Source of the DNA: an uncultured Acidimicrobiales bacterium
GTDB lineage: Bacteria; Actinomycetota; Acidimicrobiia; Acidimicrobiales; SHLQ01
NCBI GenBank assembly: GCA_937969345.1
Contig: CALBVK010000012.1
Span: forward strand, 1 to 38,950
Direction of reading: 5' to 3'
DNA: 38,950 bases
Both the position numbers and the translations under genes were made by a program. How positions within the stretch are numbered: position 1 is the stretch's first letter; every line of letters starts with the position of its first letter. The notes below the pieces were generated by a model. The model was not told the origin of the DNA, did no database searches, and saw nothing but the letters and a program-made list of their open reading frames with translations. Positions 1 to 38,950 of the stretch are shown one piece after another.

Positions 1-164
1 AGGTGCAACCCGGCATCACCCCACCCGCAGGCAACGTCCAACACCGACGACCCTCGCGCAAGATCACTCAGGTGCTCGGTGACGACCTGCGGCGGACGAA
101 GCTCGTCGGGCGGAGACGCATCCCGGTATCGGGCGTCCCAGCGGTCAGCGTCAGGCGAACTCAT
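1..164 (-). CDS. class I SAM-dependent methyltransferase, N-terminal fragment running off the window edge
   Basis: Reverse complement from ATG at 164 reads MSSPDADRWDARYRDASPPDELRPPQVVTEHLSDLARGSSVLDVACGWGDAGLHL without a stop; VLDVACGWGDAGLHL resembles SAM motif I. Absent from the ORF track because it is open at the edge. Confidence 0.7.
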   Translation of the reverse strand, partial: MSSPDADRWDARYRDASPPDELRPPQVVTEHLSDLARGSSVLDVACGWGDAGLH

Positions 165-189
165 CGGCTGATCCTGCCATGTTCCATCG

Positions 190-1830
190 CTAGACGTCGG
201 TGAGCGGCTTTGCCAGCTTGATGTTGGCCACCGATTCGGGGTCAGCAAGGCCCTCCATGGCCACCGCAAAATCGGGCAGCGAATACACCGCGCCGTCGTC
301 GTTGATCATGATGAACCGGTCGAGCCGTTCGAGGAACGTGCGATCGTGGCTCACCGCAACGACGGTTCCCACAAAGCCATCGAGCGCCTTCTCCAGCACC
401 TCTGACGACTCGACGTCGAGGTTGTCCGTTGGCTCATCGAGCAGCAGCACGTTGTGCCCCTCGAGCTCAAGACACAAGATCTCGAGACGTGCCTTTTGGC
501 CACCCGATAACGTCTCAAACTCTTGTCGGGCGTGGTTTGCCAGGCCATAACGGGCAAGGGCTTTCATCGACCCCTCCTCGTCATGGACTCGCTCCTTGAC
601 GATCTCGACCGCTTCTTGGCCAAGGAAATCGGGTCGATCGTTGACCTGGGTGAACGTACCCACCGAGGTGCGGGGACCGAGGCCGATCGTGCCAACGTCT
701 GCCTCGATTTCGCCTGCGAGCGCTCGGAGCAAGTGGGTCTTTCCCGTACCGTTCGGTCCAATAAGGCCCAACCGTTCGCCGAAGTGCACCTCGTCAGAGA
801 ACGGGAAGAAAAGGTCACCGATCGAGACCTCCACGATATTGAGAACTCGGCGCGCAGAGTCTGCGCCGCGAAGATTTACGTGGATGTTCTCGTCGCGGAC
901 TGGTGGCGGGGGAGGGCCGGCCTTGACGAACTTCTCCCAGCGGGTTTCGGCCGCGTTGGCCTTGGTCGCATTCTTGAAGTTCTGGGCAGCGCGGGTCTTC
1001 ATGATTTTCATATGGGCGTGGAGGCGCCGCTCTTCTTGTTCCCACCGTTTCAACGCATCACCGAGCTGGGCCTGTCGCTTCTCACGAGCTTCGGGGAATG
1101 TTGCATAGGACCCGCCGTGCACCCAGCAGCCAGATCCTTCGAGAACGATAATCTTGGTCGCCACCCGTTCGAGTAACGACCGGTCGTGGCTCACCATGAG
1201 GATCGTGCTCGGGCAGGCCAGGATCTGATCTTCGAGCCATACCCGGGTTGGGATGTCGAGGTAGTTATCTGGCTCGTCGAGCAGGAGCACGTCCACGCCG
1301 GAGTTCAGGAGCAGGTCGAGAACGAGCCGTTTGCGTTCACCGCCGGACAGTTCGCCGACCTTTCGGGTGGTGAAGTCGTCGACCGGTGTCTTGACGCTGC
1401 GCTCCGCTGCGGCAGCCCATTGGGCTTCGAGTTCGTAGCCGCCAAGGTCGCCCCAAGCCGTGATGGCTTCGGCGTAACCCATGCCGTCGTCGCTCCCGTC
1501 GGCCAATGCTGCCTCTGCCGCGACGAGTGCGCGACCAGCGGTGCGTAACTCGGGCAACGCAACCTCGATCAACATGTCTCGTAGCGAGTCGTCGGGACGT
1601 CCCATACCGACGTCCTGGGTCATGGTGAGAAAGCTGCCGCCGATGGCGAACTCTCCACCGTCAGCGTCGATCTCGCCGGTCAGGATGCGCAAGATCGTGC
1701 TCTTGCCGACGCCGTTTGCGCCAACGATTGCAGCGTGGTCGCCCGGTGCGATCCCGAAGGAGATGTCGAAGAACAACGAGTCTGCGCCAGGAGGTGCGTA
1801 GTCGAGATCAGAGATGACGATGCTGCTCAC
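190..1830 (-). CDS. ABC-F family ATP-binding protein
   Basis: Two ABC domains: Walker A GANGVGKST and GPNGTGKTH, signatures LSGGERKR and LSGGQKAR, Walker B VLLLDEP twice, no TM segments. Start taken as GTG at 1830 (VSSIVISDLDYAPPG). Confidence 0.92.
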   Translation of the reverse strand: MSSIVISDLDYAPPGADSLFFDISFGIAPGDHAAIVGANGVGKSTILRILTGEIDADGGEFAIGGSFLTMTQDVGMGRPDDSLRDMLIEVALPELRTAGRALVAAEAALADGSDDGMGYAEAITAWGDLGGYELEAQWAAAAERSVKTPVDDFTTRKVGELSGGERKRLVLDLLLNSGVDVLLLDEPDNYLDIPTRVWLEDQILACPSTILMVSHDRSLLERVATKIIVLEGSGCWVHGGSYATFPEAREKRQAQLGDALKRWEQEERRLHAHMKIMKTRAAQNFKNATKANAAETRWEKFVKAGPPPPPVRDENIHVNLRGADSARRVLNIVEVSIGDLFFPFSDEVHFGERLGLIGPNGTGKTHLLRALAGEIEADVGTIGLGPRTSVGTFTQVNDRPDFLGQEAVEIVKERVHDEEGSMKALARYGLANHARQEFETLSGGQKARLEILCLELEGHNVLLLDEPTDNLDVESSEVLEKALDGFVGTVVAVSHDRTFLERLDRFIMINDDGAVYSLPDFAVAMEGLADPESVANIKLAKPLTDV

Positions 1831-1926
1831 CGGATAAGCCTGCCGTGGGTTTTGAGGAAACCCTGCTATCGACAAGCATTGGCTGATGCGTAGGACGAAC
1901 GGTAAGCCGACCATGACGCGGCGGCA

Positions 1927-2820
1927 ATGAGTCCACGCTTGCTACTCGCAACGGTCGTGCTCATCGCAGCGTTGATCGGTGGCAACTTCTCGAACTTGAA
2001 GTTTGCACTAGACCACACCACGCCGTTTCTGCTCGCGAGTATGAGAACCGTCATCGGTGGCAGCTTTCTCCTCGCTTTTGCGTTCCTGCGCGGCGAACGG
2101 CTGCCAAAGGCACTTGTCGACTATCGCAATATCTTTATGGTCAGTTTCAGCATCACCACGGTGTCGAGCGCGTTGCTCATCTACGGGGTGAACCGGGTGC
2201 CAGCAGGCCTGGCGTCGCTGGTCTCGGCAACATTTCCGCTCTTTACGGCCGTGCTCTCACTGATGCTGCTTGGAACCAAGACCAGCCGAATGGCGACGGT
2301 CGGACTTGCGACCGGGTTCGTCGGTGCCGCTGTTCTCGCGAGCCCATCCCTCGGCGGCAGTTCAACGGCCATTGGAGTGATCACCCTCGTCGTGAGCGCG
2401 ATTGCTTGGGCGTTCGGCACCGTCTACATGAAGTGGAAGGACTTCAGCCACATCTCGCCGATCATGCTCGTTGGAGTACAGCTGATCATGTCTGCGATCG
2501 TGTTGGTGCCCTTTGCGTTGGTCACCGAAGGAACCGCCGAGACGGATTGGTCCGTTGGGTTATTCGTACCGTTGCTCTATGCCGCGATTCCGTCGAACGC
2601 AATCACATTTTCGCTCATGGCCACCGTGGTCAAACAGGCCACACCGACGGTCGCGTCCTCCACCGCCTATCTGATACCGCTGTTTGGGGTGTTCTTCGGC
2701 TGGCTCATTCGAGACGAGGTCTTGGGTGTCGTCGAGGCCATCGGGGGAGCGCTCGTCGTACTCGGCGTCTACATCGTCGTGACCGGGAACGCTCGCGCTG
2801 TCGAGGCCAAGACCGGCTAG
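1927..2820 (+). CDS. DMT superfamily (EamA) transporter
   Basis: About 10 hydrophobic segments; duplicated EamA-like halves. Confidence 0.88.
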   Translation: MSPRLLLATVVLIAALIGGNFSNLKFALDHTTPFLLASMRTVIGGSFLLAFAFLRGERLPKALVDYRNIFMVSFSITTVSSALLIYGVNRVPAGLASLVSATFPLFTAVLSLMLLGTKTSRMATVGLATGFVGAAVLASPSLGGSSTAIGVITLVVSAIAWAFGTVYMKWKDFSHISPIMLVGVQLIMSAIVLVPFALVTEGTAETDWSVGLFVPLLYAAIPSNAITFSLMATVVKQATPTVASSTAYLIPLFGVFFGWLIRDEVLGVVEAIGGALVVLGVYIVVTGNARAVEAKTG

Positions 2821-2841
2821 AGCAGACCCGCCGTATCCGAT

Positions 2842-3291
2842 CTAGCGAACCATCGTTCCGTAACACATGACTTCTGCGAACGGCTTCATACCGCCAACGT
2901 CGGAGGTCTCGAACCGGACGTTGATGATGGCGGTCGCTCCCTGCTGCTGAGCGGCTTCGACCATTCGCAGCTGTGCCTCTCGTCGTGCCCGACTGAGAAC
3001 CCGCTGATACCCCTTGACCTCACCACCCACCAGCTGGCGAAACCCGGCGAGGAACTGCTTGAGATAGCCGGTGCCCATCACGACGTTGCCAGAAATCAAT
3101 TGACCAGCGGTGCCGGAAACTCCAGGCGGCAGGGTCTTGGTGTCGAACAGCGGAAAGTGTCCAGCGGCTGCCTCTCGTCTGTCGAGCTCCTTCTCGTGGC
3201 GTTGTTCGCTGACGACACCGATGACGCTCAAGGTGACGTAAACGGCCGCCATAAAAAGAATGGGCAGCAGCCCGATGAGAACCTCGCTCAT
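2842..3291 (-). CDS. YbjQ/DUF74-like heavy-metal-binding domain protein with N-terminal TM helix
   Basis: LISGNVVMGTGYLKQFLAGFRQLVGGEVKGYQRVLSRARREAQLRMVEAAQQQGATAIINVRFETSDVG is YbjQ-like; N-terminus LIGLLPILFMAAVYVTLSVIGVV is a TM helix. Confidence 0.82.
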   Translation of the reverse strand: MSEVLIGLLPILFMAAVYVTLSVIGVVSEQRHEKELDRREAAAGHFPLFDTKTLPPGVSGTAGQLISGNVVMGTGYLKQFLAGFRQLVGGEVKGYQRVLSRARREAQLRMVEAAQQQGATAIINVRFETSDVGGMKPFAEVMCYGTMVR

Positions 3292-3611
3292 TGGTTTGGT
3301 TGAACGACAACCGCCGTTCCGTAGGCGTAGAGCTCGGCGGCGCCTCCGGCAATCGCTGAGGTCGTAAACCGTACGTTCACGATCGCGTTGGCCTGCATCG
3401 ACATGGCGGTGTTGATCATCCGCTGAGTTGCCTCGTTGCGAGACTCGTTCAACAGTTCCGTGTACCCGGTCAGCTCGCCACCGACGAGGTTCTTGAGCCC
3501 AGCGCCGATATCTCTTCCGAGGTGTTTGGCTCGGATCGTGTTTCCACTCACGAGACCCTTGGCCTCGACAACGGTGTATCCCGGAATCGTCTCAGTGTTA
3601 ACCAGAAGCAT
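3288..3611 (-). CDS. YbjQ family protein (DUF74)
   Basis: MLLVNTETIPGYTVVEAKGLVSGNTIRAKHLGRDIGAGLKNLVGGELTGYTELLNESRNEATQRM...ANAIVNVRFTTS. Stop overlaps the start of the downstream paralog (ATGA). Confidence 0.88.
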   Translation of the reverse strand: MLLVNTETIPGYTVVEAKGLVSGNTIRAKHLGRDIGAGLKNLVGGELTGYTELLNESRNEATQRMINTAMSMQANAIVNVRFTTSAIAGGAAELYAYGTAVVVQPNQ

Positions 3612-3683
3612 GAGCAGACCGTAGTTCACCGACGACCACAAATCCCTTGACCCGAAGTGCACTCCAGGTTGTTAGCTGGCGAC

Positions 3684-4736
3684 ATGAGCATTTCACCAGC
3701 AACTATCGACCCCTACGTCCGAGTCGGCAAGAGTGGCCTTGTGGTCTATCGGGTCGGACTCGGCTCTATGCAATTCGGTTGGTCGGCCGACGAGCAGGCC
3801 TCCTTCGATGTGATGGACACGTACTTCGAGGCGGGCGGTAACTTCATCGACTCCGCCGACTGCTACAGCGCGTGGGCCGGGTCGGAGGGTGGTCCAACGA
3901 ACCCGGGCGGCGTCTCCGAAGAGATCGTTGGCAAGTGGTTGGCAGCACGCGGAGTCCGAGACGACATCGTCGTGGCGACAAAGGTCCGGGCACCGATGGG
4001 TGTGCAATTCGCGGACAATCGAGCGACGATAAAGCAGCGAGAAGGGCTATCGCGCCGATGGATCATGCGAGCGTGCGAGGACAGCATGCGTCGCCTCGGC
4101 GTGGAGCACATCGACCTTTACCAAGCGCATTGGATCGATCCGCTCGTACCGATCGAGGAGACCCTTTCAGCGTTCACCGACCTCGTGCGTCAGGGCAAGG
4201 TGCGCTACCTGGGCGTCTCGAACTTCAGTGCCTGGCGACTGATGCAGGCGCTGTGGGCGATCGACACGAACGGATTCGCTCCGATCGTCAGTATCCAACC
4301 GCACTACAACCTGCTCTCGTCGGTGCGAGCGAATTTCGAACGTGAGCTTGCGCCGGTGTGCACGACCTACGGGATCGGGGTTCTTCCATACAGCCCACTC
4401 GCTGGTGGCATTCTCACCGGAAAGTACCGTCGAGGTCAGGCGTTGCCCAACAGTGTCCGAGCTGGAGAGAACGCCAGTCGACTGTCCGAACAGAACTTCG
4501 ACACGATCGAGACCGTCATCGCAGTCGGCGAACGCACCGGTCTCACGCCAGCTCAGGTAGCTATTGCTTGGAGTCGGGCGCAAGGGTGCGTGAGCTCGCC
4601 GATCGTCGGCGCGAATCGGCCGGATCAGCTGCAATCGGTGCTCGACGGCCTCGACCACACGTTGGCACCTGACGACATTGCTGAGCTAGACGAAGTGAGT
4701 GATTGGGAACGGTCCCGCACGGACAGCGAAGCGTGA
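3684..4736 (+). CDS. aldo/keto reductase
   Basis: [51 protein letters not shown] motifs. Confidence 0.92.
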
Positions 4737-4748
4737 GGCGAGGTCGAG

Positions 4749-5189
4749 ATGACGAACGAATTTCTCACTCCAGCAGAGATGGCGGCCGCGTGCAGCGTGA
4801 GCGTGGACACGCTTCGCTACTACGAGCGAGAGGGGCTGCTCGACGACATTGCCCGAACCAGCGGTGGCCAAAGGCAGTACTCGAGCAACGACGTCGCATG
4901 GGTGCAAGTACTGCGCTGCCTGCGGGCGACCGCGATGCCGATTCGGGAAATGCGAGCGTTCGCGGAGCTCGTTCGAGAGGGTGAGGCGGCGTTGGCCGAC
5001 CGTCTTGACCTGCTTGCCAACCACCGCAAGCGAATCGTCGATCAGGTCGCTGTACTGCACGATGCTCTCGAACTCGTCGACCACAAGATCGAGGCATACA
5101 CGGCCGTACTGGCCGGGACACCCAAGGTCGAGAATGCGGGTCAGACAAGAAATCCGACGCTCGACGGCAAGGGGATTCGAGCGAGCTAG
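4749..5189 (+). CDS. MerR family transcriptional regulator
   Basis: MAAACSVSVDTLRYYEREGLLDDIARTSGGQRQYS...VLRCLRATAMPIREMRAFAELVREG. Confidence 0.93.
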   Translation: MTNEFLTPAEMAAACSVSVDTLRYYEREGLLDDIARTSGGQRQYSSNDVAWVQVLRCLRATAMPIREMRAFAELVREGEAALADRLDLLANHRKRIVDQVAVLHDALELVDHKIEAYTAVLAGTPKVENAGQTRNPTLDGKGIRAS

Positions 5190-5224
5190 AGGACTCGTGG
5201 TCGGCCGTGGCCTAGGGTCGGGGC

Positions 5225-5881
5225 ATGAAGCTCACCTGGGATTTGCCGCTCGATGCCGACGGCATCGCGGGTGAACTCGACGACGGGACGCCCTTTGTGG
5301 TGCGTCCGATTCGTGCGAGCGACGGCCCCGCGTTGGCGACCGCCTTTGAGCGTATGTCCGCACGCTCGAGGTACTTGCGCTTCTTCTCAGTACGGGCCCG
5401 CCTAGGGGCAGAACTCACCGAGCAGCTCACCGACATCGACCACGATGGGCATCGTGCGTGGGTCGTGGCTGATCCGACACAACCTTCCGAGGTCGGCAGT
5501 GACGAAGGGCTTGGCATTGCGGTGGCGCGCCTGATCGATGTCGACGGTGAGCCAGGGGTTGCCGAAGCGGCGCTGGTGGTTACCGACGAATACCAAGGTC
5601 GGGGCTTTGGGCGTCTTCTACTCGAATTGCTTGTTGGCACGGCCCGCGATGTCGGGATTGAGTTCATTCGGTTCGAGATTCTGTACGAGAACCGGGGGAT
5701 GCGAGGTTTGTTATCGGGCATGAAGGCCGAGAAGAACGACGCCCTCAGCGACCGGGAAGTCCTCGTGTATGACCTGCCGATCGAACACGATGATGATCGC
5801 GATGGCGTTGCGCTCGGGGCGCTGTATGAGATCTTGCGCTTCATCGCGCAGTCCGAGACCAGACTTTCCGACCAGGAGTAG
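5225..5881 (+). CDS. GNAT family N-acetyltransferase
   Basis: VRPIRASDGPALATAFERMSARSRYLRFF...ALVVTDEYQGRGFGRLLLELLVGTARDVG; acetyl-CoA loop QGRGFGRLL. Confidence 0.88.
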   Translation: MKLTWDLPLDADGIAGELDDGTPFVVRPIRASDGPALATAFERMSARSRYLRFFSVRARLGAELTEQLTDIDHDGHRAWVVADPTQPSEVGSDEGLGIAVARLIDVDGEPGVAEAALVVTDEYQGRGFGRLLLELLVGTARDVGIEFIRFEILYENRGMRGLLSGMKAEKNDALSDREVLVYDLPIEHDDDRDGVALGALYEILRFIAQSETRLSDQE

Positions 5882-5970
5882 ATCATCGGTCTGGGGTCCC
5901 GCGGAGACTCACAGACAACTCTTCGAGAGCTCACAGAGATTCCACAGTCACCGTCTGCATAGTCGTCGGT

Positions 5971-7209
5971 ATGAATAGTCCAAGCGCTCTCAAACCCATC
6001 CGATTCGCCGTGGTCGCCTGCACGATGCTGGTCGCTTCAGCATGTGGGTCATCGAGTCCCGACGTCGTCGGTGACGCGAGTGATACCACCGCTGTCGCCG
6101 CAGCTGGCTCTGACGACGGAACCGCGAGCACGACCACGGCCGCTGCTGGTTCTGATGATGAGACGGCGAGCTCGACCACGGCCGCTGCTAGTTCTGATGA
6201 TGAGACGGCGAGCACGACCACGACCGCTGCTGGTTCCGATGATGAGACGGCGAGCACGACCACGACCGCAACGGTTGCGTCAGATGATTGTGGAGAGGTT
6301 GCCGCGCTGTTCGTGACGCGAGGATCGGCCAACGATGATCTTGACGATCCTGAGGTCGCTGCTTCGTGCGACGGAACGGACATCGTCATTACCAGCAACG
6401 GCATACCCGACTTCACCTACATCGGGACGAGTCCGGGTGCTCCGGGGGCGCGTGAGCATGTCTTCACCATTCCGGCAACACCGACCCTCGCTGACGATGT
6501 GACGGCGGTTCCGTACATTGGCGTAGCTGCCGTGACGCTAAGCGGCATTCCGATCTTTGGGCCGACCGAGGGCACCGGTGGAGATGTCGATTCGCTGCCG
6601 GGAATCGTGTCAGCCTGTGGCAGCCACAACGGGCCGAGCGGATTTCACACACACAAGATCCTCGCGAGCTCAGAGACGGACTGCTTCTTCACTCCAGAGG
6701 AAGTCGCTGAGGCTCCCCAGCTTGCTGGCTACGCCCTCGATGGCTTCCCGATCTACACCGGTATCGACCAGTACACGTCGTCGTGGGAGCTGACCGATGA
6801 GTCGTTGTTCGCAACTGACACCTGGGCGGCACATACATATGTTGAGGGGTCGGGTGATCTCGATGAATGCAACGGACGTACCGATGCTGATGGGAACTAT
6901 GCCTACTACACCACCGAGGGCTTTCCGTACGTCCTTGGTTGCTTCGCAGGCATCGTCGACCTCGACTCAGCCGGCGGTGGCGGGGGCGGCGGTGGCGGAG
7001 GCGCTACCGGCGGCGATGATGCCGATCGCCCGGAACGGCCCGAGGGTGACGCAGGTGCTGAGCGTCCAGAACCGCCCGAAGGTGAAGCAGGTGCCGAGCG
7101 TCCTGAACGTCCAGATCGCCCAGAGCCGCCGGAAGGTGAAGCAGGTGCCGACCGTCCAGAGCCGCCGGAAGGCGAACCGGGTGTCGAGCCCGCCGACGAG
7201 GACTCATGA
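5971..7209 (+). CDS. YHYH domain-containing secreted lipoprotein-like protein
   Basis: Signal plus lipobox-like VACTMLVASACGSS; CGSHNGPSGFHTHKI, YALDGFPIYTGID, LDECNGRTDADGNYAYYTTEGFPYVLGCFAG are YHYH-family motifs; low-complexity S/T/D/E linker and P/E-rich tail. Confidence 0.83.
   Translation: MNSPSALKPIRFAVVACTMLVASACGSSSPDVVGDASDTTAVAAAGSDDGTASTTTAAAGSDDETASSTTAAASSDDETASTTTTAAGSDDETASTTTTATVASDDCGEVAALFVTRGSANDDLDDPEVAASCDGTDIVITSNGIPDFTYIGTSPGAPGAREHVFTIPATPTLADDVTAVPYIGVAAVTLSGIPIFGPTEGTGGDVDSLPGIVSACGSHNGPSGFHTHKILASSETDCFFTPEEVAEAPQLAGYALDGFPIYTGIDQYTSSWELTDESLFATDTWAAHTYVEGSGDLDECNGRTDADGNYAYYTTEGFPYVLGCFAGIVDLDSAGGGGGGGGGGATGGDDADRPERPEGDAGAERPEPPEGEAGAERPERPDRPEPPEGEAGADRPEPPEGEPGVEPADEDS
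6103..6270 (+). repeat. 4 tandem copies of a 42-nt coding repeat (14-aa unit, approx. AGSDDETASTTTAA)
   Basis: Copies at 6103-6144, 6145-6186, 6187-6228, 6229-6270 differ by a few substitutions. Confidence 0.9.
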
Positions 7210-7820
7210 CGAGTGAGGTACTGCCTCGGCGCAGCGTTCTTCTTGGAGCTGGGTTTGGGGCGACCGGTCTCGCCGGTGGGTATCTTCTTGCCGGCTCGAG
7301 GTCGGCCGAGGCCGACCAACCAACGGCAGCAGACATTGGGTTCTGCAAGGACATGAGCAGCCATCATGTGCAGGCGGTCGCCATGTGTCAGCGCGTGCTC
7401 GGCGGGAACACTGGAGACCCGGTGCAGGCAGCGGCGACCGAGGTGTTGCAGACGCAGGCGATCGAAATCGGCATGATGCGTGCCTGGCTGGCCGATTGGG
7501 GCGAGTCGACCAATGCGCCAGAGCTGGTTATGGGCTGGATGGGTATGAACGATGGCGCGGGGATGCCGTTGGCGATGATGCCCGGACTGGCGAGCGACGA
7601 GCAGATGCGGCAGCTCGCGCTCGCCGAAGGTACCGATGCTGGCCGGCTATGGATTGAGCTCATGCAAGCCCATCATGTTGGCGGTGTCGCTATGGCCAAC
7701 GCGGCAATCGAGCTGGCGAGTGCGGAGAAGGTCATCCGGCTGGCTCAGGTTCAGGCACAAGTCCAGGCCTACGAGATCGAGCAGTACGACCTGCTCCTCG
7801 CCACCGACTATTCGTCATAA
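7206..7820 (+). CDS. DUF305 domain-containing protein with putative Tat signal
   Basis: DIGFCKDMSSHHVQAVAMCQRVL...LWIELMQAHHVGGVAMANAAIELA; N-terminal PRRSVLLGAGFGATGLAGGYLLAG; ATGA overlap with upstream gene. Confidence 0.88.
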   Translation: MTSEVLPRRSVLLGAGFGATGLAGGYLLAGSRSAEADQPTAADIGFCKDMSSHHVQAVAMCQRVLGGNTGDPVQAAATEVLQTQAIEIGMMRAWLADWGESTNAPELVMGWMGMNDGAGMPLAMMPGLASDEQMRQLALAEGTDAGRLWIELMQAHHVGGVAMANAAIELASAEKVIRLAQVQAQVQAYEIEQYDLLLATDYSS

Positions 7821-7843
7821 TCGAGCCCCGAGAACTCGACCGG

Positions 7844-9436
7844 CTAGTGGCTGATTGGGTCCGAAGCGTCGACGTTCATCTCATGAGACTTCGCCTCAGA
7901 GCGCTCGCGCGCCCGCATTGCCTTGTCCTCATATACCAACAGGTCAGCCTCGCTCATGAGGCCAGCGAGTTCATGAGGGCCGTCTGCCTTGACGAGTCCC
8001 ATGCTGAAGCCCAGCTCGACTCGTTCGTCACCGTGATCGATAGACGAGCAGCGCAGGGAGTCGAGCTCCGCGTGCAGCGCATCGCAGCGTAGATCTTCGG
8101 CTCCATGAGCGGTTACAAGAAACTCGTCACCACCTAGTCGAATCACACTCACTTCTTTGGCTCCAGCGTGCTCGAGTCGATCCGCAATGCTCTGCAGTCC
8201 GGAGGCGACCGCAACGAGTACTGCGTCGCCAACGGCATGGCCAAGGGCATCGTTGACCATCTTGAACTTGTCGAGGTCGATCATGGCGAGGAGGTGCCGA
8301 TCGAATCGGGCATCAAGAGACAGCGCCCGCGTTCGTTCGTTGAGTTCGAAACGATTGCCAACACCAGTAAGCGGGTCGCGTGCGGCCATCTCGGCGCGGT
8401 CTCGCGCCGTCTTGCCGGCTCGCGAGATGATCCAGATTCCGAGCACGAAGCTCGCAAAGGCGAGCACGCCCGCAATGGCCGAAGAGGTGAGAAGCGCGCC
8501 TCGTTGCGACTCGCGATCGTCAAACGCAGCGAGTAGTGCGGCGTGCTCTTCGGCGAAGAGTTCGTCGACGACGTTGACGAGCTGTAGCTGAAGCTCATCA
8601 GCGGCGGCCAGCATCGCTGGTAGCTCAAATGGCGGAGTGTCATCGCCGTCTCCGAGCTCTCGCATCCACGCGTCGTAGCTCACGAGGTCGCTGGAGGCAA
8701 CGAGCTCGTTCAGGAGAGACGTTTGCGCGGGAAACAGCTCCTTCGCGTCGTCGATCTCAATCCAGATCGATCCGTCGAGAGGGATTGTCGGGTCAACTCC
8801 GAACCAGCCCCCCTCAGTACGCACCACATCGCCCATCGCCCGAATGAACGGAAGAGTTGAGGGTTCTACGGGTCGGTCGGACACGAGGACATCGGCACCG
8901 ACACCTTCGACGACCGTATGAAGCGGAAGTGCACTTACAAAGCTGAGCTGTTGAATCGCCTCTCTACGGTTCGTCACAATTCCGTTGGCTCCGCCGTAGC
9001 GTGAGGTCTCTTCGGCAAGTTCGAAGAGGTCGCTCAGGTCTGCGGCGAGTGGGTCCTTAAGAAGACCATCCGGAAGGTCCTCGAGTATGGCTTCGGCGGC
9101 TTCTGCGATCAGGCCTTCGCCCGCAGAAAGTTCTGTGACGGTGGTTTCAGCGTCGCGCAGCTCGTCGGCAGCGGCGGACAGACGGGCGCTACGGTCCCCG
9201 TCGATTCCGAGCCCGTCGTACATTCGCAGTGCGATGACCTCGAGGGACGCAAGTTCGAGCGTCCGCCGAACTTCCATGAGCTCGTCCTCGGCAACTACCG
9301 CAGCGCGCTGTTCGTCGCTGACCGTGTCATTGTTTGCTAGCCCGACGAGCATGACCGTCAGGCCAACCATCGCAAAAGAAATGATGATTGCGAAATACCC
9401 AACGAGTGGTTGATCAGCGCTGGGTGAGACAGCCAT
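7844..9436 (-). CDS. membrane-bound GGDEF-domain protein (putative diguanylate cyclase)
   Basis: RDPLTGVGNRFELNER...MIDLDKFKMVNDALGHAVGDAVLVAVA...RLGGDEFLV; N-terminal and mid-protein TM helices flanking a helical extracytoplasmic region. Confidence 0.93.
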   Translation of the reverse strand: MAVSPSADQPLVGYFAIIISFAMVGLTVMLVGLANNDTVSDEQRAAVVAEDELMEVRRTLELASLEVIALRMYDGLGIDGDRSARLSAAADELRDAETTVTELSAGEGLIAEAAEAILEDLPDGLLKDPLAADLSDLFELAEETSRYGGANGIVTNRREAIQQLSFVSALPLHTVVEGVGADVLVSDRPVEPSTLPFIRAMGDVVRTEGGWFGVDPTIPLDGSIWIEIDDAKELFPAQTSLLNELVASSDLVSYDAWMRELGDGDDTPPFELPAMLAAADELQLQLVNVVDELFAEEHAALLAAFDDRESQRGALLTSSAIAGVLAFASFVLGIWIISRAGKTARDRAEMAARDPLTGVGNRFELNERTRALSLDARFDRHLLAMIDLDKFKMVNDALGHAVGDAVLVAVASGLQSIADRLEHAGAKEVSVIRLGGDEFLVTAHGAEDLRCDALHAELDSLRCSSIDHGDERVELGFSMGLVKADGPHELAGLMSEADLLVYEDKAMRARERSEAKSHEMNVDASDPISH

Positions 9437-9562
9437 GCAGGCTCCATCGGCGCGCCGGAGCGCACGCTAAAGCGGCGCGTCGGGCCGCGGTTGATTTTGT
9501 CAGGTCGCGCTGGCTGCTCGCCGCAACGGCATCTTTCCTCGCGTCTACGGCACGGCCGACCT

Positions 9563-10057
9563 CTAGAGCGTTGCTGTTGCGTCGACCGTGATGTTGAGCT
9601 CGGGTGCAATGACGAACGATGGCAGCTTGTCGATGCCGAGATCGTTGCGGTCGACCGTGGCAGTTGCGGTGAACGTGGCGGATTCGTCGCCGATGTTGAG
9701 ACGCGATATCGCAAAGGTGATGGGCGCGTTGCGTCCCTTGATTCCGACCGTGCCGGGAATCTGCTGAGTGCCGTTGTTTGCCTCCGCGGAGAAGGAGATC
9801 GTCGGATGTTCAGCTGCATTGACGAAGTCAGCACTCACGACGTGGTCGTTGCGCTTGGAGTTCGGACTTGTATAGCTCGCTGCGTCGACGCTGACCTCGA
9901 CGGCAGAGACCGCACCGTCGACAACCGCGATGCTGCCGTTCAAAACGGTCAGGGTCGCGGGGACGGTGATGGCCTTCATTTTCTTGACGGTGACCGTGAC
10001 CGTCGTGGCGGTGGGATCGATGGCCCAGGTTCCGTTTGGAAGGGTGGTGGTGTTCAT
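9563..10057 (-). CDS. YceI family protein
   Basis: MNTTTLPNGTWAIDPTATTVTVTVKKMKAITVPATLTVLNGSIAV...ASYTSPNSKRNDHVVSADFVNAAEHPTISFSAE. Start overlaps pirin stop (ATGA). Confidence 0.88.
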   Translation of the reverse strand: MNTTTLPNGTWAIDPTATTVTVTVKKMKAITVPATLTVLNGSIAVVDGAVSAVEVSVDAASYTSPNSKRNDHVVSADFVNAAEHPTISFSAEANNGTQQIPGTVGIKGRNAPITFAISRLNIGDESATFTATATVDRNDLGIDKLPSFVIAPELNITVDATATL

Positions 10058-10968
10058 GATCGGAGGTGCTCCTGTGGCTTGTGGATTTTCGTGGTGCCGC
10101 CCGCTGCGGGGATCTTCCCCATGCGGCCGGCGTTGAAGTCGTCGATTGCGATGTGGATTTCTTCGCTCGTATTCATGACGAATGGGCCGTAGCGAACCAT
10201 GGGTTCGTCGATGGGCTGGCCGAGCAGGACCATGCATTGGACGGCGTTCTCGGCGGGTGCAGCAATGAGCATGTCGCCCGATGAGCGATCGAAGACCGCC
10301 AGGTGCTGTGCGTGGGCGGTCGCCCGCTCTTCGCCGAGGTCAGCGGGGCCAGCGATGATGTAGGCGAGCGCGGTGAATCCATTGGGGACTGGTATGTCGA
10401 TGGCCGACCCGGCATCGACGGTGACGTGGGCATAGGTGATTGGGGTGTGTGAGTCGGCGGGGCCGGTCTGCCCAAAGAGCTCGCCCGCCACGAGGTGGGC
10501 GAGCCAACCGTCGCCGCGGACCGTTGGCATATCCGAGCTCACGAGGCCTTGGTAGCGGGGCGTCGTCCGGCGTAGCGCAGCTGGGAGATTCACCCAAAGC
10601 TGTAGGCCATGTGTTGTGCCGCCTTCGGTCTGGATGTGTTCGCTGGGCATTTCGGAGTGGACGATGCCGTCACCTGCGGTCATCCACTGGACATCACCTG
10701 GCCCGATCACGCCGTGGTTGCCGGCCGAATCGCGATGCTCGACCTCACCGCTGATCATGTAGGTGACGGTCTCGAAGCCCCGGTGCGGGTGTGGGGGAAC
10801 CCCGACGACTTTGCCGCCGGGGGCGTGGGTCGTCGGAGCCATTTCGTCGAGGAGGAGAAATGGGTCGAACCAGTCGGCGGCTGGCGTGGGGAATGGTCGA
10901 TTGACGCGAATGCCGCCACCTTCGAGGGTTTCTTGGGCAGGGATTACGTCGATGAGCTGTCGGTACAT
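10054..10968 (-). CDS. pirin family protein
   Basis: DPFLLLDEMAP...GVPPHPHRGFETVTYMISGEVEHRDSAGNHGVIGPGDVQWMTAGDGIVHSEMP...GLQLWVNLP. Confidence 0.95.
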   Translation of the reverse strand: MYRQLIDVIPAQETLEGGGIRVNRPFPTPAADWFDPFLLLDEMAPTTHAPGGKVVGVPPHPHRGFETVTYMISGEVEHRDSAGNHGVIGPGDVQWMTAGDGIVHSEMPSEHIQTEGGTTHGLQLWVNLPAALRRTTPRYQGLVSSDMPTVRGDGWLAHLVAGELFGQTGPADSHTPITYAHVTVDAGSAIDIPVPNGFTALAYIIAGPADLGEERATAHAQHLAVFDRSSGDMLIAAPAENAVQCMVLLGQPIDEPMVRYGPFVMNTSEEIHIAIDDFNAGRMGKIPAAGGTTKIHKPQEHLRS

Positions 10969-10984
10969 GGTCCCGTCTTCTTTC

Positions 10985-11045
10985 GTTGATCCGTCAACTA
11001 AGTGCTTGACGCATCAAGATAACGGCAGATAGTTGATACGACAAC
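10985..11045. promoter_or_regulatory. three operator-like palindromes GTTGATCCGTCAAC, CTTGACGCATCAAG, GTTGATACGACAAC between divergent pirin and marR
   Basis: Sites at 10985-10998, 11005-11018, 11032-11045; core TTGA-N4-TCAA in two, one mismatch in the third. Confidence 0.75.
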
Positions 11046-11060
11046 CAGTAGGCTGGGCGG

Positions 11061-11543
11061 GTGACTGAACCTCGATGGTTGAACGAAACCCAACAGGAGG
11101 CGTGGAGAGCGCTCATCGCGATCGTATTCCGCGGCTTTCCTCAGTTCGATCGGACGCTGAAGGAGCACGGACTGCTCGTCGTGCACTATTCGGTTCTTGT
11201 CGCGCTGTCGGAAGCTCCCGACTACACAATGCGGCTGTCCGAGCTCGCCGAGCAAGCCAACGTGTCGCAGAGTCGACTAACGCATCGCCTGCGAGTCCTT
11301 GTCGATCGAGGCGAGATCGAGCTCGTCACCGCCCCAGCAGATGGGCGGGGAAAGAACGCAACCCTCACATTGGTTGGTCTCGAGCGCGTCAAGGCACTCG
11401 CACCGCTCCACGTGGAGGACGTACTGCAGGTAATCTTCGACCCGCTCGATGAGGCCGAGACACAAGCGCTCGCCTCGGCGCTCACGAAGATCGCGACCCC
11501 GCTCTGTGGGTCCGAACGGTTCCTGAAGTCGAGTGACGCCTAG
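11061..11543 (+). CDS. MarR family transcriptional regulator
   Basis: GTG start; VHYSVLVALSEAPDYTMRLSELAEQANVSQSRLTHRLRVLVDRGEIELVTAPADGRGKNATLTLVGLERV. Confidence 0.93.
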   Translation: MTEPRWLNETQQEAWRALIAIVFRGFPQFDRTLKEHGLLVVHYSVLVALSEAPDYTMRLSELAEQANVSQSRLTHRLRVLVDRGEIELVTAPADGRGKNATLTLVGLERVKALAPLHVEDVLQVIFDPLDEAETQALASALTKIATPLCGSERFLKSSDA

Positions 11544-12652
11544 ATAAACGGAAGCTTCTGGATCGTCGCCGATCGTGGACCCTCTGGGGTCTCGATCTCG
11601 ATCGTTGCGTCGGCCTCGACAACCGTCCGTGCAATTTGCGCCAAACCAATCGTGCGACCGAGGCGGTGACTGTGGACGATTGCGGCCAAGGTGCCCACTT
11701 GCTTGCCGTTGAGGGTGATCGGAGTACGAGCAGGCAGCGGCCACGCCTCGGTGAGGTCTCCATCGACGTTGACGCCAACAAACAAGCGCTCCGGGCCACC
11801 ACTAGCCACCACTGCTTGAAGCGCTGCTTTACCGATGTACTCAACATCGGTATCGGTGTCGACGTACCGGCCCATGCCCGTCTCAAGTGGATTCGAATCC
11901 GGCGTGTGGTCGCCTCCAAAGGACAACAAACCGCTCTCGACGCGCTCGACGTGGTTCGGCGCCCCAGGACCAATGTCGTACTTCTCGCCGGCCGCCATCA
12001 CGATGGAATACAGATCGTCTCCGCGGCTGCCGTCCTGCAAGAACAGTTCAAAGCCGCCCTGCTTGCTCCAGCCCGAGCGGCACAAGACCAAGGGAATGCC
12101 CTGCAGCTCGGTTTCGACAAACCAGAAATACTTGAGGTCGCGAATATGCTCACCAAAGAGCTCGGCGATCAGATCTTCAGCTTTAGGACCCTGCACGGCG
12201 AGGGGAGAGACGTCGGGCTCGGTGACCTCAACATCCCAGCCCCTCTCTGCGGCAATTCCCTTGCACCACAACAACATGTCGTTGTCGCCAATCGAAAACC
12301 AGTACCGGTTGCCGCTGAGCTTCATCAGTACCGGGTCGTTCAGAATGTGTCCCGCGTGATCGCACATCGCCACGTACTTGCCTTGGCCTTCGACCATGTT
12401 CGTGATGTCGCGTGACGTGAAGTACTGCGCGCAGACCTGCGCGTCGGGGCCGCTTATCTGAACCTGTCGCTCAACGGAGACGTCCCAGATCGCCACGCCA
12501 TTGATGAGTCGGTCGTACTCAGCCAACAAGTCGCCATATGACGTTGGCATGACCATCTTGTTGTAGACGCTGATATCGGAGACGCCAGCCTCGACAACCG
12601 AGCGATGGTACGGCGTCATACGAATGCGAGGGCTAAGTGTGATGCGGTTCAT
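11540..12652 (-). CDS. GcvT/aminomethyltransferase-fold protein, DmdA (DMSP demethylase)-like
   Basis: RMTPYHRSVVEAGVSDISVYNKMVMPTSYGDLLAEYDRL...AIWDVSVERQVQISGPDA...GKYVAMCDHAGHILNDPVLMKL...QGPKAEDLIAELFG...GWSKQGGFELFLQDGSRGDDLY. Confidence 0.82.
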   Translation of the reverse strand: MNRITLSPRIRMTPYHRSVVEAGVSDISVYNKMVMPTSYGDLLAEYDRLINGVAIWDVSVERQVQISGPDAQVCAQYFTSRDITNMVEGQGKYVAMCDHAGHILNDPVLMKLSGNRYWFSIGDNDMLLWCKGIAAERGWDVEVTEPDVSPLAVQGPKAEDLIAELFGEHIRDLKYFWFVETELQGIPLVLCRSGWSKQGGFELFLQDGSRGDDLYSIVMAAGEKYDIGPGAPNHVERVESGLLSFGGDHTPDSNPLETGMGRYVDTDTDVEYIGKAALQAVVASGGPERLFVGVNVDGDLTEAWPLPARTPITLNGKQVGTLAAIVHSHRLGRTIGLAQIARTVVEADATIEIETPEGPRSATIQKLPFI

Positions 12653-12724
12653 GACCGTAGTGTAAACACAAAAACTGAACGATCGTCCAGGCTGGTTACC
12701 TGCCGTTGTTTTAGCTTCGTTGTT

Positions 12725-14731
12725 CTACTTGCCGATGAGGATCGGCTGAGCGGACCCTGGCTCACGGTTTGGATCGTTGAGGAACACGATCACATCGTCC
12801 GAACCAACCACGGCTTCGACTACTTCGACATCGGGAACGCTCGTGGCGCCCCAGCCGAGACCATCGGGTGAGTACAACACGATCGAGCTGTAGTTGCCGC
12901 CCGTTTCCAATCGACTCCAATTCACTGCAGTGACGACGGCGCCATACTCACCCGTCGCCACTCGAGCGAGAGAGTATCCGTCGGTATCTAGGTCTGGCGC
13001 GAGGTCCCCGAGCAGAAGCGCATTCGTGCTGCCATCAACGTTGCGTCGAATCAGCTGCGGCTCTTGCTCGGTCCACGAAATGCTTAGGCCAACACCGTTC
13101 GTCAGGGTTTGCGCCTCGGTCTGATAGACCCACGTCGTTGGGCTCGAGGACCACTGCTGGCCATCTTTGGACGTCCATTCAATAAACGTGGACTCGATCG
13201 GCACATCGAAGCCTTCGACCAGGGTGTAGTCGGTGCTGTCGAACGTCACGGTCCACGAGCCGTTTACATCGCTCACATCCACGAGGAAACCGGTCTGATC
13301 GGGGAAGAGTCCGCCGAGCTCGGTGACGACGTCGCCGTCGATGACGTAGCCATATTGTGTCGGCGCCCACGACTCCGGGGGAGTGACGCCGAGGTCGCTC
13401 CACCGTGCGGACTTCACCGGGGTGGGATCGTCCTCGGTACCGACATGCCAACCGAGTGTCTCGGCACAGCCACTTTCTTCGAGCCAGCGCTGTTCGGCTG
13501 ACTCCTTCTCTTCATAGAGGCGGTCGAGCTCAGTGGTTTGTTCGTCGGAGAGGCCGGTCGAGTTGAACGGATCGGTACCGAACGACGCCAGGAGATCGTC
13601 GATCTGCTCGCCGGCCGCGGCACTTGCGTCAGCAAGCTCGGTCACACAGCTGACGTACGCAGTGCATCCGTCGATGTCGGCAAGCAGAGCCAGGGTCTCG
13701 CTGCGAATCTCCAAACCACGAGCCTCCTGAGCCTTCCAGAACTGTTCGAGCTCGGCCTGCTCGGCTTCGGTGAGTTCACGCTCGAAATCGAACTCTGGAC
13801 CCTCCGGCTCCTCGTTCCAAAGGTCCTGGGAAATCTCATTGTCCGCCGCAGCGCACGGCGGTTGTTCTACCTGCTCGAACCAAGAGACTCCGGTCGCCGA
13901 AGCGCTAACGATCTCATCGGACTCGTCGAGATCGGCGCCAGCGTCCCGGGCGAGGCGTCGGGCAACATCGAAGTCCACCGCTGCGTTGGTTGCCACCACG
14001 ACGAAGCGTTGGCCATCGCGGGTCGCTTGCTGGACCGTGTAAATCGGCCAGGTGCTCGTGTCGGTGCCAAAGGCGCCGGTGAGGTCGATCGGGGTCCACT
14101 CCCACGACACGCCATTCGTCGATCGGCCGACCGACAGCTCCTGGGTGGTCGATGTGCCGGTGCTCACGGCATAGATCACGCCGTTCGACGAGCTATCGAA
14201 TCCGCTCACGAACCGGTCGGTCAGCTCATTTTGGGACCACTGAGAGCCGTCGAACGTGTACAGGGTGTTGGGTCGAATGAACTCGCCTTCGGTGTCCTCG
14301 TAGGTCAACCCCGGAGCGGTGGAGACCACGAAGTACGTGTCGTTGGCTCTTCCGGTCTGAAAGAGGTTGTACCCACCGGGAGCTCCTTTGTTGTTCGCTG
14401 GCGATAGCGAGAGCGCAGAGCCCGGATCGGGGAGAACGACTTCGGCGTCGAGGACCGGAGCTGGTTCGACCGTTGCGTTGCTCGAAGCAGCGGTTGTATC
14501 GGTGGGTGCCGCATCGCCTTCGGTCGCGAGGTTCGCTTGCTCGTTGTCGGGCCCAAAAAGCGCCAGTGCCCCAACGATTGCTATCGCAGCGATCGACAGT
14601 GTGGCTCCTGCAGCGCGACGCTGCTTACGTCGTCGGGATCGTGCCCGCACGCCGTCGACGCCTTCGGGAGTGATGACGAGGTCATTCGTCTGTTCGGTGA
14701 GTTGAGTTCGTAGGCGATCGTCGAAGGTCAT
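12725..14731 (-). CDS. single-pass membrane protein with Asp-box-like repeats, encoded next to an ECF sigma factor (putative anti-sigma/sensor)
   Basis: Cytoplasmic N-term MTFDDRLRTQLTEQTND..RARSRRRKQRR, TM ATLSIAAIAIVGALALFG, then repeats STNGVSWEW, SATGVSWFE, SKDGQQWSS, SPDGLGWGA; ATGA overlap with sigma gene stop. Confidence 0.6.
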   Translation of the reverse strand: MTFDDRLRTQLTEQTNDLVITPEGVDGVRARSRRRKQRRAAGATLSIAAIAIVGALALFGPDNEQANLATEGDAAPTDTTAASSNATVEPAPVLDAEVVLPDPGSALSLSPANNKGAPGGYNLFQTGRANDTYFVVSTAPGLTYEDTEGEFIRPNTLYTFDGSQWSQNELTDRFVSGFDSSSNGVIYAVSTGTSTTQELSVGRSTNGVSWEWTPIDLTGAFGTDTSTWPIYTVQQATRDGQRFVVVATNAAVDFDVARRLARDAGADLDESDEIVSASATGVSWFEQVEQPPCAAADNEISQDLWNEEPEGPEFDFERELTEAEQAELEQFWKAQEARGLEIRSETLALLADIDGCTAYVSCVTELADASAAAGEQIDDLLASFGTDPFNSTGLSDEQTTELDRLYEEKESAEQRWLEESGCAETLGWHVGTEDDPTPVKSARWSDLGVTPPESWAPTQYGYVIDGDVVTELGGLFPDQTGFLVDVSDVNGSWTVTFDSTDYTLVEGFDVPIESTFIEWTSKDGQQWSSSPTTWVYQTEAQTLTNGVGLSISWTEQEPQLIRRNVDGSTNALLLGDLAPDLDTDGYSLARVATGEYGAVVTAVNWSRLETGGNYSSIVLYSPDGLGWGATSVPDVEVVEAVVGSDDVIVFLNDPNREPGSAQPILIGK

Positions 14732-15318
14732 GAGTCGTCCTGTTCAGAAGTGGAGGGCTCGACGGGAAGGTCGAGTTGAGCGCGGAGCTGTGCAAGGCCG
14801 GTAGACAGTCGGCTCTTTACGGTTCCGGGGGCGATATCGAGGGCCCGTGCGGTCTCGTCGTTGCTCCAGTCGAGCAGGTAGCGACAGACCACAACCGAGC
14901 GGTATTTGACATCGAGTGTCAAAAGCGCCGCATCGAGCGCGTGGTCTTTGGTTGGGGGGAGGGTGCTTTCGTCGCTCGTCCATGGCATCCGGCGGTTCAG
15001 CTTGCGATGCCAGCTCCGCGCCCAGTTCAAACCCACCCGGTACACCCAGCCTGCTGGGTTCGCATAGGTGGACACATCGGACCAACGGTCATAGGCACGC
15101 GTCATAGCTTCGTCCGCAGCTTCCTGACCCCAGCCAGAGTCACCGAGTGTGATGCTCAGCGCACGGGCAACGTCGTCGTAGACGGCGGTGTAGAACGCGT
15201 CGAAGCTGGGAGCTGCGACACGAACATTCGTTTCCAGTCTCGGCTGTCCCACCGTCGTTCTCGTCAGTGTCGCTTCCATGTCTTCTAAACGACCGGGCGA
15301 CTCGTTTGGTTCGATCAT
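14728..15318 (-). CDS. ECF (SigE family) RNA polymerase sigma factor
   Basis: FDAFYTAVYDDVARALSITLGDSGWGQEAADEAMTRAYDRWSDVSTYANPAGWVYRVGLNWARSWHRK...LDVKYRSVVVCRYLLDWSNDETARALDIAPGTVKSRLSTGLAQLRAQL (regions 2 and 4). Confidence 0.93.
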   Translation of the reverse strand: MIEPNESPGRLEDMEATLTRTTVGQPRLETNVRVAAPSFDAFYTAVYDDVARALSITLGDSGWGQEAADEAMTRAYDRWSDVSTYANPAGWVYRVGLNWARSWHRKLNRRMPWTSDESTLPPTKDHALDAALLTLDVKYRSVVVCRYLLDWSNDETARALDIAPGTVKSRLSTGLAQLRAQLDLPVEPSTSEQDDS

Positions 15319-17186
15319 TCCGAAAGAAATTCTCTGCGGAGACTTTCGACGGTCGCGTTCGACGGTGCCAGCTCTTCGAGGATCGCGAGGGTTTCACGGC
15401 CGTCGTCGAGCCGACCGGCCTCTAACTCGACGATCGCGCGGTTGAGCAACGGCTCGATGGCATCTGGGTCGAGGAGGATCGCCCGATTTAGTTTCTCAAT
15501 AGCGGCGTCGCTCCGCCCATCGAGCGCAAGGGCAATGCCATGGTCGGACTGGACCGCGGGGTTGTTTGGATCTAACACGTCGAGCGCGTCGAAGGCGTCG
15601 AGCGCCAGCGCGAGATCGCCTGCGACGTCGGTCCGTCGAGCAATCTCGAGCAGCACCGAGGAGCGCTCGGCAAGGAACGCAGGGTCATTGGGCGACAATT
15701 CGAGACCATGATCGAGACGTTCCAGTGCGGCGCTGAACGCGTCGAGCGTGCCCGGCTCTGTCGCTACTCGGGCGGCGATGAAGTCGTATCGGATGGAGTC
15801 TGGGCGGCGCTCTCTGGCAGCGTCTGCGTGTTCGAGCGACTCGCTCGCCTCCGTCGCGTCGATAGCGTTCTTCACCGCATGGTCGGCGGCGACATCGGAC
15901 AACCCTGCGATTGCGGAGATGGCCGCGAGGATTCCGGCGGTAGCCATAACCACCTGCTTTGAACCCGAGACCGTACGAAAGAGCGGCGGCGGGTAGGTCG
16001 TGCGGCGTGGGCGACGTGCGAGGAGGAGTCCGGCGAAGATCCACAAGACCGGATCGAGTTCGGCGAGCGGAAAGAGGAACAGCTGCTGGACTCCGTAAGC
16101 GAGGATTCCAACGCTGAGAGCTCGGTCGAAGACTTCGTCGGCTCGCATGCGCTGAATGGCGGTGACCCCGAGTCCGAGTTGCAAGAGGAGTAGTCCAATG
16201 CTCGCAGCGAATCCACCCGTGAGTGTCACATCGAGGATCCCGTTGTGCGCCCGGTCGGTGATGACCTCGCGGCCGTAGTCGATCACGTATTGCTCATCGA
16301 CGTGACGGCCAAACACGGTTCGGTAGCCCTCGGGCCCGTGACCAGTGACGCCGAACGTCGCGGTATCGGTCAGGGCTCGAGCGCCGACCTGCCACTCATC
16401 GAGCCGGCCAGCAACGACGCCGGAGTCGAGCTCGCCCAACGTTGTGGCCCGATCGCCGAGGGGTGTCGCAATCAGAACAATCCCCAGGAGCACCGCGAAC
16501 CCAACGCCGGCTATGAGCTGCCGTCGTTGGATGATGGCGATGAAGACGGCAACGACAAAGCCGACCCACGCCGCCCGCGATTCGGAAAGGCCGAGCGCGA
16601 TAAGGCCGAGCAGTCCGCTGGCGCCGCTGCACAAGCGAATCGCTCGGTTCGCCGTCGTATCGAAGGCCAGTGATGCCGAGACCGGTATGAGTAGCGCCAT
16701 GGCCGCACCGAGGTATGCCGGCTGCCCGAATGGACCGCCGGCTCGATCGCCGGCGAACGCCGAGTCGAACCAGCCCACGCCGAACGACTCGAGAATCGCC
16801 CACACGCCCGCTGCGGCCGTCGACCACATCGCGCCGCCGCGTACGGGGCGAATGATGGAATTTGGGTAGAGCGAACTCGCGGCGAAGAGTCCAACGAGTA
16901 GAAACCAAGTGACCAGTCCAAAGTGCCGTTCGGGTGTTCCGATGAGGGCGGTCCATTTGTCGGTGGCCAGGACCGTCGACACGGTCATGGCCGCGATCAG
17001 GATGGTCCACCCGAGAACAGTCCAGCGCGGGAGAGGCTGCGGTCGCTGATCTCCGGCTCCGTAGGAGATGGCGATGGCGAGAAAGCCAAGAGCGGAGATC
17101 AGAGCGAACCGGAGCGGACCGAAACGGTCCCATCCGAAAGGGTCGACCGCGAGGACCGACGCCATGAGCAGAGCGGCGAAGCGCAT
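15315..17186 (-). CDS. O-antigen ligase/polymerase (Wzy/WaaL-like) family membrane protein with C-terminal TPRs
   Basis: About 10-12 TM segments with large loop; C-terminal helical repeats (GIALALDGRSDAAIEKLNRAILLDPDAIEPLLNRAIVELEAGRLDDGRETLAILEELAPSN). Confidence 0.82.
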   Translation of the reverse strand: MRFAALLMASVLAVDPFGWDRFGPLRFALISALGFLAIAISYGAGDQRPQPLPRWTVLGWTILIAAMTVSTVLATDKWTALIGTPERHFGLVTWFLLVGLFAASSLYPNSIIRPVRGGAMWSTAAAGVWAILESFGVGWFDSAFAGDRAGGPFGQPAYLGAAMALLIPVSASLAFDTTANRAIRLCSGASGLLGLIALGLSESRAAWVGFVVAVFIAIIQRRQLIAGVGFAVLLGIVLIATPLGDRATTLGELDSGVVAGRLDEWQVGARALTDTATFGVTGHGPEGYRTVFGRHVDEQYVIDYGREVITDRAHNGILDVTLTGGFAASIGLLLLQLGLGVTAIQRMRADEVFDRALSVGILAYGVQQLFLFPLAELDPVLWIFAGLLLARRPRRTTYPPPLFRTVSGSKQVVMATAGILAAISAIAGLSDVAADHAVKNAIDATEASESLEHADAARERRPDSIRYDFIAARVATEPGTLDAFSAALERLDHGLELSPNDPAFLAERSSVLLEIARRTDVAGDLALALDAFDALDVLDPNNPAVQSDHGIALALDGRSDAAIEKLNRAILLDPDAIEPLLNRAIVELEAGRLDDGRETLAILEELAPSNATVESLRREFLSE

Positions 17187-18511
17187 CAGCGTCCCGCAGC
17201 GTCGGTGATCGCATCGGCGATTCGTTCGACGTCGTCATCGAGCGCGCTAATGGTCAGGCGAATGTGCGGAGTGGACTGATCGACCTGGAATGGGTGTCCT
17301 GGTGCCACGCCGATACCGACGGCGGCGAGAGCGACCGTTGCTCGTTGCTCGTCACGCACGGGCACCCAGAGGTTCAGGCCGGTCGATTCGGGGACCGCGA
17401 GTCCGCGTGCGGTGAGGGCATCGAATAGCGACGCTCGACGAGTGGCGTAGGTGTCTACAGCGTGGCGGACCGACCGTTCCACCCCGTCATCTCCGAGCAT
17501 CTCGGCGAGCAACCGTTGGGTGAGGCGAGAGGTCCAGCCCGGACCGAGTTGGCGGCGGTCGACAATCGTCGCGACCAGTTCCTCGGGTCCGGCGAGTGCG
17601 GCGATCCGAAGGTCGGGGCCATGGGTCTTGGAGAACGACTGAATGCGCACGGTCTGGTGAGGGTGAGACGACCCGACGCTGCGGAACTCGCGGCTGGGAT
17701 TCCAGCCCTGAGCATCCTCGATGACGAGCGTTTGGGTGCCACCAACGATCGAAGCGATCTTCTCGAGGCGTTCGTTGCTCACTTGCGCACCCGTTGGATT
17801 ATGAGGCCCGGTCTGGATGACCACAGCTCGCGGACCCTGGACCATGGTGGCAGCGAGGGCATCGGCATCGATACCGCTTCCGTCCACGGGAACGCCAACG
17901 ATCGTTGCTCCGACGGACTCGAGCGTGTCGAGCAACGGGGGATAGGTCGGGTCCTCAACCACGACGACGTCACCGAGCGATATGAGCGATCGCATGGTGC
18001 GCTCGAAGCCATCGAGAGCACCGTCGACGATCGTAAGTGCGGGAGGGTCGTACGGCCACAGGTTGCGAAGTTCGACGTCGAGTACGTCGAGCACCGACGG
18101 GTCGACATAGGAAGTCACGGCGAGGTCGGCACTGATACGGGCGAGGACATCGCCGATGTTCGGCAGTAAGCGCGGATCCGGTGTGCCGGTGCTCAAGTCG
18201 ACGGGAAGTGTTCCTGGCTCGACCGGGACCTGCCAGTAACGAGAACGCCCCTGGGCGAGCTGGGCCCTCACGGTCGTCCCGCGTCGACGGTCGGTTTCGA
18301 TCATGCCGTGCGCTGCCATGACCGACCACGCCTCGGAGATCGTCGTCGTACTGACGCCGAGGTGCGACGCCACAGATCGGATCGGAGGGAGCTTGTCGCC
18401 GTGGTGCAACGTGCCCCGTTGCACGAGCGCACCGAACGCTTTTGCGATCGATTCCGCACCGCGATCGGACAGAAGCGGGTCGAGCTCCGAGAGAATTTTT
18501 GTATACGACAA
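17186..18511 (-). CDS. MocR-type (GntR-HTH plus aminotransferase class I/II) transcriptional regulator
   Basis: N-term LPPIRSVASHLGVSTTTISEAWSVMAAHGMIETDRRRGTTV; PLP fold QTGPHNPTGAQVSNERLEKIASIV, RIQSFSKTHGPDLRIAALAG. TTG start assumed. Confidence 0.92.
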   Translation of the reverse strand: MSYTKILSELDPLLSDRGAESIAKAFGALVQRGTLHHGDKLPPIRSVASHLGVSTTTISEAWSVMAAHGMIETDRRRGTTVRAQLAQGRSRYWQVPVEPGTLPVDLSTGTPDPRLLPNIGDVLARISADLAVTSYVDPSVLDVLDVELRNLWPYDPPALTIVDGALDGFERTMRSLISLGDVVVVEDPTYPPLLDTLESVGATIVGVPVDGSGIDADALAATMVQGPRAVVIQTGPHNPTGAQVSNERLEKIASIVGGTQTLVIEDAQGWNPSREFRSVGSSHPHQTVRIQSFSKTHGPDLRIAALAGPEELVATIVDRRQLGPGWTSRLTQRLLAEMLGDDGVERSVRHAVDTYATRRASLFDALTARGLAVPESTGLNLWVPVRDEQRATVALAAVGIGVAPGHPFQVDQSTPHIRLTISALDDDVERIADAITDAAGR

Positions 18512-18579
18512 AGTAAGCCTTGTGTTCGCGACAACTACAACAATACGCTCGTTCGGGAAGCAACGAAAGAAGACGGAAC

Positions 18580-20067
18580 GTGGACACGATTCAGCATCTG
18601 ATCAATGGACAAATGGTCGCCGGCACGTCCGGGCAGACCAAGCCGGTCTTCAACCCAGCGACAGGCGAGCAAACCCGTGAGGTCGCGCTCGCTTCGGTCG
18701 AAGACGTCGACCTCGCGGTGCAAACCTCCCAGAAGGCGTACGAAGAGTGGCGCCACGTAAGCATCGCTCGTCGTACCAAGCTCATGTACGCGTTTCGCAA
18801 TCTCGTCGAAGCAAACGTCGACGAAATCGCCCGCCGGCTGACCGCCGAGCACGGCAAGGTCCTGTCCGATTCAGCTGGCGAGGTCGCCCGCGGTCTCGAG
18901 AACATCGAGTTCGCGTGCGGCATGGCCGAAGCGCTCAAGGGCAGCATCAGCGAGAACGCGTCGACAGGCGTCGACGTTCAGACCGTGCGTCGCCCGCTCG
19001 GTGTTGTCGCCGGGATCACCCCGTTCAACTTCCCGGCGATGATCCCGCTCTGGACGATTCCAAACGCCATCGCAGCCGGTAACGGCTTCATTCTCAAGCC
19101 GTCCGAGCGCGACCCATCCACGCCGATGTTCATCGCCGAGCTGTTCCACGAAGCTGGATTCCCCGATGGCCTGCTCAACGTGGTCAACGGCGACAAGGTC
19201 GCCGTCGACGCACTGCTCGAGCACGATCTCGTCAAGGCCATCAGCTTCGTTGGCTCGACCCCGATCGCGAAGTACATCTACTCAACCGCAGCCGAGAACG
19301 GCAAGCGCGTCCAGGCGCTCGGCGGCGCAAAGAACCACATGGTCGTCCTCCCAGACGCCGACATCGATCTGGCTGCCGACGCTGCGGTATCGGCTGGTTA
19401 CGGCTCGGCGGGCGAGCGCTGCATGGCGATCTCGGTCATCGTGGCTGTCGGCGATTCGGCAGATCCGCTGATCGAGGCGATTCGCCAACGCACGGACAAC
19501 TTGGTGATCGGCGATGGCACCGATGCCGCCAGCGAGATGGGTCCGCTCATCACCGCTGAACACCGCGATCGCGTCGCTGGATACATCGAAGCCGGTGCCG
19601 CCGATGGCGCCGACGTCGTGGTCGATGGTCGTACCCGGCAATTCGAGGGTGACGGGTTCTTCCTTGGTGTGAGCCTGCTCGACAACGTCACGACCGATAT
19701 GAGCGTGTACACCGACGAGATCTTTGGCCCCGTTCTCAGCGTGGTGCGCGTCGATACTTTTGCCGAGGCCATCGACATGATCGAGAAGAACCAATGGGGC
19801 AACGGCACCGCGGTATTCACCCGCGACGGTGGTGCTGCCCGCCGCTTCCAGGAAGAGGTCGAAGCGGGCATGGTCGGCATTAACGTCCCGGTCCCCGTGC
19901 CGGTCGGCTACCACAGCTTCGGCGGCTGGAACGACAGCTTCTTCGGTGACACGACCATGTACGGCCCCGAGGGTATGCGGTTCTACACCCGCCCAAAGGT
20001 CACGACCACCCGCTGGCCCGACCCAGCAACGAGCACCGTCGACCTCGGTTTCCCAACGAACCAGTAG
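18580..20067 (+). CDS. mmsA: CoA-acylating methylmalonate-semialdehyde dehydrogenase
   Basis: GTG start VDTIQHLINGQMVAGTSGQTKPVFNPATGE; PFNFPAMIPLWTIPNAIAAGN; GAKNHMVVLPDAD; GYGSAGERCMAISV (MMSDH active-site context); EIFGPVLSVVR. Confidence 0.95.
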   Translation: MDTIQHLINGQMVAGTSGQTKPVFNPATGEQTREVALASVEDVDLAVQTSQKAYEEWRHVSIARRTKLMYAFRNLVEANVDEIARRLTAEHGKVLSDSAGEVARGLENIEFACGMAEALKGSISENASTGVDVQTVRRPLGVVAGITPFNFPAMIPLWTIPNAIAAGNGFILKPSERDPSTPMFIAELFHEAGFPDGLLNVVNGDKVAVDALLEHDLVKAISFVGSTPIAKYIYSTAAENGKRVQALGGAKNHMVVLPDADIDLAADAAVSAGYGSAGERCMAISVIVAVGDSADPLIEAIRQRTDNLVIGDGTDAASEMGPLITAEHRDRVAGYIEAGAADGADVVVDGRTRQFEGDGFFLGVSLLDNVTTDMSVYTDEIFGPVLSVVRVDTFAEAIDMIEKNQWGNGTAVFTRDGGAARRFQEEVEAGMVGINVPVPVPVGYHSFGGWNDSFFGDTTMYGPEGMRFYTRPKVTTTRWPDPATSTVDLGFPTNQ

Positions 20068-20091
20068 CCCGTCGAACGAGTCGAAAACGAC

Positions 20092-20130
20092 AAACGCCGC
20101 CAGCAAGCTCGGAGCTCGCTGGCGGCGTTT
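20092..20130. terminator. Rho-independent-like hairpin downstream of mmsA
   Basis: 13-bp perfect stem AAACGCCGCCAGC / GCTGGCGGCGTTT. Confidence 0.85.
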
Positions 20131-20153
20131 CGCGTGTTATTGGTCGTGCAGAT

Positions 20154-20652
20154 CTAGAACGGGTTTCCGTCCGGGAAGATCGGCATGAGTTCGCCCTTGG
20201 GAACCTGAATGACTTGGTTATCGAGAATCTTGTCGTACAAGGTTTTCTTCTCGCCATCCCACAACATCCACAGGCCGCCGATGTAGCAGAACGAGTTCAA
20301 CACGTTCGATAGCAGCCACCGGATAACGGCTCCGCCAAGACCAACCGGTGCGCCGGTGTTGCTGACGACCTTGATGCCCTGAAGGCGCTTGCCTGGTGTT
20401 TGGCCGTGCTTGCCGATACCACCGACGTAGATACACCGCAGCGGCGAGTACGACGAGGTACAGCAAGATGCCGAGAAGCAACCCGAGTACATCGCTAATG
20501 GCGCCGATGATGGCGAGCACGATCACCACCGGAATCAACATTGCAAACATGATGGCCGCGTCGATCAGAACGGCGATGAGCCGCTGTCCGAAGGTGGCCG
20601 GTGTACCAGCCATGCCCATTGCAGGTGGTGGGGCTGATGGAAAGTCGCTCAT
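20154..20652 (-). pseudogene. RDD family membrane protein interrupted by an apparent frameshift
   Basis: Frame 1 from ATG at 20652 (MSDFPSAPPPAMGMAGTPATFGQRLIAVLIDAAIMFAMLIPVVIVLAII...LVVLAAAVYL) continues in another frame (GKHGQTPGKRLQGIKVVSNTGAPVGLGGAVIRWLLSNVLNSFCYIGGLWMLWDGEKKTLYDKILDNQVI); switch near 20411-20440. Confidence 0.8.
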
Positions 20653-20803
20653 GTAATTGGTCCCGTCCTTACAGGTGGGACGGCGACTCGCCGCCCTCGG
20701 TTTTCTTACCGATTGTCTAGCACCCGGGCTCCATTCCATGTCGATCCGAGCTCATTGTCCGTTCCGTAGTTCGGGGCAGCGATTGCTGTGCTACACACAG
20801 AGG

Positions 20804-22219
20804 ATGAGTAGACCTACAACCCTCGGAGAGCTCGTCGCGTCGGGATGGACCTCGGTTCCCGTCGCAGAAGAACTGCGTCGCAACGCAATCGAACGGATTC
20901 GCAACGGCGAGTCCCTCGTCGCCGAAGTGCTCGGTTACGAAGACACGGTGCTTCCCCAGTTGGAGAACGCGCTGCTCGCTGGTCACGACGTGATCTTTCT
21001 CGGCGAACGCGGTCAGGCCAAGACCCGAATGATTCGAAGCCTCACCGATCTCCTCGACGAGTGGATGCCGATCGTGGCTGGCTCCGAGATCAACGACGAT
21101 CCGCTCAATCCCGTGTCGGCCCACGCACGGACCCTCGTTGCCGAGAAGGGCGACGACACCCCGATCGATTGGGTTCACCGCGACGAGCGCTACGGCGAGA
21201 AGCTCGCAACCCCCGACACATCGATTGCCGACCTCATTGGCGAAGTCGATCCAATCAAGGTCGCCGAGGGCCGGTACCTCAGCGACGAACTGACGTTGCA
21301 CTACGGCATGGTTCCTCGAACCAACCGCGGCATCTTTGCGTTGAACGAGCTACCCGATCTGTCCGAGCGAATTCAGGTCGGCCTGCTCAATGTGCTTGAG
21401 GAGCGCGATGTTCAGATTCGCGGCTACAAGGTACGCCTCCCGCTCGATGTCGTGCTGTTCGCTTCGGCGAACCCAGAGGACTACACGAACCGCGGACGAA
21501 TCATCACGCCGCTCAAGGACCGGTTCGGATCACAGATCCGGACGCACTACCCGCTCGACGTCGAGACGGAGATGACGATCGTCAGTCAGGAAGCGGTCCT
21601 GCCTCCCGCCGACGTCGTGGATGTTCGGGTTCCCGAGTTCATGCTCGAGATTGTTTCCGAGTTCTCCCAGCAAGCCCGTCAGTCCAGCCAGATCAGCCAG
21701 CGCTCGGGCGTATCGGTGCGCCTCAGCGTTGCGAACTATGAGGCGATCGTCGCGAACGCCATTCGCCGGAGCCTGTCCGCTGGCCACGATGTTGCCGTGC
21801 CCCGCGTCGGTGACTTGTCGGCTATTGCGGCGACGACCTCGGGCAAGATCGAGGTCGAAGCGTTCGAGGACGGTAGTGAAGGTCGCGTTATCGATGCACT
21901 CGTGCGGTCCTCGGTGCACACGACCTTCGTCGATTCGGTCGACCCGACCTTGCACGGCGCGATCGTCGACGCGTTCGAGAACGGAGTCACGGTCGACGTT
22001 GGAGCCGATGTCTCTCCGGACGCGTACGTGCAGTTGCTCGCCGAGGTGCCGTCATTACAACCAGCGGTCGATGCACTGTTCGAGGGCGACGACGTCGATG
22101 CGAGCCACCCTGCGGTCGTGGCTTCTGCGATCGAGCTCATCCTCGAGGGGTTGCATCTCGCGAAGCGCCTCAACAAGAACGTCCATGGCGGATCTGCACA
22201 GTATCGAGGCCGCAACTAG
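20804..22219 (+). CDS. AAA ATPase, MoxR/magnesium-chelatase-like
   Basis: Walker A-like GERGQAKTRMIR; GIFALNELPDLSERIQVGLLNVLEERDVQIRGYKVRLPLDVVLFASANPEDYTNRGRIITPLKDRFGSQIRTHYPL. Start MSRPTTLGELVASGW. Confidence 0.88.
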   Translation: MSRPTTLGELVASGWTSVPVAEELRRNAIERIRNGESLVAEVLGYEDTVLPQLENALLAGHDVIFLGERGQAKTRMIRSLTDLLDEWMPIVAGSEINDDPLNPVSAHARTLVAEKGDDTPIDWVHRDERYGEKLATPDTSIADLIGEVDPIKVAEGRYLSDELTLHYGMVPRTNRGIFALNELPDLSERIQVGLLNVLEERDVQIRGYKVRLPLDVVLFASANPEDYTNRGRIITPLKDRFGSQIRTHYPLDVETEMTIVSQEAVLPPADVVDVRVPEFMLEIVSEFSQQARQSSQISQRSGVSVRLSVANYEAIVANAIRRSLSAGHDVAVPRVGDLSAIAATTSGKIEVEAFEDGSEGRVIDALVRSSVHTTFVDSVDPTLHGAIVDAFENGVTVDVGADVSPDAYVQLLAEVPSLQPAVDALFEGDDVDASHPAVVASAIELILEGLHLAKRLNKNVHGGSAQYRGRN

Positions 22220-22318
22220 GCCATTGGGAATCGCGTCACGCGATTGCAACGACATCTTTACGGGACATTTTGCCCCGGTGGTGCCTACTGTGCGTGACAA
22301 GGCGTAGGAGGCGATGTC

Positions 22319-23863
22319 GTGACAGAGGGCCAGCAACCACCACCACCCGAGGCGGGTACGAAGACCACCGCGGTGGCAACACCAACAAGTGGGGTGACGC
22401 CAGCAGAACCACCATCCCCGCAGGTGTTTCCGCTGCGAGAAGACAAACCGATCGCGACGTGGACCGAGGTCGGTTTGATCGTCGCTGCGGGGTTCATGGG
22501 CAACCTCGCATTGCGGTCATCGATTGCCACAGCTGCGGCAAGCATGGCCATCATCTTGGTCATCGCAGCTCTGTTCGCTTCGGGGCGTGTGTTCCAAAAG
22601 GGCACTCTCGGACTCGTTCTTCTCGCGGCGATCCTGATGCCGTGGCTCACCATTCGAGCGGACCCATCGCTTACCGCTGTCACCACGGCGATGATCGTTG
22701 TCTTGCTCGCAATTGCCGCAGGCATCACCATGCACGGGTCGGTATTCAATAGTTCGGTTCGGGAACACGCGTCGCATGTTGGTTCGATCGTGTACGAGTG
22801 GATCTACGGTTTCGCCATGGTGCAGCGGCTTGTCGCGTTGGCGACAAAGGATCAGCGCGCGACACCGTTGTTGCGCGGTATCGCTGTGGCTGTTCCGGTC
22901 CTCATCGTGTTCACCACGCTGTTGGCTTCCGCCGACGAGGTGTTTGCTCGGTTCTTGCTTATTGGAAACCTGCCGTCACTGATTGGCCACATAGTCCTGA
23001 CAGCCGTGGTCGCAGGTGGTCTGTTCGTGTTTGTGAGCCGCTCGGCGCATGAGACTCGCGCTCCGTCGGACCCGGTGAACATTCGACTGCTCGGTCCCGT
23101 TGAGATCACGATGATCCTGGGCGGATTGGTTCTGCTCTTCGGCGCCTTTGTGGCGACCCAGGTGGTTGTCGCTGCTGGCGGAGCAAGCCATGTGCTCGAG
23201 ACCGAAGGGCTTACTCAGGCCGACCACGCTCGCCGTGGTTTCTTTCAGTTGCTGTGGGTTGCTGGCCTAGCCGTTGCGCTCGTTGGAACGCTGCGAGCAG
23301 TGCGCGTGCAAGATCCCGAACGCGGCACCGACCGGTTCACGCCGCTCGCGTTGGTGACGCTCGTGCTCACCCTCGTCATCGCCGCGGTAAGCATTCAGCG
23401 TCTCAGCCTCTACATCGGGTCCTTTGGACTGACCCCGCTTCGTGTCTGGGCGCTCGCTGGGGCTGGAGCGGTGGCGGTTGCGATAGCGCTGTTCGCAGCG
23501 TCTATCGCCGGCGTCCGAGCCGATCGAAGCTGGTACCCGGGCGCCGTGCTTATGTTGGCATTCGCGCTCGTTCTTGGTCTGAACGTCGCCAATCCCGACC
23601 GCATCGTGGCCGAGTACAACATGCATCACTCGGCCGAGCTCGACACCTATGCGCTCAGCAAGCTGAGCGACGATGCCGTCACCTCCATCATTTCCGAGCT
23701 CGATACGTTGCCGCAGGCTCAACGGGCCGACGTCACGTCTCGGTTGTGCGTACGGCTCGACCGTCAGACGAACTATGGGTTCCTCGAGTACAACCGCAGC
23801 TCCTCTTCGGCTGACGCAGCGCTCGATGCGCTGTGCGGTACCCGACCCACACTCGGCGACTAA
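22319..23863 (+). CDS. DUF4153/DUF4173 domain-containing membrane protein (copy 1)
   Basis: GTG start with TAGGAGG RBS; LLASADEVFARFLL, GFFQLLWVAGL, LNVANPDRIVAEYNM motifs; many TM helices. Confidence 0.8.
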   Translation: MTEGQQPPPPEAGTKTTAVATPTSGVTPAEPPSPQVFPLREDKPIATWTEVGLIVAAGFMGNLALRSSIATAAASMAIILVIAALFASGRVFQKGTLGLVLLAAILMPWLTIRADPSLTAVTTAMIVVLLAIAAGITMHGSVFNSSVREHASHVGSIVYEWIYGFAMVQRLVALATKDQRATPLLRGIAVAVPVLIVFTTLLASADEVFARFLLIGNLPSLIGHIVLTAVVAGGLFVFVSRSAHETRAPSDPVNIRLLGPVEITMILGGLVLLFGAFVATQVVVAAGGASHVLETEGLTQADHARRGFFQLLWVAGLAVALVGTLRAVRVQDPERGTDRFTPLALVTLVLTLVIAAVSIQRLSLYIGSFGLTPLRVWALAGAGAVAVAIALFAASIAGVRADRSWYPGAVLMLAFALVLGLNVANPDRIVAEYNMHHSAELDTYALSKLSDDAVTSIISELDTLPQAQRADVTSRLCVRLDRQTNYGFLEYNRSSSSADAALDALCGTRPTLGD

Positions 23864-25275
23864 TGGATGCGGTAGCGGCTTCGGAATCTGAACTCTCCGT
23901 CGACCCCGACGACGGCTCTGAAGTTAGCGATGGCCGGTATGCCCGCGCCTCGATGTTCGGCTTGGCGTTCGCGGCGATCGTGGCCGTCTCGTCATCAACG
24001 TTCTCGGGTATCGGCTTGGCGATTACGGTTGCAGCGGCGCTGGTCGGCCTCGCTGTCGCCATTGGTCTTTGGTCGCGTACTGGTGTCTGGTTACTGTCAA
24101 CGGCTTCGTTGGTGCCGTGGTTGCTGGTCCGTGACAACACGTGGTTGTCGATCAGCATCGTGTGCACAGCCTTGCTGGCTGCGTTTCTGGCGTCAGTGGC
24201 CGCTGCTACCGAACAGCAGATCGACGATGCATCGCTCGGCGCAGTGTTTCGACGCAGTGCCCGTCCAACGGCTGTCGATGTCCTGGGATCCTCCGAGCGA
24301 GCGATCTTCGCTGTTGTTCGCGGCGTTCTCGTCGCAACGCCGATCGTTGCGCTCTTTTGGACGCTGCTCGCATCGGCCGATGATGTGTTCGCCGAGATTG
24401 CTAGCCCGTCGATTATTCCGGTCGCCCGAGGAGCGCTCTTCGTGATCATCTTGCCGGTCGCTCTGCTCGCAAGTCGCTTCGCCATGGTTGGCAGACCGTC
24501 GCTGCCCGGGCCGAGTCGCCGGCGTTTTGGTGTGGTCGAAGCGAGCATCGTGCTCGGTGCAGTGTCGGCGCTATTTGCCGTGTTCATTGCGCTACGGCTC
24601 GCGACCGTTGGCCGTGAACTGAGCGATGCCGCGTGGAGAGGTGAGGTCCGATCCGGCTTCTTCCAATTGCTCTGGGTGGCTGCGCTCACGGTTCTGCTGG
24701 TGCTCGCTATCCGTCAGGTAGCCGGCACGCCACGACTGAGTGGCCGCCTAAAGCACCTCGCTCTTCTCACGATTGGGCTTGCCGCCATCATCGACATATT
24801 GGCGATCCAGCGAATCGGCGAGTACGTCGATCGGACGTTCCTGAGTCCACTCCGATTCTGGTCCTTTGGCTTTGGGCTGTGGCTGCTCGTCGTGCTCGCG
24901 CTCACCGCTTTGCGCGTGGCGAACGTTCGGCCAAACGCGCAGTGGTTCACCGCTGCCCTCGTGACCAGCTGGGTCGTGTTCATCTTCGTCCTCGGCGTGG
25001 TGAACCCGGATCAACGCATCGCCACACACAACTTTGCGAACCCGCCGACCGGAGAGGACGAGTGGATAGCCGTTCGCCCGTTGATGTGGCTTTCCGAGGA
25101 CGCGACCCCGGTGATTGTGGAAAACATCGAGGTTCTTCGACCCATGCCAAACGATCGATACATTCGCGTTGTCGATCATCTGTGCAGCCGGCGCATCGAT
25201 GATTCGTGGCGCGATATCCACGTCAGTCGGCGCGCTGCTCAGGACGCGATCGTCGATCTGTGCGCCGGCCGGTAG
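23863..25275 (+). CDS. DUF4153/DUF4173 domain-containing membrane protein (copy 2)
   Basis: ATG overlaps upstream TAA (TAATG); LLASADDVFAEI, GFFQLLWVAAL, LGVVNPDQRIATHNF parallel copy 1. Confidence 0.8.
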   Translation: MDAVAASESELSVDPDDGSEVSDGRYARASMFGLAFAAIVAVSSSTFSGIGLAITVAAALVGLAVAIGLWSRTGVWLLSTASLVPWLLVRDNTWLSISIVCTALLAAFLASVAAATEQQIDDASLGAVFRRSARPTAVDVLGSSERAIFAVVRGVLVATPIVALFWTLLASADDVFAEIASPSIIPVARGALFVIILPVALLASRFAMVGRPSLPGPSRRRFGVVEASIVLGAVSALFAVFIALRLATVGRELSDAAWRGEVRSGFFQLLWVAALTVLLVLAIRQVAGTPRLSGRLKHLALLTIGLAAIIDILAIQRIGEYVDRTFLSPLRFWSFGFGLWLLVVLALTALRVANVRPNAQWFTAALVTSWVVFIFVLGVVNPDQRIATHNFANPPTGEDEWIAVRPLMWLSEDATPVIVENIEVLRPMPNDRYIRVVDHLCSRRIDDSWRDIHVSRRAAQDAIVDLCAGR

Positions 25276-25318
25276 AGGCCTTCGGCTGAATCGATGCTGG
25301 GCCGATAGCCTTCGGGCC

Positions 25319-26302
25319 ATGAAAAGAGTGTTCAGCGGCATCCAACCATCAGGTGAGCTTCACCTCGGAAACCTTCTCGGTGCACTGATCAACTGGTCGA
25401 AGCTCCAAGACGACCACGACGCCGTCTATTGCGTTGTCGATCTTCATGCGCTGACCCTTCCACAGGACCCCGAAGTGCTCCGCAAGAACACCATCGAACT
25501 CGCACAGCTGCTGATGGCTGTTGGCATCGATCCGGAGCGCTCGATCCTGTTTGTGCAGAGCCAGGTTCCACAGCACCCGCAGCTGGCGTGGTTGATGGAG
25601 TGCACGGTGAGCTACGGCGAGCTCAGCCGTATGACGGCGTTTAAGGACAAGTCGAATCGCGATTCGACCAAGTTCATCTCCGCGGGGTTGTTCACCTACC
25701 CGGCGCTTCAGGCCGCCGACATCTTGTTGTACGACACCGATGTTGTTCCCGTTGGCGACGATCAGCGTCAGCACATCGAAATCACTCGCGACATCGCCGA
25801 GCGATTCAACTCGCGGTTCGGCGACACCTTCGTCGTTCCCGAACACCGGATCCCGCCAGCGGGGGCTCGGGTCATGGACCTGCAGCATCCCGATCGGAAG
25901 ATGTCGAAGTCCGAAGGCGAGAGCCCGGGAACGGTCTTTGTGCTCGAGGACTTCGCGAAGGTCGAAAAGAAGTTCAAGCGAGCGGTAACCGATAGCGACG
26001 GTGAGGTTCGGTACGACATCGAAGCCAAGCCTGGTGTGTCCAACCTGCTCGACATCTTGTCGGCCTGTACGGGCGAGAGCCCGCAAGCGCTCGCTGAGAA
26101 GTACGAGCAATATGGTCCGCTCAAGGGCGATACCGCCGAGGCCGTCATCGAACTCTTGCGCCCAATTCAGGAACGCTTCGCCGAACTCCAAGCAGACCCC
26201 GGTGAGACGCAGCGGTTGTTGCGGATCGGGGCAGACAAGGCTGAAGCCATCGCTGCGGATGTGTTGGCTAGAGCAAAGAACAACATTGGGTTGCTGAGCT
26301 AA
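25319..26302 (+). CDS. trpS: tryptophanyl-tRNA synthetase
   Basis: MKRVFSGIQPSGELHLGNLLGAL (HIGH-like), DLHALTLPQDP, KMSKSEGESPGTVFVLED (KMSKS). Confidence 0.97.
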   Translation: MKRVFSGIQPSGELHLGNLLGALINWSKLQDDHDAVYCVVDLHALTLPQDPEVLRKNTIELAQLLMAVGIDPERSILFVQSQVPQHPQLAWLMECTVSYGELSRMTAFKDKSNRDSTKFISAGLFTYPALQAADILLYDTDVVPVGDDQRQHIEITRDIAERFNSRFGDTFVVPEHRIPPAGARVMDLQHPDRKMSKSEGESPGTVFVLEDFAKVEKKFKRAVTDSDGEVRYDIEAKPGVSNLLDILSACTGESPQALAEKYEQYGPLKGDTAEAVIELLRPIQERFAELQADPGETQRLLRIGADKAEAIAADVLARAKNNIGLLS

Positions 26303-26319
26303 GTGCGGTTAGTGATCGG

Positions 26320-27135
26320 TCACGCTGTCTGTAGGTGATGGAACGCGATTGCGGCTGCGTTCGCCACGTTGAGCGAATCCACACCGTTTGCCATGGGGAT
26401 CCGCACTCGGTGTTGGGCGGCGGCCATCGTTGGTTCGGTGAGGCCTGGTCCCTCGGCACCCAAGAGAACCGCCGCCTTCTTCGGCGCTGAGAAGTCGCGA
26501 AGCGCAACGTCACCGTTCGGAGTGAGCGCAACGGTCGTGACCCCGGCAGCGTGAACGGCGTCGAGTCCATTGGGAAGTGGAGCGAGTCTCGTGTGAGGAA
26601 TCGCAAATACCTGGCCCATCGATGCACGTACGGCACGTCGGTAGAGCGGGTCTGCGCATTGAGGATCGAGAAGCACTGCGCCGATTCCGAGCGCGGCAGC
26701 GTTGCGCATGATGACCCCAAGATTGTTTGGGTTGTTGACGTTCTCGAGAACGGCGAACGTCGAGTGCTGTTCGAGAAGCTCGCCGAGTTCGGGGAGTGGT
26801 GGACGGCTGAAACACGCGATTGGATCGCGCAGCTCGGGCCGGCCTGTCACCTCGGTCAAGACGCTGTCGCTTGCGAGATACACGTCTGCATCGCCGACAG
26901 CTTCCGGGAGTGGCTTTGTGCGACGGCCCGCGATGAGTACGGAGCGCAAGGAGTATCCGTGTGTGATTGCCCGGTCGATCACGAGATCGCCCTCGGCCAT
27001 AAAGACTGACGCCATGTCTCCATCGGCGCGCTCTCGCTGCTTGCGCGTTTCTTGGTCCCGCAGTCCAAGAAATGGCTCGATTCGGGGGTCGTCTGGGTGG
27101 TCGATCGGGATCAGCACGGCTGTCCATCGTACGAC
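26320..27135 (-). CDS. TrmH/SpoU family RNA methyltransferase
   Basis: FAVLENVNNPNNLGVIMRNAAALGIGAVLLDP, VLLGAEGPGLTEPT, VRIPMANGVDSLNVANAAAIAFHHL. Start near VRWTAVLIPIDHP is approximate. Confidence 0.92.
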   Translation of the reverse strand, partial: VVRWTAVLIPIDHPDDPRIEPFLGLRDQETRKQRERADGDMASVFMAEGDLVIDRAITHGYSLRSVLIAGRRTKPLPEAVGDADVYLASDSVLTEVTGRPELRDPIACFSRPPLPELGELLEQHSTFAVLENVNNPNNLGVIMRNAAALGIGAVLLDPQCADPLYRRAVRASMGQVFAIPHTRLAPLPNGLDAVHAAGVTTVALTPNGDVALRDFSAPKKAAVLLGAEGPGLTEPTMAAAQHRVRIPMANGVDSLNVANAAAIAFHHLQTA

Positions 27136-27265
27136 GGCGCTAGGCCCAACGGCCGTGGCGGCCCCCACGGCGGCCGACTTACGGTGGTGAGAAGAGTGAA
27201 ATATCTCACGCAGCCGCGCATCCGCGGGATCGGCGTAGGCCGTAGGTGAGGCGAGGGAGAGTTGC

Positions 27266-28393
27266 ATGGAAGAAGCAAAGGGTTCACCGAGCGGGTCGTT
27301 GTCGACCGTCGTTCTCGATGTCGATGACCTCACGGCGGTGATCGCCGACGTTGGGCTCGACGCATTTATGGATCAGCTCATTGAGGAGCTCGGGCGCGAG
27401 ATTGGTGCGTTCGACCCCGCTCGTGTGGAACATCAGATTCGTTCGGGGTTCAACTACGACACACCCGAGCATGGTCTGGTCGAGTGGATGCCCACCATGG
27501 TCGCCGGTGATGTTGTCTCGGTGAAGACGGTCGGATACCACCCTTCCAATCCCGAACAGCGAAGACTGCCGAGTGTGCTCGCAACGACTGCGTTGTACGA
27601 CACGACCACGGGAAGCCTGACCGCTATCTGCGAGGCGACCTTGCTCACGGCTCTTCGGACCGGTGCTGCGTCGGCGGTGGTCACCAACGTTTCTACCGGA
27701 CCGGGTCCGCTGGTGCTCGGCGTGGTGGGGTGTGGCGCTCAAGCCGTCACCCAGATCCACGCGCTGAGCCGAGTTCGTACGATCGATCGGCTGATCGTGA
27801 CCGACACGAATCCGAACGTCGCTCGGAGCCTTGCCGATCGGCTTCCCGAAGGTTTGCCCACGCCGCAGGTCGTCGACAGCTCCGAGTTCAACAAGACCGT
27901 CGGTTGGATGGACGTGATCTGCACGTGTACCTCCGTACCTATCGGCGATGGCGCAGTGGTCGATCTTTCCCGCGCACGGCCTGGTTTGCACATCAACGCT
28001 GTCGGAGCCGACTTCCCTGGCAAGACCGAGCTACCGATCGACTACTTGCGAGCAGCAACGGTGATTCCCGATGTACTCGATCAGTGTCTCATCGAGGGAG
28101 AGTCGCAACGCCTCGACCGAAGTGAGCTGGGTCCGTCGATGGTTGACGTGCTTTCGGGAGCAGCAGTTCCACTCGTCGGCGCTCAGACCGTCTTCGATTC
28201 GACCGGATGGTCATATGAAGACCTGCTGGCCGCCCGGCTATTTCGAACGCACGCTGTCCGGCTCGGCCTCGGCACGACGGTCGATTTGCAGCGTTCACCG
28301 GTCGACCCCTACGACCCCTATGAGTCGTTGCGCGGCACTACTGCTGCGCTGCGATCCACTGAAAACTCGGCTTTGGCTCGCGGCTTCGGCTGA
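27266..28393 (+). CDS. ornithine cyclodeaminase/mu-crystallin family protein
   Basis: DYDTPEHGLVEWMPTM-like substrate region, TALRTGAASAVVT, LGVVGCGAQAVTQIHAL, VDVICTCTSVPIGDGAVVDLSRARPGLHINAVGAD. Confidence 0.92.
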   Translation: MEEAKGSPSGSLSTVVLDVDDLTAVIADVGLDAFMDQLIEELGREIGAFDPARVEHQIRSGFNYDTPEHGLVEWMPTMVAGDVVSVKTVGYHPSNPEQRRLPSVLATTALYDTTTGSLTAICEATLLTALRTGAASAVVTNVSTGPGPLVLGVVGCGAQAVTQIHALSRVRTIDRLIVTDTNPNVARSLADRLPEGLPTPQVVDSSEFNKTVGWMDVICTCTSVPIGDGAVVDLSRARPGLHINAVGADFPGKTELPIDYLRAATVIPDVLDQCLIEGESQRLDRSELGPSMVDVLSGAAVPLVGAQTVFDSTGWSYEDLLAARLFRTHAVRLGLGTTVDLQRSPVDPYDPYESLRGTTAALRSTENSALARGFG

Positions 28394-29531
28394 ACACTCC
28401 CATTGCGACGAAGTCAGCGGCACCTTCGCAGTACCCGTCGATGGCCGGGTCAACAAAGACGCCGCGAATAGAGAGCCCGTCGTTTCTTGCCTCGAGGATC
28501 CGGTCCAGCCACCCTTCGAAGAGCTCGCTGCGCCAGTTGTCGTCTTCATCGGCGAGCCCGAGCCCGCTGATGACGAGGTCGCGGCCAGGCAGCGTTTCGC
28601 GGACTCGATCGAGAACATCGCTGAGCGAGGCCGCGTGCGGTGATCTACCGATGGCGTCTCGTCGAGCAGATTCGTCGCCCGGCCATGATCGCAGCGTCCC
28701 ATCGGGGTCAATCCTGAGGGGAGCGGCGATGCCGACATCGATAGCGTCGAATGCGTCAGCCATATCGGGTCGTTCTACGGCTGCCTTCCACGGCCAATCG
28801 AGGACCCCTTCGGTGATCGCTGTCATCCAGCTGCGCCAGATGATCGCGTCCCAGTTTCGTTCGTGCTCGACGGAGGTCTCTTCGTGACGGTGGAGCGTTG
28901 GCAGCGCGAAGTTGCCGATTACCGGTGTTGAACCCGACGCGAGCAGACGGTGGGCGTCAAAGGTCGCATCGAGTGATCCTTCGATCGCCTTGTGGACGAC
29001 CTCGAGTGAACGTCGACCTGGCGGCGCAACGTCAAAATAGTGACTTCGAAGCGCCCAACCGATTGGGTCGATGACGGGTATCCACCCAGTCACGTACTGG
29101 TCGAAGGTCTCCGCCATCCGATCGACGTGGCGGCTCCAATGGATCGGCGCGCCGGCGGTGGTCCGGAATCCATCGGTGTCTTCGGAGAACCAGCCCGGAA
29201 GCGGTCCGTCGTGCAAGACCGCCCAAATCGAGAGGCCCGCGTCTTTCGCCGCAGCGAGGCGTGCATGAGTTTGTTCGAGGGCGTCATAGTCGAGGCGTCC
29301 CGGGAATGGTTCGATGCGCGCCCAGTCGAGCGTGATGCGGATACTGGTCAGCCCGTGGGCGGCGAACAACGCAAAGTCCTCGACGTATCGCTCGGCAAAA
29401 TCGTTGCCTGATTCTGACGGAGAGAGCGATCGGGAGTCTTCCCAGCGGTACCAATCGGAGCGTCGTCCCGCTCCGTCGCTGGCTACCGATGAAGTAGTCG
29501 CAGCCCAGAAAAGGTCCTCGTGTTCAATCAC
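28338..29531 (-). CDS. glycoside hydrolase family 1-like protein, apparently catalytically degenerate
   Basis: LFWAATTSSVASDGAG, GLTSIRITLDWARIEPFPGRLDYDALEQTHARLAAAKDAGLSIWAVLHDGPLPGWF, SRHVDRMAETFDQYVTGWIPVIDPIGWALRSHYFDVAPPGRRS track GH1 collinearly. Confidence 0.75.
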   Translation of the reverse strand: MIEHEDLFWAATTSSVASDGAGRRSDWYRWEDSRSLSPSESGNDFAERYVEDFALFAAHGLTSIRITLDWARIEPFPGRLDYDALEQTHARLAAAKDAGLSIWAVLHDGPLPGWFSEDTDGFRTTAGAPIHWSRHVDRMAETFDQYVTGWIPVIDPIGWALRSHYFDVAPPGRRSLEVVHKAIEGSLDATFDAHRLLASGSTPVIGNFALPTLHRHEETSVEHERNWDAIIWRSWMTAITEGVLDWPWKAAVERPDMADAFDAIDVGIAAPLRIDPDGTLRSWPGDESARRDAIGRSPHAASLSDVLDRVRETLPGRDLVISGLGLADEDDNWRSELFEGWLDRILEARNDGLSIRGVFVDPAIDGYCEGAADFVAMGVFSRSREPKPSFQWIAAQQ

Positions 29532-29611
29532 GTCTAGATTCTGGCGCGACTAAACCAGTCCGCCATGCGTCAGGACTGAGAAGAATCTCTAGAAGTGGGC
29601 GAATCCAAACC

Positions 29612-31633
29612 ATGAGTGACAACCAGCCAGAAAATAGCGACGAGCTACGCGACGAAGTTGAGGAAGCGATCAAAGATCGCTCAGGCGCAGCCGATTCGTT
29701 GAAGGACAAGGCATCGGGCGCAGCAGCCGGGGCGGCAGGTGCAGCCTCGTCATTGCGTGACAAAGCCGCCGCAGCTAAGGCCAGCATGACCGATGCAGCC
29801 GACTCGATGAAAGACAAGGCGACCGGGGGTGACACTCCGTCGGTCACCGATTCGCTGAAAGAGCGAGCTGAGGCAGCCAAGGCTGGTCTCACCGGGAACG
29901 CAGGTGCTGCTTCTGATGCAGTAGAGGGCGCCGCTGGTGAAAGCGGTGGGCTTCTCGGAGGAATGAAAGGCCGCGCGGCAGCCGCTGCCGCAGGAGCAGC
30001 TGGCGCAGCTGCTTCGATGAAGGACAAGGCTGGTGACGCTGCATCTGGTGTTGCTGGTGGAGTGACCGGCGCGGCATCTGGCGTGGCCGGCGGTGTTTCC
30101 GGCGCAGCGTCGGGCGTCACCGGTGCTGCCGCGAGCGCAGTTGGTGGAGCGACCGAAAAGGCAGCCGCAGCAGGCGCAGCGGTCACCTCGACCGCCGCCA
30201 CGGCGGCAGCTGGTGTGCGAGACGTTGGCGCTGGCGCTGGCGCCGGTGCTGGAGGAAGTGTTGGCGGATCGAGCGGCGGCTCTGGCGGTTCAGGAGGATC
30301 GGGCGGCGGCTCCGGAAGCGGCGACGACGATGACGACGAGAAGCTGATTGGTGGCATCCCGATATCGGGCACGAACCAGATCATCGGGCTTGGTCTTCTC
30401 GTCGCCGCTCTGCTCTTCTTTGGTTCGACGATCACCGGATGGTTCTTCGGCGATGACGAATCGGTCGACATCGTCGATGCAATCGCAGACGTTGATGATC
30501 CGCGATGTGCGGCTGTCTTGGATGCGCTCGAAGATTCCGATCTCGACTCCGATAGCTACGCTCGGGTCTCCTGTGAGATCCGTAACGGTGAGGTGTTCCT
30601 CAGCGGGCCGGTGGCCTCCGACGAGCTCCGTTCGTCGATTGGCGCCGTAGCCGCAACTGCAACGCTCGGTGCGGCAACGCTCGACACCGACATCGGCGGA
30701 CTGTCGGTTCGCGATGCGGATGATGAGGTCGAAGAAGTTGCCGCTGAGGTCACCACGACCACCGCAGCGCCAACGACGACGACGGCCGCCCCCACGACGA
30801 CGGCGGCCCCGGAGACCACTACGACGACGGCAGCTCCAGAGACCACCACAACGACGACCGAAGCACCGGCGTACACGATGTGGAATGCGCTGAACGATTC
30901 CGGTCAGGCCACCCAGTTCGCTGCAGTCGGCAGTGCACTCGGTCTGCAAGCAGATCTTGATGCACTCGTCGACGAAGATGGTGCCGACGTGAATCGCACG
31001 TTGTTTGCGCTCACCGATGAAGCAATGGGAACGCTCGACCTCGCAACGCTGTCGGCGAACCCCGATGCTGCGAACGCCTTTGTTGGGTATCACTTCGTCA
31101 ACGAGCGGCTTACAAGCGCCGACCTGATCGCACTCGACGGCGAGACGCTTACGACCCGCACCGGCCTTCCTTTGGCGGTGTCGGTAGTCGACGGCAACGT
31201 CGTGCTGAACGGAACGACGACCGTGGTCGCAGCAGACTTCGAAGCCGACAATGGCATCGTCCACATCGTCAACCCACCGCTCACACCGCCGACGGTCAAC
31301 ACGGTCATCGGACTAGAGAACATCGAGTTCGAGGTCAACTCAGCGGTCATTACTGCTGCAGGTCAAGCAGAGCTGCAGAAGGCCGTTGCGTTCTTCACCG
31401 AGAATGCTTCCCTGAACTCCCTGATCGAGGGCCACACCGACACCGACGGTTCCGACGTCGACAACCTCGACTTGTCCGAGCGTCGTGCCGCTGCGGTCAA
31501 GCAGTTCCTCGTCGACAACGGCATCGACGGCGACCGCCTGACCACCCAGGGCTTCGGCGAAACGCAGCCGATCCTCGTCGATGGTGTTGAGGACAAAGCA
31601 GCGAGCCGCCGAATCGAGTTCGAGGTCCGCTAA
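29612..31633 (+). CDS. multidomain envelope protein: Ala-rich LEA/YtxH-like region, Gly-rich linker, TM, BON-like, TTAP linker, FAS1-like, OmpA domain
   Basis: C-term LIEGHTDTDGSDVDNLDLSERRAAAVKQFLVDNGIDGDRLTTQGFGETQPI is OmpA-like; TMWNALNDSGQATQFAAVGSALGL...FALTDEAMGTL...IVHIVNPPL is FAS1-like; TM IIGLGLLVAALLFFGSTITGWFFG. Confidence 0.85.
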   Translation: MSDNQPENSDELRDEVEEAIKDRSGAADSLKDKASGAAAGAAGAASSLRDKAAAAKASMTDAADSMKDKATGGDTPSVTDSLKERAEAAKAGLTGNAGAASDAVEGAAGESGGLLGGMKGRAAAAAAGAAGAAASMKDKAGDAASGVAGGVTGAASGVAGGVSGAASGVTGAAASAVGGATEKAAAAGAAVTSTAATAAAGVRDVGAGAGAGAGGSVGGSSGGSGGSGGSGGGSGSGDDDDDEKLIGGIPISGTNQIIGLGLLVAALLFFGSTITGWFFGDDESVDIVDAIADVDDPRCAAVLDALEDSDLDSDSYARVSCEIRNGEVFLSGPVASDELRSSIGAVAATATLGAATLDTDIGGLSVRDADDEVEEVAAEVTTTTAAPTTTTAAPTTTAAPETTTTTAAPETTTTTTEAPAYTMWNALNDSGQATQFAAVGSALGLQADLDALVDEDGADVNRTLFALTDEAMGTLDLATLSANPDAANAFVGYHFVNERLTSADLIALDGETLTTRTGLPLAVSVVDGNVVLNGTTTVVAADFEADNGIVHIVNPPLTPPTVNTVIGLENIEFEVNSAVITAAGQAELQKAVAFFTENASLNSLIEGHTDTDGSDVDNLDLSERRAAAVKQFLVDNGIDGDRLTTQGFGETQPILVDGVEDKAASRRIEFEVR

Positions 31634-31682
31634 GTCCACCTCGCTAAGGACAACTCGCCAGGCCACGGTCTGATCGAACTAC

Positions 31683-31725
31683 ACGTGCGTGGCACCCGGC
31701 TGGGGTGCCACGCACGTCAGTTTTT
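31683..31725 (+). terminator. Rho-independent terminator downstream of OmpA-family gene
   Basis: 15-bp perfect stem ACGTGCGTGGCACCC-GGCTG-GGGTGCCACGCACGT followed by CAGTTTTT. Confidence 0.93.
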
Positions 31726-31767
31726 GTACAGGATTTGGTACCTGTGGGGTTTCTTTTTCTGTACAAA
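31723..31767 (-). repeat. 45-nt palindromic dispersed repeat, copy A (inverted relative to B and C)
   Basis: Plus strand TTTGTACAGGATTTGGTACCTGTGGGGTTTCTTTTTCTGTACAAA; its reverse complement matches copy C at 41 of 45 positions. Confidence 0.93.
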
Positions 31768-31823
31768 TCCGTTGATCGTGGTCCGGTCGGCGCTTGGTTG
31801 AGGGAATGGCCTAACCTGCCCAC

Positions 31824-33851
31824 ATGGTCATTCGCCGAGGTCGTCGCCGTCGTCAACAGCGCTTTACGTACTCGGCCTGGGATGGCACACAGGCCGACTA
31901 TGCAATGACCGCGGACGATCTGTTCCGGCAGATGACCGATGATCTTGCCTACCACGGCGACCCCAACGCAGCGCTGCGAAACCTGCTCCAGAACGGCTTC
32001 GAGCAAGACGGCGAACGTATGCAGGGGTTGCGTGAGATGCTCGAGCGCCTTAAGCAGCGGCGAGAAGAAATGCTCGAGTCAGGTGACGTCGGTGGCGTCT
32101 TTGCCGATCTTGCCGAGAAGCTCCGGGAGATCGTCGAGACCGAGCGCAATACCCTGCAGGCACAGGCGGAGTATTCCGCCGGAGGTGATGATCCCGATCA
32201 AGCTGACCGAGACGCTGCCGCTCAAGCCGAACGGAACCTCCAGCTCGATATGTTGCCGCCGGACCTGCCGGGCCAGGTCAAGTCGCTCCAGAACTACGAC
32301 TTCACCAGTAAGCAAGCCCAGCAGGACTTCGACGACCTTCTCGATGAAATGCGCAATCAACTGATGCAGCAAGCCGTCGACGGCATGAGCGAAGCCATGC
32401 AAAACATGTCTCCCGAGGACATGGCCGCCATGAAAGACATGATGGCTGATCTCAACGAGATGCTCGATCAACGAGCGAATGGCGAAGAACCCGATTTTGA
32501 TGCGTTCATGGACAAACATGGCGAGTTCTTCCCAGAGAACCCCGAAACGCTGGACGAGCTGCTCGAGAACATGGCTGCCCGCATGGCGGCGGCGCAGGCG
32601 ATGATGGCGTCGATGTCGCCCGAACAGCGAGCGCAGCTTCAAGAACTCTCCGATCAGCTGCTTGGTGACATGGATCTTCAGTTCCAGATGAACCAGCTCG
32701 GTCAGAATCTGCAACAGATGTTCCCGGACATGAATTGGGGGCAGAGCTACGACACCCAGGGTGCTGATCCGCTGAACTTTGGTCAGGCCATGGACCTGAT
32801 GAGCGACCTCGGCGACCTCGATCAGATCGAGCAGATGCTGCGAGGTACCACCAATCCTGGAGCGCTCGCCGAAATCGATTTCGAACGTGCCGCCGAGCTG
32901 TTGGGTAACGACACCGCAGAGTCGATGGAGCGGATGGCGCAGTTCACCCAGATGCTCGAGGACGCTGGCTTGATCAACAACAAGGAGGGCGCACTCGAGC
33001 TCACGCCGAGAGCTCTTCGCAAGGTGGGTCAGAACGTTCTCGATGATCTCTACACCAAGTTGTCCGCCGATCGACTCGGCCGTCACAACGTGGCCGAGAC
33101 CGGAATTGGACACGAGCGCAACTTCGAGACGAAGCCCTACGAGTTCGGCGATCCGTTTACCCTCAACATTGAGCGCACCGTCCGCAACGCAATTCGACGC
33201 ACCGGGGGCGGCACGCCCGTCAACCTGACGCCTGACGACTTCGAGGTCGAACGCACCGAACGGACGACTCGCACGTCCACCGTTCTCATGCTTGACCTCA
33301 GCTTGTCGATGCCGATGCGAGACAACTTTGTGCCAGCAAAAAAGGTGGCGCTCGCACTCGAGTCGCTGATCTCGGGTCAGTACCCGCAGGACTACCTAGG
33401 CATCGTGACCTTTAGTGAGGTCGCTCGAGAAGTGCCGGCGCGTGATCTCGCAGAGCTCTCGTGGGACTACGTGTACGGAACCAATATGCAACATGGCTTC
33501 CAGCTCGCCCGCCGGATGTTGTCAAAAGAGTCGGGTACCAAGCAGATTCTCATGGTCACCGATGGCGAACCGACCGCACACATCAACGACTTTGGGCGGC
33601 CTGAATTCAACTACCCGCCAACGCACGAGACGATCAACCTCACGCTCAAAGAGGTCAACAAGTGCACGAAGGACAACATCCGCATCAACGTCTTCATGCT
33701 CGATGCAACTCCGTATCTCACGGCGTTTATCGAACAGATCACCAAGATGAACGGCGGCCGAGCGTTCTTTACCGATAACCAGAACGTCGGCGACTTCGTG
33801 CTCGTCGACTTCGTCGAACAAAAGCGGAAGATGATCCGCCGGGCAGGCTGA
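31824..33851 (+). CDS. VWA domain-containing protein
   Basis: C-term TSTVLMLDLSLSMPMRDNFVPAKKVALALESLISGQYPQDYLGIVTFSEVAREV...ILMVTDGEPTAH (MIDAS DLSLSM); long Met/Gln-rich helical N-terminus. Confidence 0.92.
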   Translation: MVIRRGRRRRQQRFTYSAWDGTQADYAMTADDLFRQMTDDLAYHGDPNAALRNLLQNGFEQDGERMQGLREMLERLKQRREEMLESGDVGGVFADLAEKLREIVETERNTLQAQAEYSAGGDDPDQADRDAAAQAERNLQLDMLPPDLPGQVKSLQNYDFTSKQAQQDFDDLLDEMRNQLMQQAVDGMSEAMQNMSPEDMAAMKDMMADLNEMLDQRANGEEPDFDAFMDKHGEFFPENPETLDELLENMAARMAAAQAMMASMSPEQRAQLQELSDQLLGDMDLQFQMNQLGQNLQQMFPDMNWGQSYDTQGADPLNFGQAMDLMSDLGDLDQIEQMLRGTTNPGALAEIDFERAAELLGNDTAESMERMAQFTQMLEDAGLINNKEGALELTPRALRKVGQNVLDDLYTKLSADRLGRHNVAETGIGHERNFETKPYEFGDPFTLNIERTVRNAIRRTGGGTPVNLTPDDFEVERTERTTRTSTVLMLDLSLSMPMRDNFVPAKKVALALESLISGQYPQDYLGIVTFSEVAREVPARDLAELSWDYVYGTNMQHGFQLARRMLSKESGTKQILMVTDGEPTAHINDFGRPEFNYPPTHETINLTLKEVNKCTKDNIRINVFMLDATPYLTAFIEQITKMNGGRAFFTDNQNVGDFVLVDFVEQKRKMIRRAG

Positions 33852-33888
33852 CAATCTTGCGAATAGCGGCCCGTCCCGGGCGAGGCGG

Positions 33889-34275
33889 TTAGAGCGGAGC
33901 CAGGGTTGGTTCTTGGTAGGTCAGGCGCGCTGCGGGGGTGAAGAGCGTTTCTTTGTCCCAGTGCGCGAGCGGTGCCTTGCGGTCGCAGGTGGGGTGGTCG
34001 AAGAGGTCCTCTGGCGACTTGGCCTTGGCAGCGGCCACAGCGTTCACGTAGTACACCGTTAGCGTCTCGTGATACCCCGAATACTCGGTGTTGGCTGTGC
34101 CGACGCCGCAGTTATGTGCCTTGATCGAGTCGCGAAGGTGGGCGATTGCCTCGTCGATCGAGCGGGTCTGCAATGCCATCCAGCACGTGATCAGATGGGC
34201 TTCGTGGGTCCACTCGTCCTTGCCGAGGCATCCGTTGATGAAGTCGTCGTACATCTCTTGGTGCGATCGCTGCAT
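33889..34275 (-). CDS. conserved hypothetical protein
   Basis: MQRSHQEMYDDFINGCLGKDEWTHEAHLITCWMALQTRSIDEAIAHLRDSIKAHNCGVGTANTEYSGYHETLTVYYVNAV; intergenic on both sides; protein-like composition. Confidence 0.75.
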   Translation of the reverse strand: MQRSHQEMYDDFINGCLGKDEWTHEAHLITCWMALQTRSIDEAIAHLRDSIKAHNCGVGTANTEYSGYHETLTVYYVNAVAAAKAKSPEDLFDHPTCDRKAPLAHWDKETLFTPAARLTYQEPTLAPL

Positions 34276-34322
34276 GCTTCCAGCGTAATGGGGGCGGTGC
34301 TCGCATGTTCTAGGCTGCGCTG

Positions 34323-35267
34323 ATGGTCGACCGTGTTGCGTACGACGAATTTGCGTACTTTGCCGACAATGCCTCCGAGTTCGGGATCCCGTATTCGGAC
34401 CCTCCGGAGGTGCGCCGCGAAGCCGTCTCGATGGCTGACGGGAGAGCGATCAGTGCGCTGGTGTGGGGCACGAGCGCACCGGAGCTCGTGCTGATCCACG
34501 GCGGCGCCCAGAACGCCCATACCTGGGACACCGTCTGTCTCGCTCTGGGTCGGCCGCTGGTTGCAATCGACATGCCCGGCCACGGTCACTCCGACGCTCC
34601 AGCAGATGGTCCGGCGAACGTTCAACGAAACGCGCAGGACATCGCCGTAGTGATGCGTGCTCTAGCCCCGAATGCTCGGACTGTCGTCGGCATGAGTCTC
34701 GGCGGACTCACGACCATGGCGCTCTCGGCGCAGGAACCCGCGCTTTTTGACACGATGGTCCTCGTCGACATGACGCCGGGGGTGACCCGAGGTAAGGCGA
34801 AACAGATCGCTGACTTTGTGAACGGCCCGAAGAGCTTTGAGAACTTCGATGAGCTCCTTGCGCGAGCAATCGAGTTCAATCCGACCCGAACCGAGTCGTC
34901 GCTACGACGTGGAATCTTGCACAATGCCGAACAGCTCGAGGATGGCAGTTGGGTCTGGCGCCACGCGAGACACAATGTTTTCTCGACGCCGCCGGTCGAC
35001 GGTTCGAGCGCGCCAGAGTCGTCGTCCGATTCGCTCGACCAGGCCCGTCATGCTGCGTTGTGGGATGCCATCGAATCTCATGCTGGCCCGGTTGTTTTGG
35101 CCCGCGGAATGCGTGAGCAGTCGGTCGTCGATGACGACGACGAAGCCGAACTTCGCCGTCGTCGCCCCGATGCGCGTGTCGAACACTTCGTCGAAGCGGG
35201 CCACAGCATTCAGGGCGATATGCCGGTCGAGCTCGCCGCGTTGATCGACGACGTCCTTTCGGAGTAG
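34323..35267 (+). CDS. alpha/beta hydrolase
   Basis: ELVLIHGGAQNAHTWD, IDMPGHGHSDAP, VVGMSLGGLTTMAL (nucleophile GMSLGG), EAGHSIQGDMP. Confidence 0.92.
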   Translation: MVDRVAYDEFAYFADNASEFGIPYSDPPEVRREAVSMADGRAISALVWGTSAPELVLIHGGAQNAHTWDTVCLALGRPLVAIDMPGHGHSDAPADGPANVQRNAQDIAVVMRALAPNARTVVGMSLGGLTTMALSAQEPALFDTMVLVDMTPGVTRGKAKQIADFVNGPKSFENFDELLARAIEFNPTRTESSLRRGILHNAEQLEDGSWVWRHARHNVFSTPPVDGSSAPESSSDSLDQARHAALWDAIESHAGPVVLARGMREQSVVDDDDEAELRRRRPDARVEHFVEAGHSIQGDMPVELAALIDDVLSE

Positions 35268-35269
35268 TT

Positions 35270-35827
35270 GTGAGCGACACTGTTTCGGAGATCGAGCGGC
35301 TCTTTGGCGAGTATGGGCGGAGCAACTACGACGAGGGCGTAACGCTCGAACAGCATTGTTTGCAGACCGCAGCGTTGGCGGTATCCGATGGTGCGAGTAC
35401 CGAGCTGATTATCGCGGCGCTACTCCACGACGTGGGGCACTTTCTCCAAGCCCAGGCTCGCGGCAACGAGAACTATCTGGCGATCGACTGGGCCCACGAC
35501 ACCGTCGCTGCGGATTGGCTCCGACCGAGGTTTGGAGACGAGGTCGCCGATCCGGTCGGGCATCATGTTTCGGCAAAGCGCTGGCTGTGTGCTCGGGAAT
35601 CTGCGTACTTCGATGCTCTGTCGGCTGCCTCGGTCGCCAGCCTGGCTGCCCAAGGTGGACCCTTCACCGACGCCGAAGCGGCAGCGTGGAAAGCACAACC
35701 CGGTACAGACGACGCGGTTCGTCTCCGCCGCTGGGACGACGACGGCAAGGTCGATGGGGTCACGGTCGATCCACTGTCGGCCTACCTCGATCTTCTCGTG
35801 CGTTCATCGATCGACCGCACACCGTGA
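35270..35827 (+). CDS. HD-domain protein, PhnZ-like (mixed-valent diiron oxygenase-like)
   Basis: GTG start; NYDEGVTLEQHCLQTAALA, LIIAALLHDVGHFLQ, WAHDTVAADWLRPRFGDEVADPVGHHVSAKRWLC, ALSAASVASLAAQGGPFT, DAVRLRRWDDDGKV. Confidence 0.78.
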   Translation: MSDTVSEIERLFGEYGRSNYDEGVTLEQHCLQTAALAVSDGASTELIIAALLHDVGHFLQAQARGNENYLAIDWAHDTVAADWLRPRFGDEVADPVGHHVSAKRWLCARESAYFDALSAASVASLAAQGGPFTDAEAAAWKAQPGTDDAVRLRRWDDDGKVDGVTVDPLSAYLDLLVRSSIDRTP

Positions 35828-36888
35828 ACAGCCCACGGGTGGTGTTTCTGATCGAGGACTCCTTGCCGAACGGCAGGGTTGGTCCTGAGCTGACGCCGAT
35901 GCTGTGGTCACTGATTGGCGAAGGCGGCTGGAACCCGAACGGGGGAGTGTCGGTGTTGGCGAGTTCCACGTATCCGAACCACGCCACGTTCGCGACCGGG
36001 CGGGATGTCGCGAGCCATCGCATCTTCACCAACGATGTTTGGGATGGCGAACGGTTTGTGTGTTCGTCGACGGTGGGCCCGGTTGGTGACACGGTCTTTT
36101 TGGCCGCCAAGCGAGCTGGGCGGTCGAGCGCCGCGATCGTCGGTGACCAAACCATGGTCGGATGTATGGGGGCGACCGACGCCGATGTTCACTGGCCACC
36201 GGCAGGCGTGCTGCCAGCGACGGTCGAGCGAGATTGTCTCGGCTATGCGGCCAACAGTGCGGTCATCGAACAACTGGCGTCGAGTAGTGCCCTCGATGCT
36301 GATGTCCTCTACATCCACATGAACGATCCGGACTCGACGCTGCACCTTTTTGGTCCGGATGCTCCTGAGACTGTCGACCGGATCCGTGAGATTGACGATG
36401 ACCTGGCAGCTATTGTGGAGATGCTGCGGCCTCGATGGGACGACACGGTCTTGTTCATCGTGAGCGATCATGAGCAAGAAGCCGTGAACCAAGACCTCGA
36501 GCCGATCAACTTGTTAGAAGAGCTCGATCACGCCGGGTTGCCGGGGCACGCTCACAACGAGGGCACGATCGGCATCGTGTACGACTCGCCGGGAGCAGCG
36601 GTGATCAAACAGCTCGGTCTGATCGAGGATGCTGTCGATCTCGATCTGAACGAAGACGGATCGGCCATCACCCTTGCCTGGTCGGGTCAGGGTCGAGTGT
36701 TCGGTCGGTCGAATAAGACTCTGGCTGGCCAGCACGGATCGCCACGCACACGCACGCAGGTCGCGACCGTGTCCGGCGGTCACGCTGCGGTGGGAGACCT
36801 GGCGACGTTGCTCGCTGCGAGGCGACCCCACGCAACGGACTACGCCCAACTGATCGCCACCCTCCTCGGCCTCCCCCTCAACCGCTAG
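35824..36888 (+). CDS. alkaline phosphatase superfamily (type I phosphodiesterase/nucleotide pyrophosphatase-like) protein
   Basis: GTG start overlapping upstream TGA (GTGA); ASSTYPNHATFATGRD (Thr nucleophile context), HMNDPDSTLHLFGPD, FIVSDHEQE, GHAHNEGTIGIVY. Confidence 0.87.
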   Translation: MNSPRVVFLIEDSLPNGRVGPELTPMLWSLIGEGGWNPNGGVSVLASSTYPNHATFATGRDVASHRIFTNDVWDGERFVCSSTVGPVGDTVFLAAKRAGRSSAAIVGDQTMVGCMGATDADVHWPPAGVLPATVERDCLGYAANSAVIEQLASSSALDADVLYIHMNDPDSTLHLFGPDAPETVDRIREIDDDLAAIVEMLRPRWDDTVLFIVSDHEQEAVNQDLEPINLLEELDHAGLPGHAHNEGTIGIVYDSPGAAVIKQLGLIEDAVDLDLNEDGSAITLAWSGQGRVFGRSNKTLAGQHGSPRTRTQVATVSGGHAAVGDLATLLAARRPHATDYAQLIATLLGLPLNR

Positions 36889-36891
36889 AGA

Positions 36892-36936
36892 TTTGTACAG
36901 AAAAAGGAACCTCACAGGGTCCAGATCCTGTACAAA
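36892..36936 (+). repeat. 45-nt palindromic dispersed repeat, copy B
   Basis: TTTGTACAGAAAAAGGAACCTCACAGGGTCCAGATCCTGTACAAA; differs from copy C at one position. Confidence 0.95.
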
Positions 36937-36951
36937 TCCCGTCTCTGGGTT

Positions 36952-36996
36952 TTTGTACAGAAAAAGGAACCTCACAGGGTCCAAATCCTGTACAAA
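36952..36996 (+). repeat. 45-nt palindromic dispersed repeat, copy C
   Basis: TTTGTACAGAAAAAGGAACCTCACAGGGTCCAAATCCTGTACAAA; exactly 60 nt after copy B. Confidence 0.95.
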
Positions 36997-36999
36997 TCT

Positions 37000-38127
37000 C
37001 TAGTTGCGGATCGGTGGGTGGCTGGTGATGAACTCGACGACGTCTTCTGGGCTGTCGAGGACCGCGATCATGTCGGCGTAGGGACGTTCGCCGGCGAGCT
37101 GGCGAAGCAAGAGTGGCGCAGCCAATCGGTCGTCGGCCCAGTAGGCACTGTCCACGAAGACCATCGGCGAGATGATTCCGAACACGTTGTAGTGGTTCTG
37201 GGTGGCATCCATGAACACCTCTTGGACGGTTCCGGCGGCACCGGGGGTGTACACGACCCCGTGTGTTGCGATCGCCAGGAGTCCGTCCTCGCGGATGCTG
37301 TTGCTGAAATACTTGGCGACGTCGGTGGCGAAGTCGTTCGTTGGCTCGTGACCATAGAACCAGGTGGGGATTGCGAGACTCGGCGACCCGCCAGGGGTGT
37401 TGGCCACAACGTCGAGGCCGACCTCCCGATATTCCTGCGTCTTGTAGTCCACCTCGGTGCGAAGTTTGTCGATCGCATCATCGAGGGCGTCGTCGGGCTG
37501 TGGTGCGAGCCAGGCACCTAGGTTTCCCGCTTCCATGGCACCTGGTCCGCCGCCGGTCACGACCAGATGTCCTGTGCGGGTTAGTGCCCGAGCTACGACA
37601 GCGACCGTTCGGTAGGTCTGTTCGTTACGACGCAGGCTGTGCCCACCCATGATCGCCACCACCTTTTCGTGATGCGAGAGGTAGCTCTGCAAGGCATCGT
37701 CGATTGCGTGATCGTGGATGCGTTGCGCGAGCGCTTCGAGAATCGGCGGGGGAGGGCTTTCCCGCCACCTTGCCTGATGGTGGTAGATACGGCTGTCGAG
37801 CTCATTGGTTCGCAGCTCGTCGGGGGTGTAGAGCGTGCCGCGATACGCGTTGTACGGAAGGTTCTCAAAGGGGGGAAAGACGGTGGCTCCCGTTGCTGCC
37901 ACGTGGCGTTCGGCATCGTCGGTGAGTAGGCAGCCCAAGAACGCGGTGTGTGGCCAAACCCGGTCGAGGATTTCGTCGGTACGTTCGCACAGATCGAGGC
38001 CTTGGACGGCAAGAGCACGCTTGCTGCCCGGTCCAACGAGCACGGAATCGAACGCTTCGATGGAGGTGATCTCGGCACATTCAGGAATGAGGGTGTGCGT
38101 TGAGGGGACGTTCTTTGGCGATGTCAC
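37000..38127 (-). CDS. LOG family / PpnN-like Rossmann-fold nucleotide hydrolase
   Basis: VAIMGGHSLRRNEQTYRTVAVVARALTRTGHLVVTGGGPGAMEAGNLGAW; PGAAGTVQEVFMDATQNHY. Confidence 0.82.
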   Translation of the reverse strand: MTSPKNVPSTHTLIPECAEITSIEAFDSVLVGPGSKRALAVQGLDLCERTDEILDRVWPHTAFLGCLLTDDAERHVAATGATVFPPFENLPYNAYRGTLYTPDELRTNELDSRIYHHQARWRESPPPPILEALAQRIHDHAIDDALQSYLSHHEKVVAIMGGHSLRRNEQTYRTVAVVARALTRTGHLVVTGGGPGAMEAGNLGAWLAPQPDDALDDAIDKLRTEVDYKTQEYREVGLDVVANTPGGSPSLAIPTWFYGHEPTNDFATDVAKYFSNSIREDGLLAIATHGVVYTPGAAGTVQEVFMDATQNHYNVFGIISPMVFVDSAYWADDRLAAPLLLRQLAGERPYADMIAVLDSPEDVVEFITSHPPIRN

Positions 38128-38363
38128 GTATTTGTCACAGTCGGTCGTGCGGCCTGTGTTGAGGGCGCGGGTGATGTTGTTGATGTTGCCAATGTTGTTC
38201 GGAAATCTTGCGATTTCAAGGATTCCGGCTTTACATCAGACGAGTTACAGTGTTGTAATTACATCACGGACATACGGCGAAGTCGTCGTTCACCACAAGA
38301 TCGGCGACCTAGCCATAGACGCGCGCGGCGTCTCGGCGGGTCTTCTGGGGAGTAGAAATCACG

Positions 38364-38648
38364 ATGATAAACACAGGCGCGTCTGACAAAGACGAACCAA
38401 CATGGCATGACTTTGCGAACTGCCTTGGTGTAGATCCTGACCTTTTCTTCCCCGAGCGTGGCGCGTCCACCAAGGAAGCCAAAGAGGTTTGCCGCGGCTG
38501 CGTAGTGCGCGATGACTGCCTCGAGTACGCGTTGCAGAATGGCGAGAAGTTCGGCATCTGGGGCGGCATGAGTGAGCGGGAGCGTCGTCGTATCCGTCGC
38601 CAACGCGCCCTTGCCCGTGCAGCGCTCGCAGCCGACGCCAGCGGCTGA
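38364..38648 (+). CDS. WhiB family transcriptional regulator
   Basis: Four Cys (NCLG...EVCRGCVVRDDC), GIWGGMSERERR. Confidence 0.96.
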   Translation: MINTGASDKDEPTWHDFANCLGVDPDLFFPERGASTKEAKEVCRGCVVRDDCLEYALQNGEKFGIWGGMSERERRRIRRQRALARAALAADASG

Positions 38649-38697
38649 TCCGCGAACTCGCGACGGCACTTTCTGAGCGGGCTGCTACTATTTCGGT

Positions 38698-38868
38698 ATG
38701 GGACCCATCGGTGCACCTGAACTTCTAATCATCCTTGTTGTGATCCTCGTGCTCTTCGGCGGAGCGAAGCTTCCAAAGCTCGCCCGTTCGCTCGGCGAAG
38801 CACAAAAGGAATTCAAGGACGGTCTGTCCAAAGGCATGGACGACGAAGACGAGTCTAAAGAGGCGTAA
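38698..38868 (+). CDS. tatA: twin-arginine translocase TatA/TatE family subunit
   Basis: 56-aa ORF below the track cutoff: MGPIGAPELLIILVVILVLFGGAKLPKLARSLGEAQKEFKDGLSKGMDDEDESKEA; FGGAKLPKLARSLGEA is diagnostic. Confidence 0.95.
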   Translation: MGPIGAPELLIILVVILVLFGGAKLPKLARSLGEAQKEFKDGLSKGMDDEDESKEA

Positions 38869-38908
38869 CGGCGCTTCTCCGTCCCACTCGTAGAGTCGGT
38901 CAAAACCT

Positions 38909-38950
38909 AAATCGCTCCGAGCCAGAGGCCCGGAGCGATTTCGTAGTTTT
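38909..38950 (+). terminator. Rho-independent-like terminator downstream of tatA
   Basis: 11-bp stem AAATCGCTCCG / CGGAGCGATTT followed by CGTAGTTTT at the window end. Confidence 0.85.

Follow-up and report, generated by a model that had tools for sequence, protein, structure and literature searches.

What are the short palindromes that lie in the non-coding gaps of this stretch, and what kind of protein, if any, do they belong to? The window (the whole stretch of 38,950 nucleotides that was analysed) comes from a MAG of an uncultured Acidimicrobiales bacterium, referred to here as G000. The initial annotation had described three palindromic copies of 45 nt with perfect 9-bp arms, here called A, B, and C. 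Their coordinates, length and arms were all verified exactly, and dinucleotide shuffles of the window gave no match to the pattern. An Rfam search of the window returned no match and no catalogued counterpart was found, in agreement with the first description, which had recognised no named family. The elements and the genes adjoining them are as follows.

29612..31633, plus strand: OmpA/fasciclin/BON-domain gene, upstream of element A
31723..31767, no strand: element A, 45-nt palindrome TTTGTACAG-N27-CTGTACAAA; GTT before, TCC after
35356..36888, plus strand: type I phosphodiesterase/nucleotide pyrophosphatase family gene, convergent, upstream; stop 3 nt before B; start uncertain
36892..36936, no strand: element B, first member of a doublet; TAG-AGA before, TAG being the stop of the upstream gene
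36937..36951, no strand: doublet spacer of 15 nt from B to C, giving a 60-nt period
36952..36996, no strand: element C, second member of the doublet; TCT-CTA after, CTA being the stop of the convergent gene
37000..38127, minus strand: downstream convergent gene with a weak match to a SLOG cluster; stop 3 nt after C

The doublet links two convergent genes in the layout TAG-AGA-[B]-15-[C]-TCT-CTA, and orthologs of the SLOG-matching gene occur in all 11 genus members. Element A lies 89 nt 3' of the stop codon of the OmpA-family gene. Its orthologous copy in the congener G015 (L088) has an inverted interior. Such inversion of the interior relative to the flanks was observed at several orthologous sites, and A is therefore not an outlier.

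Copy number and anatomy of the elements

Exact matching detected 21 copies in G000, of which 20 were 45 nt and one was 46 nt long; the reversed control pattern gave none. A covariance model was built from 34 copies and searched over eleven genus members. The elements, named TTTGT elements after their conserved ends, were found in six of the eleven: 21 copies in G000, about 24 in G015, about 62 in G013, about 26 in G016, 12 in G017, and 21 in G018. These counts are minima, since every genome of the genus is a MAG and several contigs break off at elements. The three copies first noted thus do not stand alone, the congeners holding 12 to 62 each. Outside the genus, no convincing occurrence of the TTTGTACAG arms was found in the 397 genomes of the order, where only scattered matches with two mismatches appeared. 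The matches in unrelated phyla were scattered singles with unrelated interiors.

The elements measured 45 or 46 nt almost throughout the six species. The 9-nt arm had been regarded as the fixed part of the family, but only TTTGT...ACC and GGT...ACAAA were common to all TTTGT species. The remainder was species-typical, with the arm TTTGTACAG in G000 and G015, TTTGTGAAG in G018 and part of G013, TTTGTCCCC in G017, and TTTGTACAC in G016. Across species the half-site can be written TTTGT-N4-NNTTT-NNNACC, inverted about a 5-nt centre, with AAA in place of the T run in some halves. Conservation ran 2–3 nt beyond each end as (A/G)GA or GTT and its mirror image; when the GA/TC ends are counted, the element is 49 nt long.

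Among the 167 elements in the six MAGs, doublets accounted for 25 of 140 units. The spacer within a doublet was 15 nt (rarely 14) of free sequence, and the 60-nt period recurred in G000, G015, G013, G016, and G010. Isolated half-sites were not found in G000 or G015. The flanks of the elements showed no excess of direct repeats of the kind left by target-site duplication.

The elements form hairpins, and a symmetric fold had been described for B and C. As the conserved unit, such a fold did not hold up: in G000 and G015, left and right half-sites matched no better than half-sites drawn independently, and some elements of G013 had two different, non-complementary arms. Because of these two observations recognition seems to act on the half-site rather than on the hairpin, and an RNA helix as the conserved unit was rejected. 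A conserved intrinsic terminator was also rejected, as oligo-T beside the inner hairpin was present only in some copies of G000, G015, and G013, and was absent in G017 and in nearly all copies of G018.

A predicted nuclease gene bracketed by the elements

In all six TTTGT species, a single gene of some 300 codons (about 303 amino acids) was found between elements spaced about 1 kb apart; it is predicted to encode a DNA-binding nuclease. According to Pfam, its product has an N-terminal AbiEi_4 domain (AbiEi-type winged-helix) and a C-terminal MTES_1575/DUF559 nuclease domain. AbiEi_4 was detected in 30 of 31 family members, and PADLOC AbiEi models matched all 31. A profile of the 31 members matched the homing endonuclease I-Bth0305I (3r3p) in the nuclease domain (E 6.6e-7), and gave a weak match to the AbiEi antitoxin 6y8q (E 0.025). 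Residues D233, E244, H251, and D260 of the EDxHD/Vsr-like nuclease domain were invariant in the 31 sequences. In G000, the element itself encodes the last codons of the nuclease gene (FVQKK-stop).

Close orthologs of the gene (at least 65% identity) were present in six of six genomes with TTTGT elements, compared to none of the five congeners that lack them. The gene does not always occupy the same place. At a site defined by two genes, X and Y, the bracketed nuclease gene lies between X and Y in G015, G013, and G016; in G000 it follows X, and the contig ends before Y. In G017 and G018, a single element was found between X and Y, and the nuclease gene was located elsewhere.

No AbiEii toxin gene was annotated beside the Tsukamurella DUF559 genes described below, and none was noted beside the G000 and G015 genes in a non-systematic inspection. 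No relatives of the nuclease were found in viral contigs, and the sole matches in phage records were two weak ones, both to its nuclease part.

Judged from the sequences, it is probable that the 45-nt (49-nt) elements are dispersed binding sites of the AbiEi-DUF559 protein, and probably its cut-or-copy substrate.

Gene ends, shared sites and paralog palindromes

The position of the elements relative to genes, and the palindromes beside genes, were determined with a gene caller and a palindrome scan of our own. The gene caller, a simple one, allowed 159 elements to be assigned a position, of which 71 lay between convergent, 80 between tandem, and 8 between divergent genes. For comparison, the called adjacent gene pairs in the window were about 7 convergent, 18 tandem, and 7 divergent. 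When position was tabulated relative to stop codons, as the initial annotation had proposed, 126 of the 159 elements were within 15 nt of a stop codon (doublet partner counted); 7 were within 15 nt of a start codon. A distance of exactly 3 nt from element to stop was the most frequent (45 cases); 19 elements contain the gene's stop codon. Given the hairpins, the elements may secondarily serve as bidirectional ends of mRNAs, but the oligo-T is not conserved.

Each of the 21 elements of G000 was matched by one at the corresponding position in G015. Several of these sites were also occupied in G013, G016, G017, and G018, carrying the typical sequence of each species. Such occupancy, together with the strong gene-3'-end position and the hairpin-forming sequence, would be expected of a regulon or of architectural sites, in which a resident DNA-binding AbiEi-DUF559 factor acts at vertically kept sites (insulators, convergent transcription ends) with no real mobility, and homogeneity is due to coevolution and gene conversion. 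This explanation has to contend with other features of the same sites, and we consider it rather unlikely. The elements are at gene ends and not at promoters. At one site, a doublet in G000 and a single element in G015 differ by exactly 49 nt, the two sequences being AACCCTCTA joined directly to AACGG and AACCCTCTA-GAGA-[45]-AACGG, a clean presence/absence difference. The end of one gene is occupied by unrelated palindrome families in different species, that of G010 and G014 being TCTGTGCAG...CTGCACAGA, also 45 nt long, beside the stop. Moreover, the nuclease gene is itself bracketed and changes place. It may be noted that G009 and G011 have what, read by eye, appears to be the same convergent pair as at the B/C site, with no element.

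Paralogs of the nuclease with 25–34% identity were also bracketed by two similar palindromes, of 43–47 nt, with a sequence specific to each lineage. Using one fixed criterion (a similar palindrome pair within 250 nt on both sides of the gene), bracketing was observed for 29 of 45 paralogs; among 73 further genes from these loci, it was observed for 1. Roughly one paralog in three fails this criterion, and some of those that fail carry known, less symmetric elements (L288, L289, L303). A second gene in G015 (C226), 65% identical, had a different palindrome on both sides. Similarity between palindromes tracked similarity between proteins with a Mantel r of 0.66, somewhat higher when the AbiEi part is compared (0.70) than with the nuclease part (0.55), a correlation that is confounded by shared descent.

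The arms beside the paralogs of G009–G012 were used to predict a second family, with the pattern TCTGTGSA-N29-TSCACAGA. The predicted set was found: 30 copies in G009, 25 in G010, 22 in G011, 29 in G012, and 9 in G014. Copies were also present in the TTTGT species that carry such a paralog, namely 11 in G000, 8 in G015, and 19 in G016 (paralogs L335, L333, and L342). G013 had one copy, and G017 and G018 had none; no such paralog was seen in these three. The reversed control gave no copies. The exception was G014, where the nuclease gene accompanying the 9 copies was not found in a MAG that is 67% complete.

A similar arrangement was observed in Tsukamurella tyrosinosolvens (NZ_LR134454), which has two DUF559 genes with different bracketing palindrome pairs, and a solo copy of one of these palindromes 3' of a different gene. 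The same layout was seen once in Arthrobacter StoSoilB13, around a single DUF559 gene.

AbiEi proteins autoregulate via long inverted repeats of equal total length (PMC7319586), and some G000 elements have an oligo-T stretch adjoining the inner hairpin. On this view, an AbiEi-like gene that regulates itself would have no more than its operator and terminator in the palindromes beside it, and the dispersed copies would be secondary or independent terminators. We find this improbable, since a matching palindrome is present 3' of the gene too, the dispersed copies share its arms and co-occur with the gene, and the oligo-T is missing from G017 and G018. Furthermore, no matching palindrome pair was found at two ordinary AbiEi/AbiEii toxin-antitoxin loci.

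Proposed mechanism and comparison with known systems

Returning to the elements as binding sites and substrate of the AbiEi-DUF559 protein, we note that the data establish the repeat family and where its copies lie, the bracketing and co-occurrence of the gene, the agreement between palindrome and gene lineage, and a second set of families found as predicted; binding, cleavage, copying and spread are inferred. The N-terminal AbiEi-type winged-helix would bind in dimeric form to the two inverted half-sites, and the C-terminal EDxHD/Vsr-like nuclease would nick or cut at the element. Repair of the break would copy the palindrome to other places, and a nuclease gene between two elements could take the place held by a single element in relatives. 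Insertions would survive mostly just 3' of stop codons, because they would do least harm there, possibly with a secondary use as mRNA-end hairpins. Each nuclease lineage has its own palindrome. Several points stand against this explanation: there is no target-site duplication, which leaves the copying step without an account; positions conserved for long between species also fit functional sites; some of the paralogs fail the bracketing criterion; and in G014 copies were found but no gene.

The chances appear about even that AbiEi-DUF559 proteins are mobile-DNA enzymes that recognise their own operator-like palindrome of about 49 bp and multiply it within the genome. They would then form a new kind of repeat system parallel to RAYT/REP, with a nuclease of the homing-endonuclease type, found across Actinomycetota and with several nuclease–palindrome pairs per genome competing for gene-end sites. 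The data suggest that REP-like repeats of bacteria have a second enzyme family behind them, one not linked to them before. If true, such a family, unrelated to the RAYTs and with palindromes of its own, would account for orphan repeat families, and the domain still named DUF559 would gain a function. It would also show how an antitoxin-type operator and a homing nuclease can turn into a parasite dispersed through the genome, or into a tool of the host. The system is directly testable, with a small protein, a short DNA site, and many natural protein–site pairs. No published link between DUF559/AbiEi genes and palindromic repeats was found in the open-access literature; an earlier report elsewhere is possible.

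The two domains each have a known counterpart. In Streptococcus agalactiae, the DNA bound by AbiEi consists of a pair of 23-bp inverted repeats 3 bp apart (23 + 3 + 23 = 49 bp; PMC7319586), and I-Bth0305I dimerises on nearly 60 bp of target (PMC3943268). In view of these two lengths, a dimer of the AbiEi-nuclease on a 49-bp palindrome would be the natural reading. The N-terminal domain is homologous to that of the type IV toxin-antitoxin AbiEi (PMC7319586), whose operator has the length of the 49-nt element; unlike in that antitoxin, it is fused here to a nuclease, and the site is repeated genome-wide at gene ends. The nuclease domain is homologous to that of the EDxHD homing endonucleases such as I-Bth0305I, but its gene is bracketed by palindromes, outside introns and host genes, and the recognition domain is AbiEi-like.

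Like MITEs, the elements are small, dispersed inverted repeats in intergenic gaps. That they are ordinary MITEs, one of the types to which they were first compared, is nevertheless unlikely, as there was no parent insertion sequence with TTTGT ends, no single half-site in G000 or G015 and no target-site duplication. Insertion-sequence ends were rejected on the lack of single half-sites. Sites of the attC type were rejected despite an R/L-box-like geometry, since GTT/AAC has the wrong polarity for them and copies are located between convergent genes.

To our knowledge, no dedicated enzymes of REP-like repeats have been established other than the RAYT transposases. That the elements are REP/BIME sequences mobilised by a RAYT (Y1) transposase is very improbable: they are extragenic imperfect palindromes with doublets, and RAYT genes are present in all 11 genus members, but these include members without TTTGT elements, the elements have no GTAG or CGTC foot, and the 16 Y1 loci scanned had other palindromes (GGTGCCTGGCACC, GGTACCTGGTACC, GGGGTCAGACCCC) or none alongside, never a TTTGT element. 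Hence, of the REP/BIME resemblance noted at the outset, the dispersed, extragenic, REP-like palindromes and their doublets stand, and membership in the RAYT/REP system does not; in place of the Y1 transposase with matching ends that had been envisaged, the associated gene is the AbiEi-DUF559 nuclease.

REP/REPIN repeats and their RAYT transposases constitute REPtrons, and REPs with a CGTC tag reportedly have no dedicated enzyme (PMC2817692, PMC3733652 for the former; PMC3733652 for the latter). The present system shares with REP/RAYT the short extragenic palindromes, the doublets, the palindrome-bracketed enzyme gene, and one palindrome family per enzyme lineage. It differs in its enzyme, the RAYT being a Y1/HUH transposase, in its ends, (A/G)GA-TTTGT or GTT-TTTGT and their mirror image, and in a fixed 45-nt geometry (20 + 5 + 20). 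On the best reading, it is organised like RAYT/REP but is non-homologous to it, and would function like a REPtron without being one.

Orientation of element interiors

When orthologous element sites of G000, the genome that carries the window, were compared with those of its congener G015, the element interior was found turned around with respect to the flanking genes at the sites listed below. For the doublet of elements B and C, the inversion appears to take in the entire block, spacer included.

Inverted-interior sites, G000-G015 comparison
L001 vs L088, L013 vs L023, L002 vs L066; window 31723-31767 (element A) and 36892-36996 (B and C)

A hairpin and a further inverted repeat in the window

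A strong, terminator-like hairpin with a T run lies at 31683-31717, immediately upstream of element A, so the gene end there has its own terminator in addition to the element. A further 45-nt inverted repeat (20089-20133, near-perfect, CAAACGCCGCCAGCAAGC...) is unrelated to the TTTGT family.

Repeats in other genomes

In a different genus, a nuclease gene of 51% identity (G007:C91, L349) lies between direct repeats whose palindromic arms are looser.

71-nt direct repeats flanking the nuclease gene, L349
1489-1559
2486-2556

In G011, a congener lacking TTTGT repeats, a longer repeat (GCTGAGCTTCCCGGGGCTTCGCCCC...) occurs as a tandem pair between genes X and Y (G011:C15, L281, ~2440-2580). The RAYT (Y1) transposase genes of the genus (L125-L132, L245-L251) are bordered, where palindromes are present, by non-TTTGT ones, of type GGTGCCTGGCACC, GGTACCTGGTACC or GGGGTCAGACCCC. 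Multi-copy nested palindromes with the building block TGTACAGTATATGTACAGTA were seen in the Bacteroidales MAG JAEEMK (L044, L051, L073); their layout is unrelated to that of the TTTGT elements.
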